Source: Archangium gephyra | GTDB taxonomy: Bacteria; Myxococcota; Myxococcia; Myxococcales; Myxococcaceae | DNA: 64,000 bases | Reading direction: 5' to 3' | Assembly (NCBI RefSeq): GCF_001027285.1 | Contig: NZ_CP011509.1 | Location: forward strand, 10,998,501-11,062,500 | Shown: one piece after another, positions 1 through 64,000 of the stretch | How the letters are laid out: every line of letters begins with the position of its first letter | Numbering within the stretch: position 1 is the first letter of the stretch | Notes under the pieces: model-generated | The model's database searches: none | The model's input: the letters and a program-made list of their open reading frames with translations, nothing else | Told to the model about the DNA's origin: nothing | Position numbers and translations under genes: made by a program

Positions 1-164
1 TAGCCGGTGGCCGGCACCGTGAAGGACTGCACCGCGCCCGTGGCCGTCAGCGTGGTGTCCGCGAGGGCGCTGGGGCTGAAGGACAAGGCCAACAGCATGC
101 CCATCCCCCACCCCGGTCCGGACAGCCTGGCGGCGTGGGACGCGCTTCGCTTCAAGACTCTCAT
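1..164 (-). CDS. Secreted protein, 5' part only (cut by window start)
   Basis: The gene runs off the left edge, so only the first 54 codons are visible. The ATG at 164 has a strong ribosome site, AAGGAGAG, six bases upstream. The N-terminus is a classic signal peptide: several Arg and Lys residues, a hydrophobic stretch MGMLLALSFSPSALA, and a likely cleavage after ALA at about residue 35. The mature start, TTLTATGAVQSFTVPATG, resembles the opening of extracellular glycine-rich or beta-sandwich proteins whose consensus continues FTVPxTGTY. The exported location is well supported. The function cannot be read from this fragment. Confidence 0.7.
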   Translation of the reverse strand, partial: MRVLKRSASHAARLSGPGWGMGMLLALSFSPSALADTTLTATGAVQSFTVPATG

Positions 165-427
165 GCTGCTCTCCTTGGACCAGGGACGCTGGTTCATCAG
201 GACGGCGGGTGGAAGGCGGCCACACTCTTATTCAAATTTTTCAAGAAACCAGGTTTTTCAAGATTATTTATGACTCCAGAGGCCCGCTGAGCGCCGCCCG
301 GCACCGGACGGCAGCCAGTCCAGCGTGCGGCTGCTCCACACTCCGGCCCCCGAGCCGAGTCAGGTGAGCGGCGTGCCGAGCCATGGATTCCTCGCCCCGG
401 GCTGGCCACTCATGACCCCAGAGGGCC
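165..427. other. Divergent intergenic region with an AT-rich tandem repeat
   Basis: This 263-base gap separates a minus-strand secreted protein from the plus-strand DUF3182 gene. No coding pattern was recognised. Its middle (230-275) is strikingly AT-rich for this DNA and holds two identical 9-mers (CTTGAAAAA on the minus strand, at 254-262 and 237-245) spaced 17 bases apart. That suits a promoter or operator for the leftward gene, but no convincing -10 box could be fixed. Confidence 0.4.
237..262 (-). repeat. Tandem CTTGAAAAA motif, two copies 17 bases apart
   Basis: On the minus strand CTTGAAAAA occurs at 262-254 and again at 245-237, upstream of the secreted-protein ATG at 164. The copies are exact and lie in the only AT-rich patch nearby. 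A regulator-binding site or a promoter element (TTGAAA resembles a -35 box) is possible. The pattern is visible; the function is a guess. Confidence 0.35.
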
Positions 428-1525
428 ATGGCACAGGGCACGGTGGTGACATACGCGGCCGGACGCGAGGGGTATCTCCGGACACACGAGGGAATCACCC
501 ACACGGCCCTCGCGCGTGAGCTCGCCGGGCTCAAGGGCTACGCCTTCGGCGGGGAGTACGTCCGGGGCCGGCACGCCCCCGCGCACTGCTACTTCGTGCC
601 TCGGGACACGCTGTGCGCCGAGGATGCGGCGGAGCTCGGAATCCGCGAGCCGGAGGACCTCTTCGGGGGTGTCGTTCCGCTCGGGTTCGCCAGGACCAAG
701 GTCATCACCCATGGACTGCTCGGAGAGGAGAGCGACCGTCCCCCCGGCTGGTCTCGCGCCTTCTCCCGGGCCGTGGCGGACGAGGTCCTGCCGGGCTTCA
801 CCGTCTTCAACCGGCGGGAGGCCGAGCTCGCGGGCCTGCGCCTCCTGGAGGGCGGCCCGGTCCGGGTGAAGAATCCACTCGCCGCGGGAGGACGGGACCA
901 GTGGGTCGTCACCCGCCGCGAGGAGCTCACCGCGGTGCTCGCGCCTCTCGCCGACGGGGACATCGCCCGCCACGGGCTCGTGCTCGAGCGCAATCTCTCC
1001 CAGGTCTCGACGCTCAGCGTGGGGCTCGTCGTCCTGGAGGGGCTGACGCTCGCCTACCATGGGACGCAATGGAACACCCGGGACAACCTCGGCCGCAGCG
1101 TGTACGGCGGCTCGCGGCTCTTCGTGGTGCGCGGGGGCGGCGAGGCCCTGCTCGGCCTGGAGCTTCCGCCCAGGGTCCGGCGCGCCATCGCCCAGGCGCT
1201 CGTCTACGACCGGGCGGCCACCGAGCACTACGGCGTCATCGCCTCACGCCGCAACTACGACGTGGCGGTCGGGGTGGATGACCAGGGCCGCGAGCTGTCC
1301 GGCGTGCTCGAGCAGTCCTGGCGCGTGGGCGGCGCCAGCGGAGCGGAGCTCGCCGCGTTCCAGGAGCTCCAACGCCTCCAGGAGCGGCCGGCGGTGAGTG
1401 CCTCCTGCACGGAGGTCTACGGAGAGGAGGCCCAACCGCCCCCCGGGGCTCGCGTGGTCTTCCAGGGCCTCGACCCCGAAGTGGGGCCCCTGCTCAAGTA
1501 CACGGTGATTCATGAAGACGCTTAG
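428..1525 (+). CDS. DUF3182-family protein (ATP-grasp-like)
   Basis: This 365-residue protein matches the DUF3182 family in length and in its conserved stretches, such as PVRVKNPLAAGGRDQWVV (about residues 146-163), a glycine-rich segment like an ATP-grasp lid, and VLERNLSQVSTLSVGLV further on. DUF3182 members are uncharacterised, and some are annotated as biotin-carboxylase-like. The ATG at 428 follows AGAGGGCC. The stop lies 14 bases inside the next gene, a serine hydrolase, so the two are probably translated together and may act on the same small molecule. The family call is from memory of conserved text; no biochemical role is known to me. Confidence 0.7.
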   Translation: MAQGTVVTYAAGREGYLRTHEGITHTALARELAGLKGYAFGGEYVRGRHAPAHCYFVPRDTLCAEDAAELGIREPEDLFGGVVPLGFARTKVITHGLLGEESDRPPGWSRAFSRAVADEVLPGFTVFNRREAELAGLRLLEGGPVRVKNPLAAGGRDQWVVTRREELTAVLAPLADGDIARHGLVLERNLSQVSTLSVGLVVLEGLTLAYHGTQWNTRDNLGRSVYGGSRLFVVRGGGEALLGLELPPRVRRAIAQALVYDRAATEHYGVIASRRNYDVAVGVDDQGRELSGVLEQSWRVGGASGAELAAFQELQRLQERPAVSASCTEVYGEEAQPPPGARVVFQGLDPEVGPLLKYTVIHEDA

Positions 1526-2246
1526 CATTCCCATCGGCGGCAGCTTCATCGATGGCACGATCTTCCACCCGGAGGAGCTGAGGGACAAGAGTCCCGCCGT
1601 GCTGTTCATCCACGGATGGGGCAGCAGCGAGGAGACCTACCGGGAGAGCGCGCGGAGGATCGCCGGGCTTGGGGCCATCTGCTTCACCATCACCCTGCGC
1701 GGGCACGGCGACACGAGCCATCAACGGGAGACCGTGTCGCGGACCGACAACCTCCATGACGCCCTCACCGCCCTGGACCGGCTGCTCTCGGAGGAGGGGG
1801 TGGACTCCCGGCGGATCGGCGTGGTGGGAAGCAGCTACGGGGGCTACCTCGCGGCCCTCCTCACCGCGGAGCGGGACGTGCGCTGGCTCGGGTTGCGTGC
1901 GCCGGCCCTCTACAAGGACGAGGGCTTCGAGCGGCCCAAGCGGCAGCTCAACCAGGATCCGGATCTCCACGCGTTCCGGCGCCGGCCGGTGCCGCCCGAG
2001 GACAACCGCGCCCTGCAGTGCGGCACGCGCTTCGAGGGCGACGTGCTCCTCGTGGAATCCGAGCACGACACGGTCATCCCGCACCAGGTGCTCGCCAACT
2101 ACCTGAAGGCCTTCCAGCGGGTCCGCTCCCGCACGCACCACGTCCTGCGGGACGCGGACCATGCGCTGGACAATCCCGCGCACCGCCGCGAGTACGAGCA
2201 CGTCCTCTTCGAGTGGTTCAAGGACCGCTTCGCGGAGCCGCTCTAG
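1512..2246 (+). CDS. Alpha/beta hydrolase
   Basis: A 244-residue cytoplasmic serine hydrolase of the dienelactone-hydrolase/acyl-peptidase-like type. It shows an oxyanion segment HGWGSSEETY (about residue 35), the nucleophile elbow GSSYGGY (about 114-120), an acidic residue in VESEHDTVIP and the catalytic His in DADHALDN near the C-terminus, which makes a complete triad. The ATG at 1512 overlaps the end of the DUF3182 gene by 14 bases, so the pair forms an operon. The substrate cannot be predicted; an ester or amide linked to the DUF3182 reaction is a reasonable guess. Confidence 0.85.
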   Translation: MKTLSIPIGGSFIDGTIFHPEELRDKSPAVLFIHGWGSSEETYRESARRIAGLGAICFTITLRGHGDTSHQRETVSRTDNLHDALTALDRLLSEEGVDSRRIGVVGSSYGGYLAALLTAERDVRWLGLRAPALYKDEGFERPKRQLNQDPDLHAFRRRPVPPEDNRALQCGTRFEGDVLLVESEHDTVIPHQVLANYLKAFQRVRSRTHHVLRDADHALDNPAHRREYEHVLFEWFKDRFAEPL

Positions 2247-2381
2247 AAGCGGCGGTGGAACCCGTGACGATCTACAATGGCCCTCCGGACGGCATCCGGT
2301 CGGCAATGGGAAGCATGGACGAGCTTCGCCTGCTGCCGTCCCGACAGGACTCCGCCTCCGCTACCCACAAAGACTCCCCAC

Positions 2382-3431
2382 ATGCACGACACACTCAAGA
2401 TCGCCATCGCACTCGCCCTGCTGCGCATCCTCTCCGCCAGTCCGGCATGGGCCGCGGACGCGCAGGTCGTCTATCCGACCTACGGCGTGCACAACCCGCC
2501 GAGCTACAGCCCCTGTGAGACGCCAGACTGCCTCTACAGCCGCGGCCCGGGAGAGCCGAGCGACCCGCTCTACCCTCTCTACTGGTCCACGAAGTGGACG
2601 ATGTACCGGGTGTACGGGAACTACGAGAAGCACTCGCCCCCGTATGACGGCCGCCCACCGGCGCCCCTGAAGGAGGGGAAGGACTACGAGGTCTCCACCG
2701 GCGCCACCTATTACGACAGCACCTGGCGCGGCGACACCGGCGAGGGGGCGATGATGGAGTATTACGAGGGCCGGTGTCTGCCCATCTTTCCCATCAACAA
2801 CCAGTTCTCCTGCGCCTTCATCTCGCTGGGCAACCGGGCCTTCTTCGTCACCTACGACAAGGACCGCCCCGCGGGCATGCCGCCGGTCTGCCTCTTCTCC
2901 GACCTCAACCACCCGCCGCGGCGTGACTTCATCAAGCACCTGCCCTACAGCAAGGGCGACAGCAAACGGCTGGGGGGCAAGGTGCAGGGTTACTCCTTCT
3001 GGGTCTCCCGGGGCGGAAAGGTCATGCAGGTGGGCGTGGCGCCCGACCGGACCAAGAACCAGGACATCATGTTTGGCTATGGCTTCCAGAGCGCCTGGAC
3101 GCCTGACAAGGCCGACCCCAAGGCCGCGCCGTACCGGCATCCGCAGTCCTTCTACTTCTCGGGCTTCCCCGGCTACCCGCCGCCCAAGAAGGGCGAGCCG
3201 CAGAAGGAGCCCGCGTATCCCTTCGCCCCGATTGTCAGCCAGAACTACACGGATTTCGCCATGGTGAAGCCGGACCCGGCGAAGACCTGGGACCAGGTCG
3301 CCGAGGCGATGAAGACGACGCCGCCGCCCTGCCAGCTCTTCGGCCCTTCGCGCCAGATGGCCGCAACCCCGCCGCCGGACAAGACGCCGCCAACCTGGGG
3401 CGATATCGGCGAGCAAGAGAAGTCCCGGTGA
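2382..3431 (+). CDS. Secreted protein of unknown function
   Basis: The ATG at 2382 is chosen because it starts a signal peptide (MHDTLKIAIALALLR, then cleavage near SPAWA-A, about residue 24). The mature protein of about 325 residues is rich in Pro, Tyr, Gly and Lys and has scattered cysteines (CETPDC early, PPCQLF late), as in a disulfide-bonded extracellular or periplasmic protein. I recognise no domain. The next gene begins about 40 bases downstream on the same strand with its own ribosome site, so the two may be co-transcribed. Confidence 0.75.
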   Translation: MHDTLKIAIALALLRILSASPAWAADAQVVYPTYGVHNPPSYSPCETPDCLYSRGPGEPSDPLYPLYWSTKWTMYRVYGNYEKHSPPYDGRPPAPLKEGKDYEVSTGATYYDSTWRGDTGEGAMMEYYEGRCLPIFPINNQFSCAFISLGNRAFFVTYDKDRPAGMPPVCLFSDLNHPPRRDFIKHLPYSKGDSKRLGGKVQGYSFWVSRGGKVMQVGVAPDRTKNQDIMFGYGFQSAWTPDKADPKAAPYRHPQSFYFSGFPGYPPPKKGEPQKEPAYPFAPIVSQNYTDFAMVKPDPAKTWDQVAEAMKTTPPPCQLFGPSRQMAATPPPDKTPPTWGDIGEQEKSR

Positions 3432-3473
3432 CACGGGGCGATGACCCACGTTGACACGAGAAAGGAACGTTCC

Positions 3474-3968
3474 ATGACGCTGATGCAACAGCCGGCCGCA
3501 GAGGTTTTCGAATGCACCAAGTCCCCGCCCTCCGGGAGGTTGCTGGGGACGGGGTTGAAGTTCCAAGACCTCCGCTGCGTCGCCTGGTCCGAGGCGGCGA
3601 CCCGGCCGGGCATCGTCCTCTACGTGATGCAGCCAGACACGACGCTCAAGGCCTTCTGGAATTACCCCAGCATCCAGACGGGACTGGGCACCGGGGAGGC
3701 TTCGCTCCAGGCTGGGTCCGGCTCAAACCCCATCGGGGGCACCTACGACATCACCTACTCCTCTCCGGAGGGGAGCAAACAAAGCTTCACGCTCCGGATC
3801 GAACGGACGCAGGGGACCCGCTACGCGCTCTCCTGGAAGCAACACAAGGAGGACAAGGAACCGATGCTCACCGGCGTCGGGGAGTGGCTGGAAGACAGGA
3901 AGATGCTGGTGGGGGCCTGGGATACTCCCAACAAGAAGCTGAGCGTGGAGTTCCAGGTGGAAGCGTAA
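3474..3968 (+). CDS. Hypothetical protein, 164 residues
   Basis: The ATG at 3474 is preferred over one 33 bases upstream because AAAGGAAC precedes it. The protein has no signal peptide or membrane helix. Its second half reads like a small beta-rich domain, with alternating hydrophobic strands in GGTYDITYSSPEGSKQSFTL and KMLVGAWDTPNKKLSVEFQV. I recognise no family. It follows the secreted protein at 2382 closely and is followed by the tRNA-Pro terminator hairpin, whose plus-strand version may also end this transcript. Confidence 0.65.
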   Translation: MTLMQQPAAEVFECTKSPPSGRLLGTGLKFQDLRCVAWSEAATRPGIVLYVMQPDTTLKAFWNYPSIQTGLGTGEASLQAGSGSNPIGGTYDITYSSPEGSKQSFTLRIERTQGTRYALSWKQHKEDKEPMLTGVGEWLEDRKMLVGAWDTPNKKLSVEFQVEA

Positions 3969-3985
3969 GCACGCGGGGGAAAAAC

Positions 3986-4032
3986 AAAAGCCCTGGAGTT
4001 TCAACGGAGGTCCGTGAAACTCCAGGGCTTTT
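3986..4032 (-). terminator. Rho-independent terminator of tRNA-Pro
   Basis: Arms 3986-4003 and 4015-4032 are perfect 18-base inverted repeats around an 11-base loop. Read on the minus strand, the hairpin follows the tRNA directly and is continued by TTTTGTTTTT. On the plus strand it could also stop transcription from the gene ending at 3968, though the T-run there is short. Confidence 0.9.
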
Positions 4033-4035
4033 AGA

Positions 4036-4112
4036 TGGTCGGGGAGACAGGATTTGAACCTGCGACCCCTTGGTCCCGAACCAAGTGCTCTACCAGGCTG
4101 AGCCACTCCCCG
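4036..4112 (-). tRNA. tRNA-Pro (anticodon CGG), CCA encoded
   Basis: Read on the minus strand the sequence folds into a full cloverleaf: acceptor CGGGGAG paired with CTCCCCG, D-arm GGCTCAGCCTGGTAGAGC, anticodon stem CTTGG/CCAAG around TTCGGGA, and T-arm GCAGGTTCAAATCCTGT. The anticodon is CGG, which reads CCG, the preferred proline codon in such GC-rich DNA. The 3' CCA (4038-4036) is encoded. A promoter and a strong terminator flank it, so it is a single-gene transcript. Confidence 0.95.
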
Positions 4113-4163
4113 ATACCGCTATGACCTCGCCGGAACTGCTCTCGGGCCGTCGAAGTGGGCGGG

Positions 4164-4192
4164 GATGTACAAGACCCGCCCGGCCTAGTCAA
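4164..4192 (-). promoter_or_regulatory. Sigma-70-type promoter for tRNA-Pro
   Basis: On the minus strand TTGACT (4192-4187) and TACATC (4169-4164) are separated by 17 bases and lie about 50 bases before the tRNA 5' end. The -35 box is near consensus and the -10 box is weaker. Confidence 0.55.
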
Positions 4193-4363
4193 CGTCCTTG
4201 GATCAGCTTTTCATTCCGGACGCCCTCCGGGGGTTCTCCTGGACCCGGGAGGCTCGCCGGACCCCGCTCCACCCCTCGTAACCTGCCCATTTTCCAGGGG
4301 GATGCCCTCGGGAACACCGCTTGCTTGGCTCTCCTGCGTACAGCGAAGGCACCCCGGGGTCCC

Positions 4364-4744
4364 ATGCTTCCTCCGGTCGTACTGATCTCCGATGACGAGC
4401 CGCTCGTTGTGTCCGCGCTCACCCGGGAGGCCCGCCGTTCCGGCCTCGCCTCGGTGGCGGATACCACCTCCCACCATGTCCTCTCGTTGGCCCGGCGACA
4501 CCGGCCCGCGGTCATCATCCTGGACATCCACCAGCATCAGGACGGCCGCGACCTGCTCGCCCAGCTCAAGCAGGACCCCGAGACGCGCGACTGCAAGGTC
4601 ATCATCCTCAGTGGCGTGGAGGACCAGTTCACCCGCCACGTGTGCTTCGAGCTCGGCGCCGAGGCCTATGAGGTGAAGCCCTTCGACCACACCTTCATGA
4701 CCCGGGTGGCGCGGATGGCCGGCCTCACCCAAGCGGCGCACTGA
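4364..4744 (+). CDS. Single-domain response regulator (receiver)
   Basis: This 126-residue protein is one REC domain and nothing else. It has the acidic pair in ISDDEP (residues 7-12), the phospho-acceptor Asp in VIILDIHQ (about 51), Ser in ILSGVED (about 79) and the conserved Lys in YEVKPFD (about 101). The ATG at 4364 is chosen because longer versions would run back over the tRNA. With no output domain it probably relays phosphate or binds a partner protein, as stand-alone receivers do in chemotaxis and phosphorelays. No kinase gene is adjacent; the nearest histidine kinase is at 20552-22741. Confidence 0.85.
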   Translation: MLPPVVLISDDEPLVVSALTREARRSGLASVADTTSHHVLSLARRHRPAVIILDIHQHQDGRDLLAQLKQDPETRDCKVIILSGVEDQFTRHVCFELGAEAYEVKPFDHTFMTRVARMAGLTQAAH

Positions 4745-4759
4745 GCCCGAGGGGCGCCC

Positions 4760-5413
4760 TCAAGGCCGCAGCGAGCGGATGGCCGCGGCGCAGTCCTTCG
4801 AGCCGAACACGTACGAGCCCGCCACCAGCACCGTGGCCCCGGCGTCCACCACCCGCCGGGCCGTCTCGGCGTTGATGCCCCCGTCCACCTCGATGTCCGT
4901 GGACAGTCCTCGTGCATCCAACATGGCGCGCAGCCGGCGCACCTTGTCCACCGTGGACTCGATGAAGCTCTGTCCCCCGAAACCGGGGTTCACGCTCATC
5001 AGCAGCACCATGTCCACGTCCCCCAGCACCTCCTCCACCGCCGACAGCGGCGTGGCCGGGTTGAGCACCACCGCCGGCTTCGCTCCCGCGTGGCGGATCT
5101 GCTGAATCACCCGGTGCAGGTGCGTGCACGCCTCCACGTGCACCGTGAGGATGTCCGCCCCCGCCTTCACGAAGGCGTCGATGTACTTCTCGGGCTCGAC
5201 GATCATCAGGTGCACGTCGAGCGGCCGGGTGGCCGCCTTCTTGATGGCCTCCACCACCACCGGACCGATGGTGATGTTGGGGACGAAGCGCCCATCCATC
5301 ACGTCCACGTGGATCCAATCCGCCCCAGCGGTCTCCACCGCGCGCACCTCCTCGGCCAGGCGGCCGAAGTTGGAGGACAGGAGCGAGGGGGACACGAGCA
5401 CGCGGCGGGTCAT
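4760..5413 (-). CDS. rpe: Ribulose-phosphate 3-epimerase
   Basis: Interconverts ribulose 5-phosphate and xylulose 5-phosphate in the pentose phosphate pathway. At 217 residues it has the usual length and all family signatures of the TIM barrel: SPSLLSSNF at the N-terminus, the metal ligands in [12 protein letters not shown] (about 35-46) and DVHLMI (about 66-71), [10 protein letters not shown] (about 140), and the phosphate loop IEVDGGIN and AGSYVF near the end. It runs convergently to the receiver gene, with 15 bases between stops, and diverges from the HD-GYP gene. Confidence 0.96.
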
Positions 5414-5525
5414 GGGGCGCTACATAGCCACTTCCGCCGCCGGGTGGTACCCGCTTGGGGGGGAGCAGGCAGGGGGGGAGGGGCGGTTCAAGCATTTTCC
5501 GTGCTAAGAAGATGACTCCCAGGCC

Positions 5526-7070
5526 GTGCGCCGTCGCCCTTCGGAGCCATATCCGGTGCTTCCACAGACCCCGCCCGATCCCCCAGACCTCACCCGGCGC
5601 CTCAAGAAGCTCACGTCCATCCTGGACGTCACCAAGGCCATGAGCGCCGAGCGCGACCTGGACCTGCTGCTGCCCCTCATCCTCTACGAGGCCAGCAAGG
5701 TGGTGGAGGCGGACCGGTGCTCGCTCTTCGTGCTGGACCGCGAGCGTAACGAGCTGTGGAGCAAGGTGGCCCAGGGCTCCAAGAACGAGATCCGTCTGCC
5801 CGTGGGCAGCGGCATCGCCGGCCAGGTGGCCCAGACGGGGGAGATCATCAACCTCCCGGACGCCTACGCCGATGAGCGCTTCAACCGCACCTTCGACACC
5901 CTGAGCGGCTACCGCACCCAGAGCGTGCTCTGCGTGCCCATGCGCGACGCCAACGGCGAGGTCACTGGCGTCATCCAGTCGCTCAACAAGCTCAGTGGGC
6001 GCCCCTTCGACTCCGAGGACGAGGAGCTGCTGCTCGCCCTGGGCGCCCAGGCCGCCGGCGCCATCGAGAACGCCCTGCTCCACGAGGAGATCAACCGCCT
6101 CTTCGAGGGCTTCGTCTCCGCCTCCGTGGTGGCCATCGAATCGCGGGATCCCACCACCGCGGGTCACTCGGGCCGCGTGGCCGACCTCACCGTCACCATG
6201 GCCCGCGCGCTCGAGCACGTGCACACCGGGCCCTATGCCCACACGCGCTTCACCGCCACCGAGCTCCAGGAGGTGCGCTACGCCTCGCTGCTGCACGACT
6301 TCGGCAAGGTGGGCGTGCGCGAGCCCGTGCTCGTCAAGGCCGAGAAGCTCTACCCCCATGAGATGGAGGGGCTGCGCTCCCGCTTCCAGCTGGCCCGCAA
6401 GGACCTGCAGCTGCAGAGCTACCGCCGCCGGCTCGCCGCCGTGAAGCTGCGCGGCACGCACCACCTGGCGGAGATCGACGCCGAGGAGGATGAGCGGCTC
6501 CTCAAGGACCTCAAGCACCTGGACGAGGTGCTCGAGTTCGTCCTCACCTGCAACCGTCCCACGGTGCTCGCCCAGGGCAACTTCGAGCGGCTCCACGAGC
6601 TGCGCCACCTGCGCTTCGAGGACTCCTTCGGCCAGGAGCGCCCCCTGCTGCTCGACCGGGAGATCCACTCGCTCTCCATCGCCAAGGGCACCCTCTCCGA
6701 GGAGGAGCGCCGGGAGATCGAGAGCCACGTCGAGCATACCTACCGCTTCCTGTCGCAGATTCCGTGGACGCGCACCCTGCGCCGCGTGCCGGAGATCGCC
6801 TACGCGCACCACGAGAAGCTCGACGGCACCGGCTACCCGCGCGCCATCCCCGAGCCCACCATCCCCGTGCAGTCCCGGATGATGTCCATCGCGGATATCT
6901 ACGACGCGCTCACCGCCAGCGACCGGCCCTACAAGAAGGCCGTTCCGCATCAGCTCGCGCTCGACATCCTCAAGCGCGAAGTGCAGAGCGGGCAGCTCGA
7001 CATGGAGCTGTTCCGCATCTTCATCGAGGCCGAGGTCCCCAAACGCGCCCTGAAGGACTTCCGCGGCTGA
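5526..7070 (+). CDS. GAF plus HD-GYP cyclic-di-GMP phosphodiesterase-like protein
   Basis: A 514-residue signalling protein with an N-terminal GAF sensor (about 40-185) and a C-terminal HD-GYP domain. Metal and catalytic motifs are present: HDFGK (about 257-261) and HHEKLDGTGYP (about 427-437), followed by the conserved IADIYDALTASDRPYKK. HD-GYP enzymes hydrolyse c-di-GMP. Between the HD and the HHE motifs lies an unusually long stretch of about 150 charged residues, longer than in a typical HD-GYP. The start is uncertain: GTG at 5526 gives the longest frame, while GTG at 5556 is preceded by CGGAG. It is the only gene on its strand here, so it is probably monocistronic. Confidence 0.88.
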   Translation: MRRRPSEPYPVLPQTPPDPPDLTRRLKKLTSILDVTKAMSAERDLDLLLPLILYEASKVVEADRCSLFVLDRERNELWSKVAQGSKNEIRLPVGSGIAGQVAQTGEIINLPDAYADERFNRTFDTLSGYRTQSVLCVPMRDANGEVTGVIQSLNKLSGRPFDSEDEELLLALGAQAAGAIENALLHEEINRLFEGFVSASVVAIESRDPTTAGHSGRVADLTVTMARALEHVHTGPYAHTRFTATELQEVRYASLLHDFGKVGVREPVLVKAEKLYPHEMEGLRSRFQLARKDLQLQSYRRRLAAVKLRGTHHLAEIDAEEDERLLKDLKHLDEVLEFVLTCNRPTVLAQGNFERLHELRHLRFEDSFGQERPLLLDREIHSLSIAKGTLSEEERREIESHVEHTYRFLSQIPWTRTLRRVPEIAYAHHEKLDGTGYPRAIPEPTIPVQSRMMSIADIYDALTASDRPYKKAVPHQLALDILKREVQSGQLDMELFRIFIEAEVPKRALKDFRG

Positions 7071-7074
7071 TTTC

Positions 7075-7095
7075 CCCTCTCCCCTCGGGAGAGGG
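7075..7095. repeat. REP-like palindrome, copy 1 (inverted orientation)
   Basis: CCCTCTCCC and GGGAGAGGG form a perfect 9-base-pair hairpin around CTC, followed by ACAGGGTGAGGG. It is the reverse-oriented partner of the copy at 7180-7210, and a third copy occurs at 42427-42459. There is no T-run. Confidence 0.75.
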
Positions 7096-7179
7096 ACAGG
7101 GTGAGGGTTTCAGGTGGACTCGGGTTGGGAACCCGTGTGCCCTCTCTGGTTCGCGGGTTGGAGAACGGGCCCGTGAACC

Positions 7180-7210
7180 CTCACCCCGACCCTCTCCCGG
7201 AGGGAGAGGG
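7180..7210. repeat. REP-like palindrome, copy 2
   Basis: CCCTCACCCCGA is followed by CCCTCTCCC, the loop GGA, and GGGAGAGGG. With the inverted copy at 7075-7095 it makes a paired element between the convergent HD-GYP and pyruvate kinase genes. Tandem AGGGAGGCGAGAG copies follow to about 7240. The interval 7071-7273 contains no gene. Confidence 0.75.
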
Positions 7211-7273
7211 AGGGAGGCGAGAGAGGGAGGCGAGAGGGGAATGCAGCAGAGGCTTCCGCTGCACCCGCCAACT

Positions 7274-8704
7274 TCAGCTGCCGATGGTGTGCAGCCGCAG
7301 GCTGTTGATCTTGCCCGGCTGGCCCACCGGCGCGCCGTAGACGATGACCACGCGGTCACCCTTCTGCGCCAGGCCCCGCGCCACCAGCTCCTCTTCCACG
7401 CGGCGCACCATCGCCTCCGTCTCCTGGATGGGCTCCAGCACCCGCGGCACCACGCCCCACAGGAGCGCCAGCCGGCGGCGCACTTCCTGGTTCGGGCTGA
7501 ACGCCACGATCGGCACCGGCGGCCGGTAGTGCGCCAGCAGCCGCGCCGTCACACCCGACAGCGTGAACGCGGCGATCAGCGACGCCCCCGCCTGCTTCGC
7601 CGCGTAGCACGCGCTCGCGGCGATCACGTCCGGGAAGTGCGAGGGCAAGCCCACCGGCGACTCCGTCGGCGCGTTGAGCCCCTGGGCCCTCATCGTCGAC
7701 TCGGCCGCCAGCACGATGCGGTCCATCATCTCCACCGACTCGCGCGGGAACTTGCCGCTCGCCGTCTCGCCCGACAGCATCACCGCGTCCGCCCCGTCGA
7801 ACACCGCGTTGGCCACGTCGCTGGCCTCCGCGCGCGTGGGCCGCGGGTTGTCGATCATCGAGTTGAGCATCTGCGTGGCCACGATGACCGGCAGGCCCCT
7901 CATGTTGCACCGGCGCACGATGTCCTTCTGCACCGAGGGCACCTCCTCGGGCGGAATCTCCACGCCGAGGTCACCACGCGCCACCATCACGCCGTCCGTC
8001 TTGTCCAGGATGGCGTCCAGCCGGGCAATCGCCTCCGGCTTCTCCAGCTTGGCGATGATGGGCACCGAGCGGCCCACCTCCGCCATCGCCGAGCGCGCCA
8101 TGTCGATGTCCGCCGGATGCCGCACGAACGACAGCGCCAGGAAGTCCACGCCGGCCTTGATGCCGAACACCAGGTCCTCCCGGTCCTTGGGCGTCAGCGC
8201 GTCCGCGCGCACCGCCACTCCCGGCAGGTTGATGCCCTTGTTGTTCTTCAGGATGCCGCCGTGGATGACCTTCGTGCGGATGAGCTGCTTCTTGTCCGTC
8301 TCGAGGACCTTCAGCTCCAGCAGGCCGTCATCCAGGAGAATCCGGTCTCCCGGATTCACGTCCGCCGCCAGGAACGGGTACGTGGTGGACACGATCTCAT
8401 CCGTGCCCTTCACCGTCTCGTCCGTGGTGATGTGGAACTCGCCGCCTTCCTTCAGCTCGGTGCTGCCGGTGATGAAGCGTCCGGTGCGGATCTTCGGGCC
8501 CTGGAGGTCTCCCAGGATACCCACCGCCTTACGGACCTTCAGCGAGGCCTTCCGTAGCTTTTCGATGTTCTCGGCGTGGTTCTCGTGGCTGCCGTGAGAG
8601 AAGTTGAGCCGGGCCACGTCCATTCCGGCTTCAATCAGGGCCTCGAGCATCTCCTGGCTCTGGCAGGCCGGACCAAGGGTGCAAACAATCTTCGCGCGTC
8701 GCAT
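7274..8704 (-). CDS. pyk: Pyruvate kinase
   Basis: Converts phosphoenolpyruvate and ADP to pyruvate and ATP, the last step of glycolysis. The 476-residue length is normal. It begins directly with the family N-terminus MRRAKIVCTLGPA and shows NFSHG (about 34-38), DLQGPKIRTG, the catalytic Lys and metal-site region SVPIIAKLEKPEA (about 212), ARGDLGVEIP (about 240), and the active-site signature around ATQMLNSMIDNPRPTRAE and DAVMLSGETASGKFP. The ATG at 8704 is right by homology although no clear ribosome site precedes it. No allosteric-site assignment is attempted. Confidence 0.96.
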   Translation of the reverse strand: MRRAKIVCTLGPACQSQEMLEALIEAGMDVARLNFSHGSHENHAENIEKLRKASLKVRKAVGILGDLQGPKIRTGRFITGSTELKEGGEFHITTDETVKGTDEIVSTTYPFLAADVNPGDRILLDDGLLELKVLETDKKQLIRTKVIHGGILKNNKGINLPGVAVRADALTPKDREDLVFGIKAGVDFLALSFVRHPADIDMARSAMAEVGRSVPIIAKLEKPEAIARLDAILDKTDGVMVARGDLGVEIPPEEVPSVQKDIVRRCNMRGLPVIVATQMLNSMIDNPRPTRAEASDVANAVFDGADAVMLSGETASGKFPRESVEMMDRIVLAAESTMRAQGLNAPTESPVGLPSHFPDVIAASACYAAKQAGASLIAAFTLSGVTARLLAHYRPPVPIVAFSPNQEVRRRLALLWGVVPRVLEPIQETEAMVRRVEEELVARGLAQKGDRVVIVYGAPVGQPGKINSLRLHTIGS

Positions 8705-8805
8705 GGGCAAAAGAGGATTGGGTCGGGCGATGCGTAGGGTCAAGCAGCGTCCGCACGCGCCCTTCGATTGGTAAATTGGTAAAGCAGCGAGCAGGGAACC
8801 GCGTC

Positions 8806-9699
8806 TCAGCCCCGCAGCAGCAGGTTGAGGTTCTCGCGCTCCCAACGCAGTGCGGCGGAGTAGAGCGGGAAGGCCTTCTCGCGCTCGCGGAAGGCCCGCG
8901 GGTGATGCACCCGGCGGCCCGTCCCGTTCGAGCTGGGGAAGAGCTGGTGGAGCATCTCGTGGAAGATGATGAATTCCACGAAGTACGAGGGGACCTCGGG
9001 GCGATCCAACCCGGGGTGGATGCGGATCTCCCGCGTCTGATGGTCGTAGACCCCCAGGCGGATGGACTTGCGCCGCCGCCGGGGAGGCATGCGGCCCCAG
9101 CCAATGCGCGCCTGGATGCTCCCGTGGAAGTAGACGCGGTTGAGCTGATCGAAGAGCACCTGCAGATCGAAGCAGCGGCCCCGGGGCTCCAGGTCCGCCT
9201 CGGCCGCGTGGCGCTCCTGACGGATGCGCGGCTGCTGGCCGCGGATGTAGTCGTCCAGCACGCCGCCCGCCAGGCGGTTGCCCCGGCCCGCATAGTCCGC
9301 CACCGCGCGCACCACCTGCTCCGGAGCGTCCAGGAACATGTGGTGCAGCCGCAGTTGCAGCGCGCTGGCGCTGCGCCGGAAGGACACCATGGTGGAGCGG
9401 TTGTCCGTCACCGCCAGCCGCACCGGCATCCGCAGGTCCGCCGACAGCCGGAAGGCCAGCGCCTCGGCCCGGGCCCACAGCTCCTCGCGGGTGGCCGGGG
9501 AGGGTTGGGGCTGCAGGCCGCGCGCCGCGTTCTCCCGGTGGAAGTTCTCCGCGAGCGGCACCTCCTCCTCGTGGAGGGCGGTGGACAGACGGTTGGAGGA
9601 CTCCACCGCGCGAGTGCGCGTGGGCAGGGACGTGCCCCCCTCACGAACGGGAGGGCGCGGGAAGAGGTGCATCTGATGTTGGGGCGGGAGCGACGACAC
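8806..9699 (-). CDS. SprT-like zinc metalloprotease
   Basis: A 297-residue protein whose C-terminal third is an SprT-like domain: FDQLNRVYFHGSIQARIGWG opens it, and the zinc site is HEMLHQLF (about 245-252) with a likely third ligand in HHPRAFREREKAF. SprT and Spartan relatives cleave DNA-bound or other proteins. The N-terminal 150 residues have no recognised domain, and there is no signal peptide. GTG at 9699 gives the longest frame; ATG at 9672 is an alternative. The upstream gap to pyk is about 100 bases, so it may be transcribed on its own. Confidence 0.8.
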   Translation of the reverse strand: MSSLPPQHQMHLFPRPPVREGGTSLPTRTRAVESSNRLSTALHEEEVPLAENFHRENAARGLQPQPSPATREELWARAEALAFRLSADLRMPVRLAVTDNRSTMVSFRRSASALQLRLHHMFLDAPEQVVRAVADYAGRGNRLAGGVLDDYIRGQQPRIRQERHAAEADLEPRGRCFDLQVLFDQLNRVYFHGSIQARIGWGRMPPRRRRKSIRLGVYDHQTREIRIHPGLDRPEVPSYFVEFIIFHEMLHQLFPSSNGTGRRVHHPRAFREREKAFPLYSAALRWERENLNLLLRG

Positions 9700-9774
9700 G
9701 CGGACGGCATCGTACCCAGTGGCCTCCCGGACTCAAGGCCGGCGCAAGCCGCTCGCCTGCCCAGCGTCTCCCCG

Positions 9775-10350
9775 TCAACCCCGCCCGTGGGCCCTCGTCT
9801 CCTCCGCCAGTTGCTCTCCGAGCGACTCCACTGACTCCCGTGTCGTGCCGAAAGCCGCCAGCACGTCCTCCATGCTCTCGGCCTCCTCCACTCCCAGGCA
9901 GGCTCCCCCGCCCGCTCGCGCCTCGGCCAGGTCACCATAGCGGCTCATCTGCACGCTCCAGCTCCCGTCCGGCCAGCGCTCGAAGGGGTAGAGCCGGCAG
10001 GCCACCGGCCGCACGTCCGCGGGCAGGCCACAGCCCCTCCCCTTCTCGTGGAAGACGCAGGCGCCCGCGCGCGTCACCAGCGTCAGCCGCACCGGGCCCT
10101 TGCGGAAGTAGCCCCGGTAGAGCGGACGGCGCGCCTCGTACTCCGCTGCCTCCTCCTCGGTGAGGTACTCCTCGGCGACGAAGCGCCGGGGTGACAGCCG
10201 CGTGTGCGCGACCATCCGCTCGATGTCCGAGCGCGTGAGCGTGGCCAGCTGCTCGTCCTCCTTCACCTCGCAGCACGAGGCACCCAGCACCACCGGACAG
10301 CGGGCGCATACCGGACCCATCGGGGGGCCCATGGGGGACTTCACGCTCAT
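9775..10350 (-). CDS. YkgJ-family cysteine cluster protein
   Basis: A 191-residue cytoplasmic protein with the conserved Cys set of the YkgJ/UPF0153 family, which probably binds a metal or iron-sulfur cluster: CARC and SCC near the N-terminus, then ACVFHEKGRGCGLPADVRPV (about 97-116) and ACRLYPFERW directly after. The family function is unknown. Its ATG overlaps the stop of the NFACT gene by four bases (ATGA), so the two are translationally coupled and co-regulated. Confidence 0.85.
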   Translation of the reverse strand: MSVKSPMGPPMGPVCARCPVVLGASCCEVKEDEQLATLTRSDIERMVAHTRLSPRRFVAEEYLTEEEAAEYEARRPLYRGYFRKGPVRLTLVTRAGACVFHEKGRGCGLPADVRPVACRLYPFERWPDGSWSVQMSRYGDLAEARAGGGACLGVEEAESMEDVLAAFGTTRESVESLGEQLAEETRAHGRG

Positions 10351-11807
10351 GGGACGGGCGGCGCCTCGCCTCCGCGCGTCTTCAGCAACCGCTCCAAGCG
10401 CTCCTGCTCCAGGCGCACCACCAGCGTCTTCTCCCGCGTGTACTGCACCCGGCCCGGCGCGCCCCCCTTCACCTTCTTCACGAACTTCACCGGTACCCAG
10501 CTCACCTCACCCCGAGGCTCGCCCTTCGCCCCCGAGTGGTGCAGCGCCAGGTGCGCCGCGTCCAAGAGCACCTCCTGCGCCACCTCCACCCCCTTCTCCA
10601 GCGGCACCACCACGTGGCTTCCCGGCAGCCCCCTCGCGTGCAGCCACAGGTGGTACGGCCTCGCCACCTTGAAGGTGAGCGTGTCGTTGTCCTCGCCTCC
10701 CTTGCCCACCCAGATGCGCTGGCCCCCGTGCCCCACGTACTCCTTGAAGGGCCTCGCCTCCGGAGGGCCCTCCTCGGCCGCCGTCAGCTGCAGCACCTCC
10801 GCCTGCGCCAGCAACGAGGCCTCGTCCAGCGCCTCGAGCTGCTTGAGCGCCGCCTCCGCGTGCGCCACCTCGCGCGCCAGCTCCGCCTCGCGCTGCCGCG
10901 CATGCTCCACGCCCCTCAGCAACCGCCGGTACTGGTGGAAGTGCCAGTCCGTCTCCTCCTTCGGCGTCCGCCTTGGATCCAACGTCACCCGCACCTCCTC
11001 CATCCCCGACTCGGTGTACGCCGTGAGCGTCACCTCGGTGACGCCCCGCTTCAGGCGATAGAGGTTCTGCGTGAGCAGCTCGCCCAACTGCCGGTGACGC
11101 TCGGCCTCGGGCCCCCGCGCCGCCTCCGCGCGCACCTTCTCCAGCGTGCGCCCGGAGCGCTTGAGCCGCGCCCGGTACGGCAGCGCCAGCCGCCGGCGGA
11201 TGGACTCGGCACGGCTCGTCTTGTCCTTCGGGCCGATCAGCCGCTCGGCCGCTTCCGCGTACACGAGGAAGTCCCCGGGGAAGGGCAGCAGGCGCGACGT
11301 GGCGGCCCGGGCCTTGGCGAGCGCATCGGCGGGCAGCGGCTCCGGAGGCGCCCACTGCGCGCCCGGGTGCAGCGAGCGCCGCTGCGCCAGTCCCTCGCCG
11401 GAGAGCATCAGCACCCGGCCGGACTCCGTCAGCAGCATCAGCCCACCGGGCGAGCCCAGCTCCAGCACCAGCCGGCGCCGGGTGTCCTCGCTCTGGAAGT
11501 CGAGCGTCACCACCCGCTCCGCCTCGCGCCACGAGGCCCCCGCCAGCTTGAAGCCCACCAGCTCCTGCCGCAGCCAGCGCTGGAAGGGCGCCGGCTCGCC
11601 CGGCGTGGGGAAGCGATCCTCCGCCACCGAGAGGCGCGAGAGCTCTCCCTCCGCGCACAGACACAAGAGGACGGAGCGCCCGGGCACCCGCAGCTCCAGG
11701 TAGGCCAGGCGCGCCAGCGGGCACCACGCCTTCTGCACCACCGCGCCCGCCAGCTGCGCGGCCACCTCCGCCACCACCTGCTCCAACTCCGAGGATCGCA
11801 GTGACAC
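10347..11807 (-). CDS. NFACT-family RNA-binding protein (RqcH/Rqc2-like)
   Basis: A 486-residue protein with the NFACT layout: N-terminal NFACT-N domain, a helical coiled region (about 285-345) and a C-terminal NFACT-R domain with the typical YHLWLHARGLPGSHVVVPL (about 385-403). The bacterial relative RqcH binds stalled 50S subunits and adds alanine tails to incomplete peptides in ribosome rescue. Membership is clear; tailing activity here is inferred. The GTG start at 11807 has an ideal AGGAGG seven bases upstream. It is the first gene of a coupled pair with the YkgJ-like gene. Confidence 0.85.
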   Translation of the reverse strand: MSLRSSELEQVVAEVAAQLAGAVVQKAWCPLARLAYLELRVPGRSVLLCLCAEGELSRLSVAEDRFPTPGEPAPFQRWLRQELVGFKLAGASWREAERVVTLDFQSEDTRRRLVLELGSPGGLMLLTESGRVLMLSGEGLAQRRSLHPGAQWAPPEPLPADALAKARAATSRLLPFPGDFLVYAEAAERLIGPKDKTSRAESIRRRLALPYRARLKRSGRTLEKVRAEAARGPEAERHRQLGELLTQNLYRLKRGVTEVTLTAYTESGMEEVRVTLDPRRTPKEETDWHFHQYRRLLRGVEHARQREAELAREVAHAEAALKQLEALDEASLLAQAEVLQLTAAEEGPPEARPFKEYVGHGGQRIWVGKGGEDNDTLTFKVARPYHLWLHARGLPGSHVVVPLEKGVEVAQEVLLDAAHLALHHSGAKGEPRGEVSWVPVKFVKKVKGGAPGRVQYTREKTLVVRLEQERLERLLKTRGGEAPPVP

Positions 11808-11825
11808 CCCAGTCCTCCTGGCTCG

Positions 11826-11864
11826 AAAAAGCGAACGGCCCGGCGGAAATCCGCCGAGCCGTTC
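11826..11864 (-). terminator. Rho-independent terminator of the H1-like gene
   Basis: Arms 11833-11847 and 11850-11864 (GAACGGC...GCCGTTC, one mismatch in 15) close on an AA loop. Read on the minus strand they are followed by GCTTTTTCG. The hairpin lies downstream of the gene at 11892-12092 and just before the NFACT start, so it separates the two transcripts. Confidence 0.85.
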
Positions 11865-11891
11865 AAACTGCGCGAAGTTACTGGCCTACGT

Positions 11892-12092
11892 CTAGCCCTC
11901 AGACGGGGTGGCCTCGGGGGCCTTCGCCGCGCTCTTGCGGCGGGTGCTCTTGCGGGCCGGGGCCTTCTTCGCCGCGCCCTTCTTCGCCGCCGCCTTCTTC
12001 GCGGTGCGCGGAGCAGCGGTCTTGCGGGTGGTCTTCTTCGCAGCGGCCTTCTTCGCCGGCGCCTTCTTCGCGGTCTTCTTCTTCGCGGCCAT
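11892..12092 (-). CDS. Histone H1-like lysine/alanine-rich DNA-binding protein
   Basis: A 66-residue protein made almost wholly of Lys, Ala, Arg and Pro in KKxAAK-type repeats (MAAKKKTAKKAPAKKA at the start), ending in a short acidic tail. This matches the eukaryotic H1 C-terminal tail and bacterial Hc1/AlgP-type proteins, which bind DNA non-specifically and compact the chromosome. A GGAGGG ribosome site, a near-consensus promoter with a leader of about 70 bases and a strong terminator make it a well-expressed single-gene unit. It lacks any folded domain such as HU, so the repeat tail is the whole protein. Confidence 0.8.
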   Translation of the reverse strand: MAAKKKTAKKAPAKKAAAKKTTRKTAAPRTAKKAAAKKGAAKKAPARKSTRRKSAAKAPEATPSEG

Positions 12093-12171
12093 CTAAACCC
12101 TCCGTTGGTTCAACTCCACCTCCACTCATCGAGAGTGGGGCCTGCACTCGCATGAGGAGTGCTTGTCATGA

Positions 12172-12200
12172 ATGGTAGAGATGCCTTGCCAGTGTGTCAA
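12172..12200 (-). promoter_or_regulatory. Sigma-70-type promoter of the H1-like gene
   Basis: On the minus strand TTGACA (12200-12195), a 17-base spacer, then TACCAT (12177-12172). The -35 box is perfect and the -10 box matches four of six. It lies about 80 bases before the ATG at 12092. It is the best vegetative promoter seen in the window. Confidence 0.75.
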
Positions 12201-12532
12201 CGCATGGTGATGTAGTGCAACGCGTGGCGCGCCGATTTTTCGGCATCGCGCGCGTTCGAAGTGCCGGTATCGGCCTCCCCTCCCACCTGCTCCGACCTCG
12301 CGCGAGCCGAGTTCTCGGCCTCCGCCGCGTTTCACGCCGCTCCGAGGGAAAACAGCTGTCTCCTCGAGCGCGGAGGACACCGCGCGGGCACACGCACCGC
12401 GGCCTTCGCGCGCACCCGGACCGGCGCCAGCGCGCACGTGCTCGCGGAGTGCTCACGAGATGACCTTCCACGGCGCGCACGCACGAGTCCGCGGGCGCTA
12501 CAGGTGTGTCGCGGGGGGGAGAGAGCGGGCAA
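12201..12532. other. Intergenic region without recognised gene
   Basis: About 330 bases between the H1-like promoter and the 3' end of dusB. Several frames stay open only because the DNA is GC-rich, and their Arg/Pro/Ala-heavy translations show no family resemblance. No hairpin with a T-run was seen. Confidence 0.5.
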
Positions 12533-13546
12533 TCAGCCGAGCGCGGCCCGGTAATCGACGTCCTGCTCGCCCTCGGAGGCATTCGGATCGGCGTGGGCGG
12601 AGACGAAGAAGCGCCTCACCGCGTCCCGCACCGCCTCGGCCGTGTCGAGCTGGTTCACCTCGGAGCGGAAGAGCGCGGCGCCGTGCAGACCGTGGCCGTA
12701 CCAGGCCAGGTGCTTGCGGAAGGAGCGCACCGCGGCGAGCTCCTCGCCCACGAACTCGATATGGGCGGCCAGGTGGCGCAGCACCAGCTCGCAGCGCTCC
12801 TGGGGCGTGGGCGGCGGGCCCCCGAGCAGCTCGCGGAAGATCCACGGGTTGCCCAGCGCGCCCCGGCCAATCATCACGAAGTCACAGCCCGTCGTCTCCA
12901 GCATCCGGCGGGCGTCCTCCGGCGTCTTCACGTCGCCATTGCCGATGATGGGCCTGTCCGGGAAGTGACGCTTGAGGTCCGCGATGACGCTCCAGTCCGC
13001 CTTGCCCGAGTAGCCCTGGGCGCGCGTGCGCGGGTGGATGGCGAGCGCGGCGCACCCGGCCTCGAAGAGCTTGCCGGCCACCTGGAGGTAGTTGCGGGTG
13101 TGCTCGTCCCAGCCCGAGCGGATTTTACAGGTGACGGGCAGGCCGGTGGCCGCGTGGATTTCACGCACCAGGGCGGCGCCCCGGTCCGGCTCGCACAGCA
13201 GGGCGCTGCCGGCGCCGTTCTTCGTCACCTTCTTCACCGGGCAGCCCATGTTGATGTCGATCATCTGCGCCCCGTACTGCTTGCCGATGACGGCGGCGCG
13301 GGCCATGGACTCCGGCTCGCCCCCGAAAATCTGCAGGCTGTAGGGCCGCTCCACCTCGGCGTCGTAGCGGAGGTACTTCAGGGTGCGCTGGTTGGTGCGC
13401 ATGAGGCCCTGGGAGCTCACCAGCTCGGTGGGGCAGAGAGCGGCCCCCATGCCGAAGGCGATGACGCGGAAGGGCTTCTCACTCACCCCCGCCATGGGCG
13501 CGAGGATGAAGGGGTTGGGCAGCGTGTAGGGACCGATGCGCGGCAT
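12533..13546 (-). CDS. dusB: tRNA-dihydrouridine synthase B
   Basis: FMN- and NADPH-dependent enzyme that reduces specific uridines in tRNA to dihydrouridine. The ATG at 13546 starts the family N-terminus MPRIGPYTLPNPFILAPMAG. Also present are QIFGGEPESMARAA, the catalytic-Cys loop INMGCPVKKVTKNGAGSAL (about 99-117), IHPRTRAQGYSGKADW (about 170) and the FMN-phosphate site IIGNGDV and FVMIGRGALGNPW. At 337 residues it is full length. It starts divergently from the site-2 protease gene, and no fis-like gene follows it. Confidence 0.93.
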   Translation of the reverse strand: MPRIGPYTLPNPFILAPMAGVSEKPFRVIAFGMGAALCPTELVSSQGLMRTNQRTLKYLRYDAEVERPYSLQIFGGEPESMARAAVIGKQYGAQMIDINMGCPVKKVTKNGAGSALLCEPDRGAALVREIHAATGLPVTCKIRSGWDEHTRNYLQVAGKLFEAGCAALAIHPRTRAQGYSGKADWSVIADLKRHFPDRPIIGNGDVKTPEDARRMLETTGCDFVMIGRGALGNPWIFRELLGGPPPTPQERCELVLRHLAAHIEFVGEELAAVRSFRKHLAWYGHGLHGAALFRSEVNQLDTAEAVRDAVRRFFVSAHADPNASEGEQDVDYRAALG

Positions 13547-13637
13547 GGCGGCGGGGGAACCTAGCGAATCAGGGAGATTGTTCCAGGGTCCAGGCGATGG
13601 CCTGCACGGCCGCCCTCCTTTGGTTAAGGTCCGGTCC

Positions 13638-15095
13638 ATGTTGCGCTTCCGGCTCGGGGCCATCCCCGTCGAGGTCCACCTCTCGCACCTGCTCTTCTCG
13701 TCCCTGCTGGGCGTGCTGATGGTGCTGATGGTGCGGGAGGCGCCGGCGGCGCCGCACCTGGACTTCTGGCCCTACAACCCGCTCGTCCGGGAGCCCAGGA
13801 GCCCCGAGGCCACGCGGACGGCCCTGCTCATCGTCCTCTCGTGGATGCTCATCGTCTTCGTGTCGGCGCTCGGCCACGAGGCGGGCCATGCGCTGATGCT
13901 CCGGGCCTTCGGCTACCGGCCGAGCATCTCGCTGCTCTGGCTGGGCGGCTCCACCCGGCCCAACTCCCCCACCCCCATCCCCTGGCACCAGCGGGTGATG
14001 ATCGCCGCCGCGGGGCCCCTGTGCGGCTTCATCCTGGCCCTGGCGGCGCTGGGGCTCCAGCGCTACGGGCTGCCGGAAGACGCGCTGTCCGCGCGCGTGC
14101 TCATCACCTGGTTCTGCGTGGCCAACATCTTCTGGGCCCTCTTCAACCTGCTGCCCGTGCCCACGTTGGATGGGGGCACCATCGTGAGCACCCTGGCCAC
14201 CCGCTTCTTCGGACAGAGGGGCTTCATCGGCGCGCAGCTGCTGGCCCTCGTGCTGTGCCTCGCCGTGATGGCCTTCGCCTTCGCGGTGGAGCCGCCCATC
14301 CCCCTGCTCGCCGTGCTCTTCGGAATGTACGGGCTGCACGCGCTGCGGCTGGTGCTGGCCGTGCTGCGAGGGGACCTGAAGGTGTCCTCGGGCGTGGTGC
14401 CCCCACCACTCCAGCTGGAGCTGCAACAGGCCCAGGCGGCCCTCGCCGGTGGCCGGCTGGACGAGGCGCGCCAGCACGGCCGCGCCATCCTCGACTCGGA
14501 GGCGTGCACCCCGGACCTCGCCTCGCGCGCCCACCACCTGCTCGGCTGGGCCGCCCTCAAGAATGGCCAGGGCCGCGCGGCGCTCGACCACTTCTCCCAG
14601 GTGCGGCGCCGGCCCGTGGAGACCCAGGCCCTCGCCGCCGCCTTCTCCCTGGTGGGTGATGAGCTCCGCGCGCTCGCCCTGTGGGAGATGGCCTGGCACG
14701 AGACGCACGACCGCACCGTGCTGCACGAGTACGCGGGCTCGCTCATCCGCTCGGAGCGGGGACAGAAGGCGCTGCGGCTGCCCGGGGTGGAGCCCGAGGC
14801 CGCCTTCCTGTGTGCCCAGCGTCCCCTCTTCCTGCGCGGGGCCTACTCGGAGGCGGCGGCGATCTGCGAGGCGGGCCTCGCCCACGCCGCCTCCTCGCGG
14901 CTGGCCTACGACGCCGCGTGCGCGCATGCCCGGGCGCGTCACCTGAATGACGCAATGCGCCTGCTGCGGCGCGCCACGGAGCTGGGCTTCCACGATGGGC
15001 CCTACGCGGCCTCCGACGAGGACCTCGCTCCGCTGCATGGCCACCCGGACTTCGAGCAGTGGGTGGGGGACCTCCAGAAATCTGCGTCGGCCTGA
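13638..15095 (+). CDS. Site-2 protease family membrane metalloprotease with C-terminal repeats
   Basis: A 485-residue integral membrane M50 peptidase. The zinc motif is HEAGH (about residues 79-83) inside a transmembrane helix, and the third ligand is in NLLPVPTLDGG (about 172-182), both diagnostic of intramembrane proteases. Several hydrophobic helices fill residues 10-260. The remaining 220 residues are soluble, Ala/Leu-rich and TPR-like, suggesting a partner- or substrate-binding arm. ATG at 13638 is chosen because it starts MLRFRLGAIPVEVHLSHLLF, the usual family opening. Such proteases release membrane-bound regulators; no anti-sigma substrate is linked to it here. Confidence 0.87.
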   Translation: MLRFRLGAIPVEVHLSHLLFSSLLGVLMVLMVREAPAAPHLDFWPYNPLVREPRSPEATRTALLIVLSWMLIVFVSALGHEAGHALMLRAFGYRPSISLLWLGGSTRPNSPTPIPWHQRVMIAAAGPLCGFILALAALGLQRYGLPEDALSARVLITWFCVANIFWALFNLLPVPTLDGGTIVSTLATRFFGQRGFIGAQLLALVLCLAVMAFAFAVEPPIPLLAVLFGMYGLHALRLVLAVLRGDLKVSSGVVPPPLQLELQQAQAALAGGRLDEARQHGRAILDSEACTPDLASRAHHLLGWAALKNGQGRAALDHFSQVRRRPVETQALAAAFSLVGDELRALALWEMAWHETHDRTVLHEYAGSLIRSERGQKALRLPGVEPEAAFLCAQRPLFLRGAYSEAAAICEAGLAHAASSRLAYDAACAHARARHLNDAMRLLRRATELGFHDGPYAASDEDLAPLHGHPDFEQWVGDLQKSASA

Positions 15096-15121
15096 CAGAG
15101 CCATGACACGGGGGGGTGTTG

Positions 15122-16201
15122 ATGCGGGATGAGACTGAGCACCTTGGCGCTCGGTCTGATCCAGCCGAGGCACCCGTGACTGCTCAAACCGCCGCGCCGG
15201 CCCAGCAAGAGAAAATCAACTGGCTCTCGTCCATCCCCTTCGTGGGCGTGCACCTGATGTGCCTCTTCGTGTTCTACACGGGGGCCAGACCGGTGGATGT
15301 CGCGGTGTGTGTGGGCCTCTACATCTTCCGCATGTGGGGCATCACCGCCGGCTACCACCGCTACTTCAGCCACCGCGCCTACAAGGCCGGCCGTGGCTTC
15401 CAGTTCTTCCTCGCGCTGGCGGGCACCCTGGCGACGCAGAAGGGTGTTCTCTGGTGGGCGGCCCACCACCGGCACCACCACCGGTACTCGGACCAGGAGC
15501 AGGACATCCACTCGCCCCTGCAGAAGGGCTTCTGGTGGAGCCACGCCGGGTGGATCCTCTGCGACAAGTACAACGAGACGCGCTACGACAGCATCAAGGA
15601 CTTCGCGCGCTTCCCGGAGCTGGTGTGGCTCAACCGGCTCTTCGTGGTGCCGCCCGTCCTGCTCGCCGTGGCCCTCTACTTCATCGGCGGCTTCTCCATG
15701 CTGGTGTGGGGCTTCTTCGTGAGCACCACCCTGCTCTACCACGGCACCTTCACCATCAACTCGCTCAGCCACGTGTTCGGCAAGCGCCGCTACAAGACGA
15801 CGGACACCAGCAAGAACAACTGGCTGCTGGCCCTCATCACCCTGGGCGAGGGGTGGCACAACAACCACCACTTCCACCAGAACACCGCCAACCAGGGCTG
15901 GTTCTGGTGGGAGGTGGACCTCAGCTACTACTCCCTCAAGGCGCTCTCCTGGGTGGGCCTGGTGAGTGACCTGCGGCTGCCCTCGGAGCAGACGAAGTAC
16001 TCGTACCTCAAGTACTCGGCCGAGGACCGGGCGGCACTCAACCCGCCGAGCCGTTGGTTCGCCCCCCTGGCCGCCCAGCGCAAGGCCGCCGAGGAGAAGA
16101 TGAAGGCCGCCGAGGAGAAGGTGCGCGAGGCCCTGGCCAACGCGGCCGACAGCCTGCCCTCCTCCGCGCCCGCGCCCCAGGCGCTGCTCAAGCGCCAGTA
16201 G
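15122..16201 (+). CDS. Acyl-CoA/fatty acid desaturase
   Basis: A 359-residue di-iron membrane desaturase of the stearoyl-CoA delta-9 type. All three histidine boxes are present: HRYFSH (about 78-83), HRHHH (about 115-119) and HNNHH (about 246-250), with hydrophobic helices between them. It introduces a double bond into acyl chains and so sets membrane fluidity. The C-terminal 50 residues are a charged, Ala/Glu/Lys-rich tail. GTG 15116 and TTG 15119 lie just upstream, but ATG at 15122 fits the G-rich ribosome site best. An ECF sigma gene follows 61 bases later on the same strand. Confidence 0.92.
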   Translation: MRDETEHLGARSDPAEAPVTAQTAAPAQQEKINWLSSIPFVGVHLMCLFVFYTGARPVDVAVCVGLYIFRMWGITAGYHRYFSHRAYKAGRGFQFFLALAGTLATQKGVLWWAAHHRHHHRYSDQEQDIHSPLQKGFWWSHAGWILCDKYNETRYDSIKDFARFPELVWLNRLFVVPPVLLAVALYFIGGFSMLVWGFFVSTTLLYHGTFTINSLSHVFGKRRYKTTDTSKNNWLLALITLGEGWHNNHHFHQNTANQGWFWWEVDLSYYSLKALSWVGLVSDLRLPSEQTKYSYLKYSAEDRAALNPPSRWFAPLAAQRKAAEEKMKAAEEKVREALANAADSLPSSAPAPQALLKRQ

Positions 16202-16262
16202 GGCGAGCAAGGAAGCACCGGAAGGCTCCGGGCTGGGGTAGGGTTTCTCCCCTGTCCCGCCC

Positions 16263-16883
16263 GTGACGCCTCCTTCGCTGAAACCAGGAATCGCCCCCGC
16301 GCGTACCGCTGATGAACCCGCGTCCTCCCCGGCCGCTGGTGAGTCGGACGAGGTACTGATGACGCGCTTCTGTCAGGGTGATGCCCGGGCCTTCGATGCC
16401 CTCTTCCAGCGCTACGCGAGGCCGATCCACGGCTACCTGGCGCGGTTGACGGGCAACCCCGCCGCGGCGGAGGACCTGTCCCAGCAGACCTTCCTGTCGC
16501 TGGTGCGGGGCCGCGGACGCTTCCAGGAGGGCGCGCGGGTGAAGCCGTGGCTGTATGCCATCGCCACCAACGCGGCGCGCGACTGGCAGCGGCGCAAGCG
16601 CCCCGAGGACCTGACGGACGAGGGCGAGCTGCCCACCAGCGTGGCCGTGGAGGCGCCGGGCCCCCGGGACACGGGGCTCGAGCGCGCGGTGCAGCGGGCC
16701 CTGGAGCAGCTGCCCGAGGGCCAGCGCATCCCCATCGTCCTGCACCGCTTCGAGGGGATGGGCTTCGCGGAGATCGCCGAGTCCATGGGCCTCACCGAGT
16801 CGGCCGTGAAGGTGCGGGCCCACCGGGGCTACGCGCGGCTGCGCGAGCTGCTGGCCACCCTGCGGGAGGAGACGAACGAATGA
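16263..16883 (+). CDS. ECF-type RNA polymerase sigma factor
   Basis: A 206-residue sigma-70-family protein with region 2 (FDALFQRYARPIHGYLARLT, then EDLSQQTFLSLVRG and YAIATNAARDWQRRKR) and region 4 (LPEGQRIPIVLHRFEGMGFA followed by EIAESMGLTESAVKVRAHRG). The start is GTG at 16263. Its stop overlaps the ATG of the anti-sigma gene by four bases (ATGA), so the two are coupled. It directs polymerase to a small regulon until held by its partner, and the pair is probably autoregulated. Confidence 0.92.
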   Translation: MTPPSLKPGIAPARTADEPASSPAAGESDEVLMTRFCQGDARAFDALFQRYARPIHGYLARLTGNPAAAEDLSQQTFLSLVRGRGRFQEGARVKPWLYAIATNAARDWQRRKRPEDLTDEGELPTSVAVEAPGPRDTGLERAVQRALEQLPEGQRIPIVLHRFEGMGFAEIAESMGLTESAVKVRAHRGYARLRELLATLREETNE

Positions 16884-17653
16884 GTCCCGAGTGCTCGCGC
16901 GTGCTGGACGCCCTGGGCCAGTCCCTGCCGCCGGAGCTGGCCGCGCACGTGGCCTCGTGCGCGGAGTGCCGCGAGCTGGTGGAGGGCTTTGGCGCGCTGG
17001 AGGACGTGGGCGCCCCCGTCGCGGCGATGCCGGCCCCCGCGATGGAGCGGGTGAGGACCCGGACCCAGGAGGAGCTGGCGGCCCACCCGAAGCCGACGCC
17101 CTGGTGGCGCGAGGTGCTGGTGCTGGTGGGCGCGTACGTGGGCCTGACGGCGCTCGGGGCCCTGGCGCTCACGCCGCTGGGGTTGATGCTGAACTCGGCG
17201 CCGCCCGGGGTGGTGGCGGGGCTGGCCGTGCTCCTGCTGCTGGCGATGGTGGGCGGCGCGGTGGTGGCGCTGGCCCCCGTGCGGCGGGTGGCCTGGGGCC
17301 TCCTGGGCACGTGCACGGCCGTGGTGGCGCTGTCCGTGGTGCTGGGAGGCTCGGGGCTGGCGGTGAAGAGCTTCCTCGCGGGCGCCATCGGCTGCATGCG
17401 CACGCACATGCTGCTGTCGGCCCTGCCCCTGCTGGCGGCGCTGGTGATGCTGCGGCGCTCGGCGTACCACCCGGCGCGGGCGGTGGCCGCGGGGCTCTCC
17501 GCGGGCGCCGTGGGCCTGCTGCTGCTCCACGTGCACTGCCCGGACGGGAGCGCCACGCACCTCGCGGCCTCGCACGTGGGCCCCTGGCTGCTGCTGGGTG
17601 GGCTGGCCCTGCTGGTGCGCTCCCGGCTGCCCACCTCCAACCACGCGCCCTGA
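16880..17653 (+). CDS. Membrane anti-sigma factor (NrsF/DUF1109-like)
   Basis: A 257-residue protein with a short cytoplasmic zinc-finger-like start (HVASCAEC, about residues 25-32, the HxxxCxxC signature of anti-sigma factors) and then six hydrophobic helices spanning about 75-250. The multi-pass layout and the Cys/His-bearing segments GCMRTHMLLSALPLL and HVHCPDGSATHL recall DUF1109/NrsF proteins, which bind their sigma factor through the N-terminus and sense redox or metal stress. It is translationally coupled to the sigma gene upstream. The NrsF label is likely; the signal is unknown. Confidence 0.8.
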   Translation: MSPECSRVLDALGQSLPPELAAHVASCAECRELVEGFGALEDVGAPVAAMPAPAMERVRTRTQEELAAHPKPTPWWREVLVLVGAYVGLTALGALALTPLGLMLNSAPPGVVAGLAVLLLLAMVGGAVVALAPVRRVAWGLLGTCTAVVALSVVLGGSGLAVKSFLAGAIGCMRTHMLLSALPLLAALVMLRRSAYHPARAVAAGLSAGAVGLLLLHVHCPDGSATHLAASHVGPWLLLGGLALLVRSRLPTSNHAP

Positions 17654-17661
17654 AGAACGAA

Positions 17662-17694
17662 GGGCGCGCCCGGGTGGATGGCCCGGGCACGCCC
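17662..17694. terminator. Strong GC hairpin between convergent genes
   Basis: GGGCGcGCCCGGG pairs with CCCGGGCaCGCCC (12 of 13 bases) around a seven-base loop. It lies between the anti-sigma stop (17653, plus strand) and the peroxiredoxin stop (17720, minus strand). There is no T-run, so it is either a bidirectional terminator of the type common in GC-rich bacteria or a 3' stabiliser. Confidence 0.5.
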
Positions 17695-17719
17695 CGCGGT
17701 CCTCCGAATCAACCCCCGG

Positions 17720-18157
17720 CTAGAGTTGCTGCAGGGCCTGCGACGGGAACGCCCGGGCATCCACCTTCGGATACCAGGCCATCACCCGCCCGTCCGGCCC
17801 GATGAGGACGCCCACCCGCCGCGCATTGGGCGCGCTCGCGTCGTCACAGGCCCCGTAGGCGAGCCCCATCCTCCTGTCCGTGTCGCACAACAGGGGAAAG
17901 TTGAAGCTGAACTTCTCCGCGAATGCCTTGTTCTCCTCCGGCGTGTCGAAGCTGACTCCCAGGATGACCGCGTTCTTCTCCTCGTACTGCCTGCTCTGGT
18001 CGCGGAACCCGCAACCCTGGGCCGTTCAACCCGGGGTGTCCGCCTTGGGGTAGAACCACAGCACCACCGTCTTCCCCTGGTAGTCCGACAGCCGGTGCGT
18101 CCTGCCGGTGTGATCGCGCACCGTGAAGTCCGGTGCCACGTCTCCTGCCTTCAGCAT
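17720..18157 (-). CDS. Bcp/PrxQ-type peroxiredoxin, predicted selenoprotein (TGA = Sec44)
   Basis: The frame opens at ATG 18157 (ribosome site AGAGGAGG) with [20 protein letters not shown] and continues through VVLWFYPKADTPG, a textbook PrxQ/Bcp thioredoxin fold. Codon 44 (18028-18026) is TGA at the peroxidatic-Cys position of the TPGCT motif. The same frame continues TAQGCGFRDQ, keeping the resolving Cys (Cys49) of the C-x4-C PrxQ pair, and ends normally at TAG 17722-17720. Read through, the protein is 145 residues, slightly short but complete in fold. A SECIS-like hairpin follows the TGA. I infer a thiol/selenol peroxidase reducing H2O2 or organic peroxides. A standard annotation would split or lose this gene. 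Confidence 0.82.
17998..18016 (-). promoter_or_regulatory. SECIS-like hairpin in the PrxQ-type gene
   Basis: In the mRNA, GGUUGCGG pairs with CCGCGACC (eight pairs, one G-U) around GUU. The stem starts nine bases after the UGA and the apical loop is about 18 bases from it, inside the distance range reported for bacterial SECIS elements. The loop flank carries the expected G residues. The structure was deduced by eye. Confidence 0.6.
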
Positions 18158-18349
18158 GGAGCCTCCTCTGGGCTGGCCAGCGGGCTCGGAGCCCCGCCAG
18201 ACCCGTGGTGAACCTCCCTCCGAGGCCCTCTGGCGTAGCACGGCGGGTCGCTCGGCGACGCCCCCTCCCTCCCCCTCCTCCAGCCAGATTGTTGAATCTT
18301 CAAGCACCTTGAAGTCCCCCCGCTCCCGGGTGAATAGTAGGGGCACCAA
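18158..18349. other. Divergent intergenic region (peroxiredoxin / ClC channel)
   Basis: 192 bases hold the promoters of both flanking genes. An AT-richer patch at 18285-18310 (gattgttgaatcttcaagca) is the likely core. I could not assign -35/-10 boxes with confidence and no coding pattern was seen. Confidence 0.4.
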
Positions 18350-20440
18350 ATGAAGGACGAGCCTCCCCCCACCCGCGTCTCGCTTCGCGAGGCCCTGCGG
18401 CGCTTCATCCACGCGTGCCTGCAAGCCTCCAATCGGATCCACCTGCCGGGCCCCTCGGTGCTGCCGGTGGCGGGGGCCATCGTGGGCCTCTACAGCGGTC
18501 TGGCCGCGGGCATCTTCGTCAACCTGATCGGCCTGGTGAGCGGCATCACCTTCAGCAGCGCGTGGCTCGGCGAGGCCCTGCGCCGTCCCGGCTCGCGTGC
18601 GCTCGTGTCGGGGTGGGAGACGTTGCGCACCACCAACTGGCACCTGGAGCTCGCCATCATCGGCCTGCCGCTGGCGCTCGGGGCGCTGCTGCTGGTGCGC
18701 ATCATTGAGCCCGGAGGCCCGCGTGACGAGGTGAAGCGCCGGCTGCGCCTGCTGGCCCTGCTGGTGCTGGGCGCGCTCGCCCTCTACTACCCGCTGGTGG
18801 CGCTCACCGCGCTCAACCGCGTCTTCGGCCAGGCCCACGAGGTGACGGAGATCCTCCCGCACCTGCCCTGGTGGGTCTTCCTGCTGGCGCCGCCCCTGGG
18901 TGGAGCGGTGGTGGGGAGGCTGCTGCGCGACTACCCCAACACCCACGGCCACGGGGTGCCCGAGGTGGTGCGCGCGGTGAAGGGCAACCAGGAGCTGCCC
19001 GGACAGTTCGGCCTGCTCAAGCTGGTGGCCAGCGCCATCACCATCGGCAGCGGAGGCTCGGCCGGACGCGAGGGCCCCATCGTCTACGGAGGCGCCGCCT
19101 TCGCCTCCACCGTGGGCCGCACGCTGGGCTTCTCCCGCCGGGAGCTGGCCATCCTGCTGGCCTGCGGCGCCGGGGCCGGCATCTCCGCCTCCTTCAACGC
19201 CCCCATCGCCGGCGCCGTCTTCGCGATGGAGATCATCCTGCGCGAGTTCGAGCTGCGCGTCTTCTCGCCCATCATCCTCGCCAGCGTGGCGGGCTCGCTG
19301 GTGAGCCGCGGCACCATGGACGCGGCGCCCATGCTCAACCGGCTCGACTACCAGCTGGTGAGCAGCTTCGAGGTCGTCTTCTACGGAGGACTGGGGCTCA
19401 TCTGCGGGCTGCTCGCCTACGCCTTCGTGCGGCTGATGCACCACGCGGAGGACTTCTTCGCCGGGCGGATGAAGGGCGAGCGGCTGTCGGTGTGGCTCGG
19501 CCAGCGCTCCCTGCCGCTGCGCGCGGCGTGCGGCGGGCTGTGCGCGGGCGTGCTCGCCCTCCTGAGCCCCACCGTGTGGGGCAGCGGACACGCGTACATC
19601 AACCTCGCGGCCATCGGGCAGCTCAGCTTCCTCTTCCTCGTCACCGCGTGCGCGGCGAAGCTGGTGGCCACCGCGCTCACGCTGGGCTCGGGCGGCTCGG
19701 GAGGCACGTTCTTCCCCTCGGCGGTGATGGGGGCCATGGCCGGCGGCGCCTTCGGCACGCTGGTGCACTACGTCTTCCCCGCCAGCACCGGGCCCAGTGG
19801 CGCCTACGCGATCGTCGGCATGGGCGGCGCCGTGGCCGCGCTCACCCGCGGGCCCCTCACGGGGATGATGATGCTCTACGAGCTGAGCGGGAACCACGCC
19901 ATCATCCTGCCGCTCATGGTGACGTGCACCATCGCCTCCGCGCTCTGCCACTACCTCTCCGAGCGCAAGGCGCCCAAGCCGCAGACGGACGCGGAGCTGC
20001 TGTCCACCACCCCCGTGCGCGTGCTGATGCGCGAGCTGGTCCCCGTGCCCGCCGACATGCACCTGCGCCCCCTCATGGACCAGGTGCTCACCACCGAGAG
20101 CGGCACCCTGCCCGTGCTCGATGGGAACGGGCAGCTCTACGGCATCGTCCAGGTGGACCAGTTCCGCGACATCTGGCGCGACGAGGAGCTGCACGGAATG
20201 CTCGTCGCCAGCGACCTGGCCCGCAAGGTGCCCCTGCTCACCCCCGACACCAACCTGGCCCACGCGCTCGTGCTGATGGACCAGGAGGACGTGGACGCGC
20301 TGCCCGTCCAGGCCACGGCGGAGGGCCAGCGGTGCGGACTGCTCACGCGCTCGCTGGTGCGCCGCTTCCTCTCCTCGCACCACGCCCGCCAGCACGCCCT
20401 CGGGGAGCACCTGGTGGCGCCCACCGAGGCCGCGAACTGA
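18350..20440 (+). CDS. ClC-type chloride channel/antiporter with CBS pair
   Basis: A 696-residue membrane protein of the ClC family. The anion-pathway signatures are GSGGSAGREGP (about 229-239, with the gating Glu) and GSGGSGGTFFPS (about 445-456, the GxFxP motif). About ten or more hydrophobic helices fill residues 40-540. The C-terminal region (about 555-690) carries two CBS modules, for example LPVLDGNGQLYGIV, that bind adenine nucleotides. The gating Glu suggests a H+/Cl- antiporter or gated channel. It has its own promoter region and faces the histidine kinase gene convergently. Confidence 0.92.
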   Translation: MKDEPPPTRVSLREALRRFIHACLQASNRIHLPGPSVLPVAGAIVGLYSGLAAGIFVNLIGLVSGITFSSAWLGEALRRPGSRALVSGWETLRTTNWHLELAIIGLPLALGALLLVRIIEPGGPRDEVKRRLRLLALLVLGALALYYPLVALTALNRVFGQAHEVTEILPHLPWWVFLLAPPLGGAVVGRLLRDYPNTHGHGVPEVVRAVKGNQELPGQFGLLKLVASAITIGSGGSAGREGPIVYGGAAFASTVGRTLGFSRRELAILLACGAGAGISASFNAPIAGAVFAMEIILREFELRVFSPIILASVAGSLVSRGTMDAAPMLNRLDYQLVSSFEVVFYGGLGLICGLLAYAFVRLMHHAEDFFAGRMKGERLSVWLGQRSLPLRAACGGLCAGVLALLSPTVWGSGHAYINLAAIGQLSFLFLVTACAAKLVATALTLGSGGSGGTFFPSAVMGAMAGGAFGTLVHYVFPASTGPSGAYAIVGMGGAVAALTRGPLTGMMMLYELSGNHAIILPLMVTCTIASALCHYLSERKAPKPQTDAELLSTTPVRVLMRELVPVPADMHLRPLMDQVLTTESGTLPVLDGNGQLYGIVQVDQFRDIWRDEELHGMLVASDLARKVPLLTPDTNLAHALVLMDQEDVDALPVQATAEGQRCGLLTRSLVRRFLSSHHARQHALGEHLVAPTEAAN

Positions 20441-20551
20441 GCGTCACTCGCGCGGGGGGTGCGCGCGGGGGGTGCGCGCCAGGCCCGCGGACCGGCAGGG
20501 GGGCGAGCGAGCGCCGGGTGTCCGCCCTGGGGAGAAAAGAGGCTCCCCGCC

Positions 20552-22741
20552 TCAGAGGGCTTCGGGTGCCGGAGCCAGGGGGAGATCCACCGTGAAGGTG
20601 GCCCCGTGGCCGGGAGTGCTCTCGGCGGAGATGGTGCCTCCCATGGCCTGGAGCACCTGCTGCGTCACGTACAGCCCCAGCCCCAGCCCGCCGTAGTGCC
20701 GCTCCGACACGCCCCGCTCGAACTTGTGGAAGATGCGGGGCAGCACGTCCGGCTCGATGCCGATGCCCTCGTCCCGCACCACCAGCCGGGCCCATTCCCC
20801 GATGTCCTCGACGCGGATGGACACGGGATGGCCTCCCCCGTACTTGAGGGCGTTGGAGAGCAGGTTGGACACCGCCTGTTCGAGCCGCTGCCGGTCCCAC
20901 TGCCCCACCACCGGTCCGTCCGCCTCCATCCGCAACGGGCTCCCGCTCCGCTCCGACTCCTCCTGGAAGCGCGCGGCCACCTCCCGCACCAGCGCGGACA
21001 GGTCCACCACCTCGCGCTCGATGCGCAGCCGTCCCGCGCTCAGGTGCGACACGTCCAGCAGTCCGTCCACCAGCTCCGACAGCCGCTTCACCTGGCGGCG
21101 GCTCACCTCCAGGTGCCCGAGCAGCCGCCGCGACAGCACCGGCTCGCACCGGGCCTCGAGCTCCCGCGCGAGCACCCGCAGCTTGAGCACCAGGGGCGTC
21201 AGCGGCGTCTTCAGCTCGTGGCTGGCGATGGAGAGGAACTCGTCACGCAGCCGCACCGCGCGCTGCGCATCCCGGTAGAGCCGGGCGTTGTCCACCGCGA
21301 GCGCGGCGCGCCGGCCGAGGTCCTCCGCGGCCTCGAGCTCCACCGCGCCGTAGCGCCGGCCGGAGCGCGCGGTGGTGAAGAAGGTGAGCGCGCCCAGGGT
21401 GCGCCCACGGGCCAGCAGCGGCACGGACATCAAGGACACGGGACGGGTAGCCGCGATCGTCCGGGCGTGCTCCTCGTCGTGCGCGAGGGTGGAGAATCGC
21501 CCGGTGGGCAGCTCCGGCAGCAGCACCGGCCGCCCCTGGAGGATCACCAGGGAGGGCGGATGGTGGGGGTTGCCATCCGGCCGGGCCGGAAAGCGGCGCA
21601 GCTGCTCGGCCAGGAGCGCCTCGGAGGGATCCGCCGACACCACCTCCACCCGGCGCACCGAGCCGTCCTCCTCCAGCAGATCCACCATGCACCAGTCGGC
21701 CAGCGTGGGGACGGCCAGCCGCGCCAGGGTGGAGAGCGTCGTGCCGTACTCCAGCGAGGAGGCCAGCGCCGTCCCCGCCTCCGCCAGGAAGCGCTGGAGC
21801 TCCTCGCGCCGGCGCCGCTCGGTGATGTCGATGACCGAGCCGATATAGCCGAGAAACTCCCCGCCCGGCCCGAAGCGGGGAGCCGCCGCGTCGATGGCCC
21901 AGCGGTACTCGCCGTCCACGCGGCGCAGCCGGTAGTCCAGCTGGAAGGGCGCCCGCCGCGCATTCGCGTCCACGAAGACGGCCTTCACCGGCGCGGCGTC
22001 CTCGGGGTGGACGGCGCTCAGCCAGCCGAAGCCCAGCCCCGTCTCCTCCGTCTGGCCGGTGAACGCGTACCACTGCCGGTTGAGGTAGGTGCACCCCCCC
22101 TCCGGATCCGTCATCCACATCATCACCGGCGCGTGGTCCGCCATGTTGCGAAAGCGCGCCTCGCTCTCCTGGAGGGCCCGCTCGGCGGCCTTGCGCTCGC
22201 CGATGTCCATCAGCGTCACCAGCACCCGGTCCGCCCGCCCCACCACCGCATCCCAGCTGAAGGTGGAGAGCACCTCCAGGCGCCGCCCCTCCAGCGTCCG
22301 CACCACCGACTCCGCCTGGAGGAAGGGCCGGCCCTCGGCCAGCGCGACCAGCTGCTCGATGAAGACCCTCACCGATTCCGGCAGGAAGATGCGCTCCACC
22401 GAGCCAAGCAGCTCCTCCTGGCTGGAGGCGCCCACCATCCGCAGCGTGGCGTCGTTGACGCTCACCACGCGCACCCGCCCCATCGCCTCGTGGACGAAGT
22501 CCGGATGGGTGGCGCACCAGGCCCGCACGTCCCCCACCCCCTGGCGCCGCAGCTCGAGCAGCAGCTCCTGCACCCCCGAGAAGTCCTCCTCCCAGATGGA
22601 GACTCCCGCCATCTGGACGATGTGGCGGGCATGGGCCTCGCGCTCCTCCAGCTCGGCGAGCCGACGCAGCAGGGCCGCCCGCTCGTCACCGGAGCGAGAG
22701 CCCCGACGCCCTTCGGGGGTCTTCCTGGGTGCCTTGGGCAT
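20552..22741 (-). CDS. PAS-PAS-GAF sensor histidine kinase
   Basis: A 729-residue soluble hybrid-sensor kinase without membrane helices. Two PAS regions lie at about 45-180 and 190-310 (the second with DPEGGCTYLNRQWYAFTG and a PAC end YIGSVIDITERR). A GAF-like region (about 330-480) is followed by HisKA with the phospho-acceptor His in SIASHELKTPLTPLV (about 506). The ATPase has N box NLLSNALKYG, G1 DEGIGI and G2 GGLGLGLY. ATG 22741 has CGGAG five bases upstream. No response regulator is adjacent, so it is an orphan kinase, common in myxobacteria. The ligands are unknown. Confidence 0.9.
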   Translation of the reverse strand: MPKAPRKTPEGRRGSRSGDERAALLRRLAELEEREAHARHIVQMAGVSIWEEDFSGVQELLLELRRQGVGDVRAWCATHPDFVHEAMGRVRVVSVNDATLRMVGASSQEELLGSVERIFLPESVRVFIEQLVALAEGRPFLQAESVVRTLEGRRLEVLSTFSWDAVVGRADRVLVTLMDIGERKAAERALQESEARFRNMADHAPVMMWMTDPEGGCTYLNRQWYAFTGQTEETGLGFGWLSAVHPEDAAPVKAVFVDANARRAPFQLDYRLRRVDGEYRWAIDAAAPRFGPGGEFLGYIGSVIDITERRRREELQRFLAEAGTALASSLEYGTTLSTLARLAVPTLADWCMVDLLEEDGSVRRVEVVSADPSEALLAEQLRRFPARPDGNPHHPPSLVILQGRPVLLPELPTGRFSTLAHDEEHARTIAATRPVSLMSVPLLARGRTLGALTFFTTARSGRRYGAVELEAAEDLGRRAALAVDNARLYRDAQRAVRLRDEFLSIASHELKTPLTPLVLKLRVLARELEARCEPVLSRRLLGHLEVSRRQVKRLSELVDGLLDVSHLSAGRLRIEREVVDLSALVREVAARFQEESERSGSPLRMEADGPVVGQWDRQRLEQAVSNLLSNALKYGGGHPVSIRVEDIGEWARLVVRDEGIGIEPDVLPRIFHKFERGVSERHYGGLGLGLYVTQQVLQAMGGTISAESTPGHGATFTVDLPLAPAPEAL

Positions 22742-22874
22742 GGGTCTCCGAATCACCCCGCCACGTGGGTCCAACGAGGGGGGCGCATGCTAGGCGCAAC
22801 CCGTGAAATGACGCGGGAATTCACCCGGAGGTGTGACTACCGGACAGTCCCGGCCCACCGCCCCGAGGCGTGGC

Positions 22875-23960
22875 TCAGCCGAGGCCCAGGGCCTGCTCCA
22901 CCTGCACCGCCCGGTGGGCGTACGTGTGCTCGGCCAGGACGCGGCGGCGCGCCGCCTGCCCCAGGTCCCTCACGCCGTCGTCCGTGAGACACAGCACCGC
23001 CTCGGCCACCTCCAGGCCATCCTGTGCCACCAGACACTCGCGCCCCGGCTCCAGGAAGAGCCCGATGCCCTCCCACGCGTCGGTAATCAGACAGGCGCCC
23101 GCGGCCGCGGCCTCGAAGAGACGCGGGGCCGGCGAGAAACCGAAGCGCGCCATGCCATCCCGGCTGACGTCGAGCACCGAGCGCGCCGAGCAGCGCAGCG
23201 CGTTGTGCTCCCGGAGCGGCACGGGGCCCACGTACCGCACATTGGAGGGCCGCGGCCGGTCTCCCCAGCCCTCACCGCCCAACAGGAAACGCTTGTCGGG
23301 CAGCAGGTCCGCGGCGCGCAGGAAGAAGGACTCCACGCGCCGCTCCAGGTCCGGCAGCCGGTCATCCAGCAGCGCCAGGTCACAGTCGAAGCGGTGCTCC
23401 GCCCTCACCGGCTCGTGCGCGTCCGGGTCCACCGCGCTGTAGATGGGAACACACTCGCGGGCCCCGAGGTCGCGGTAGGCCAGCACCACCGGGTCTCCTC
23501 CGCCCTGCGTGAAGACGCGGTCATAGCGCGGCACGAGCGCCCGGAAGGCGTCCTCCGGGTTTCCCGCCATGCGCTCCAGGGTGACGGGAGCGTCCAGGTC
23601 CCAATAAATCACCTGGGTGCGGCCGGACTGGAGCTCCAGCACGCGGGCATTCAGCCAGTCGTCGAAGACGCCCACGTTGCTGGCCTTCACCACCACGTCC
23701 GCGTCCCGGGCCTCCTCCAGACAGCGCTCGAGACCGGCGGTGCCCTCCACCGAGTACACCACCACCGTCGCCCAGTCCGGGGCCACCGGCAGGTCGCGGT
23801 GACGCTGACGCTCGGGGAGCGCCGGCTCGTAGAACGTTATCTGGTGGCCTCGGGCGTGGAGGGCCTTGAGCAGGCCGCGGTAGTACATGGCGGCTCCGTT
23901 CCACCAGGCGGAGACGAGGCTCGCGCCAAAGAAGGCGATCCGAAGTCCGTGGCTGCGCAT
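22875..23960 (-). CDS. CgeB-like glycosyltransferase
   Basis: A 361-residue cytoplasmic protein matching the CgeB/YkvP spore-protein glycosyltransferase group. The N-terminal Rossmann domain opens LRIAFFGASLVSAWWNGAAM, and the C-terminal domain carries the nucleotide-sugar binding region FGFSPAPRLFEAAAAGACLI (about 280-299) and later the Glu of EPGRECLVA. It lies directly downstream of a second glycosyltransferase on the same strand with a gap of about 65 bases, so both probably decorate the same glycan or lipid. Donor and acceptor are unknown. Confidence 0.8.
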   Translation of the reverse strand: MRSHGLRIAFFGASLVSAWWNGAAMYYRGLLKALHARGHQITFYEPALPERQRHRDLPVAPDWATVVVYSVEGTAGLERCLEEARDADVVVKASNVGVFDDWLNARVLELQSGRTQVIYWDLDAPVTLERMAGNPEDAFRALVPRYDRVFTQGGGDPVVLAYRDLGARECVPIYSAVDPDAHEPVRAEHRFDCDLALLDDRLPDLERRVESFFLRAADLLPDKRFLLGGEGWGDRPRPSNVRYVGPVPLREHNALRCSARSVLDVSRDGMARFGFSPAPRLFEAAAAGACLITDAWEGIGLFLEPGRECLVAQDGLEVAEAVLCLTDDGVRDLGQAARRRVLAEHTYAHRAVQVEQALGLG

Positions 23961-24026
23961 ACGACATCCTTTCCCGCTCGAACCGGCCCCCCAGTCCAGT
24001 CTCGACGCCCACCCGACAGTCGCCGC

Positions 24027-25205
24027 TCAGGTGGCCCGCGCCAGCTGGGGCTGGACGGCGGACACCCCCCCGGACTCACGGTCCAGGTCGGCATAGACCG
24101 CAAGGTAGGCATCCGCCATGCGATCCGGGGAGAACTCCAATGCACGTGTCCGTGCAAGGGTGGACATCCGGCTGCACAGCACGGGCTCCGACACCAGCCG
24201 GCGCAGGGCGCGCGCGAGCATGTCGGTGTCCTCCGGTGGAACGAAGACGGCCGCGTCCTCCCACACCTCGCGCAGGGAGGGGATGTCTCCCAACACCAAC
24301 GCACACCCGGCGAGCGCGGCCTCCAGCACCGGCAAGCCAAAGGGCTCGTAGCGCGCGGGCAGCACGTAGATGGAGGCCCGGCCCATGTAGCCGGCGAGCT
24401 CCGCCTGGGGCAGCAGCCCCAACGCGCGCACATAGCGGGCACGCACCTCGCCGCCATCAGGGTGCTGGGCGCTGCCAGCCACGAGCACCGGCCAGTCCAG
24501 CCGGGGCGCCACCGTCTCCAGCACCTCCAGGTTGCGCGCCTCGTCCCACAGCTGGCCCGTGGCGAGGATGAAGGGCTCGCGCACGGGGCCGGGCGGGAAG
24601 TCCTCGTGGCGGCGCGCATGGGGGATGACCCCGGAGGAGCGCAGGGGCCCGTAGTGCCGCGACAGGGACGCCAGCAGCTCGGCCGTGGGCGCCACCACGT
24701 GGCCCGCGGCGCGCAGCCCCCGCGTCACCTCCCAGCGGTAGCGCAGATCCCGCTCCAGCGACGGCTCCCCCTTCACCGCCTCCCACCACGACAGCGGGCA
24801 GGCGTGGGCCACCACCAGCGGCCGGTGCTTCCAAGGCAGCGCGGCGTGACAGTAGCCGTTGAGGTGCACCGCGTCCGGCTGGAGGCGGGACTCCAACTCC
24901 AGCAGCCACTCCCCCGCCGCCGCCACGTCCTCCCAGGCGTCCTCGGGGCCCTCGAGCCGCCAGGTGCTCTGCTCGACGGTGAGCCCCGGCACGCCCCGCA
25001 CCTGGGCCCACTGGAGCGCGGTGAGCGGGGTGCCCTGGACGGCCAGCGTCACCTCCACGCCCCGGCGGCCCAGCGCCCGGCTCAGCTCCAACGCGTACGT
25101 CCACACACGGCCCGTGGTACTCGCCGTCATGAGCACGCGGCGCACCTCCCCGGACACGCCCGGGCGCGCGGAGACGGTGGCAGGCAGCGAGGAAAGTTCG
25201 CGCAT
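24027..25205 (-). CDS. Glycosyltransferase family 4 protein
   Basis: A 392-residue GT-B fold protein. The donor-binding region is clear near the C-terminus: YVLPARYEPFGLPVLEAALA (about 285-304), followed by GCALVLGDIPSLREVWEDAA, with the EPFG...E signature of GT4 retaining enzymes. ATG at 25205 is preferred over an upstream TTG-type extension. With the CgeB-like gene it forms a two-gene unit on the minus strand. No other polysaccharide genes are nearby, so the product could be an orphan glycan or a glycosylated natural product. Confidence 0.85.
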   Translation of the reverse strand: MRELSSLPATVSARPGVSGEVRRVLMTASTTGRVWTYALELSRALGRRGVEVTLAVQGTPLTALQWAQVRGVPGLTVEQSTWRLEGPEDAWEDVAAAGEWLLELESRLQPDAVHLNGYCHAALPWKHRPLVVAHACPLSWWEAVKGEPSLERDLRYRWEVTRGLRAAGHVVAPTAELLASLSRHYGPLRSSGVIPHARRHEDFPPGPVREPFILATGQLWDEARNLEVLETVAPRLDWPVLVAGSAQHPDGGEVRARYVRALGLLPQAELAGYMGRASIYVLPARYEPFGLPVLEAALAGCALVLGDIPSLREVWEDAAVFVPPEDTDMLARALRRLVSEPVLCSRMSTLARTRALEFSPDRMADAYLAVYADLDRESGGVSAVQPQLARAT

Positions 25206-25731
25206 GGGTATAAGCGGTAACACACCCGCGACCCCGATCCAGACGGGGGGGCCCCCTGAAGCCCCGGCTGCTGAACGGATCAACGCCCCGGATGCTCTCG
25301 GGTCAACGTCTCCGCCGTACGAAACCGGACAGGGCGCTCCCGGGGCCCGAAAACGTTCTTGTCACACCAGGCGGCGCGCCGGGGCGCGCGGCCGATGGCG
25401 GAGTCGAGGGACAGGATGAACAGGTGAAGGCGGGCCCGAGGCACCTCGCGAAGACCCGGCTGGAGCGAAACATGGCGGTGCTGTCCCTTGCTCCAGCAGA
25501 CCGAGCAGTGACTCAGCAACTCAGCAGCAGACAATTCCGCTCGAAAGGTCCGCACGGAACTCAACGAGAGCCCTCCCATCAGTCGTCCAGGACCGGAGGG
25601 CCAGTAGCGGAACAATCGCGTATCTCCCTATCCTAGCGCACCTACATCGGAGACAAGAATAGCCTGATTAGGCCTGAATATACCGAGGTGGGTTGGGAAG
25701 TGTTTGGGATGGTGTGTGGGGGGGGTTCGCC
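25206..25731. other. Intergenic region of about 525 bases
   Basis: Short overlapping open frames exist on both strands at 25280-25636, but neither translation resembles a family, lacks the local codon bias, and has no ribosome site. The right half (25620-25700) is AT-richer and probably holds the promoter of the exported-protein cluster that begins at 25732. Confidence 0.4.
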
Positions 25732-27402
25732 ATGATGTGGAACAAACGTTCTCTTGTATTGGCTGCAGGGTTGACACTTGCCGCTTCGGCTGCGGATGCA
25801 GCTCCCACCCTGTATCCCCGGGCTGGGAATCGCCTCCAGCAGGTGAAGAACAAGACAAAGGCCGCCGTACTCGCCGACCACGCGGATCCGAACACGCTCT
25901 ACGTCATGCCGCCGCAGGCGGGCTCCGCCTCGCTTTCCAACGCCTTCTACTCGGCCAACACGGGCTTCTGCTCCGAAATGAGAGATCTCCAGGGCACGAG
26001 CAAACTCCTGGGCGGGGAAATCAAAAGAATCGCATTGAAGCTCAAGGGTCACGAGGCCGAGCTGGAGAAACTCCGGCGCCAGAAAGCCGCCTACGACAAG
26101 GAAGCGGCGAAGTACTATGAGGACCCGCTCGTCCAACAAGTGTCGGGCCTCGAGTTCCGGATCTCGGATACCGAGGAGCGCATCGATGACCTCCGGGAGA
26201 GACTCGCGGAATGCGAGACCCAGGCGTGCACCGAAGACCTCCAGGAGGACATCCGCGTACTGAAACAGGAGCGGTCGAATCTCAAGGCCGAGTTGGCCCG
26301 GCTCTCGAAGAGGGCGGGTGAGAACCTGCGCCAATACAAGAAGCTGACCAAACAGGCCGAAGCGGTTGCCCTGGCAATGGATGACATCTACGCCCAGCAC
26401 ACCAAGGCTCTCTCGCAGATAGTCACCCTCAAAGGGCAAATCATCGCGATGTATGACAGTTACGCGAAGCTCGAGGGTGGGCATTCGAGCATCACCTTCA
26501 ATACCCGATGGGACGCGAGCGTCGAGCAACTCCGGAGGGAAAACGATGGCTTCAACGTCATGAAGCTCCCGACGCAGAACGTGAACGTGAACATCTCCAT
26601 GCTGCCCGGTGCCGGAGATGACTCTCAGCTGGCTTCAGCGGGCACCATGTTCCGGGGGTATACGGTCAACGGTGTGAAGTTCGACCCGAACAAACCCACC
26701 CTCACCCTTCCCGCCCACCCGGAGATGTTTCAAGCAACGGTCTTCATGACGTTGCTGTCCGCCTGTCCTCAGCTGCACCCTGAATATTTCGACATCCCAA
26801 AGGGACAGCAAGGCCTGCCGCTCTACGGCTTGACAGCGGCCTACGAGTATCCGTCCACATTCCTGACACACGTCAAGGCTTCATACAACCTCTGGAAGAT
26901 ATACGAGTACATGAAGAAGGTCTCGGTCCACGGCGGGTTCTTCAGCACCTCGTCCAAGACCGAGGTCTTCGAGACCAACCAGGCTGACAGCGGCTTCACC
27001 CTGCAATGGTTCGACGACAGTGGCATGACGGAGGAGCAGCGCAATGCCATCGTCCGTGAGATCAAACTCGAGCTCATGTTCGACGTCATGCGGATGATGG
27101 GTGTGCCCACCTACGACGCCGCCTCCAAGGTGAACGACCCACCCCCTCCCCCCGCCAGCGGAGCCGTCGTGCTGGCCGAGGGCGTACAATCCACCTGTGG
27201 TTGGTACAGCTTCTACTGCGGCGGTGTGGCCTGGTTCCTCAAAGGGCTGAACGCCATCTTCGGAAGCACCGAGACGGAGACCCAGTTCCGGCAGTCGTAC
27301 AATTATCAGGCAAGCCGGGAGTACAGGACGGATCGAATCCTGTACCGGCCAGGCGTCACCGTGTTCGAGAAAGACGCCCTGGATGCATCCAGGCCCCGGT
27401 AA
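25732..27402 (+). CDS. Exported coiled-coil protein of unknown function
   Basis: A 556-residue protein with a clear signal peptide (MMWNKRSLVLAAGLTLAASA, cleavage about residue 26). Residues 83-246 form a long coiled coil rich in Glu, Lys, Arg and Leu with heptad spacing, interrupted by a CETQAC pair. The C-terminal half looks like a folded domain with FDIPKGQQGLPLYGLTAAYE and a late Cys pair in STCGWYSFYCGG. It could be periplasmic or surface-bound. Codon use is less GC-biased than in the housekeeping genes. It heads a run of four exported proteins on the plus strand. I recognise no family. Confidence 0.75.
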   Translation: MMWNKRSLVLAAGLTLAASAADAAPTLYPRAGNRLQQVKNKTKAAVLADHADPNTLYVMPPQAGSASLSNAFYSANTGFCSEMRDLQGTSKLLGGEIKRIALKLKGHEAELEKLRRQKAAYDKEAAKYYEDPLVQQVSGLEFRISDTEERIDDLRERLAECETQACTEDLQEDIRVLKQERSNLKAELARLSKRAGENLRQYKKLTKQAEAVALAMDDIYAQHTKALSQIVTLKGQIIAMYDSYAKLEGGHSSITFNTRWDASVEQLRRENDGFNVMKLPTQNVNVNISMLPGAGDDSQLASAGTMFRGYTVNGVKFDPNKPTLTLPAHPEMFQATVFMTLLSACPQLHPEYFDIPKGQQGLPLYGLTAAYEYPSTFLTHVKASYNLWKIYEYMKKVSVHGGFFSTSSKTEVFETNQADSGFTLQWFDDSGMTEEQRNAIVREIKLELMFDVMRMMGVPTYDAASKVNDPPPPPASGAVVLAEGVQSTCGWYSFYCGGVAWFLKGLNAIFGSTETETQFRQSYNYQASREYRTDRILYRPGVTVFEKDALDASRPR

Positions 27403-27534
27403 CGCGTAGCGCACCGACTGTCGCCCAGCGGCTTCCACGCCTTGGAAACCCGGTTGGCCATCCGGCTCGCCAAGAGCCGCCATGCCAGCCGGGCTTGCCT
27501 TGCCGGACGAGCATCGCCGTCGAAAGGAGACCTC

Positions 27535-28527
27535 ATGATCAAGCGTAAGCCCTACCTGCTGTTGCTCCTGTGCATGGCCCCCACGGCAACTCGAGCGGCG
27601 GACCCGCTCCATTCCGTGTTCGAGGTAGGAGGGAGAAGCTACGCTGTTTATGTGAAGCACGAGCGCGGCCTCGTGCTTCCCGCGGCGGCGGAGAGCGAGC
27701 TGGTGCGCGAGCCTCGAGCGCCACTGCCCGACTGCGGGACCCTCAATGACACCATCGCGGCATGGAGCAGTGCCATCCAGGACTGCCGCAGTGGGAGAGC
27801 GGTTGCCTGCAACAGTGTACAGACGCTGGTGGATGCACTGCGCACGGACGAGGACATGTTCGGGACTGGCTCACTCCGGCAATCGTGGAGCATCGGGGCC
27901 GAGCTCCCATCCCCAGAAGAGCCGGGCCCGATGGTGCGCGCGGAGGCCGCCCGATTGACGGGGCTCCCAGAGAGCCAGATCGCCTATCACCTGGGAATTC
28001 CCTCCTCCCATCGCCCGTCCACCGCCACGGTCTCCGTTGCAGCGCAAGGGCGCTCCGCAGCAAGCCGCCTCGCTGGGCTCATCACCTACAATCCCGTCAC
28101 CTTCACGAGCACCCAGAAAGCCTTTCTCACCAGTGACAACATTCTCACCTGTGGGCTCCTGGACGGCGACGTGAAGCTTCTCTGGACGCAGGATGGAGAG
28201 CTCTCCGTGGGGGCACGCCCGGGCGTACTCAGCGCAGCCCAACTCTGGGACATCTACCAGCAGATACAAAGCATGGGCGCAATCAACGGCACGACCCCCT
28301 CACGACGTGCCTTCCATATGGGGTCGCGTATCGGAGCAGCCCTCAAGAAAGCGCGGATCTCCCTCGATGACCTCGAAGCCAAGGTAGATCTGGTCATTGA
28401 CGCTCTCTTCTCCATCAGCACCCTGGAGCTCCGCACGGACATCACCCGTGAACAATTGGAGAGCAGGTTCGGGGGTGGAGTGAAGTTCCAGGTTTCCATG
28501 CCCTGGAAATCAGCAGGCAGCAGGTAG
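27535..28527 (+). CDS. Exported protein of unknown function
   Basis: A 330-residue protein. ATG 27535 follows AAAGGAGA with ideal spacing and begins a signal peptide (MIKRKPYLLLLLCMAPTATR, cleavage after RAA, about residue 22). The early mature region has a Cys cluster (PDCGTLND, QDCRSGRAVACNS), and the rest is mixed alpha/beta. No family was recognised. It lies 132 bases after the coiled-coil protein and 31 bases before the next gene, so it is probably part of one transcript with them. Confidence 0.75.
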   Translation: MIKRKPYLLLLLCMAPTATRAADPLHSVFEVGGRSYAVYVKHERGLVLPAAAESELVREPRAPLPDCGTLNDTIAAWSSAIQDCRSGRAVACNSVQTLVDALRTDEDMFGTGSLRQSWSIGAELPSPEEPGPMVRAEAARLTGLPESQIAYHLGIPSSHRPSTATVSVAAQGRSAASRLAGLITYNPVTFTSTQKAFLTSDNILTCGLLDGDVKLLWTQDGELSVGARPGVLSAAQLWDIYQQIQSMGAINGTTPSRRAFHMGSRIGAALKKARISLDDLEAKVDLVIDALFSISTLELRTDITREQLESRFGGGVKFQVSMPWKSAGSR

Positions 28528-28558
28528 TCACGACTCCGCGCGCGAGGAGAACGCCGTC

Positions 28559-29059
28559 ATGGGAGCTGGAACAAGGCTATTTCTGGGGGCAGTCATCGTC
28601 ACGACGGGAACGCTTGGAGCAGTCCGCTGGGCCACGAGCGAACCTCCATCGGAGATGCACACCAGCGGAATCACGGAAGCTGACCCCGTCCCGGAGAAGG
28701 ACGCGGACGCGAGCAGGGGACAAGAGTCAAGTCCACCCGTCCCTCGCTCCGCTTCCGTCCCGCCCACGCCTTCACTGCGGAACGAAGGCGCACCACGAAG
28801 ACCTGCCTCTCCACCACAGGCCCCCTCCTTCGATGAGTTCGTACGGGCCTACACGGACTTGAGCCCACGGCAAATCGACGACATGCTGGCGGGCATCCAG
28901 AGCGAACTGGACCGGCATGGCCTCATCCAACGGGCCAACGCCAATGCCTTGTCCAGTTCGGAAATGGAGGATCTCCGCCTCCTCCTCCGCAAACAGAACG
29001 CACTCTACGCGCTGAAGGCTCAGCATGTGTTGAGGAATCCTGTTCAGGAATCACGCTGA
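28559..29059 (+). CDS. Membrane-anchored hypothetical protein
   Basis: A 166-residue protein with one N-terminal hydrophobic helix (LFLGAVIVTTGTLGAV), then a Pro/Ser/Glu-rich linker (about 25-85) and a small helical C-terminal domain that starts FDEFVRAYTDLSPRQIDDML. Ribosome site GAGGAG precedes the ATG. It is probably an inner-membrane protein with the helical part in the periplasm. The layout, anchor plus proline-rich arm plus small head, suggests an assembly or chaperone partner for its exported neighbours. That is inference. Confidence 0.65.
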   Translation: MGAGTRLFLGAVIVTTGTLGAVRWATSEPPSEMHTSGITEADPVPEKDADASRGQESSPPVPRSASVPPTPSLRNEGAPRRPASPPQAPSFDEFVRAYTDLSPRQIDDMLAGIQSELDRHGLIQRANANALSSSEMEDLRLLLRKQNALYALKAQHVLRNPVQESR

Positions 29060-29120
29060 GCCTTGCTCACCACCCAAGACCCCATAGCTTTCCGCGCCGT
29101 CAATCCACGGGAGGATTCAA

Positions 29121-29429
29121 ATGATTCGCTGCCGGGTGGTTGGGTCGGTTGTCCTATATACAGCGCTGCTCGGGGGATGCGGTGCTTGCGTCCAGGACAA
29201 CGTTCAAGGAACAGGCGAGGAACACCCAGGACCCGGAGCCGTGACTCCAGCGAATCCCAGATTCTCCCCCGCCTTCAGCGAATGTCTGGACAACCATTCC
29301 GCACGACCCGAAGCCAATATGGTGCTCTCCGTCCGCGAGATTGCGTCTCGAGCGGCCACGGTGTCCATCTGGTGCGAGCCTTCGGCGGAGGAACTCGACG
29401 AATATAGTCGCGCGCTCTGCGGCCAATGA
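29121..29429 (+). CDS. Small lipoprotein
   Basis: A 102-residue protein with a lipobox: LYTALLGGC places the lipidated Cys at residue 20, followed by GACVQD. Four further Cys residues in the short mature part could pair (ECLDN, WCEPS, LCGQ). The ribosome site GGGAGGA lies before the ATG. It is the last gene of the exported cluster and ends 17 bases before the convergent GT39-type gene. Function unknown. Confidence 0.65.
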   Translation: MIRCRVVGSVVLYTALLGGCGACVQDNVQGTGEEHPGPGAVTPANPRFSPAFSECLDNHSARPEANMVLSVREIASRAATVSIWCEPSAEELDEYSRALCGQ

Positions 29430-29446
29430 ACCAGGTACTGGGCGGC

Positions 29447-31021
29447 TCAAGGGCTCGCGCGGACACCGGCATCGCGCCGCTCCCAGACATCCGGGCCGCC
29501 CTGTCCCTCCGCCGGAAAGCGGCGGATGAAACGCTCGCGCAACCACTGCTGGCTCTGTGCGGAGAGCTGCCACGCGCCGCGCCACCCCAACACCACATAG
29601 CGGCAGCGCTCCAGCACGTGAAGGATGCCGCGCTGCGAGGCGCTCGCGGAGAAGGCCGCCTGCGTGCTCGCGAAGTGCTCACCCGAGCCGAGCGCGTCCT
29701 GGAGCATCAGCGCGTAGGCGTCCACCACCACGGGTACACCGGGAAGGCGCGGAGGCAACCGTCCCCCGGTGAGGCCCCAGGCGGGCTCGAAGGCGCAGAC
29801 GGGAGCGTCGGCGGGCACGGCGTGGCGCAGGTACCGGCCGAGCGCCGGCAGGTCGGGCGCACGGGCCCGGAGTCCCTCGCGCAGGTGCCTGGCGGACACG
29901 AGCGGCACGGCCACGGCCAGCAGCACGGGCACGGCCCTCGCCCACGTGCGGCCCCGGGCCGGGAGCCACCCGTGGAGCGCCGCGGCGCCGAGCCCCGCCA
30001 GCACCGCCTCCGAGGCGGCGAGGTGGGCGTTGTACTGGTTCCAGTAGCTCGGCGAGGCGAGGAACGCGGCCACGGTGAGGACATAGGCCACGGCGAAGAA
30101 TCGCTCGGTGGCGCGCGCGGGCCCGGAGGCGCGGAAGGCGCGCACCAGGGCCACCAGCAGCCCGAGGAGCGCGAGTCCCACGCCCACCAGCCGCCGCTCG
30201 TGGAGGATGTCGTGCAACCGGACGAGGCGATTCGGCTCCCCGTCCCCGGGGCGCAGGGACTGGAAGAGGAAGACGTCCTCGAGGAAGCGCGAGGGCGAGG
30301 CCGCGACGAAGGGCCCCACCAGGAGCAGCACGGTGGCCCCGGCCATGAGCGCGAGCCCGAGCTGGGAGCGCCACGCGGCGCGAGGGGAGCGGGACAGCAA
30401 CGCGGCGGCGAGCCAGATTCCACCCAGCACCTTCACCGAGATGGCGAGGCCGCAGAGCGCTCCGGCCCAGAGCCACCGGCGGGACGCACGGCCGTCCTCG
30501 GGAGCGTCGAGCCAGACATTCGCCAGGGCCAGACACGCGAGGTTGAGCACGGGCTCCAGGAAGGGGCCGCGCTCGACGATGACCAGCTCGGGGTAGGTGG
30601 CGTAGACGAGCGCCCCCACGAGGCCCGCCACGGGCCCCCAGGCGCGCAGGCCGAGCCGGCCCACCAGGAAGACATTGAAGGCCCCCACCCCGGCGGCCAG
30701 CCACCGGGCGAGGACGAAGCAGGTGGCCGCGTCCCACCCGGAGGCGAGCGCGGCGGCCGGGCTCCACAGCAGCAGCGCGCCCGGAGGGTGGACGAAGATG
30801 AAGTCCCGGTACGGCAACAGCCCCTCGAAGAGCAGCGCCGAGGCGGTGAAGTAGACGCCCTCGTCGTAGTCCACCGGGTAGCCGAAGGCGCCATGCCGGT
30901 TGAAGAAGGGCAGCACGCGCAGCACCCACGCGCCCACCGCCAGCACGGCCAGCGCCCACCCCGCACGCCGGTTCCGGGTGCCGTCCTCCAGGACTGGCGA
31001 TGACTGCGAGGTCGGGCTCAT
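29447..31021 (-). CDS. GT-C (GT39/ArnT-like) membrane glycosyltransferase
   Basis: A 524-residue polytopic membrane protein with about ten hydrophobic helices. The first periplasmic loop holds the acidic signature VDYDEGVYFTAS (about residues 50-61), where GT-C enzymes of the ArnT/PMT type place their catalytic Asp-Glu, followed by YRDFIFVHPPGALLLWSPAA typical of this group. Such enzymes move sugars or related groups from polyprenyl-phosphate carriers to lipids or proteins outside the membrane. The acceptor is unknown. Confidence 0.8.
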   Translation of the reverse strand: MSPTSQSSPVLEDGTRNRRAGWALAVLAVGAWVLRVLPFFNRHGAFGYPVDYDEGVYFTASALLFEGLLPYRDFIFVHPPGALLLWSPAAALASGWDAATCFVLARWLAAGVGAFNVFLVGRLGLRAWGPVAGLVGALVYATYPELVIVERGPFLEPVLNLACLALANVWLDAPEDGRASRRWLWAGALCGLAISVKVLGGIWLAAALLSRSPRAAWRSQLGLALMAGATVLLLVGPFVAASPSRFLEDVFLFQSLRPGDGEPNRLVRLHDILHERRLVGVGLALLGLLVALVRAFRASGPARATERFFAVAYVLTVAAFLASPSYWNQYNAHLAASEAVLAGLGAAALHGWLPARGRTWARAVPVLLAVAVPLVSARHLREGLRARAPDLPALGRYLRHAVPADAPVCAFEPAWGLTGGRLPPRLPGVPVVVDAYALMLQDALGSGEHFASTQAAFSASASQRGILHVLERCRYVVLGWRGAWQLSAQSQQWLRERFIRRFPAEGQGGPDVWERRDAGVRASP

Positions 31022-31078
31022 CGAGACGGGCGCGGAGCGTAACAGCGCACGCCAGGGAGCCCAAGCACGGCGCTCGGC

Positions 31079-31888
31079 TCAGTGGGTGAGGACCTCGAGG
31101 GCCCGCCGGTAGTAGGCCTCGCGGTGCGCGAGCCCGTTGAAGCCCCCGTTGATGCGGCGGGTGAGCTCCCGGAAGTCGCCCGCGTCCGCGAGCGCGTTGA
31201 GTCCCCGGCTCGTCCAGAACCAGGCCGCGACGCGGAAGCCCACATCGACATCGGCGGCACGCTCGGGATGGGCCTCCAGATCGACGCCCAGGACACGGCC
31301 CGCGGCACGGTAGTTGGTCCGGCCGGTGAGCTGGATGGGACCACGGCCCTTGTACCGCCTGCCATCGCCGAGCTGCGTGTTGCCCAGGTCCTGGCGGCCC
31401 TCGTACGCCTCGCCGGAGGCGAGCTCCTCGAAGTAGCGCAGCTCCCCGCTCTCATGGGCGAGCTGGGCGAGGAAGGCCGCCTGACGCTGCGGGGTGACGA
31501 TGTCCGCCTCGACCATCGCCGCGTCGAGGTGAGGCAGACACTCGCGGGCACGGGCGTCCGACACCCTGGGCATGATCTCCCGGAGCTGCTTCTCGTTGAG
31601 TCTCGCGCTGATGGGGACCTCGGGAGGCTCCCCCTCGACGTGGACGCCGAGCGCGGTCCAGGTCCGCGTCCCGACGATTCCATCCGCGACCAGGCCCCTG
31701 GACTGCTGGAAGGCCTTCACGGCGGCCTCGGTCCTCCGGCCGAAGACGCCATCGGCCACCCCCCCATCGAAGCCGGCCGCCAGGAGCTTGCGTTGCAACT
31801 CGGCGACCTCCGGGCCGCGCGACTCCAGACGCAACTCCCGAGGGGTGGTGGAAGATTGAAGGGACGAGATGTCGAGCGAGGGGGGCAT
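31079..31888 (-). CDS. Endolysin-like protein: peptidoglycan-binding plus GH19-type domain
   Basis: A 269-residue protein. A PG_binding_1 repeat (about 20-78: PEVAELQRKLLAAGFDGGVA, then FGRRTEAAVKAFQQSRGL and GIVGTRTW) precedes a GH19/lysozyme-like catalytic domain (about 95-265) with the hallmark AHESGELRYFEE and YKGRGPIQLTGRTNY. It should cleave peptidoglycan or chitin-like glycans. ATG 31888 follows CGGAGG. There is no signal peptide, as in phage endolysins and some secretion-system effectors, yet no phage genes are near. Export by an unknown route, or release on lysis, must be assumed. Confidence 0.85.
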   Translation of the reverse strand: MPPSLDISSLQSSTTPRELRLESRGPEVAELQRKLLAAGFDGGVADGVFGRRTEAAVKAFQQSRGLVADGIVGTRTWTALGVHVEGEPPEVPISARLNEKQLREIMPRVSDARARECLPHLDAAMVEADIVTPQRQAAFLAQLAHESGELRYFEELASGEAYEGRQDLGNTQLGDGRRYKGRGPIQLTGRTNYRAAGRVLGVDLEAHPERAADVDVGFRVAAWFWTSRGLNALADAGDFRELTRRINGGFNGLAHREAYYRRALEVLTH

Positions 31889-32047
31889 CGGAAACCTCCG
31901 CGTGGGACGCCACATCCCCGGTGGAGTGGGGCCGGCGGATTCGTGAACGGCCCCGCGGGCTGGACCCGGCGATGAATCACTCGCTCTACCAGTGAGCAAC
32001 AGAGGAAACGGTTGGACGGTCCGCTGTGCGGCACGAATAGTCGCCAC

Positions 32048-32680
32048 GTGAAAACGACATCACCCTGGAGGCTCATAGCGGTAGGCCTCGGCTTCTTCCT
32101 TGCCTCGTGCAGTGCGCCCCGCGCCTCGCTCCCTACCCCCACGAGCGCTCAGGAGCTTTCCCGCTCCGTGCTCATCCTCGAGAAGACACCGGGCGGGCAG
32201 ATCACCCACTCGTGGGAGCCCCTGAGCAGCTTCGACCTGTCGAAGTTGCCCTACCGGGCGAGCAGCACCACCGTGGAAGGTCCCATCGTCCGCGCGGCCT
32301 GGACTCGCGATTGCGAGGAAGAGTCAGACGCCTGCATGGACATGTGCAGGAAGTCGCTCAGGGGCCGCAACTGGAGTCACGCGAACAAAGGCTCGAAGGA
32401 AGAGGACTGTCGCCGTAGATGCAGACCCGCATATCTTGGCTGCTGCCAGCTCCGCGAACAGGCCGAAGCCCTGAAATTCACTGCCGCCGATAACGCAGTC
32501 CTCTGGTTGAAGCAGCATCATGAAGAACTGTTGGTGGGAACCGTCGTCATCATCACTGGAGTGGCATTCATCGTGACCGTTGTGGGCAGCGGGGGCACCA
32601 CCCTGGTCCTCGTACCAGCCCTCCTGCTAGTGTCCTCCGAAACTCCTATCGTCCCCCAGCTCGCGCAGGTGAAGCCATGA
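32048..32680 (+). CDS. Lipoprotein with twin CX3C motif and C-terminal hydrophobic segment (module copy 1)
   Basis: The GTG start at 32048 gives a lipoprotein signal, VKTTSPWRLIAVGLGFFLAS, with the lipid Cys at residue 21. Residues about 97-140 hold two mirrored cysteine sets: CX6CX3C in DCEEESDACMDMC and CX3CX6C in DCRRRCRPAYLGC. Then come ALKFTAADNAVLWLKQ and a hydrophobic, Gly-rich stretch (about 164-195). A homologue with the same cysteine spacing lies at 57218. The stop overlaps the next ATG by four bases, so the partner gene is coupled. Short polar text follows the membrane segment. The arrangement recalls myxobacterial polymorphic lipoprotein toxins (SitA/TIGR02269 type), but I cannot confirm membership. 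Confidence 0.7.
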   Translation: MKTTSPWRLIAVGLGFFLASCSAPRASLPTPTSAQELSRSVLILEKTPGGQITHSWEPLSSFDLSKLPYRASSTTVEGPIVRAAWTRDCEEESDACMDMCRKSLRGRNWSHANKGSKEEDCRRRCRPAYLGCCQLREQAEALKFTAADNAVLWLKQHHEELLVGTVVIITGVAFIVTVVGSGGTTLVLVPALLLVSSETPIVPQLAQVKP

Positions 32681-33501
32681 CCTACCGGCCCCTTCCATAC
32701 GAGCTGTACGACACACAGGAGGCGATTGGGAAACAATGGAGCGCTCATCCATCTCCTGAGCACAGGCGGCTCCTTGGATTGGCACGAGATGCGCTCCGCT
32801 TCGTTTTCGCGACTGGCCAACCGTATCGTTTCGAGGACTTCCGTAAGGGCCTCGAGGCTGGTGCGCGCCTACCACTGGGAACCATCGAACTCCCTCGAAA
32901 TGAATTCGCGAGTCTCGAGGAGCGACTGAACAGCACGAGGGATTTCCTCACGAGGCGCCGCGACGAGGCCGAGTCCACCCGAGAGAAGGAAGTGCTCCAG
33001 GCCATTGTGGACACACTCCATTTCATCTCCGTGACCGGGCAGCATCAGGAATTCAGTGAGTATCTCGAGCACCTCGAGGCGGATGCACCTCCGTATGCCA
33101 TTGCCTCGTTCGAGACGAAGGAGGCGGCGGAAGCATGGCTCGAGAATCAGCCCATTCCTCCCGATTCCGCCACCGTGCTGATCGCGAATGCCTACCACTA
33201 CGTCATCCATGACGAGCGCGTGGGCATCTTCCGTCTGCCGCGCATCCGCGACCTCGAATACCACCTCGCCGATCTCAAGCAGAGGCATCCCCCCGTCGCC
33301 GTCGCGTCCTTCGCCACTCTTGAAGAAGCAGAGGCGTGGCTGAAGGCACAGCCCACGCCCGCCAGATGGGCCTGGGTGTCCATCGCGGGTGAGCCCTACC
33401 TCGCCGTGTATCACCCCAACATCAACCACCGCGCCCTCTACCCGCTCTCCATGGCCGATGGTTACGAGGTGGAGGAGGAGGAGGAGCCCGACGAGCCGTA
33501 G
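32677..33501 (+). CDS. Soluble partner of the twin-CX3C lipoprotein (copy 1)
   Basis: A 274-residue, acidic, signal-less protein. An N-terminal helical half is followed by two repeats of one unit: YAIASFETKEAAEAWLENQP with YHYVIH later, and VAVASFATLEEAEAWLKAQP with YLAVYH later. It ends in a Glu-rich tail. The gene at 57701 encodes a single unit of the same repeat after a similar helical region. The ATG overlaps the lipoprotein stop (ATGA). A soluble protein tied to a lipoprotein this way would fit an immunity or binding partner. No family name is known to me. Confidence 0.7.
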   Translation: MTYRPLPYELYDTQEAIGKQWSAHPSPEHRRLLGLARDALRFVFATGQPYRFEDFRKGLEAGARLPLGTIELPRNEFASLEERLNSTRDFLTRRRDEAESTREKEVLQAIVDTLHFISVTGQHQEFSEYLEHLEADAPPYAIASFETKEAAEAWLENQPIPPDSATVLIANAYHYVIHDERVGIFRLPRIRDLEYHLADLKQRHPPVAVASFATLEEAEAWLKAQPTPARWAWVSIAGEPYLAVYHPNINHRALYPLSMADGYEVEEEEEPDEP

Positions 33502-33593
33502 GCGCGGTTCCAGGTTCCCCCCGTCTTCGAGGCGAACATCCGCGCGCATTCCGGCTTGACCTCGCAGGTTCGGCGGCGGGAAGGTCCCGGCTC

Positions 33594-34337
33594 ATGCTGC
33601 CCACCCTCTGCGGTCACCTCGCCCTGCTCGCCGCCCTGTCCGCGGACCCGCTGGACCTCCCGCCTCCCCAGGTCACCTCCCCGCGACTCCGCCCGACACA
33701 GCAGGTGATTCCAGAGGTCACCTCCGCACCGGCCCCACGGGGCCACACCGCCCCGGGCCTCCCCTCCACGTTCCGCTTCGTCCCCCCGCTCGACCCGGCG
33801 GCCCTTGGCCAGCGGGGCGGCGAGACGAACTCCCTCACCGTGACACCCGAGCCCGGGACCGCACGGCCCGAAGCCACGCACACCGAGGAGCCCCCGGTCC
33901 GGCCCGAGGACTCCCGCGCCCACGAGGAGCCGGGACTGCTCGTGCGGCTGGTGCTCTCGGGACAGCTGCGCCAGGGCGGCGTCACCGTCGCGTGGTGGAA
34001 GGGCACCCGCGAGCCAATCGCCGAGGCCCAGCTCTTCGTCGAGGAGAGAACCCTCTACCTCGCCGAGACGCTGGCCGTGGTGGCCATGACACTGGAGCTG
34101 TCCCCGGCGGCCACGAAGCCCTGGGCACCGGGCGAGGCATGGCTGCTGGATGCGCGAGGCGACGTGGTGGGCCGCTTCCCGGTGTGGATGGAGGGGACAC
34201 GGCTCGGCCCGGGGGAGAAACGCACCGTGGCCTTCGAGGTGGAGCGCGTCCCCGGCACGGCCCCCCAAAAACTCCGGCTGGAGCTGCGGGAGCGGGACGG
34301 TGGGCACACCGTGCAGGCCGGAGACCTGAAGCTGTGA
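33594..34337 (+). CDS. DUF2381-family protein (N-terminally shortened)
   Basis: A 247-residue exported protein (signal-like MLPTLCGHLALLAALSA). The C-terminal 135 residues follow the DUF2381/TIGR02268 pattern of Myxococcus: GLLVRLVLSGQLRQGGVTV, then PWAPGEAWLLDARGDVVGRF and LGPGEKRTVAFEVE. The usual beta-rich N-terminal half is replaced by a Pro/Thr-rich linker, so it is a divergent or shortened member. DUF2381 genes commonly sit beside Ser/Thr kinase genes, and here the stop is next to, or overlaps (GTGA), the kinase start. Function unknown; a role in sensing for the kinase is inferred from context. Confidence 0.7.
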   Translation: MLPTLCGHLALLAALSADPLDLPPPQVTSPRLRPTQQVIPEVTSAPAPRGHTAPGLPSTFRFVPPLDPAALGQRGGETNSLTVTPEPGTARPEATHTEEPPVRPEDSRAHEEPGLLVRLVLSGQLRQGGVTVAWWKGTREPIAEAQLFVEERTLYLAETLAVVAMTLELSPAATKPWAPGEAWLLDARGDVVGRFPVWMEGTRLGPGEKRTVAFEVERVPGTAPQKLRLELRERDGGHTVQAGDLKL

Positions 34338-34354
34338 ACGGGGAGCGATTGGAC

Positions 34355-36250
34355 ATGAACGGGCCCATCCTGAACGTGGCCTGGCTCGAGCCCGGCACGG
34401 TGGTGGCCGGCTGGCGCCTCGGGGAGAAGCTGGGAGTAGGTGGTTACGGGGCCGTCTACCAGGCGGAGTCGGTGGAGCAGCCGGGCACCTTCTGCGCCAT
34501 CAAGGTGTTCCTCAACCCCGCGGACGTGCGGGCCGGACGCGAGGCCGCCCTGTTGATGGACAAGGCGGTGCACCCCAACGTGGTGCGCTGCCTGGGCACC
34601 GGCCGCTGGCCGCACCCGGCCCGGGGGTACCCCTTCCTGGTGCTGGAGTTCGTGCCCGGCCTGCCTCTGCACCTCTGGGTGGAGCAGAACAACTCCGACT
34701 TCGCTCGCCTGGCGTACGTGGGCGCGGAGGCCGCCCTGGCGCTGGGCACGCTGCACAAGCGGGGTGTCCTGCACCGCGACCTCAAGCCCGAGCATCTACT
34801 CATCCGGGAGACGGACACGCGTCCCGTGCTGGTGGACTTCGGCTCGGGCGACTACGAAGGAGCGGGCACGCTCACGGAGACGCCGCTGCCCCCGGGCACC
34901 GCCCACCTGCGCAGCCCCGAGGCCGCGTGCTTCTGGCTGGCCCGGGAGGACAACCCCCGGGCGCGCTACACCTACGGCCCGGCGGACGAGCTGTACGCGC
35001 TGGGGGTGTGCCTGTACCGGGCGCTCACGGGGCACTACCCCTTCCCGCCCGTGGACCTGAAGTTCATGCTGTACCTGGACATCGCGCACCGGGAGCCGGT
35101 GGCGCCCATCGACGTCAACCCCCGGGTGCCCCGCGCCTTCAGCGACGCCGTCATGCGGCTGATGGCCCGGCACCCCGAGACGCGCTACCGCGATGGCGAG
35201 GAGACGCACGCGGCCCTGCTGGCGGCCGTCACCTTCGGAGGGCGCGAGCCCTGGGAGGCCAGCGTCTTCGCGTGGGACGAGTCACCCGCGGCGGAGGGCC
35301 CGGAGGGAGCGGTCACCTCCAAGCGGAGCATCCGCCGGCCTCCCCCACCTCCCGTGCGGGAGCAGCCCCCACCGTCTCCGCCCCCGCCGTCCCCGGAGCG
35401 GCTCCGGCGCTGGCGGAAGGCCCCGCTCGCGGGACTCGCGGCCCTGGTGGCCCTCGCGGCGGCGGTGCTCCTCACACCGCAGGTGACGAGGTGGAGCGAG
35501 CGGGAGCCCTCCACGCCCTCGTCCCCCCACCCCACCGCCGAGGTCACCAGGAAACACCCGCCCGCAGCGGTTCAGGAAGTGGCGCCCGGGACCGACGCAC
35601 CGGACACTGCGCCCGCCGCGGCCCCGCCCTCCCCGGCGGAAGTCGCCCCCGCGGCCACCCCTCCGGTGTCACAGAAGGATGATGCGTCGATGAAGAAGAA
35701 CGGACCTGGAAGCCCCCAGCCCAAGCAGCGGCCCTCCCCTCCCCAGACGGCCTCCTCCGATGCCTGGAAGCGAGCGCTCCTGATCTGCCTGGTCCAGGGT
35801 GGAACCGCCTGCGCGGGCGCCCAGCTCAAACCCCAGCGGGGCCCGTGCCCTCCCGAGGCCCTCGCCGCCATGAAGTCCCTGCGCATCGGCATCCTTGACG
35901 GCCGGGAGGCCTGGCTCGATGTCACCAAGCCCCGTTCAAACGACCTGGACAACTTCGCGGACGGCCCCATCGTCAGCAGCCTCGCCCGCGATTTTGGCGA
36001 CCTGCCGGAGGGCTCCGTGCTGTACGGCCGGTTGTGGGTGACCGGCAACGGGACAGACGAAGAAGGGAACAAACAGATCTTCGGCCGCTGGGACAAGGCG
36101 AAGCTCCCCGATGGACGAGAGGTGCCCGTGTGCTTCAACCTCATGAACCCGGATGGCACCTACGAGTCCGAGGTGGGCCCCCCCGGCTACGCCCGGCTGC
36201 CGCGCCGTGTCCCCCTGGTGGCCGTCAGGCGCTTCATCTTCGAGGATTGA
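34355..36250 (+). CDS. Transmembrane Ser/Thr protein kinase with altered catalytic loop
   Basis: A 631-residue Hanks-type kinase: P-loop GVGGYGAVY (about 27-35), VAIK-like Lys in CAIKVF (about 48), catalytic loop HRDLKPEH (about 139), DFGSG (about 162). The usual Asn of HRDLKPEN is His here, a residue that normally binds Mg, so activity may be weak or lost. After the kinase come a Pro-rich linker, one membrane helix (APLAGLAALVALAAAVLL, about 355-372), a second Pro/Ala linker and an outer domain with Cys. GTG 34334, overlapping the DUF2381 stop, is an alternative start; ATG 34355 follows GGGGAG. Confidence 0.82.
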   Translation: MNGPILNVAWLEPGTVVAGWRLGEKLGVGGYGAVYQAESVEQPGTFCAIKVFLNPADVRAGREAALLMDKAVHPNVVRCLGTGRWPHPARGYPFLVLEFVPGLPLHLWVEQNNSDFARLAYVGAEAALALGTLHKRGVLHRDLKPEHLLIRETDTRPVLVDFGSGDYEGAGTLTETPLPPGTAHLRSPEAACFWLAREDNPRARYTYGPADELYALGVCLYRALTGHYPFPPVDLKFMLYLDIAHREPVAPIDVNPRVPRAFSDAVMRLMARHPETRYRDGEETHAALLAAVTFGGREPWEASVFAWDESPAAEGPEGAVTSKRSIRRPPPPPVREQPPPSPPPPSPERLRRWRKAPLAGLAALVALAAAVLLTPQVTRWSEREPSTPSSPHPTAEVTRKHPPAAVQEVAPGTDAPDTAPAAAPPSPAEVAPAATPPVSQKDDASMKKNGPGSPQPKQRPSPPQTASSDAWKRALLICLVQGGTACAGAQLKPQRGPCPPEALAAMKSLRIGILDGREAWLDVTKPRSNDLDNFADGPIVSSLARDFGDLPEGSVLYGRLWVTGNGTDEEGNKQIFGRWDKAKLPDGREVPVCFNLMNPDGTYESEVGPPGYARLPRRVPLVAVRRFIFED

Positions 36251-36265
36251 GCCCCCGCGGTTTTT

Positions 36266-37456
36266 CTAGGGGACGGCGGGACCCGCGACATCGGCTCCGC
36301 CGTCCCGGCCCTCGTGCGCGCGCTGCCGCTCGAGCCAGCCCTTGTACTCCGCTGACTCCAGGAAGGCCCTGGCTTGCGGCCCCTCCTGGATGCGTACCCG
36401 CATCAGACTTCCTCCCGCGTTGCGCTCCATCGCCTCGAGCAGGCGCACCGCGCCCGCGTGGTCCGCCTCCTCGATGGCCAGGCTCAGCAACTCCACCACG
36501 GGCTCGAACAGCGCCGGGTCCTCCTCGAGCGCCTTCTGGAAAGAGCGCTTCGCCCCCTCCAGGTCGTCCTGCCCCGACAGCACCCGGCCCCGCAGGTGGT
36601 GCAGGTAGGGATCCGCCACCCGCCTGTCGAGCCGGTCGAGCGCCTTCGTCATCGCGGCGCTGTCTCCGCGCAGCAGCGGGTTGTCCAGCGCGAACAGGTC
36701 CAGCAGCGGATCCTTGGGGAAGGCCTTCTCGAAGGCCAGCAGTCCCAGCGCGTACTCCGCCTCGTCCAGCGACGCGAGCAACCGCAGACGCGCGAGCTGC
36801 ACGAACTTCTCCCCGCGCATCCGCGGCGGAAGCCGGTCCAGCTCCTCCACGGCCTCCCGGTCCTGATCCGCTCCGCTCAGACGCTCGATGCGCCGCCATC
36901 GCGGCAGCTGCTCCACCCATTCCCGCGCCGGGCCGCGCAGCTTCCGGGTGAGACACTGCCCGCGTTCGGCCGCGGCCAGGAGGTACACCCGCCACATCGA
37001 CTCGCTGAGGCGCTCTCCCTCCAGGTAGGGGTAGAGGTCGACGATGACGGCCTCGCCACGGCCGTCGCGGCCCAATTCGAGCTCGAGGTAGTTCAACCCG
37101 GAGTCGGACAGGATGCGCAAGAGCGCGAGCGGCGTGCGCCCCCGCATGCGCACCTGGAGCAGCCGGACACGAAGGCCCTGCCCTCCCGCGCCCAACAACC
37201 GGCGGCCCAGGGGCCAGCCTTGCGTGCGCACTTCGCCGCTCAACGTCTCGAGGAAGGTGCTCGAGACCGGCAGGCCCCGTGTCACGCGCTGGAGGAACTG
37301 TTCTCCATCGAGCCGCGCATCCAGGACGGCCGGGTTTCCGTCACGAAGCGCGGCCTCCACCTCCCGGGCCAACGACAGGAAGGCCGGATCGACGGGGGAG
37401 GACATGCCGGGGGGAGACGCGGGAGCCGCGAGCAATAGCCAGAGCAGGGGCAACAT
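36266..37456 (-). CDS. Secreted protein with TPR-like repeats
   Basis: A 396-residue protein. ATG 37456 follows AGGGG and starts a short signal peptide (MLPLLWLLLAAPASPP). Residues about 150-380 are helical and repeat-like (for example HHLRGRVLSGQDDLEGAKRS followed by FQKALEEDPALFEPVVELL), a TPR pattern for protein binding. The N-terminal part is mixed and unrecognised. It is convergent with the kinase gene, with 15 bases between stops, including a T-run at 36260. Its role is unknown; periplasmic or outer-membrane protein interaction is plausible. Confidence 0.72.
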   Translation of the reverse strand: MLPLLWLLLAAPASPPGMSSPVDPAFLSLAREVEAALRDGNPAVLDARLDGEQFLQRVTRGLPVSSTFLETLSGEVRTQGWPLGRRLLGAGGQGLRVRLLQVRMRGRTPLALLRILSDSGLNYLELELGRDGRGEAVIVDLYPYLEGERLSESMWRVYLLAAAERGQCLTRKLRGPAREWVEQLPRWRRIERLSGADQDREAVEELDRLPPRMRGEKFVQLARLRLLASLDEAEYALGLLAFEKAFPKDPLLDLFALDNPLLRGDSAAMTKALDRLDRRVADPYLHHLRGRVLSGQDDLEGAKRSFQKALEEDPALFEPVVELLSLAIEEADHAGAVRLLEAMERNAGGSLMRVRIQEGPQARAFLESAEYKGWLERQRAHEGRDGGADVAGPAVP

Positions 37457-37517
37457 GCGCCCCTGTGTATCACGGAGGATGACTCGCGAGGTAGCCCTGC
37501 CGCCATGACTTCCCGGG

Positions 37518-38186
37518 TCACAGCACCACGGACTCCAAGCAGGCACAGGCGCTGGGTTTCGCAGTCCACCTCGGCCCGCACGCCCAGCGGCACGAGGAGC
37601 GGCGGGTCCGTGTGCCCGAACTCGCCCGCCACACGTCCAGGAGCACCCGCTCCAGCGCCGCCTTCTCCTCTCGGGAGTAGTTCCTGGGCCGGCCGAACAG
37701 CAGGCCCGAGCTGCGCTCGAAGACCCCCTGCACCCTGTAGTTGCGCAGCCACCGCCACCTGCTCCGGCAGCGGCTTCTCCTCCGACGTCTCCAGGAAGAG
37801 CAGCTTCCCCGGCCAGAACTCCGGCCCGGCCAGAACCGCGTCCCCTTCAGGAACTCCAGCACCTCGATGAAGCCGCCGAACAGCCCGCCCCGCCCCTGGA
37901 TGAACCGGAAGCCCTCGGCATCGGGCTGGGGCGCCCGCGTCCGCGCCGCGTTCGCCGGGTCCTCGTCCCGGAAGACCTCGTGGAGGTCCCTCGCACGCGC
38001 CCGGGGGTTGCGTGCCAACTCCTCGGGGCTCGCGCGGGTCGTCGGGTACTCGCGAATCCGCAGCCCGAGGCGCTCACGCAGCACCGTGAGCTAGGCTTCG
38101 TAGGCGTGGGGGAAGAGAGAGGCTCGGCAGCACCGCCGAGCCACCGTATCGCCGCAACGCAGCCTCGCCGGTTTGCGCATGGGCAT
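37518..38186 (-). pseudogene. Decayed S66-family LD-carboxypeptidase gene
   Basis: Fragments of one S66 (LD-carboxypeptidase/MccF-like) protein lie in order but in shifting frames. MRKPARLRCGDTVA starts at 38180. An in-frame TAG follows HAYEA, then LTVLRERLGLRIREYPTTRA continues. An internal stretch is missing before FIQGRGGLFGGFIEVLEFLK. PEFWPGKLLFLETSEEKPLP is in another frame, NYRVQGVFERSSGLLFGRP is back in the first, and FGHTDPPLLVPLGVRAEVD is shifted again. A stop, a deletion and at least three frameshifts make a working product impossible. Intact members trim peptidoglycan stem peptides or cleave peptide antibiotics. Confidence 0.85.
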
Positions 38187-38283
38187 GGCGTCACAGGAAG
38201 AACAACGCCCATCCAACCTCCGCGTCAATAGGAGGCACAGGCCGACTCAGGGGCAACCACGAGTGACGCAGCCGCTATACCGG

Positions 38284-40638
38284 CTACACCTCAGATTCCG
38301 GTGGCTCATCCTGCGGAAGCTTGAGACCAGCTCGGTGCACGCCAAGTCCCTGCAGGTAGAGTTCGGCGACAAAGAGTCGTCCATCTGCCCACTCGCCAAT
38401 GACGCCAAGCCTCTTCAGCAACAAGAGAACCCGCTCGGCAACTTCTTTCTTCTCATTTCGCGAGTGTTTGGGGCCCTGGGCTGCGACAAATCGGGAGATC
38501 AGCTCCTCCTCGTGGAAGGGAGACTGCAATCCACGAAAGCTTCCGAGAAATGGCGCATCGCCCTCATTCCTACGGATTATCCGAGCAAGCCTATTCACAC
38601 GATTCATGCTGACTTCGTGGAACGCTTTGGACACGCTCGTTCCGGATATGAGTGCTGGTTCGAAGGAGCGAACAGGCGAGGGGCTTTTCCGTTCCAATCG
38701 CTGAGCAGAGACTGCCAGCCGCACGAAGTCAGATGGAAAAAGCCGACCATCGGCATCCACGAGCCGCCGGTTCGCCATTTGCCAGGTGCGAGCTCGCCGG
38801 GCGCCAGTCCCTATGCGCTCGTCGAAGAGCACCGCGAGATCTCTATCATGCCCGGGAGTAAAGTGGCGCAGCTTCCCCCCCTGCATCTCCATATAGCTGG
38901 AGATCTTCGCGTCAACTCCGGCGCGGTTCACGATGCAGGTGGCTATCTCTCCAGGCTCCCAGCGCAGTTGGACGTCACGCAGACGCCATGCGCGGGAGAA
39001 CATCTCGGAGGTAGAGTTGAAGATGTCCTCTCGCAGGAGGATTTTGGGAACCATCCGGTTCCTCAAGGCGAGAGCATCATCGGTGGTCCAGATGTTGAGC
39101 AGCCCATTGAGTATTCTCTGGCTCAACTCAGTGCTGGTCCCGTACTGCCATTCATGGGAATTGTCGACTTCATCGTAAACGAACATCAGCCCTGGCGAAC
39201 CATCATTGGGGACAAGGCTCCTGAACTCCTCCATCCAAACACGCTCCCCCATTGCCAGAAGCTGGTGAAGACTTTTCCTTACGTTCTCATAAGAATCCAA
39301 TAGTCTTGCGGCTTCGCGCTGAATCGCCGTCTTCACCAGAGTTGGCAGGGTCCGCCCAGCCTGTACGACGGAAAACATCAGCCAGACGCACTCCCAGGTA
39401 GCGCCAGTTTCCTGTATGATTTTCTCACTGGCAATTACACTCAAGGCATAATGGAGGCTTACGCCTGACTGATAAACACTGTCGCTCCTGCCATGGGCAG
39501 GAATGATGTCCCACTCCACGAGTTCCGGACAGTATCTCCTGGCCTCCAACGGTCGCTCCGTGAGCATCCGGAACACCGCTGTTCTTCCAGAGCCTCTCGC
39601 CCCTCGGACAAGCCACCTCTCGGGCTTGAGCGCCTCCTGGATGTTCCGTGTGGGCACGAAAGTGCCAAGTAGCTTGTCATCATCCTCTGCGGAAGGGCTG
39701 CCAAACTGGAGGCGCTCAAGCATTTCCTGCCGCTGACCCAGGCTGTCATGGCTCAGAGGAGGAATCTGCTCTGGGACCGGGGGCCGCGTCCGCTCCTGGA
39801 CCAGTGTATTCAACCGGCTGGCGAGCTGGCGGAGCGCATCGGAGGGAACGGGAGGCGGCAGCAGACGCTGCACCCAGGTGAACTCGCTGAGAAAGGGTAG
39901 CTTGTAGAGGAAGGGGCTCTCGACCTCGTCCACTTCCTCTTCGGCCACGGGCACCAACTCACGCAGCCTGGACTCGATGTTGGCCACGGCCCGCCAGCCC
40001 GGAGGTGTCAACTGGCACTTGTTGGCCACGAGCAACACCTGCGGCTTGCGAGTCGATCGCACCAGACGCTGCAGCACTGGCGCCAGACGCTCCACGTTCT
40101 GGAGATCCGGCACCATGACGATGACGGCTGCATCTGCCAGGTCGAAGAGTGTCACGAGCGCCGCATCCGAGTAGCCCGTGCGGCTGTCGATCAAGACGAC
40201 GTCCGGATCAAGAGTCTCCTCCAACTCGACCCGAAGCTGGCGGACCGGATTGAGCAACCCTGAGCGCTCATACATCTGCTTCAAATCAAGGCGGTCCAGC
40301 GCCGACAGGTACGCGTCGTCACACCGTCCCGCCGGCACGAGGAAGAGCCGGCCTGTGTACTCCCCGGGTAGGTCGAGAGGGATGACGATCTCCTCTATCC
40401 CCAAAGGCTCGCCTCGCGCACGCGCGTCGAGGAAGTCGACCACTCCGTGCTGGACTCTCTCCGACGGCTGACCCTTGTCTCGAGCCAGGAGGACATCGAG
40501 GCCGGGTGACTCCAGATCGAAGTCCACCACGGCCACCCGGTGTCCCCGGCGAGCCAACTCCAGAGCCGAGAGCGTCAGGTTCGTCGAGCGGCCAACCCCT
40601 CCACGCACCGAATAGAAAGCAACCCAGAGCGCACTCAT
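38284..40638 (-). CDS. KGGVGR-type variant P-loop ATPase fused to a second P-loop NTPase
   Basis: A 784-residue protein. The N-terminal 270 residues are MinD/ParA-like with the variant P-loop VRGGVGRST (about 11-19), VVDFDLESPGLDVLL, and DPDVVLIDSRTGYSD. A linker leads to a second NTPase with GARGSGRT (about 343-350) and Walker B LMFVYDEVD (about 484). In both P-loops the nucleotide-binding Lys is replaced by Arg. KGGVGR-type ATPases are reported from comparative genomics in multi-gene bacterial conflict systems. Its ATG overlaps the stop of the preceding gene by four bases. Local GC is below the window average, suggesting acquisition by transfer. Confidence 0.75.
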   Translation of the reverse strand: MSALWVAFYSVRGGVGRSTNLTLSALELARRGHRVAVVDFDLESPGLDVLLARDKGQPSERVQHGVVDFLDARARGEPLGIEEIVIPLDLPGEYTGRLFLVPAGRCDDAYLSALDRLDLKQMYERSGLLNPVRQLRVELEETLDPDVVLIDSRTGYSDAALVTLFDLADAAVIVMVPDLQNVERLAPVLQRLVRSTRKPQVLLVANKCQLTPPGWRAVANIESRLRELVPVAEEEVDEVESPFLYKLPFLSEFTWVQRLLPPPVPSDALRQLASRLNTLVQERTRPPVPEQIPPLSHDSLGQRQEMLERLQFGSPSAEDDDKLLGTFVPTRNIQEALKPERWLVRGARGSGRTAVFRMLTERPLEARRYCPELVEWDIIPAHGRSDSVYQSGVSLHYALSVIASEKIIQETGATWECVWLMFSVVQAGRTLPTLVKTAIQREAARLLDSYENVRKSLHQLLAMGERVWMEEFRSLVPNDGSPGLMFVYDEVDNSHEWQYGTSTELSQRILNGLLNIWTTDDALALRNRMVPKILLREDIFNSTSEMFSRAWRLRDVQLRWEPGEIATCIVNRAGVDAKISSYMEMQGGKLRHFTPGHDRDLAVLFDERIGTGARRARTWQMANRRLVDADGRLFPSDFVRLAVSAQRLERKSPSPVRSFEPALISGTSVSKAFHEVSMNRVNRLARIIRRNEGDAPFLGSFRGLQSPFHEEELISRFVAAQGPKHSRNEKKEVAERVLLLLKRLGVIGEWADGRLFVAELYLQGLGVHRAGLKLPQDEPPESEV

Positions 40639-41381
40639 GAGGGGACCCGGCCGAGGGAACCCCAGCGCAACTCGACAGCCGGTTCGGCTGCCCAGCGACT
40701 CGGGTCCCGTATCTGGGACGTGTCCAACAGGCTCTTTGCCAGCGACTCACGCTGCGCCCGGCGCAGTTCCGAGGCGACAGCGGTGGCCTCCTCCCGAGAG
40801 AACCCCTTCCCCGAGGAGGTGACGAGCGTCATCAGCCGTTGCTCCAGTTCGGGGACTCGGGAACGGGCCATCCTGGCCAGATCCTCTCGAAGGGGCTTGA
40901 CCTGATCGATGTCGTCCAGGAGTTGGAAGTGCAGGGAGAGCAGTGCATTGACCACCGCCGTTGGCCGTGCGCGCAGGGAACGGAAGAGGTACTCGCGCGC
41001 GGCTCGCTTGTGCAGTCCCATCTCCATCGCACGGATGACGGTCTGAGCGCAGCGCTCGTCCAAGGCGCTCTCGGCCTCTTCACGCGGCATGTACCGAGGG
41101 CCTGTCTCATCCATCCAGAGCAGGTGATTGCCCTGAGCCGCCTTCGGTTCGCTCAGCAGGGTCAATTCGCCTTCTTCTTCCAAATCGGCCAGTCGCTCCT
41201 TCGAGACCAGTCTTCCCCGCAGCGCGCCCACCTCCTCTTCCATTGGCGGCAAGAGATATGTGGACTGCGACTGGCTGCGATAGACGGGCAGCAACCGCAC
41301 GGGCCAGTCCTTGGGCTGGAACCGCCCGATATATCCGACCAGCTCGAGCTGGGAGAGCGGGAAGGAGAGGGAGATCGTCAT
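40635..41381 (-). CDS. Middle gene of the KGGVGR operon, unknown function
   Basis: A 248-residue soluble protein without signal peptide or membrane helix. The first 60 residues look beta-rich (LSFPLSQLELVGYIGRF), and the rest is mainly helical with many Arg, Glu and Leu residues (EEAESALDERCAQTVIRAME). No motif or family was recognised. Four-base overlaps on both sides (ATGA at 41378-41381 and at 40635-40638) show tight translational coupling with the genes before and after, so it most likely works in a complex with the ATPase. Confidence 0.7.
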   Translation of the reverse strand: MTISLSFPLSQLELVGYIGRFQPKDWPVRLLPVYRSQSQSTYLLPPMEEEVGALRGRLVSKERLADLEEEGELTLLSEPKAAQGNHLLWMDETGPRYMPREEAESALDERCAQTVIRAMEMGLHKRAAREYLFRSLRARPTAVVNALLSLHFQLLDDIDQVKPLREDLARMARSRVPELEQRLMTLVTSSGKGFSREEATAVASELRRAQRESLAKSLLDTSQIRDPSRWAAEPAVELRWGSLGRVPS

Positions 41382-42132
41382 GCGATGTTCCTCAATCCGA
41401 AGTCCAGAACGGCATCGCGCACATTGGGATACTGAGAACTCTCGTCAATTACCTCAAAGGGCACCTGGCGCTTGAGGCACCACGCACGCAGCTTATGCAC
41501 GCCCTCGTCCAGGTACTCCCTCCGCACCACGACAAAGGCCAGCTCGGGCGTCTGGACGGCAACCCTGCCCGGAAGGCGAGCCTCATAGGTGAAGGAGGCG
41601 AGGTCTTCATCATAGACCCCATCCGGATCCTCTCCTTGAGGAAGCTCGCCCCTCAAGTAGCGAGCCGGCTCACCACCGAACCGCACCAGCAGAGTCACGG
41701 ACAAGGCTCGTCGGTAGTCGGGAGCGGGCATGGTCCTCGACTGCAACAGGGCCTTGCGGTGCGCTTCATCCAGATGCTGGGCCCGGCGTGCACACAGCCC
41801 ACCCGAATCCCATGGAGTCGCAACGCCCCCTTCTTCTTCGAGGTCCGCCCGAAAGACCAGTGCACCGTGCCGCTCGAATTCCAGCATGGGGGGCCCACAT
41901 AGAAGAAGACTGAATCCTCGGTCCCAGCGAACTGCCGGGCCTTGGTGGGCTTTCGCCCCAGCGAGAGTGGCGAGCGCAACTCAGGAGGCTCCTGCCGCAG
42001 CAACTCGAAGTCCCTGAGTGTGTGGACCAGGCTCATCACCTTGGCTGCTCGAGAGCAGGCAGTCTCCGCAGCAGGTGAAGCGGGCGCGGAGGCCTTTGCG
42101 CGCAGAGCCCCAATGTACTGATCCACGGGCAT
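41378..42132 (-). pseudogene. First gene of the KGGVGR operon, frameshifted
   Basis: The frame starts at ATG 42132 with MPVDQYIGALRAKASAPASP and reads well to FFYVGPP. There a run of six C (41893-41888 on the minus strand) breaks it. Moving by one base gives MLEFERHGALVFRADLEEEG and an intact 169-residue continuation to TGA 41378. Joined, the protein would have about 250 residues, similar to the middle gene. Causes could be a true mutation, a sequencing error in the homopolymer, or phase variation. The second part could also start on its own at ATG 41887. No family was recognised. Confidence 0.65.
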
Positions 42133-42487
42133 GAAGGGAGGGTGTCAGAGGATTCGAAGCACGTCCAGCACAGGAGCAGTCCCCTCATGCGACAGGGGTT
42201 TTCAGCGCGTTCCATTGCTCACTGGCAGGCGCCGCAGGGCGCTCCAGAGACGCGAGGCCTCGGAGAAGGAGCGCCCGCTTCTGGCAGCGGACGCTCAAGA
42301 CAGTCCCCGCCCCCTCCAACTGGCTTCAACGGTCCCGGGGTCGCGGTGGCGAGCATGCAGCGGGGGGATGGCCGGCCCTCCCAGGAGGGACCGCGGGGGC
42401 GGAGCCGGAGCCCGAGAGCCCCGGCACCCTCACCCCGTCCCTCTCCCGAAGGGAGAGGGGATGGGGGCCCTCGTGACTTCCCGGGCG
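42133..42487. other. Intergenic region upstream of the KGGVGR operon
   Basis: About 355 bases between the KGGVGR operon start and the 3' end of the second TGA-containing peroxiredoxin. It holds the REP-like palindrome at 42427-42459. Otherwise only GC-rich open frames without family resemblance are present. The operon promoter must lie in the left part, but no clear boxes were found. Confidence 0.45.
42427..42459. repeat. REP-like palindrome, copy 3
   Basis: CCCTCACCCC, then CCCTCTCCC and GGGAGAGGG as a perfect nine-pair stem around GAA. It has the same layout as the copy at 7180-7210, 35 kb away, with different loop bases, so it is a dispersed family rather than local duplication. Confidence 0.75.
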
Positions 42488-43072
42488 CTACTTCTTGGCG
42501 TCCGGGCCCTTGCCCGCGTCCGGGCTCTTGCCCGTGTCCGTGGCCTTGCCGGCTTCCTTCACCGCCGCGTCTGCATCCGCCTTCGGCTTGCGGAGCGGAC
42601 AGGACACGATCGCCCCGTTCGGATCGATGGCGTCCTTGCCGGACTCCACCTTGAGCACCTTGCGGTCCTCGCCAATCACGAACGTGTAGCGGTTCGCCAG
42701 CTTCAACACCGGCGTCTTCACGTCATAGAGGTTCGTCAGCTTCGCGTCCGGATCCGGGATGAACGGGAACTGCGCCTTCAACGACTCCTTGAACTCCGCC
42801 AACGTCTTCTTGTCATCGGTACTGACGGCCAGGACCTGGCCGTGGAGCTTCTCGACGTCCGCGTAACGGTCGCGATACGCCGAAAGCTCGCGGGTTCAAC
42901 CACCTGTGAAGGCTTTGGGGAAGAAGGCCAGGATGACCGGGCCCTGCTTCACCATCTCCGACAGCGTGTACGACTTGCCGGCGGTGTCCTCCACCGTGAA
43001 GTCCGGCGCGACGTCCCCGGCCTGGGGGGTGGCTCCCGCGAGGAAGCCCGCTACGAGCGTGGGTATGAGCAT
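42488..43072 (-). CDS. Peroxiredoxin-like protein, predicted selenoprotein (TGA = Sec59)
   Basis: The frame opens at ATG 43072 with a signal-like hydrophobic start ([14 protein letters not shown]), then [20 protein letters not shown], and [13 protein letters not shown], a thioredoxin-fold peroxiredoxin. Codon 59 (42898-42896) is TGA exactly where FTGGCT has its peroxidatic Cys. The frame goes on with [15 protein letters not shown] through [20 protein letters not shown] to TAG at 42490-42488, 194 residues in all. The C-terminus is a repetitive Lys/Asp/Gly/Pro tail ([16 protein letters not shown]). A SECIS-like hairpin follows the TGA. It lies 45 bases downstream of the SsnA-like gene, probably in one operon, with a small AACGGC/GCCGTT hairpin between them. 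Confidence 0.82.
42858..42883 (-). promoter_or_regulatory. SECIS-like hairpin in the second peroxiredoxin gene
   Basis: In the mRNA UCgGCGUAuCG pairs with CGuUACGCgGA around the loop CGAC: eight- to nine-pair stem with one G-G and one U-U mismatch, the latter just below the apical loop. It begins 13 bases after UGA with the loop about 25 bases from it, within the range seen for bacterial SECIS elements. Deduced by eye. Confidence 0.55.
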
Positions 43073-43117
43073 GCCCCGAGTTAACGGCTTCGCCGTTGCC
43101 GGTGCAACCCGGGGAGC

Positions 43118-44425
43118 CTACTTCTCGCTCATGCGGGCCCACACCGCCGCGGCGGCCTCGCGCGCCTGCTCCGCCACCACCGAGGGGTTCACCGACAGGG
43201 GCCGGCGCGCCCATACCCGCCACACGCCGTCCACCATCACCGACTCGACGTGGCGCGAGCCCAGGCCGAACACCACGTGCCAGGCCAGGTTCTCCGCCGT
43301 CAGCGGGGTGGCCGGCTGGTAGTCCATGAGGAGCAGGTCCGCCACCGCCCCCTCGCGCATCTGCCCCACCTGCAGCCCGAAGGCCTGCGAGGCCAGGCGC
43401 TGCCCGTTGGCCAGGTAGCGCAGCACGTCGATGGGCTGTCCCGCATCACGCGAGCGCAGCCACGCCGCCTGGGCCTCGGCGAACATGTCCGCGCTCACAC
43501 TGTCCGCGCCCAGCGTGGCCCGGTGGCCGAACTTCAGCGCCGGCGCGTAGCCCACCTCGGCCTCCATGTTCGAGCGCGGCGTGTGCGCCAGCCATGCGCC
43601 CGTGGGCAGCAGCTGCGCCAGCTCGGGCCACGCCAGGTGCCCCACGTGCGCCAGCAGCGTCTGCGGCGACAGCAGCCCGCCATCCACCAGCCGCATCACC
43701 GGCGAGGAGCCATAACGCTCCACCGACAGCTTCTCGTCCAGCGGATCCTCCGCCAGCGGCACGTGCAGCCCCGCGCCGGTGCTCTTCACGGCCTCGGCGA
43801 TGCCCTCCAGGGCCTCCTTGCTCACGGTGAAGAGCGGGGCCGCGCCCACCTGCCCCCGGAGCCGCCCGCGCGCCTTGCGCGTGAAGGCCACCGTCTCCTC
43901 CAGGCCCTCCTCGCGCCCCAGCGCCCCGCGCCGGTCCGTCACCGCGTAGGCGAGCACCCCGCGCAGGCCCACCTCGTGCAGCCCTCGGCCCACCCGCAGC
44001 AGCGCGCCCTGGACGGCCTTGGGCGAGGAGTGCAGATCGAAGAGCGAGGTGGTGCCACACTGGAGGGCCTCGAGGCCCCCGGCGGTCGCGGCCACCTGCA
44101 CCGCGTCCAGATCCAGCGCGTCCTCGTAGCGCCAGCGCACCTTCTCGAGCAGCTCCTCGTAGCCCTCCAGCTTGGGCCGGGGCATGCCGCGCCCGAGGCT
44201 CGCGTAGAGACGCTGGTGCGCGCTCACCAGGCCCGGGAAGACGAGCTTGCCCGAGAGCGCGATGACCTCGTCATCCGGGGCGGCCGGCAGATCCGGGCCC
44301 CGGGCCACGATGCGCTCGCCCTCGATGCGCAGATCCACCCGCTCGACACACGCGGGTTCGAGCTCGACGACGATGCCACCTTTCAGGAGCGTACCCACCC
44401 GTCCCTCCGGTTTGTCCGAGACCAT
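43118..44425 (-). CDS. SsnA-like amidohydrolase with altered metal ligands
   Basis: A 435-residue amidohydrolase-superfamily protein that follows SsnA from end to end: [14 protein letters not shown] (about 69), [23 protein letters not shown] (about 220), [35 protein letters not shown] (about 305), and [20 protein letters not shown] near the end. SsnA is named for a putative role in selenium metabolism, known from gene context. The usual HxH is HQR here and the later HxH is HVP, so two metal ligands are lost while the Asp and one His remain. It may bind rather than hydrolyse its ligand. It is the upstream neighbour of a predicted selenoprotein. Confidence 0.78.
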
Positions 44426-44468
44426 TGCGTCAGCGCGCCCCGCCCCCGGACGCCGACCGGGCGGCAGG

Positions 44469-44924
44469 TTAGCACTCCGTCCGCGTCATGGCGCGCCACA
44501 GCAGGAAAAGAACCACCCCCCCGCGTCCGGTCCACAACGCGGTGCGCAACAGGTTGGTCACGACGAGCCGCCGCCAGACGTCCGGCTGGAAGCCCGTCCG
44601 GAGGGACTCGTGCAGGGGGACCTGGAGGAAGAAGGTGGACAGCCACAGGGCCGCCACCAGGGCGAGGCCCACCCAGGGCACCACGGGATTCACCCCGGGT
44701 GGAGGGTGCAGCGCCAGCCAGACGGCCGTGACGAGCTCCAGCACCATGGGCGGGCCGACGACCCAGGTGGTGAGGACACCGTGGGCGGCGGCGTAGGGGA
44801 CGAAGCCGTCCGGGCCGACCCGGGCGAACAGCGGGTAGTGCACCACCTGGACGAACCAGATGAGCCCCACCATGAAGAGCGTGGCCGCCGCGTGGGCGAG
44901 CAGGATGAGCGGGGTGCTGGGCAT
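44469..44924 (-). CDS. Small polytopic membrane protein
   Basis: A 151-residue inner-membrane protein with four hydrophobic helices; the first contains LMVGL-type text ending WFVQVVHYPLF, where a Trp, Gln and His sit inside the membrane. It resembles DUF1772-like small membrane proteins of unknown role. The start is uncertain: ATG 44924 has GGAGG very close, and GTG 44939 would add five residues. It lies 43 bases upstream of the SsnA-like gene on the same strand, so the three genes 44924-42488 may be one operon. Confidence 0.7.
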   Translation of the reverse strand: MPSTPLILLAHAAATLFMVGLIWFVQVVHYPLFARVGPDGFVPYAAAHGVLTTWVVGPPMVLELVTAVWLALHPPPGVNPVVPWVGLALVAALWLSTFFLQVPLHESLRTGFQPDVWRRLVVTNLLRTALWTGRGGVVLFLLWRAMTRTEC

Positions 44925-45164
44925 GAGCCTCCGTGTCACCTTCTAGTGCAGGCCGAGCTCGTGCTCCCAGTCATAGAGCTTCTCGAGCAGATCCGAGGTG
45001 CATGCACCGGACACACCTCCGACCTGGGGGCAATCCTCTTCCAGCAGGACAACATCTCCGGCTCCGGACGGGCCTGCCAGAGCGTTCACTGCCAGCCCGA
45101 TACCTGGAGAAGGCGAAGCCACGTGCTGCCGACGGCGCACCGGTGCCTTAGAGCTGCGGGCGCC
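44925..45164. other. Divergent intergenic region with a possible gene remnant
   Basis: About 240 bases between a membrane protein and a lipoprotein esterase. On the minus strand the frame ending at 44943 closes with SDLLEKLYDWEHELGLH, which reads like the natural end of a helical protein, but no start or family could be found upstream. It could be a leftover 3' end or chance. Confidence 0.3.
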
Positions 45165-46223
45165 ATGACCACTCGCCCTTCCCTGCTGAACATTCTCGGC
45201 GCCGCCGCGCTGCTGTTCACGGCGGCCTGCCCCGGCCGCACCGCCGGCCCCGAGCCCGAGCCCCCTCCCCAGGCCCCCGACTACGGCCCGCCCGCCGCTC
45301 CCGCCCCGGCACCGCTTCCGGAACGCGCCTCCTGCAGCGGGCTCACCGTGGGCCCCGGCACCTACAACTGGAGCCTCACCCACGAGGGACGCACCCGCTT
45401 CTTCCACGTCCTCATCCCCCAGAATTACGACGCCTCCAGGCCCACGCCCGCCGTGCTCTCCTTCCATGGCTACGGCTCCAACGAGCAGGAGCAGGAAGAC
45501 CTGAGCCAGCTGTCCGAGCAGGCCGAGGCCCGGGGCTTCATCGCGGTGTATCCCCGCGGGCTGAACCAGAACGAGCTCGCCGGCACCAACGATCCCCAGT
45601 CCGCGAACACGCGCAGTTGGAACGCGGGCATCTGCTGTGGCCCGGCGCAGTTCGCCACGCCGCGCGTGGACGACGTGGCCTTCGTGGACGCGATGCTCGC
45701 GGACCTCGACACGCGCGTGTGTCTGGACACCAAACGCATCTACGCCACCGGCCTGTCCAATGGCGGCTTCTTCTCCTACCGGCTCGCCTGCGAGCGCGCG
45801 GGACAGATCGCCGCCATCGCCCCCATCGCCGGCATGGCGGGCTTCGAGCCCTGCGCTCCCGTGCGCCCCGTCTCGGTGATGCACTTCCACGGCACCGACG
45901 ACCAGGTCATCCGCTACGAGGGCGGCACCATCCCCTTCCTCGGCGGACCCTACCGCTCCGCGCAGGACTCGGTGGCGCGCTGGGCCAACCTCAACGTCTG
46001 TCTCGCCAGCGCCATCCCCACCTACGACCGGGGCGACAGCACCTGCAGTACCCTCACCAACTGCAACCAGGGCACCGCCGTCACCCTGTGCACCGTGCAG
46101 GGCGGTGGCCATACCTGGCCCGGGGGCCTCATTCCCCCCGAGGCCGGCCTCGGCAACACCACGCAGGACCTCGACGCCACCGAGCAGATGTGGCTCTTCT
46201 TCCAGGCCCACCCGCGTCCCTGA
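45165..46223 (+). CDS. Secreted lipoprotein esterase (PHB depolymerase/feruloyl esterase type)
   Basis: A 352-residue alpha/beta hydrolase of the LpqC/PHB-depolymerase family. The lipobox LLFTAAC puts the lipid Cys at about residue 22, and a Pro-rich linker follows. The catalytic set is Ser in GLSNGGFFSYRLA (about 198), Asp in HGTDDQV (about 244) and His in GGGHTWPGG (about 312). Many Cys residues suggest disulfides. Such enzymes cleave polyhydroxybutyrate or phenolic esters of plant walls, which would suit a predatory or saprophytic surface enzyme. The ATG at 45165 starts the signal peptide. Confidence 0.85.
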   Translation: MTTRPSLLNILGAAALLFTAACPGRTAGPEPEPPPQAPDYGPPAAPAPAPLPERASCSGLTVGPGTYNWSLTHEGRTRFFHVLIPQNYDASRPTPAVLSFHGYGSNEQEQEDLSQLSEQAEARGFIAVYPRGLNQNELAGTNDPQSANTRSWNAGICCGPAQFATPRVDDVAFVDAMLADLDTRVCLDTKRIYATGLSNGGFFSYRLACERAGQIAAIAPIAGMAGFEPCAPVRPVSVMHFHGTDDQVIRYEGGTIPFLGGPYRSAQDSVARWANLNVCLASAIPTYDRGDSTCSTLTNCNQGTAVTLCTVQGGGHTWPGGLIPPEAGLGNTTQDLDATEQMWLFFQAHPRP

Positions 46224-46348
46224 GGGAAGGCTCGCGCTCCGGGCGATGGTGCCTGCGGCGGAAGGCATGGCCGCTTGCGGTGCCTTGCCCGGTCGACGGG
46301 GAGCCTCCAGCGTTGGACATGGACTGTCACACGCGGGAGGGCTGCATC

Positions 46349-47515
46349 ATGTCCACGAAGGCCGAGCGGCACCGGAGTCCCTGGCTCCCCTGGCTCCCCT
46401 CCCTGCTGGTGCTCTGGGCCCTGGTGCCCGGCCCGGCCTTGGCCGCCGAGTTCCGCAGCGGGGACGTGGTGCGGGTGGGCCCCCAGGAGGTCATCGAGGA
46501 GGACCTCTATGCCTTCGGCCGCGTCGTGACCATCCAGGGCACCGTCCGGGGCGACGTCATCGCCATGGGCGAGCAGGTGGACATCTCCGGCACCGTCGAG
46601 GGAGACATCATGTCCGCCGGCTCGAACAACCGGATCTCCAGCCCGGTGCGCGGCAGCCTCCGGGCCGCGGGCGGCGAGCTCTCCGTGAGCGGACCCGTGG
46701 GCGAGGACGCCATGCTGGCCGCCGGCAACCTGCGGCTCACCCCCGAGGCCCGGGTGGGAAAGGATCTCTACCTCGCCTCGGGGGATGCGCGGCTCTACGC
46801 CCCCGTGCAGGGCGAGCTGCGGGCCGCGGCGGGGACACTCACGCTGGCGGCCCCCGTGGGCCAGGACGCGCACGCCGAGGCGGGCACGCTGCGGCTCACC
46901 GACGAGGCCCGCGTCGACGGGAACCTCAGCTACCGCAGTGACAAGGACGCGCAGCTCGCCTCGGGCGCTGTCGTGTCGGGCACGGTGGAGCATCTCGCCG
47001 CCCGGCAGCAGAAGGGCTGGGGGCCGGCCATGGGCCTCATCTTCTGGCTGCGCTCGCTCGTGGGGCTGTTCGCGCTGGGGCTGCTGTTCTCCCTGCTCGC
47101 GCCCCGGTTCGCGCGCCGGGTGACGGCCATGCTGCGCCAGCGGCCCCTGCCGAGTCTGGGCTGGGGCGCCGCGCTCTTCGTGAGCGTCCCGCTGCTCGCC
47201 GGCCTCGTCTTCCTCGTGGGCATGCTGCTGGGCGGCTGGTGGATCGGCCTCTTCATCCTGGCCCTCTACGCCTTCGCCATCGCCCTGTCCTTCCCGGTGG
47301 TGGGCCTGTTCCTCGGCCGGTGGCTGCTCGAGCGCTTCCACAAGACGGGGGCCCACCTCGCCGTGGCGCTGCTGCTGGGGCTGGTGCTGCTGACACTGGT
47401 GGGGCTCGTGCCGGTGCTGGGCGGAATCGCCGCCCTGGCCACCATCCTCTTGGGACTGGGGGCGATGCTCCTCAGCGTGCTGAGGGGCCACGAGCCCGCC
47501 GGGGCTCCGGTGTGA
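46349..47515 (+). CDS. Membrane protein with polymer-forming (bactofilin-like) beta-helix domain
   Basis: A 388-residue protein. The signal peptide (to about residue 32) is followed by a repetitive beta-helix of short alternating strands (VVTIQGTVRGDVIAMGEQVD, SSPVRGSLRAAGGELSVSGP, and so on; about 40-215) as in bactofilin/polymer-forming proteins. The rest has four to five membrane helices (about 225-380). The ATG at 46349 follows GGGAGG with good spacing. The repeat is outside the cytoplasm by topology, unlike cytosolic bactofilins. The stop overlaps the GTG of the YdjC gene (GTGA), so they are coupled. Confidence 0.8.
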   Translation: MSTKAERHRSPWLPWLPSLLVLWALVPGPALAAEFRSGDVVRVGPQEVIEEDLYAFGRVVTIQGTVRGDVIAMGEQVDISGTVEGDIMSAGSNNRISSPVRGSLRAAGGELSVSGPVGEDAMLAAGNLRLTPEARVGKDLYLASGDARLYAPVQGELRAAAGTLTLAAPVGQDAHAEAGTLRLTDEARVDGNLSYRSDKDAQLASGAVVSGTVEHLAARQQKGWGPAMGLIFWLRSLVGLFALGLLFSLLAPRFARRVTAMLRQRPLPSLGWGAALFVSVPLLAGLVFLVGMLLGGWWIGLFILALYAFAIALSFPVVGLFLGRWLLERFHKTGAHLAVALLLGLVLLTLVGLVPVLGGIAALATILLGLGAMLLSVLRGHEPAGAPV

Positions 47516-48297
47516 GCGGTCCGGAGCGCGCCCTCATCATCAACGCCGACGGCCTGGGATACGACCCGGCCATCACCCGGGGCATCCTCCGCGCCATGCA
47601 CGAGGGCATCGTCTCCTCGGCCACGTTGATGGTGAACACGCCCTACTCCGAGGCCGCCGCCCACGAGGCCCGGGGCCTGCCCATCGGCCTGCACTTCAAC
47701 CTCGCCCAGGGCCTCCCGGTGTGGGCGGCCTTTCCCGGCGAGTCCCTCCACGGCGGAGCCTTCTCGGAGCCGCTCGTCCCGCACCTGACGCCGGACGTGG
47801 TGGAGGCGGAGGCGCTCGCCCAGTTGGAGCGGCTGGATGTGCTGCTCGGCCAGCCGGCCACGCACGTGGACGTGCACCAGCACCTGCACCAGCACTCCGG
47901 CGTCTTCGAAGGCCTGGTGCGTGCCGCCCGCGCGCTCCGGCTGCCGGTGCGCTCCACGAGCCCGTCCATGCGCCATGCGCTGCGGGCCCACGGCGTGCGC
48001 ACCACCGACCATTTCCTCGGGGACACGGGGGTGGAGGCGTACTGGACCCTGGAGCGTCTGGAGCTGCACCTCGCCACGCTGCCCGAGGCGGGCGTCACCG
48101 AGCTGATGTGCCACCCGGGCTACCGGCCCGAGACCGTGAGGAGCGGCTACTCCCGGCAGCGCGAGGTGGAGCTGGCCACCTTCCTCCACCCGCGGGCCCA
48201 CATGGCGCTCACCCGGCTGGGCGTGAAGCCCACCGACTTCCGTGTCCTCACGCGGCCCGGCCAGGCCCCCAGCCTCCTCCTGGACTCACCCCGGTGA
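47512..48297 (+). CDS. YdjC/ChbG-family carbohydrate deacetylase
   Basis: A 261-residue cytosolic enzyme of the YdjC/HpnK group. The metal site is built by INADGLGYD (Asp, about residues 10-18), HVDVHQHLHQH (about 119-129) and the late CHPGY (about 203-207). Relatives remove an acetyl group from chito-oligosaccharides, or from N-acetylglucosaminyl hopanoids (HpnK). The GTG start overlaps the previous stop by four bases, linking it to the membrane protein before it. Its stop runs 12 bases into the convergent SNF2 gene. The substrate is not clear. Confidence 0.88.
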   Translation: MSGPERALIINADGLGYDPAITRGILRAMHEGIVSSATLMVNTPYSEAAAHEARGLPIGLHFNLAQGLPVWAAFPGESLHGGAFSEPLVPHLTPDVVEAEALAQLERLDVLLGQPATHVDVHQHLHQHSGVFEGLVRAARALRLPVRSTSPSMRHALRAHGVRTTDHFLGDTGVEAYWTLERLELHLATLPEAGVTELMCHPGYRPETVRSGYSRQREVELATFLHPRAHMALTRLGVKPTDFRVLTRPGQAPSLLLDSPR

Positions 48298-51200
48298 CAG
48301 GCCCCGCTCCGCCGCGCCCCGCTGAGCCCGGGCCGGCCGCGCGGGGTGCTCGTCCCCGGCGGAGGCCTCCCCCTCGGCCCCGTAGCGCAGCAACCCGAGC
48401 AGCTGCTCGGTGGAGAGCGCCGCCGCTCCATCCGCCTCGGACAGCAGGCTGTTGGCCAGGTCCCGCTTCTCCTCGTGCAGCGCGAGGATGGCCTCCTCGA
48501 TGGTGCCCTCGGAGATGAGGCGCGTCACCGTGACGGGCTTCGTCTGGCCGATGCGGTGCGCCCGGTCCGTGGCCTGATCCTCCACCGCCGGGTTCCACCA
48601 GGGATCCAGGTGCAGTACGTGGTCCGCCGCGGTGAGGTTGAGGCCCGTGCCCCCCGCCTTGAGCGAGATGAGGAAGACGTCCCCCTCTCCCCGCTGGAAG
48701 GCCGCCACCCGCGTCTCCCGCTCGGCCGCGGGCGTCTGGCCGTCCAGGTATTGCAGCGGCACGCCCCGCGCCTCCAGCGCCTCGCGCACCAGCGCCAGGT
48801 GCTTGACGAACTGGCTGAAGACGAGCGCCCGCCCTCCCCCGGCCCGCACCGCCTCCACCACCTCCACCAGGCGCTCCAGCTTCGAGGACGGCAGCGGCGA
48901 GTCCCCGTCCACCAGCCTCGGGTGACAGGCCGCCAGCCGCAGCCGAGTGAGCGCCGCCAGCACCTCGAAGCGCTTCTTCGGGCCCTTCGCGTCCGCCAGC
49001 CGCGCCAGCGCCGCCAGCCGCGTGTCCTCATACAGCCGCCGCTCGCCCTCGGAGAGGGTGATGGGCACCACCGTCTCCACGCGGGCGGGCAGCTCGCGCG
49101 CCACCTCGCCCTTGGTGCGCCGCAGCAGGAAGGGCCGCACCACCCGCGCCAGCGCCGCGCGCGCCTCCGGATCCTTCGTCCGCTCGATGGGCCCGGCGAA
49201 GCGCGTCCGGAAGGACTCGCGGCTGCCCAGCAGCCCCGGGAAGACGAGCCGGTACAGGCTCCACAGCTCCGACAGCCGGTTCTCCACCGGCGTGCCCGAC
49301 AGGGCGATGCGCGCCTCGGCCTTCAGCGCCCGCACCGCCTTCGCCCGCGCCGTGTCCGGATTCTTCACCGCCTGCGCCTCGTCCAGCACCAGCGTGGCGA
49401 AGGACACCTCGGAGAAGCGCTCGGCCTCGCGCATCAGCAGCGTGTAGCTCACCACCACCACGTCCCCCGCGCCCAGGCCGGAGAGCAGCTCCTCGCGCTC
49501 CGCCTCGCGGTAGCCCTGCACCTTCAGCGAGGGAGCGAAGCGCGCCGCCTCGCGCAGCCAGTTGAAGCACACCGAGGTGGGCGCCACCACCAGCGCCGGG
49601 CCCACCTCCGCGCGGTGCAACAGCAGCGCGAGCGCCTGCAGCGTCTTGCCCAGCCCCATGTCGTCCGCGAGGCACCCGCCCCCACCCCAGGCCGCCAGCC
49701 GCGCCATCCAGACGAAGCCCTCGCGCTGGTAGTCGCGCAGCCGGGCCTTCAGGGCCGCGGGCACCGGCACCTTCATCTTCTGGGCCTCGCGGATGCGTCC
49801 GGCCAGGTGGCGCCAGTCCGGCGGGGCCTCGACCGTGGCACCCGCTTCGGCCAGCCCGTCCAGCGTGGACGCCGCCGCCGCGCTCACCTCCCACTTGCCA
49901 TGGGAAGGGTGCGCCAGGTCCGCCAGGGGCGTGAGCTGCTCGCGCAGGGCCTCGGTGAGCCGCATCCAGCGTCCCGGCGCCAGCGCCACGTAGCGGTGCC
50001 CACGCCGCAGCGCATCCAGCAGCACGGCCAGCTCCACGCGCTCCCCTTCCAGCTCCACGCCGCCCCGCACGCCGAACCAGTCGTGCTCCCGGTGCACCTC
50101 CACCTTGAGGCCCTGTGCATCCGGCGAGCGCACCACGCTCCACGGCCGCTCCTCCCACTCCACGCGCAGCATGGGGCCCATCAGGGGCTCCAGCCGCTCG
50201 AGGAAGCCAAGCGCCGCCTCCGGGCCCTCCAGGGTGAAGTGGCCGTGCGTCTCCACTGGCAGCCCCAGCCGCTCCAGCAACGCGGCCGCCTCGGCGCGCT
50301 CGGCCTCCAGGTTCCTCCGCGCCCGCACCCGCTCCGTGCCCCGCAGGCCCCGGACGACGTCCACGCCCTCACCCGGCACCAGCGGTGGAGCCTCGGGCAG
50401 GGGCCGGACGAGCAGCGAGCCCTCCAACGTCTCGCCTCCCGTGGGCCGCAGACGCAGCAACAGCCCGGGCACGGCGGGGACCTCGCGCGCCTCCAGGGAC
50501 GGAGGAAGCGACACGGGCACGGCCGCCTCCACCCCGCCGAGCCGCTGCAGCAGCGCCGCGCGCGACGAGGCGGGCAACCGCCCTCCGTACTCCGCCACCG
50601 GCTCCAACACCGCCAGGGCCTCGGGCGAGGCGGACACCAGCGTCACCCGCGGCAACTCGCGCTCCACGTACAGCCAGGGCAGCGGCGCCCGCCCCACCAT
50701 CAACCCGTGCAGGATGCGCAGGGACACCGGCTCGCCCCCGAAGGTGGGGCGCACCCGGAGCCCCTCCACCGCCTCCTCGCCCTCCTCGATGGCGAAGCCG
50801 AGCGGCGCGGAGCGCACCCGCAGCGGTGTCTCCAGCTTCGTCTCGAACACCAGCCGGGGATGGTGCTCGAGCAGCTTCAACGCCTGGACGAGCAACCGCC
50901 GCTTGTCCCCCGGCTCCTGCATCCGCGCCACGAGCCGGCACAGCTCGAAGGCCTCCACCTCCTCGGGGGAGACGAGCGCGGCCCGGGCCTCGGCCTCGTC
51001 GCGCAGGGCCACCGGCGTTCCCTTGGACAGGCCGCCGCGCTTCAGCGGCCGGTGGAGGTAGGGCCGCAGGCGAGGCTCCCCCTCGGCGAAGCCCTCCAGG
51101 CGGAAGCTGACCTGGGCGGTGGCGGAAGCGGACTCCTGGCGGACCCGGAGCCCGAGCCCCACCTTGTCCATGGCGGCCAGCAGCGCCCGGCCAGGCGCCA

Positions 51201-52263
51201 CGAAGAGCCGCTCGGCGAGCCGCGCGTTCTCCCCCTCCCGCCGCGAGTCCCCGAGCGCGGCGAGCAACAGGTCGATCGCGGTGAGGGCGTGAATGCAGCG
51301 CGCCGGCCCGAGCACGGCGCACGTCAAGCACGAGACGGCGGCCTCCCCCCCTTCGAGGAGCTCGGGCAGATCCACCCGCACGCACTGCTGATGGAAGTGC
51401 TCCGAGAGATGATGCGTCCCGGAGCGCCCATAGCCGGACTCGTGGACGTGCGCGACCGGGCGATTCTCCGGGAAGCGGAGCATGCGCTCGTTGTCGGGCA
51501 GGAGGCGGGGAACGGCGTGCTCGCGGACCCGGGCCCGCTCCCGCTGGAGCAACTGCACGAGGGGCTCGAGCCGCGCATCCGTAGGGGGCGGAAACCCGCG
51601 GCGGGTCCGCTCCAGCTCCAACCCCATGCTCACCCGGTGGGCCTCGAGGCGGGCCCGGAGCCACGCGGCCCGCCTGTAGAGGTCGCGATCCTTCTCGGAC
51701 CAGTCCTCGGGCAGCGGCCGTGACCCGTCCAGGATGGACGCGACCGGGTAATCCTCCAGGAGATAGAGCCGGCGGGAGAGGGCGAACCCGCGTGGTAGCA
51801 GCGAGTCCAGCTCCGAGGCGAGAATGGAGCGCAGGTGGGTGACGTGGTGCGCCTCCAGCCAGGCCGGCACCTCCTCGGGAGCGGGGGGCGGAGCCTCCTC
51901 CTGCCCGGCGGGAGCCTCCGTCCCCTGCTCGGGATGGAGGGCCTCGAGGACGGCCAGCCCGAGCGCCACCGCATGCTGACAGATGACGGCGGGCTGGAAG
52001 CGGGAGCACGGGCAGTTGCCGAGCAGCCCCTGCTCGTTCGCGGACACCGACACCGGGAGATGACCCCCGCCCCGGCCGCGGACCTCTCCGTGCAGCACCT
52101 CTGGCACGGCGAACCAGGAGAGCACCCGCCCCTTGGCGGCCAGCTGTGTTCCCCGGGAGAAGACGTCCTCGCCCGCGAACTGTTGGAGTCGTTCCCGGGT
52201 GAGCCAATGACGCAGCCACTTGCCGGGCAGGGAGGTGGACTTTTGCGGTAATGCCTTCGGCAT
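48286..52263 (-). CDS. SNF2/RapA-type helicase with SWIM zinc finger
   Basis: A 1325-residue protein. The N-terminal SWIM motif is CPC...CQH (about 82-97). A second Cys group, CLTC...CIH (about 308), is spaced like a repeat of it. The C-terminal 500 residues are a Swi2/Snf2 ATPase: LADDMGLGKT (about 860), VLDEAQAVKNPDT (about 955, DEAQ box), GTPVENRLSELWSLYRL, LKAGGTGLNLT and the helicase-C end DQATDRAHRIGQT (about 1235). Such proteins move along double-stranded DNA to remodel bound proteins such as RNA polymerase. ATG 52263 opens the conserved part. It is the longest intact gene in the window. Confidence 0.9.
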   Translation of the reverse strand: MPKALPQKSTSLPGKWLRHWLTRERLQQFAGEDVFSRGTQLAAKGRVLSWFAVPEVLHGEVRGRGGGHLPVSVSANEQGLLGNCPCSRFQPAVICQHAVALGLAVLEALHPEQGTEAPAGQEEAPPPAPEEVPAWLEAHHVTHLRSILASELDSLLPRGFALSRRLYLLEDYPVASILDGSRPLPEDWSEKDRDLYRRAAWLRARLEAHRVSMGLELERTRRGFPPPTDARLEPLVQLLQRERARVREHAVPRLLPDNERMLRFPENRPVAHVHESGYGRSGTHHLSEHFHQQCVRVDLPELLEGGEAAVSCLTCAVLGPARCIHALTAIDLLLAALGDSRREGENARLAERLFVAPGRALLAAMDKVGLGLRVRQESASATAQVSFRLEGFAEGEPRLRPYLHRPLKRGGLSKGTPVALRDEAEARAALVSPEEVEAFELCRLVARMQEPGDKRRLLVQALKLLEHHPRLVFETKLETPLRVRSAPLGFAIEEGEEAVEGLRVRPTFGGEPVSLRILHGLMVGRAPLPWLYVERELPRVTLVSASPEALAVLEPVAEYGGRLPASSRAALLQRLGGVEAAVPVSLPPSLEAREVPAVPGLLLRLRPTGGETLEGSLLVRPLPEAPPLVPGEGVDVVRGLRGTERVRARRNLEAERAEAAALLERLGLPVETHGHFTLEGPEAALGFLERLEPLMGPMLRVEWEERPWSVVRSPDAQGLKVEVHREHDWFGVRGGVELEGERVELAVLLDALRRGHRYVALAPGRWMRLTEALREQLTPLADLAHPSHGKWEVSAAAASTLDGLAEAGATVEAPPDWRHLAGRIREAQKMKVPVPAALKARLRDYQREGFVWMARLAAWGGGGCLADDMGLGKTLQALALLLHRAEVGPALVVAPTSVCFNWLREAARFAPSLKVQGYREAEREELLSGLGAGDVVVVSYTLLMREAERFSEVSFATLVLDEAQAVKNPDTARAKAVRALKAEARIALSGTPVENRLSELWSLYRLVFPGLLGSRESFRTRFAGPIERTKDPEARAALARVVRPFLLRRTKGEVARELPARVETVVPITLSEGERRLYEDTRLAALARLADAKGPKKRFEVLAALTRLRLAACHPRLVDGDSPLPSSKLERLVEVVEAVRAGGGRALVFSQFVKHLALVREALEARGVPLQYLDGQTPAAERETRVAAFQRGEGDVFLISLKAGGTGLNLTAADHVLHLDPWWNPAVEDQATDRAHRIGQTKPVTVTRLISEGTIEEAILALHEEKRDLANSLLSEADGAAALSTEQLLGLLRYGAEGEASAGDEHPARPARAQRGAAERGLSPG

Positions 52264-52451
52264 GACCTCCAAGATAACGTCGGAGGGCGGGCTTGTCCGC
52301 ATCCACGTTGGCGGACTGGTGGCCGCCGGGCGTCCGGCCAGGAGAGCGAAGGGAGGAGGCACTGCGTCCTGGCCATGAACCAGGACCGGGCGGGTCCGGG
52401 GCACCGGGAGGCGCTCATCCGGACCCGCGCGGGGACGACGGGGACCGCGGA

Positions 52452-53069
52452 CTAGCCGTTCACCTTCTTCCACGAGGGACGGGTGCTCAGGCGCTGCCAC
52501 CACGACTTCACGTGCGGACGCTCGGTGATGAGGGTGCCGTGGGGCGTGGCCGAGAGGTACTGCAGGTAGGGCATCCAGCAGATGTCCGCGAGGGAGAACT
52601 TGTCGCCCGCGAGGTAGGCCTGCGACATGAGCGCGCGGTCCACGACGTCGAGCGCCTTGGCGGTGCCGTCACGGCCCTTGTTCACCTTGTCCATGTCGGG
52701 CTTCCCACCGCTCATGGGCTTGAAGAACATCTCCATGATGATGGCCATGCTGCTCGAGGAGAAATAGGACTGCTCGACGCTGAGCCACTGCTCCATGCGG
52801 CCGAGCGAGGGCAGATCGCTCGGGGTGAGCTTCTCGCCCGGCAGCTTCGCGTCGAGGTAGCGGATGATGGCGCGCGACTCGTACATGGTGAAGCCGTCAT
52901 CCTCGAAGTAGGGGATGACGCCGAAGGGGTGCTTCGCCACGTACTGGGGCGCCTTGTGCTCGCCCTTCGTCAAATCCACCATCACGAACTGGGCCTCGTG
53001 GCCCTTCTCCGCGAGCGTGGTGAGCACCTTGCGGGTGCAAGTGCTGAACGGATGACCGTAGACCTTCAT
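52452..53069 (-). CDS. Glutathione S-transferase (phi-like)
   Basis: A 205-residue GST. The thioredoxin-fold half begins MKVYGHPFSTCTRKVLTTLA with Ser/Cys at the glutathione site and has PFGVIPYFEDDGFTMYESRA, giving the cis-Pro and ESRAI glutathione-binding loop. The helical half carries YLAGDKFSLADICWMPYL. AGGAGG precedes ATG 53069. It conjugates glutathione to, or isomerises, small molecules. The 188-base gap upstream of the SNF2 ATG ends in this gene's stop, so the two are separate units. Confidence 0.92.
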   Translation of the reverse strand: MKVYGHPFSTCTRKVLTTLAEKGHEAQFVMVDLTKGEHKAPQYVAKHPFGVIPYFEDDGFTMYESRAIIRYLDAKLPGEKLTPSDLPSLGRMEQWLSVEQSYFSSSSMAIIMEMFFKPMSGGKPDMDKVNKGRDGTAKALDVVDRALMSQAYLAGDKFSLADICWMPYLQYLSATPHGTLITERPHVKSWWQRLSTRPSWKKVNG

Positions 53070-53143
53070 GAACGTGCCTCCTGGGGGTTGAAGCGGCGCG
53101 AAGCTATAAGAAGCCCCCGGGGGTTGCGCTAGCCTTCCGTGCC

Positions 53144-55102
53144 ATGGATCGGAAGCGCACACTCGGGTTGCTCGCCATCGTGCTGGTGCTGCTGGGAGCC
53201 CTGCTGCTCGTGCTCCGGGGACGAGGGGGGGAGCAGGAGCCCCAGGCCCCGCGGACTGGAAGCACCGCGGCATCGACGGCCGCGCCCACCCAAACGGCAA
53301 AGGAAACACCACCGAGGCCCAAGCCCGCCCACACCGCGACGGCCCTGCCCACGCGGCTGGTGCCCGCGACGTACGCCGAGCGCTCGACCGAGGCGAATGG
53401 GGCCTTCGAGGGCCGTGTCATCTCGGCCACCACGGGAGAAGGCGTGGAGGGCGCGGAGCTGACGTTCGCGGGCTCGGGAGGCGCCACGTCCGCGCGCACG
53501 GATGCGGGGGGCCGGTTCCGCTTCGTCCCGTACACGGCGGGCACATGGCAGCTCGCGGTGGTGACGGCGCGGGGCTACCTGCCCTTCGGCCCCGAGTGGG
53601 GACAGAGTCCCATCCGCTTCACGGCCGTGCCGGGCCAGCGCATCTCGGACATCGTGCTCGCCCTGACGCCCGAGGTGGAGCTGCTGGGGCGGGTGGAGGG
53701 CGCGGACGGACAGCCGGTGGCGGGCGCGCGGGTGCGGGTGCTCACCGGCCGGGGCGGAGAGTCGGTGCTCTTCCCGACGTCGGACCGCTACACGTCGGAT
53801 GCGCGCGGGGAGTTCCGCTTCCACGGCCCCGAGGGAGCCATCGTGGAGGCTCGCCACCCGGCCCACGCCTCCGCCCGGGCCGAGGTGACGTCCGCGACCC
53901 TGTTGGCGCGCCGGCTGGTGTTGAAGCTGGGCGGGCACGAGGGCACCGAGGCCACGCCCCCGGGCGACGCGTCCTTGGCGGGACGGGTGGTGGACGGAAG
54001 TGGAAGGGCCGTGGCGGGGGCGCTGGTGTCGGTGACGTCCGCCGCGAGCGCATGGCCCAGGCTGTATGGAGACGCGCTCGGCTACGAGCAGGTGACGGAC
54101 GAGGAGGGACGCTTCACGGTGGAGGGCCTGGAGCCAGGGAGCTACGACGTCACCGCGAGGTTGATGGGGCTGTCGCCCGGGGAGCTCCGGGATGTGGCGC
54201 CGGGGAGGAAGGACCTGGTGCTGACGCTCGGGCAGGGAGCGAGGCTGGTGGGCACGGTGCGCGACGCGGCCACTGGCAAGCCCATGTCCTCCTTCACCCT
54301 GGCCGTGCTCACGAAGCGGGGGCCTCTCCAGCGCGTCCCCTTCGCGCAACTCTCGTTCATCGACGCGCGGGGCCACTACGAGCTGGCCGGAGTTCCCGCC
54401 GGAAGCTACGTGGTGCAGGTGGCCGCGTACGGCTACGCCCCGTCCGAGACCCACGTCGAGGTGCCGAGAAACACGTTGGGGACGGTGACGGCGGACGTCT
54501 CGCTCGGGCGCGGGGCGAAGATGACGGGGCGCGTGGTGGAGGAGGGCTCCAACCTGCCGCTGGAGCGCGCGCGCATCGCCGTCGAGGGCATGAGCGGGGA
54601 GGGCGCGCTGTCGGTGCGCTACGACGCCCTCACGGATGCGGAGGGCCACTTCACGCTGGAAGGGCTGCCCACGGGACAGCTGTCCCTGTACGTCTCCGCC
54701 GAGGGGCACCACAGCCGCATCATCTCGGGGATCCGCGTGGGCCCGGAGGCCACGGCGCCCCAGGTGCTCGAGCTGAGGAAGACGGAGGAAGGCGAGGAGC
54801 CGCAGCTGGACATGGTGGGCATTGGCGCGGTGCTGGCGCCGAGGGAGGACGCGCTGGTGGTGGGCCAGGTGTTCCCGGGAGGAGGCGCGGCCGAGGCGGG
54901 GCTCGTCACGGGGGACGGCATCGTGCGCATCGACGGACGCCCGGTGGTGGAGCTCGGCTTCCCGGAGGCCATCCAGAGCATCCGGGGCGTCGAGAACAGC
55001 AAGCTGGTGCTCGGGGTTCGCAAGGCCTCGGCGCCAGGCACCGAGGGGAGCCCCGCGCCCATCGTGGACCTCACCGTGACGCGGCGGCGCATCCGCAAGT
55101 AG
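53144..55102 (+). CDS. Exported protein with carboxypeptidase-regulatory-like repeats and PDZ domain
   Basis: A 652-residue protein: N-terminal membrane anchor or signal (LLAIVLVLLGALLLVL), a Pro/Ala linker, then four to five CarboxypepD_reg-like beta-sandwich repeats (for example GRVISATTGEGVEGAELTFA, GRVVDGSGRAVAGALVSV, GTVRDAATGKPMSS, GRVVEEGSNLPLERARIAV), and a C-terminal PDZ (about 555-645: VVGQVFPGGGAAEAGLVTGD, IVRIDGRPV). No protease domain is present, so it is a scaffold or adaptor. It precedes the ceramidase gene by 24 bases on the same strand and is probably co-transcribed. Confidence 0.82.
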   Translation: MDRKRTLGLLAIVLVLLGALLLVLRGRGGEQEPQAPRTGSTAASTAAPTQTAKETPPRPKPAHTATALPTRLVPATYAERSTEANGAFEGRVISATTGEGVEGAELTFAGSGGATSARTDAGGRFRFVPYTAGTWQLAVVTARGYLPFGPEWGQSPIRFTAVPGQRISDIVLALTPEVELLGRVEGADGQPVAGARVRVLTGRGGESVLFPTSDRYTSDARGEFRFHGPEGAIVEARHPAHASARAEVTSATLLARRLVLKLGGHEGTEATPPGDASLAGRVVDGSGRAVAGALVSVTSAASAWPRLYGDALGYEQVTDEEGRFTVEGLEPGSYDVTARLMGLSPGELRDVAPGRKDLVLTLGQGARLVGTVRDAATGKPMSSFTLAVLTKRGPLQRVPFAQLSFIDARGHYELAGVPAGSYVVQVAAYGYAPSETHVEVPRNTLGTVTADVSLGRGAKMTGRVVEEGSNLPLERARIAVEGMSGEGALSVRYDALTDAEGHFTLEGLPTGQLSLYVSAEGHHSRIISGIRVGPEATAPQVLELRKTEEGEEPQLDMVGIGAVLAPREDALVVGQVFPGGGAAEAGLVTGDGIVRIDGRPVVELGFPEAIQSIRGVENSKLVLGVRKASAPGTEGSPAPIVDLTVTRRRIRK

Positions 55103-55126
55103 GCAACCCGAAAGGAGCGACATGTC

Positions 55127-57211
55127 ATGACCAGCCTTCCTTCGATCGTGCTGGGCCTGGAGGAGCCACCCGAGGAGCTCACGGTCGCGCGCGTCCCGCC
55201 CGGGCGGACGCTCACCGATGGAGTCCTACGGGCCGGAGCCGCGCGGGTGGACATCACTCCCGGCTTCCTCACGCCCACGGCGGGCTGGTCGGTGTCCGGG
55301 CACAGGATGCGTGCGATGTGGGGACGGCTCCATGCGCGCGTGCTCGTGCTGGACGATGGCCACGGCGAGCGGGTGGCCCTCATCGCGGCGGACCTGCACG
55401 CCGGCTCGCGCTACCTCGCGGAGAGGCTCGCGGAGCGCACCGCGGCCCTGGGCCTGCACATCGGCCGGCTCTTCCTCACGGGCACGCACACGCACAGCGG
55501 GCCGGGCAACTTCTACGGCAGTCCGTTCTACGACTCCTTCGCGCAACCCAAGCCGGGGCTGGACGCGCGGGGGGTCGCGTACCTCGTGGAGCAGTTGGAG
55601 CGGAGTGTGCGCGAGGCCTGCGAGCATTTGCGCCCGGCGCGCGTCGGGCATGGCGTGGCCCGGCTCTGGGGGTACTCGCGCAACCGGAGCCTGAGGGCCG
55701 CCCGCAACAACTTCGCCGGCCTGGAGGACGCCGCGTTCCGCCACGAGGCGGAGGCGCTGGGCTTCCCCGGGGGCACGCCCTCCGACGTCCCCTCGGAGCT
55801 CGCACTCGAGCAGGTGAGCGTGGATCCACGCGTGCAGGTGCTCTGGGCCGACGAGGCCCAGCCGCCCCACCGGCCCATTGGTGCGTTTGGCACGTTCGGG
55901 GTGCACGCGGCGATGCTCGCCCTGAACCACGCCCTGGGAAGCGCGGACCTCTTCGGGGTGGCCACCCACCATGCCGAGCACCTGATGCGCCGTGCGGAGC
56001 CGGGTACCGAGCCGATCCTCGGGCTCGCCGCGGGCACGATTGGCGACTCGGACCCGACGCTGCCCGGCCTGTCGGTGGACGAGCTGAAGCGGCAGCGTCA
56101 CGGCCGGACGCGGAACCTGGAGCTGGCGGAGAAGGTGGGCCAGGAGTTGGGTCAGCGCCTCTTCGAGGCCTGTGGCGCCGCACGTGCGCGGGCGGAGACG
56201 GCGGTGCGCCTCTCGGTCCACTTCGACGAGCCCACGATTCGCGACGCCACGCTGCCGGATGGGACGCGGCTGCCGTACGAGGCCCAGGTCGGGGGCCCCA
56301 CGCTCGGCGGCTCGGAGCTGGGTGGAGGGATTCCCATTCTGTTCCGCGAGGGGATGAGGAACACGCTGGGCGATGCCGATCCGCAGTGGCCCAAGGAGCC
56401 TCCGCTCCTGCTGGAGAGCATCCTCGCGGACCTCTTCAAGTACCAGCCTCCGGCCCTGCCGCTGCGGCTGCTGAAGGTGGGGAGCGTGTGGCTGATGGGA
56501 CTGCCGGGAGAGCCCACGTCCTGGCTGGGCAATCGCCTGGGCCGGGAGATGCGCCAGCTGGGGGCACGCGAGGTGATGGTCGCGGGCGTGTGTGGCGATT
56601 ACGTGGGCTACCTCACCACCGGGCGCGAGTACGAGCGCCAGCACTACGAGGGCTCCAGCACGATCTGGGGAAGGAACACGGAGCGCTGGCTCGTCGAGCA
56701 CTGCCGGGCCCTGGCGGGGAGCACAGCTGGCCGCGTCCCCGCGAGCGAAGCGCGCTTCCCGGTGAGGTGGGGCGGGCACGAGGAGCTCTCGTACCCGAAA
56801 CCGCCCATGAAGGATGCCCTCCCCTATTGGCCTCGGCGGCCTCGTTTCGACGAGCCGCGGCTGTTCCGGGGACGCCTGCTGCTACGGGGGAGTTGGTTCG
56901 CCTGGGCGCCGCAGGAGGCCCGGGAGCTGGGGCGAGGGCCCTGGGTGCAGCTCGAGGACGCGGTCACGGGCGAGGTGCTGCACAGCCGCGGGCTCCCCGT
57001 GGATGACCAGCATCAGCGCTTCCTGCTGGAGTTCACCGACGACGAGGACCACATCGACTGGCGCTGGTCGGTGATGCTCGAGGACTGGAGGCACTGGGTG
57101 GGGCGGAGGGTGCGCTTCCGGCCCCTGGGTCCGCGAGGCGTCCGCGTGCAGCCGCCTCCGGGGGCCCAATGGCCCGAGCGCCAGCTGGTGGCGGACCCCC
57201 CGGAGGACTGA
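55127..57211 (+). CDS. Neutral/alkaline ceramidase-like amidase
   Basis: A 694-residue homologue of neutral ceramidases. The N-terminal domain shows RVDITPGFLTP, THTHSGPGNFYG (about 120-131, zinc His pair and catalytic Ser), GTIGDSDPTLPG (about 305), and later GDYVGYLTTGREYERQHYEG (about 488-507), the family signature. Neutral ceramidases cleave the amide of ceramide to sphingosine and a fatty acid. No signal peptide was seen, unlike secreted family members, so export or a cytoplasmic role is open. Myxobacteria make sphingolipid-like lipids, which makes a lipid substrate plausible. Confidence 0.85.
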   Translation: MTSLPSIVLGLEEPPEELTVARVPPGRTLTDGVLRAGAARVDITPGFLTPTAGWSVSGHRMRAMWGRLHARVLVLDDGHGERVALIAADLHAGSRYLAERLAERTAALGLHIGRLFLTGTHTHSGPGNFYGSPFYDSFAQPKPGLDARGVAYLVEQLERSVREACEHLRPARVGHGVARLWGYSRNRSLRAARNNFAGLEDAAFRHEAEALGFPGGTPSDVPSELALEQVSVDPRVQVLWADEAQPPHRPIGAFGTFGVHAAMLALNHALGSADLFGVATHHAEHLMRRAEPGTEPILGLAAGTIGDSDPTLPGLSVDELKRQRHGRTRNLELAEKVGQELGQRLFEACGAARARAETAVRLSVHFDEPTIRDATLPDGTRLPYEAQVGGPTLGGSELGGGIPILFREGMRNTLGDADPQWPKEPPLLLESILADLFKYQPPALPLRLLKVGSVWLMGLPGEPTSWLGNRLGREMRQLGAREVMVAGVCGDYVGYLTTGREYERQHYEGSSTIWGRNTERWLVEHCRALAGSTAGRVPASEARFPVRWGGHEELSYPKPPMKDALPYWPRRPRFDEPRLFRGRLLLRGSWFAWAPQEARELGRGPWVQLEDAVTGEVLHSRGLPVDDQHQRFLLEFTDDEDHIDWRWSVMLEDWRHWVGRRVRFRPLGPRGVRVQPPPGAQWPERQLVADPPED

Positions 57212-57217
57212 GAAGTG

Positions 57218-57688
57218 ATGAGATTGCTTGTTTTGCTATCCGCCGTGGTGATGGCTTGCGTCGGCTGTGCTCACACGCAACAGCCAGAGCGGCGAATCTA
57301 CGTCATCGCGGAGGATACCCAAGGAGTCGGTACCGCTCTTGGAACTGGTGGCGCTGGCGATCGCGACTGTCAGGAAGAACACGAGGCGTGTTTCAGGAGA
57401 TGCTGGCGGAAAAGCTATCCGCCCTACCCCCACAAGCATGACGAATGGTATTACAAACGCTGCACGGCCGATTGCAGAAAGGCATTCAATGAATGCGTAG
57501 ATGAGCAAGAAGAAGCAGAACGAGAAGCCAAGAAATTGGAATTCCGAGGCGTCGACCAGGCAATTGAATGGATCAGGATCAACAAAGCCGAGGTGGCGCT
57601 TGGAACCATCATCATCATTGCTGGCGCCGCCTTCGTCATCACGACAGGTGGCTCTGGCGCTCTGATTCTGGCCCCTCTTGCGCTCTAA
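57218..57688 (+). CDS. Lipoprotein with twin CX3C motif (module copy 2)
   Basis: A 156-residue protein. Signal MRLLVLLSAVVMACVGC puts the lipid Cys at residue 17. Residues about 50-95 repeat the cysteine layout of the protein at 32048: CX6CX3C in DCQEEHEACFRRC and CX3CX6C in RCTADCRKAFNEC. Then KLEFRGVDQAIEWIRINKAE and the hydrophobic segment GTIIIIAGAAFVITTGGSGA follow, and the protein ends six residues after ILAP. Lower GC and more AT-rich codons than the neighbours suggest acquired DNA. GTG 57215 is an alternative start. The partner gene begins 12 bases downstream. Confidence 0.72.
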   Translation: MRLLVLLSAVVMACVGCAHTQQPERRIYVIAEDTQGVGTALGTGGAGDRDCQEEHEACFRRCWRKSYPPYPHKHDEWYYKRCTADCRKAFNECVDEQEEAEREAKKLEFRGVDQAIEWIRINKAEVALGTIIIIAGAAFVITTGGSGALILAPLAL

Positions 57689-57700
57689 CCTGGTGCGTTC

Positions 57701-58075
57701 ATGAGCTACAATTCGAGCTTCGATGTGGACTCAGTCCTGCAAGTGCTAGGGACCGTGAATGAGAAGTACGAGGAGGGCTCGCGGGAAGACGAAGCACTCC
57801 GAATCGCCGCGGTAGCGCTGCTCTACGTGCGCGACATCCAGAAGCTGGATGAGTACCGCGAGTACTTTCGCAAGTTCTACATCCCAGCCATTGAGTCAGT
57901 CGCCGTCTCCCAGACCTTCGCGACGAGAGAAGAGGCTGATGCATGGCTGACCAGTGGAAGGGCCAGCGAGGAGGAACTCGTGCGAATCGCTGGCCAGGGT
58001 TTCCGCGTCATCGCTGCGCGGAAGGGCAAGGGGTTGATGTTCCTTCGCACCCCCCTGCCGGAAGAGATGGAGTAG
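57701..58075 (+). CDS. Soluble partner of the twin-CX3C lipoprotein (copy 2)
   Basis: A 124-residue soluble protein. A helical half (EALRIAAVALLYVRDIQKLD, then EYREYFRKFYIP) is followed by one copy of the repeat unit VAVSQTFATREEADAWLTSG with IAGQGFRVIA, matching each of the two units in the protein at 32677. It is thus a one-unit version of that partner. Convergent with gltD, six bases between stops. No family name is known to me. Position and spacing say it works with the lipoprotein before it. Confidence 0.7.
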   Translation: MSYNSSFDVDSVLQVLGTVNEKYEEGSREDEALRIAAVALLYVRDIQKLDEYREYFRKFYIPAIESVAVSQTFATREEADAWLTSGRASEEELVRIAGQGFRVIAARKGKGLMFLRTPLPEEME

Positions 58076-58081
58076 CCGCAC

Positions 58082-59545
<1,464 letters not shown>

Positions 59546-59548
59546 GGC

Positions 59549-64000
<4,452 letters not shown>

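Follow-up and report, generated by a model that had tools for sequence, protein, structure and literature searches.

We report a gene of the soil bacterium Archangium gephyra that very probably encodes a selenocysteine-containing peroxiredoxin, in which the UGA at codon 59 is read as selenocysteine (Sec). The gene lies in the 64,000-nucleotide stretch of DNA analysed here (the window; contig NZ_CP011509.1), and its features are listed in Table 1. The reading of UGA as Sec, proposed in an earlier note on this DNA, is supported by (i) four Sec genes in the source genome, (ii) a TGA or Cys codon at the aligned position of 114 out of 114 homologous loci, and (iii) a downstream hairpin that contrasts between TGA and Cys forms of the gene. 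From these observations, we infer the insertion of Sec itself. Gene callers that treat UGA as a stop would trim the gene to 58 residues, as happened in the open reading frame listing for the window, and such an enzyme is thus easily missed.

Table 1. Features of the putative Sec-peroxiredoxin gene and its surroundings, in window positions.
Feature	Position	Strand	Remarks
Putative Sec-peroxiredoxin gene	42488..43072	minus	194 codons + TAG
In-frame TGA, codon 59	42896..42898	minus	aligns with the peroxidatic Cys of PxxxTxxC
Thr56 of the PxxxTxx(U/C) motif	42905..42907	minus	T in 116, S in 1 of 117 aligned homologues
Arg128, nearly invariant	42689..42691	minus	R in 116/117 aligned homologues
Cys158, candidate resolving cysteine	42599..42601	minus	C in 114/117 aligned homologues
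SECIS-like hairpin	42861..42880	minus	columns 19-38 from the T of TGA; kept in most TGA homologues
Longer competing/extending stem	42845..42889	minus	predicted minimum-energy fold in the source genome
SsnA-like amidohydrolase	43118..44425	minus	directly upstream, 45-bp gap
PrxQ/BCP-type peroxiredoxin, second TGA gene	17720..18157	minus	TGA 18026-18028 (codon 44), Cys at +5

As the earlier note had described, the frame is intact on both sides of a single in-frame TGA, whose assigned position and codon number agree with the sequence. Reading the minus strand from 43072 to 42488 departs from translation table 11 at one step only, U59 from TGA. The ATG at 43072 is the sole ATG, GTG or TTG of the frame past the TAG of the upstream gene, which lies 15 codons earlier. 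With Cys substituted for U, residues 19-140 of the product, and hence both flanks of the TGA, match Pfam AhpC-TSA (PF00578) with 106.6 bits against a cut-off of 26; the product also matches 11 NCBIfam families, each below its cut-off (best, 65.5 of 140). Both strands of the whole window were also scanned for in-frame TGAs with gene-like codon usage on both flanks. Four TGAs passed thresholds of our own choosing: codon 59 ranks first (0.45 and 0.43 on its two flanks), and the TGA of the PrxQ-type gene (18028) third. The other two are at 59551 and 5103; the former seems to sit where one gene ends and another starts.

An AlphaFold model of the product (mean pLDDT 86.0) shows a predicted peroxiredoxin fold. 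Its top PDB match is 5epf, BcpB of Mycobacterium tuberculosis (TM 0.85 by target); BcpB and Bcp1 come first in the match order, with Bcp4 and AhpE entries next. The protein starts with a hydrophobic stretch of ~15 residues, of which the first 10 are modelled poorly. Peroxiredoxins are recognized by a PxxxTxx(C/U) motif and a conserved Arg, and the gene has both: the Pro of the motif, P52, is kept in 108 of 117 aligned homologues, and Arg128 is presumably the active-site arginine of peroxiredoxins. Five residues past Sec59 (+5), where the PrxQ of the window carries its second Cys, the protein has Ser (T, S, K or A in 109/117 homologues). This makes Cys158—the protein's only Cys besides Sec59—the candidate for the resolving residue.

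The homologues were collected from 145 genomes of the order, in which 111 genomes yielded 114 loci at E<=1e-30 (here, G-numbers denote genomes, with G000 the A. gephyra source genome, and L-numbers loci). Bacterial selenoprotein genes are recognized by an in-frame UGA where homologues have Cys, and codon 59 is TGA at 53 of these loci, TGC at 57, TGT at 4, and nothing else at any. The TGA form occurs in 52 genomes, A. gephyra included. Relatives that read FTGG[Cys]T, as the earlier note had stated, are seen in, for example, L021, L035 and L042. G044 and G047 each carry one TGA copy and one Cys copy; G085 carries two TGA copies of the gene (L112, L131). Outside the order, 195 genomes of the phylum gave six further loci at E<=1e-25 (TGA 4, TGC 2). 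Three weaker loci, taken for their listed TGA (TGA 2, TGC 1), are left out of the 114-locus counts and bring the set to the 117 homologues used above.

Past the TGA, the next 99 codons differ from those of G044 (4/0/20 at positions 1/2/3), G047, G046 and G121 chiefly at third positions; the differences from G043 (4/0/6) and G045 (2/0/4) are too few to judge.

The machinery for Sec is present in the source genome, a single contig of 12,489,432 bases. Joint presence of SelA, SelB, SelD and tRNA-Sec is a further criterion for a selenoprotein, and all four were found: tRNA-Sec (73.2 bits, cut-off 47; ARAGORN anticodon tca), SelA (576, cut-off 267.9), SelB (327.3, cut-off 242.25) and SelD (378.4, cut-off 125). 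A genome devoid of Sec machinery, which the earlier note had named as fatal to its reading, is thus not what we see. The selD gene (L018) itself contains one in-frame TGA in the context CAG[TGA]AAK, in agreement with the UxxK motif that PMC13188914 gives for SelD selenoproteins; selD is probably a third selenoprotein gene.

Across all 117 loci, genomes with a tRNA-Sec over the cut-off account for 47 TGA and 59 Cys loci, and genomes without one for 8 TGA and 3 Cys loci (11 genomes, all still under the cut-off when the tRNA-Sec search was repeated without the stricter filters). Among these 11, SelA is over its cut-off in 7/8 TGA genomes and 0/3 Cys genomes; the TGA genome G124 (87% complete, 900 contigs) gave no SelA match. 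The tRNA-Sec is presumably absent from the TGA drafts through missing sequence. The sole 100% complete genome of the 11, G076 (2 contigs), has TGC at codon 59. It also holds a 23-bit SelA-like fragment (C1:572732-572881), possibly a selA remnant.

A hairpin of the kind that recodes UGA follows the codon in most TGA forms. In its conserved version it has 7 bp (columns 19-25 with 32-38) and a six-base loop, 22 nt after the UGA. Among the 43 distinct TGA rows of the alignment, which also includes 54 Cys rows, 27 have the loop GGGACC. Run on all 43 TGA rows, RNAalifold returned no structure, and it returned none on the 54 Cys rows either. Six divergent rows (L154, L155, L157, L158, L160, L161) were dropped after that result, and the remaining 37 TGA rows gave exactly the conserved hairpin, at -11.2 kcal/mol. 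The outcome on the full 43 rows suggests that the distant TGA rows use other hairpins, or none such. Hairpin cells are paired in 97.7% of cases in the 37 TGA rows, 90.0% in all 43, and 62.2% in the 54 Cys rows. When one strand is slid by 1-3 columns, pairing in the 37 TGA rows reaches at most 42.9%.

The peptide encoded here, AYRDRYA, tends to form a palindrome on its own, and so synonymous codons were resampled as a control. TGA rows with YRDRY have a mean of 6.87 pairs against 5.65 expected, with all 7 pairs in 27/31 rows, while Cys rows with YRDRY have 5.10 against 4.97, with all 7 pairs in 4/21. The rows being akin, these figures express a contrast rather than a probability. Strict covariation is thin: among the 37 rows, both sides change at one pair only, from A-U to U-A, in three loci of a single genus (L132, L150, L151) and together with amino-acid changes. 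One such pair was also reached in 137 of 500 shuffles, and further pair types in the 37 rows were not above shuffles (479 of 500).

The limits given for bacterial SECIS elements (bSECIS) in PMC13188914 are a loop of 3-9 nt carrying G in its first two places, a stem of 4-16 bp, a distance of 16-37 nt from the UGA, and an energy <= -7.5 kcal/mol. As we coded them, they accommodate 40/43 TGA rows and 18/54 Cys rows. Five TGA homologues of one family (f2; L154, L155, L157, L158, L160) are without the GGGACC hairpin, and two of them, L155 and L158, fall outside the limits. Searching Rfam with the whole window at gathering thresholds, and with positions 42780-42960 at E<=5, returned no match to a SECIS family.

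The hairpin of the source genome itself is among the weakest of the TGA forms. The mismatched stem-loop with a CGAC loop that the earlier note had pointed out does exist (5 pairs, then a U.U mismatch, then 2 pairs and the loop, -7.6 kcal/mol), but it is the conserved element in weakened form. In the aligned register (-6.2 kcal/mol), 6 of the 7 conserved pairs remain, against all 7 in G044. When synonymous codons are resampled, 59% of draws reach as many pairs. Against the published -7.5 kcal/mol, the CGAC hairpin falls just inside the bSECIS limits and is borderline. Over the 57 nt, the lowest energy is predicted not for this stem-loop but for the longer stem of Table 1 (-24.9 kcal/mol). An alternative bSECIS fit at -15.7 kcal/mol is formal, in that the closing pair of a stabler -18.1 kcal/mol fold must open; the -18.1 kcal/mol stem in turn breaks the loop rule, with a 7-nt loop that lacks G at its first two positions.

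Archangium supplies the gene's nearest named relatives, two of which, the A. lansinium and A. violaceum records (G043 and G045), differ in the state of codon 59. G043 has TGT and G045 TGA; the codon and the next 54 nt are identical save for the codon's third base, and the two differ at 15 of 474 positions compared. A quick maximum-likelihood tree of 114 rows (unrooted, column 59 masked, L160-L162 left out, many forks weakly supported) calls for a minimum of 11 U/C changes. In this tree, G043 groups with six TGA rows (support 83), which makes Sec-to-Cys the simpler direction. By our reading of the table's column order, a 2006 census gives five Cys-to-Sec and no Sec-to-Cys events for peroxiredoxins (PMC1794560). 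We lean slightly towards the view that myxobacterial peroxiredoxins exchange Sec and Cys often, including a one-base, third-position reversion from Sec to Cys with the recoding region still present (G043 versus G045). If so, gain and loss of selenium use could be observed at a distance of one base, and the decayed hairpins of this group would represent the stage preceding or following the codon change. The family offers many natural Sec/Cys pairs among bacteria equipped with Sec machinery, and with them it becomes directly testable why Sec is kept or dropped.

Among other explanations of the TGA, the codon could be a chance nonsense mutation in a former Cys peroxiredoxin, leaving a pseudogene, or a sequencing error; a Cys form in the close relative G043 and a weakened hairpin in the source genome are both compatible with that. 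However, with 52 genomes carrying TGA at this codon, sequencing error is untenable, and neither a decaying gene nor an error fits with the lack of any codon other than TGA, TGC or TGT among 114 loci, the third-position bias of changes past the TGA, or the gene-like codon usage on both flanks. We give this explanation next to no probability. It is also highly improbable that a near-cognate tRNA reads the UGA as some other residue, with a short and a long product. While the weak source-genome hairpin could mean little Sec insertion, the genome has a complete Sec gene set, the codon is exchanged only with Cys codons, and the hairpin is tied to the TGA state; moreover, G076, which is complete and has neither tRNA-Sec nor SelA over the cut-off, carries TGC.

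Harder to dismiss, if still unlikely, is that the gene is a relic: the hairpin would have decayed in the group of G000, G045 and G043, with Sec insertion failing and a mainly truncated product. G000 and G045 do retain only 6 of 7 pairs, and G043, whose 57 nt otherwise match those of G045, is already a Cys form. Set against this, the frame and active-site residues past the TGA are kept, and the CGAC form still satisfies the published limits, narrowly, in G000, but misses them in G045 (-7.2 kcal/mol).

Returning to a working Sec-peroxiredoxin, the gene would be expressed as follows. SelB, bound to the hairpin just downstream, would bring Sec-tRNA(Sec) to the UGA at codon 59, with the apical loop of the hairpin following the UGA after the 22-nt spacing. 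Sec would be inserted at position 59, and translation would continue to the TAG. In the enzyme, Sec59 would replace the peroxidatic Cys of PxxxTxxC and reduce a hydroperoxide; the oxidised Sec59 would then probably be resolved by Cys158 or an outside thiol.

The surroundings of the gene include a second peroxiredoxin with a TGA, of PrxQ type, which is a conserved neighbour. The earlier note had called the two TGA genes unrelated; this does not hold, as both belong to PF00578 and share 37% identity across 129 aligned columns (E 7e-22, single comparison). The PrxQ-type gene likewise has its TGA at the peroxidatic position, but differs from the gene under study in having a Cys at +5 of its Sec codon and a hairpin of its own. 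It was found in 41 of 142 genomes (E<=1e-40). Among the best 30 of these 41 loci, 8 have TGA at the codon concerned and 22 have TGC; of the remaining 11 loci, 10 have one TGA listed somewhere in the locus and one has none. The window's own family accounts for 32 of the 41 genomes. In 28 of these 32, both genes lie on one contig and the same strand, with PrxQ downstream and about 7-36 kb away, and in 4 they lie on different contigs. Within the best 30 genomes, both genes are Sec forms in 7 and both Cys forms in 20; the gene under study alone is a Sec form in 2 (G083, G114), and PrxQ alone in 1 (G043).

Directly upstream, the product of the SsnA-like gene scores 312.2 bits against 'putative selenium metabolism protein SsnA', for which the cut-off is 455.5. 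This amidohydrolase is upstream in 28/30 loci examined, beside Sec and Cys forms alike. Given the sub-threshold score and the adjoining Cys forms, we did not adopt a selenium-specific role for it.

In the open-licence PMC literature we found no paper on selenocysteine or selenoproteins in myxobacteria or Myxococcota, although the 2006 census lists Anaeromyxobacter; a search there for peroxiredoxin with Myxococc gave a general redox review only. Anaeromyxobacter dehalogenans, likewise a myxobacterium, has peroxiredoxins of the same family name (compared here by name, not as orthologues), and differs in being anaerobic where Archangium is aerobic. The 2006 census, which lists A. dehalogenans as anaerobic, gives it three Sec-Prx (PMC1794560).

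Sec-Prx with a TxxU motif are described as an established selenoprotein family (PMC13188914, PMC9312934, PMC2398784), defined by PF00578/COG1225 and TxxU and with PrxU of Eubacterium acidaminophilum as a named example (PMC13188914, PMC9312934); one count gives 91 Sec-Prx in 78 organisms (PMC5029168). The gene under study resembles Sec-Prx and PrxU in its AhpC/TSA domain, in the Sec codon at the peroxidatic place of PxxxTxxU, and in the UGA with a downstream hairpin. It differs in having Ser rather than Cys at +5 and a conserved Cys158, and reaches 42.0 bits against NCBIfam PrxU (NF040737), well under the cut-off of 270. The nearest solved sequences and folds are those of PrxQ/BCP proteins (5epf BcpB, 3drn Bcp1), from which it is set apart by the Sec codon at the peroxidatic place, the missing Cys at +5 and the conserved Cys158; with the PrxQ/BCP equivalogs NF006960 and NF053650 it scores 65.5 and 56.6 bits (cut-offs 140 and 260). 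Sec at the peroxidatic site is already known, and relatives of this gene have switched between Sec and Cys several times. Given an established Sec-Prx family, and a census that listed Anaeromyxobacter in 2006, we file the A. gephyra gene in that known family, as an addition to it.
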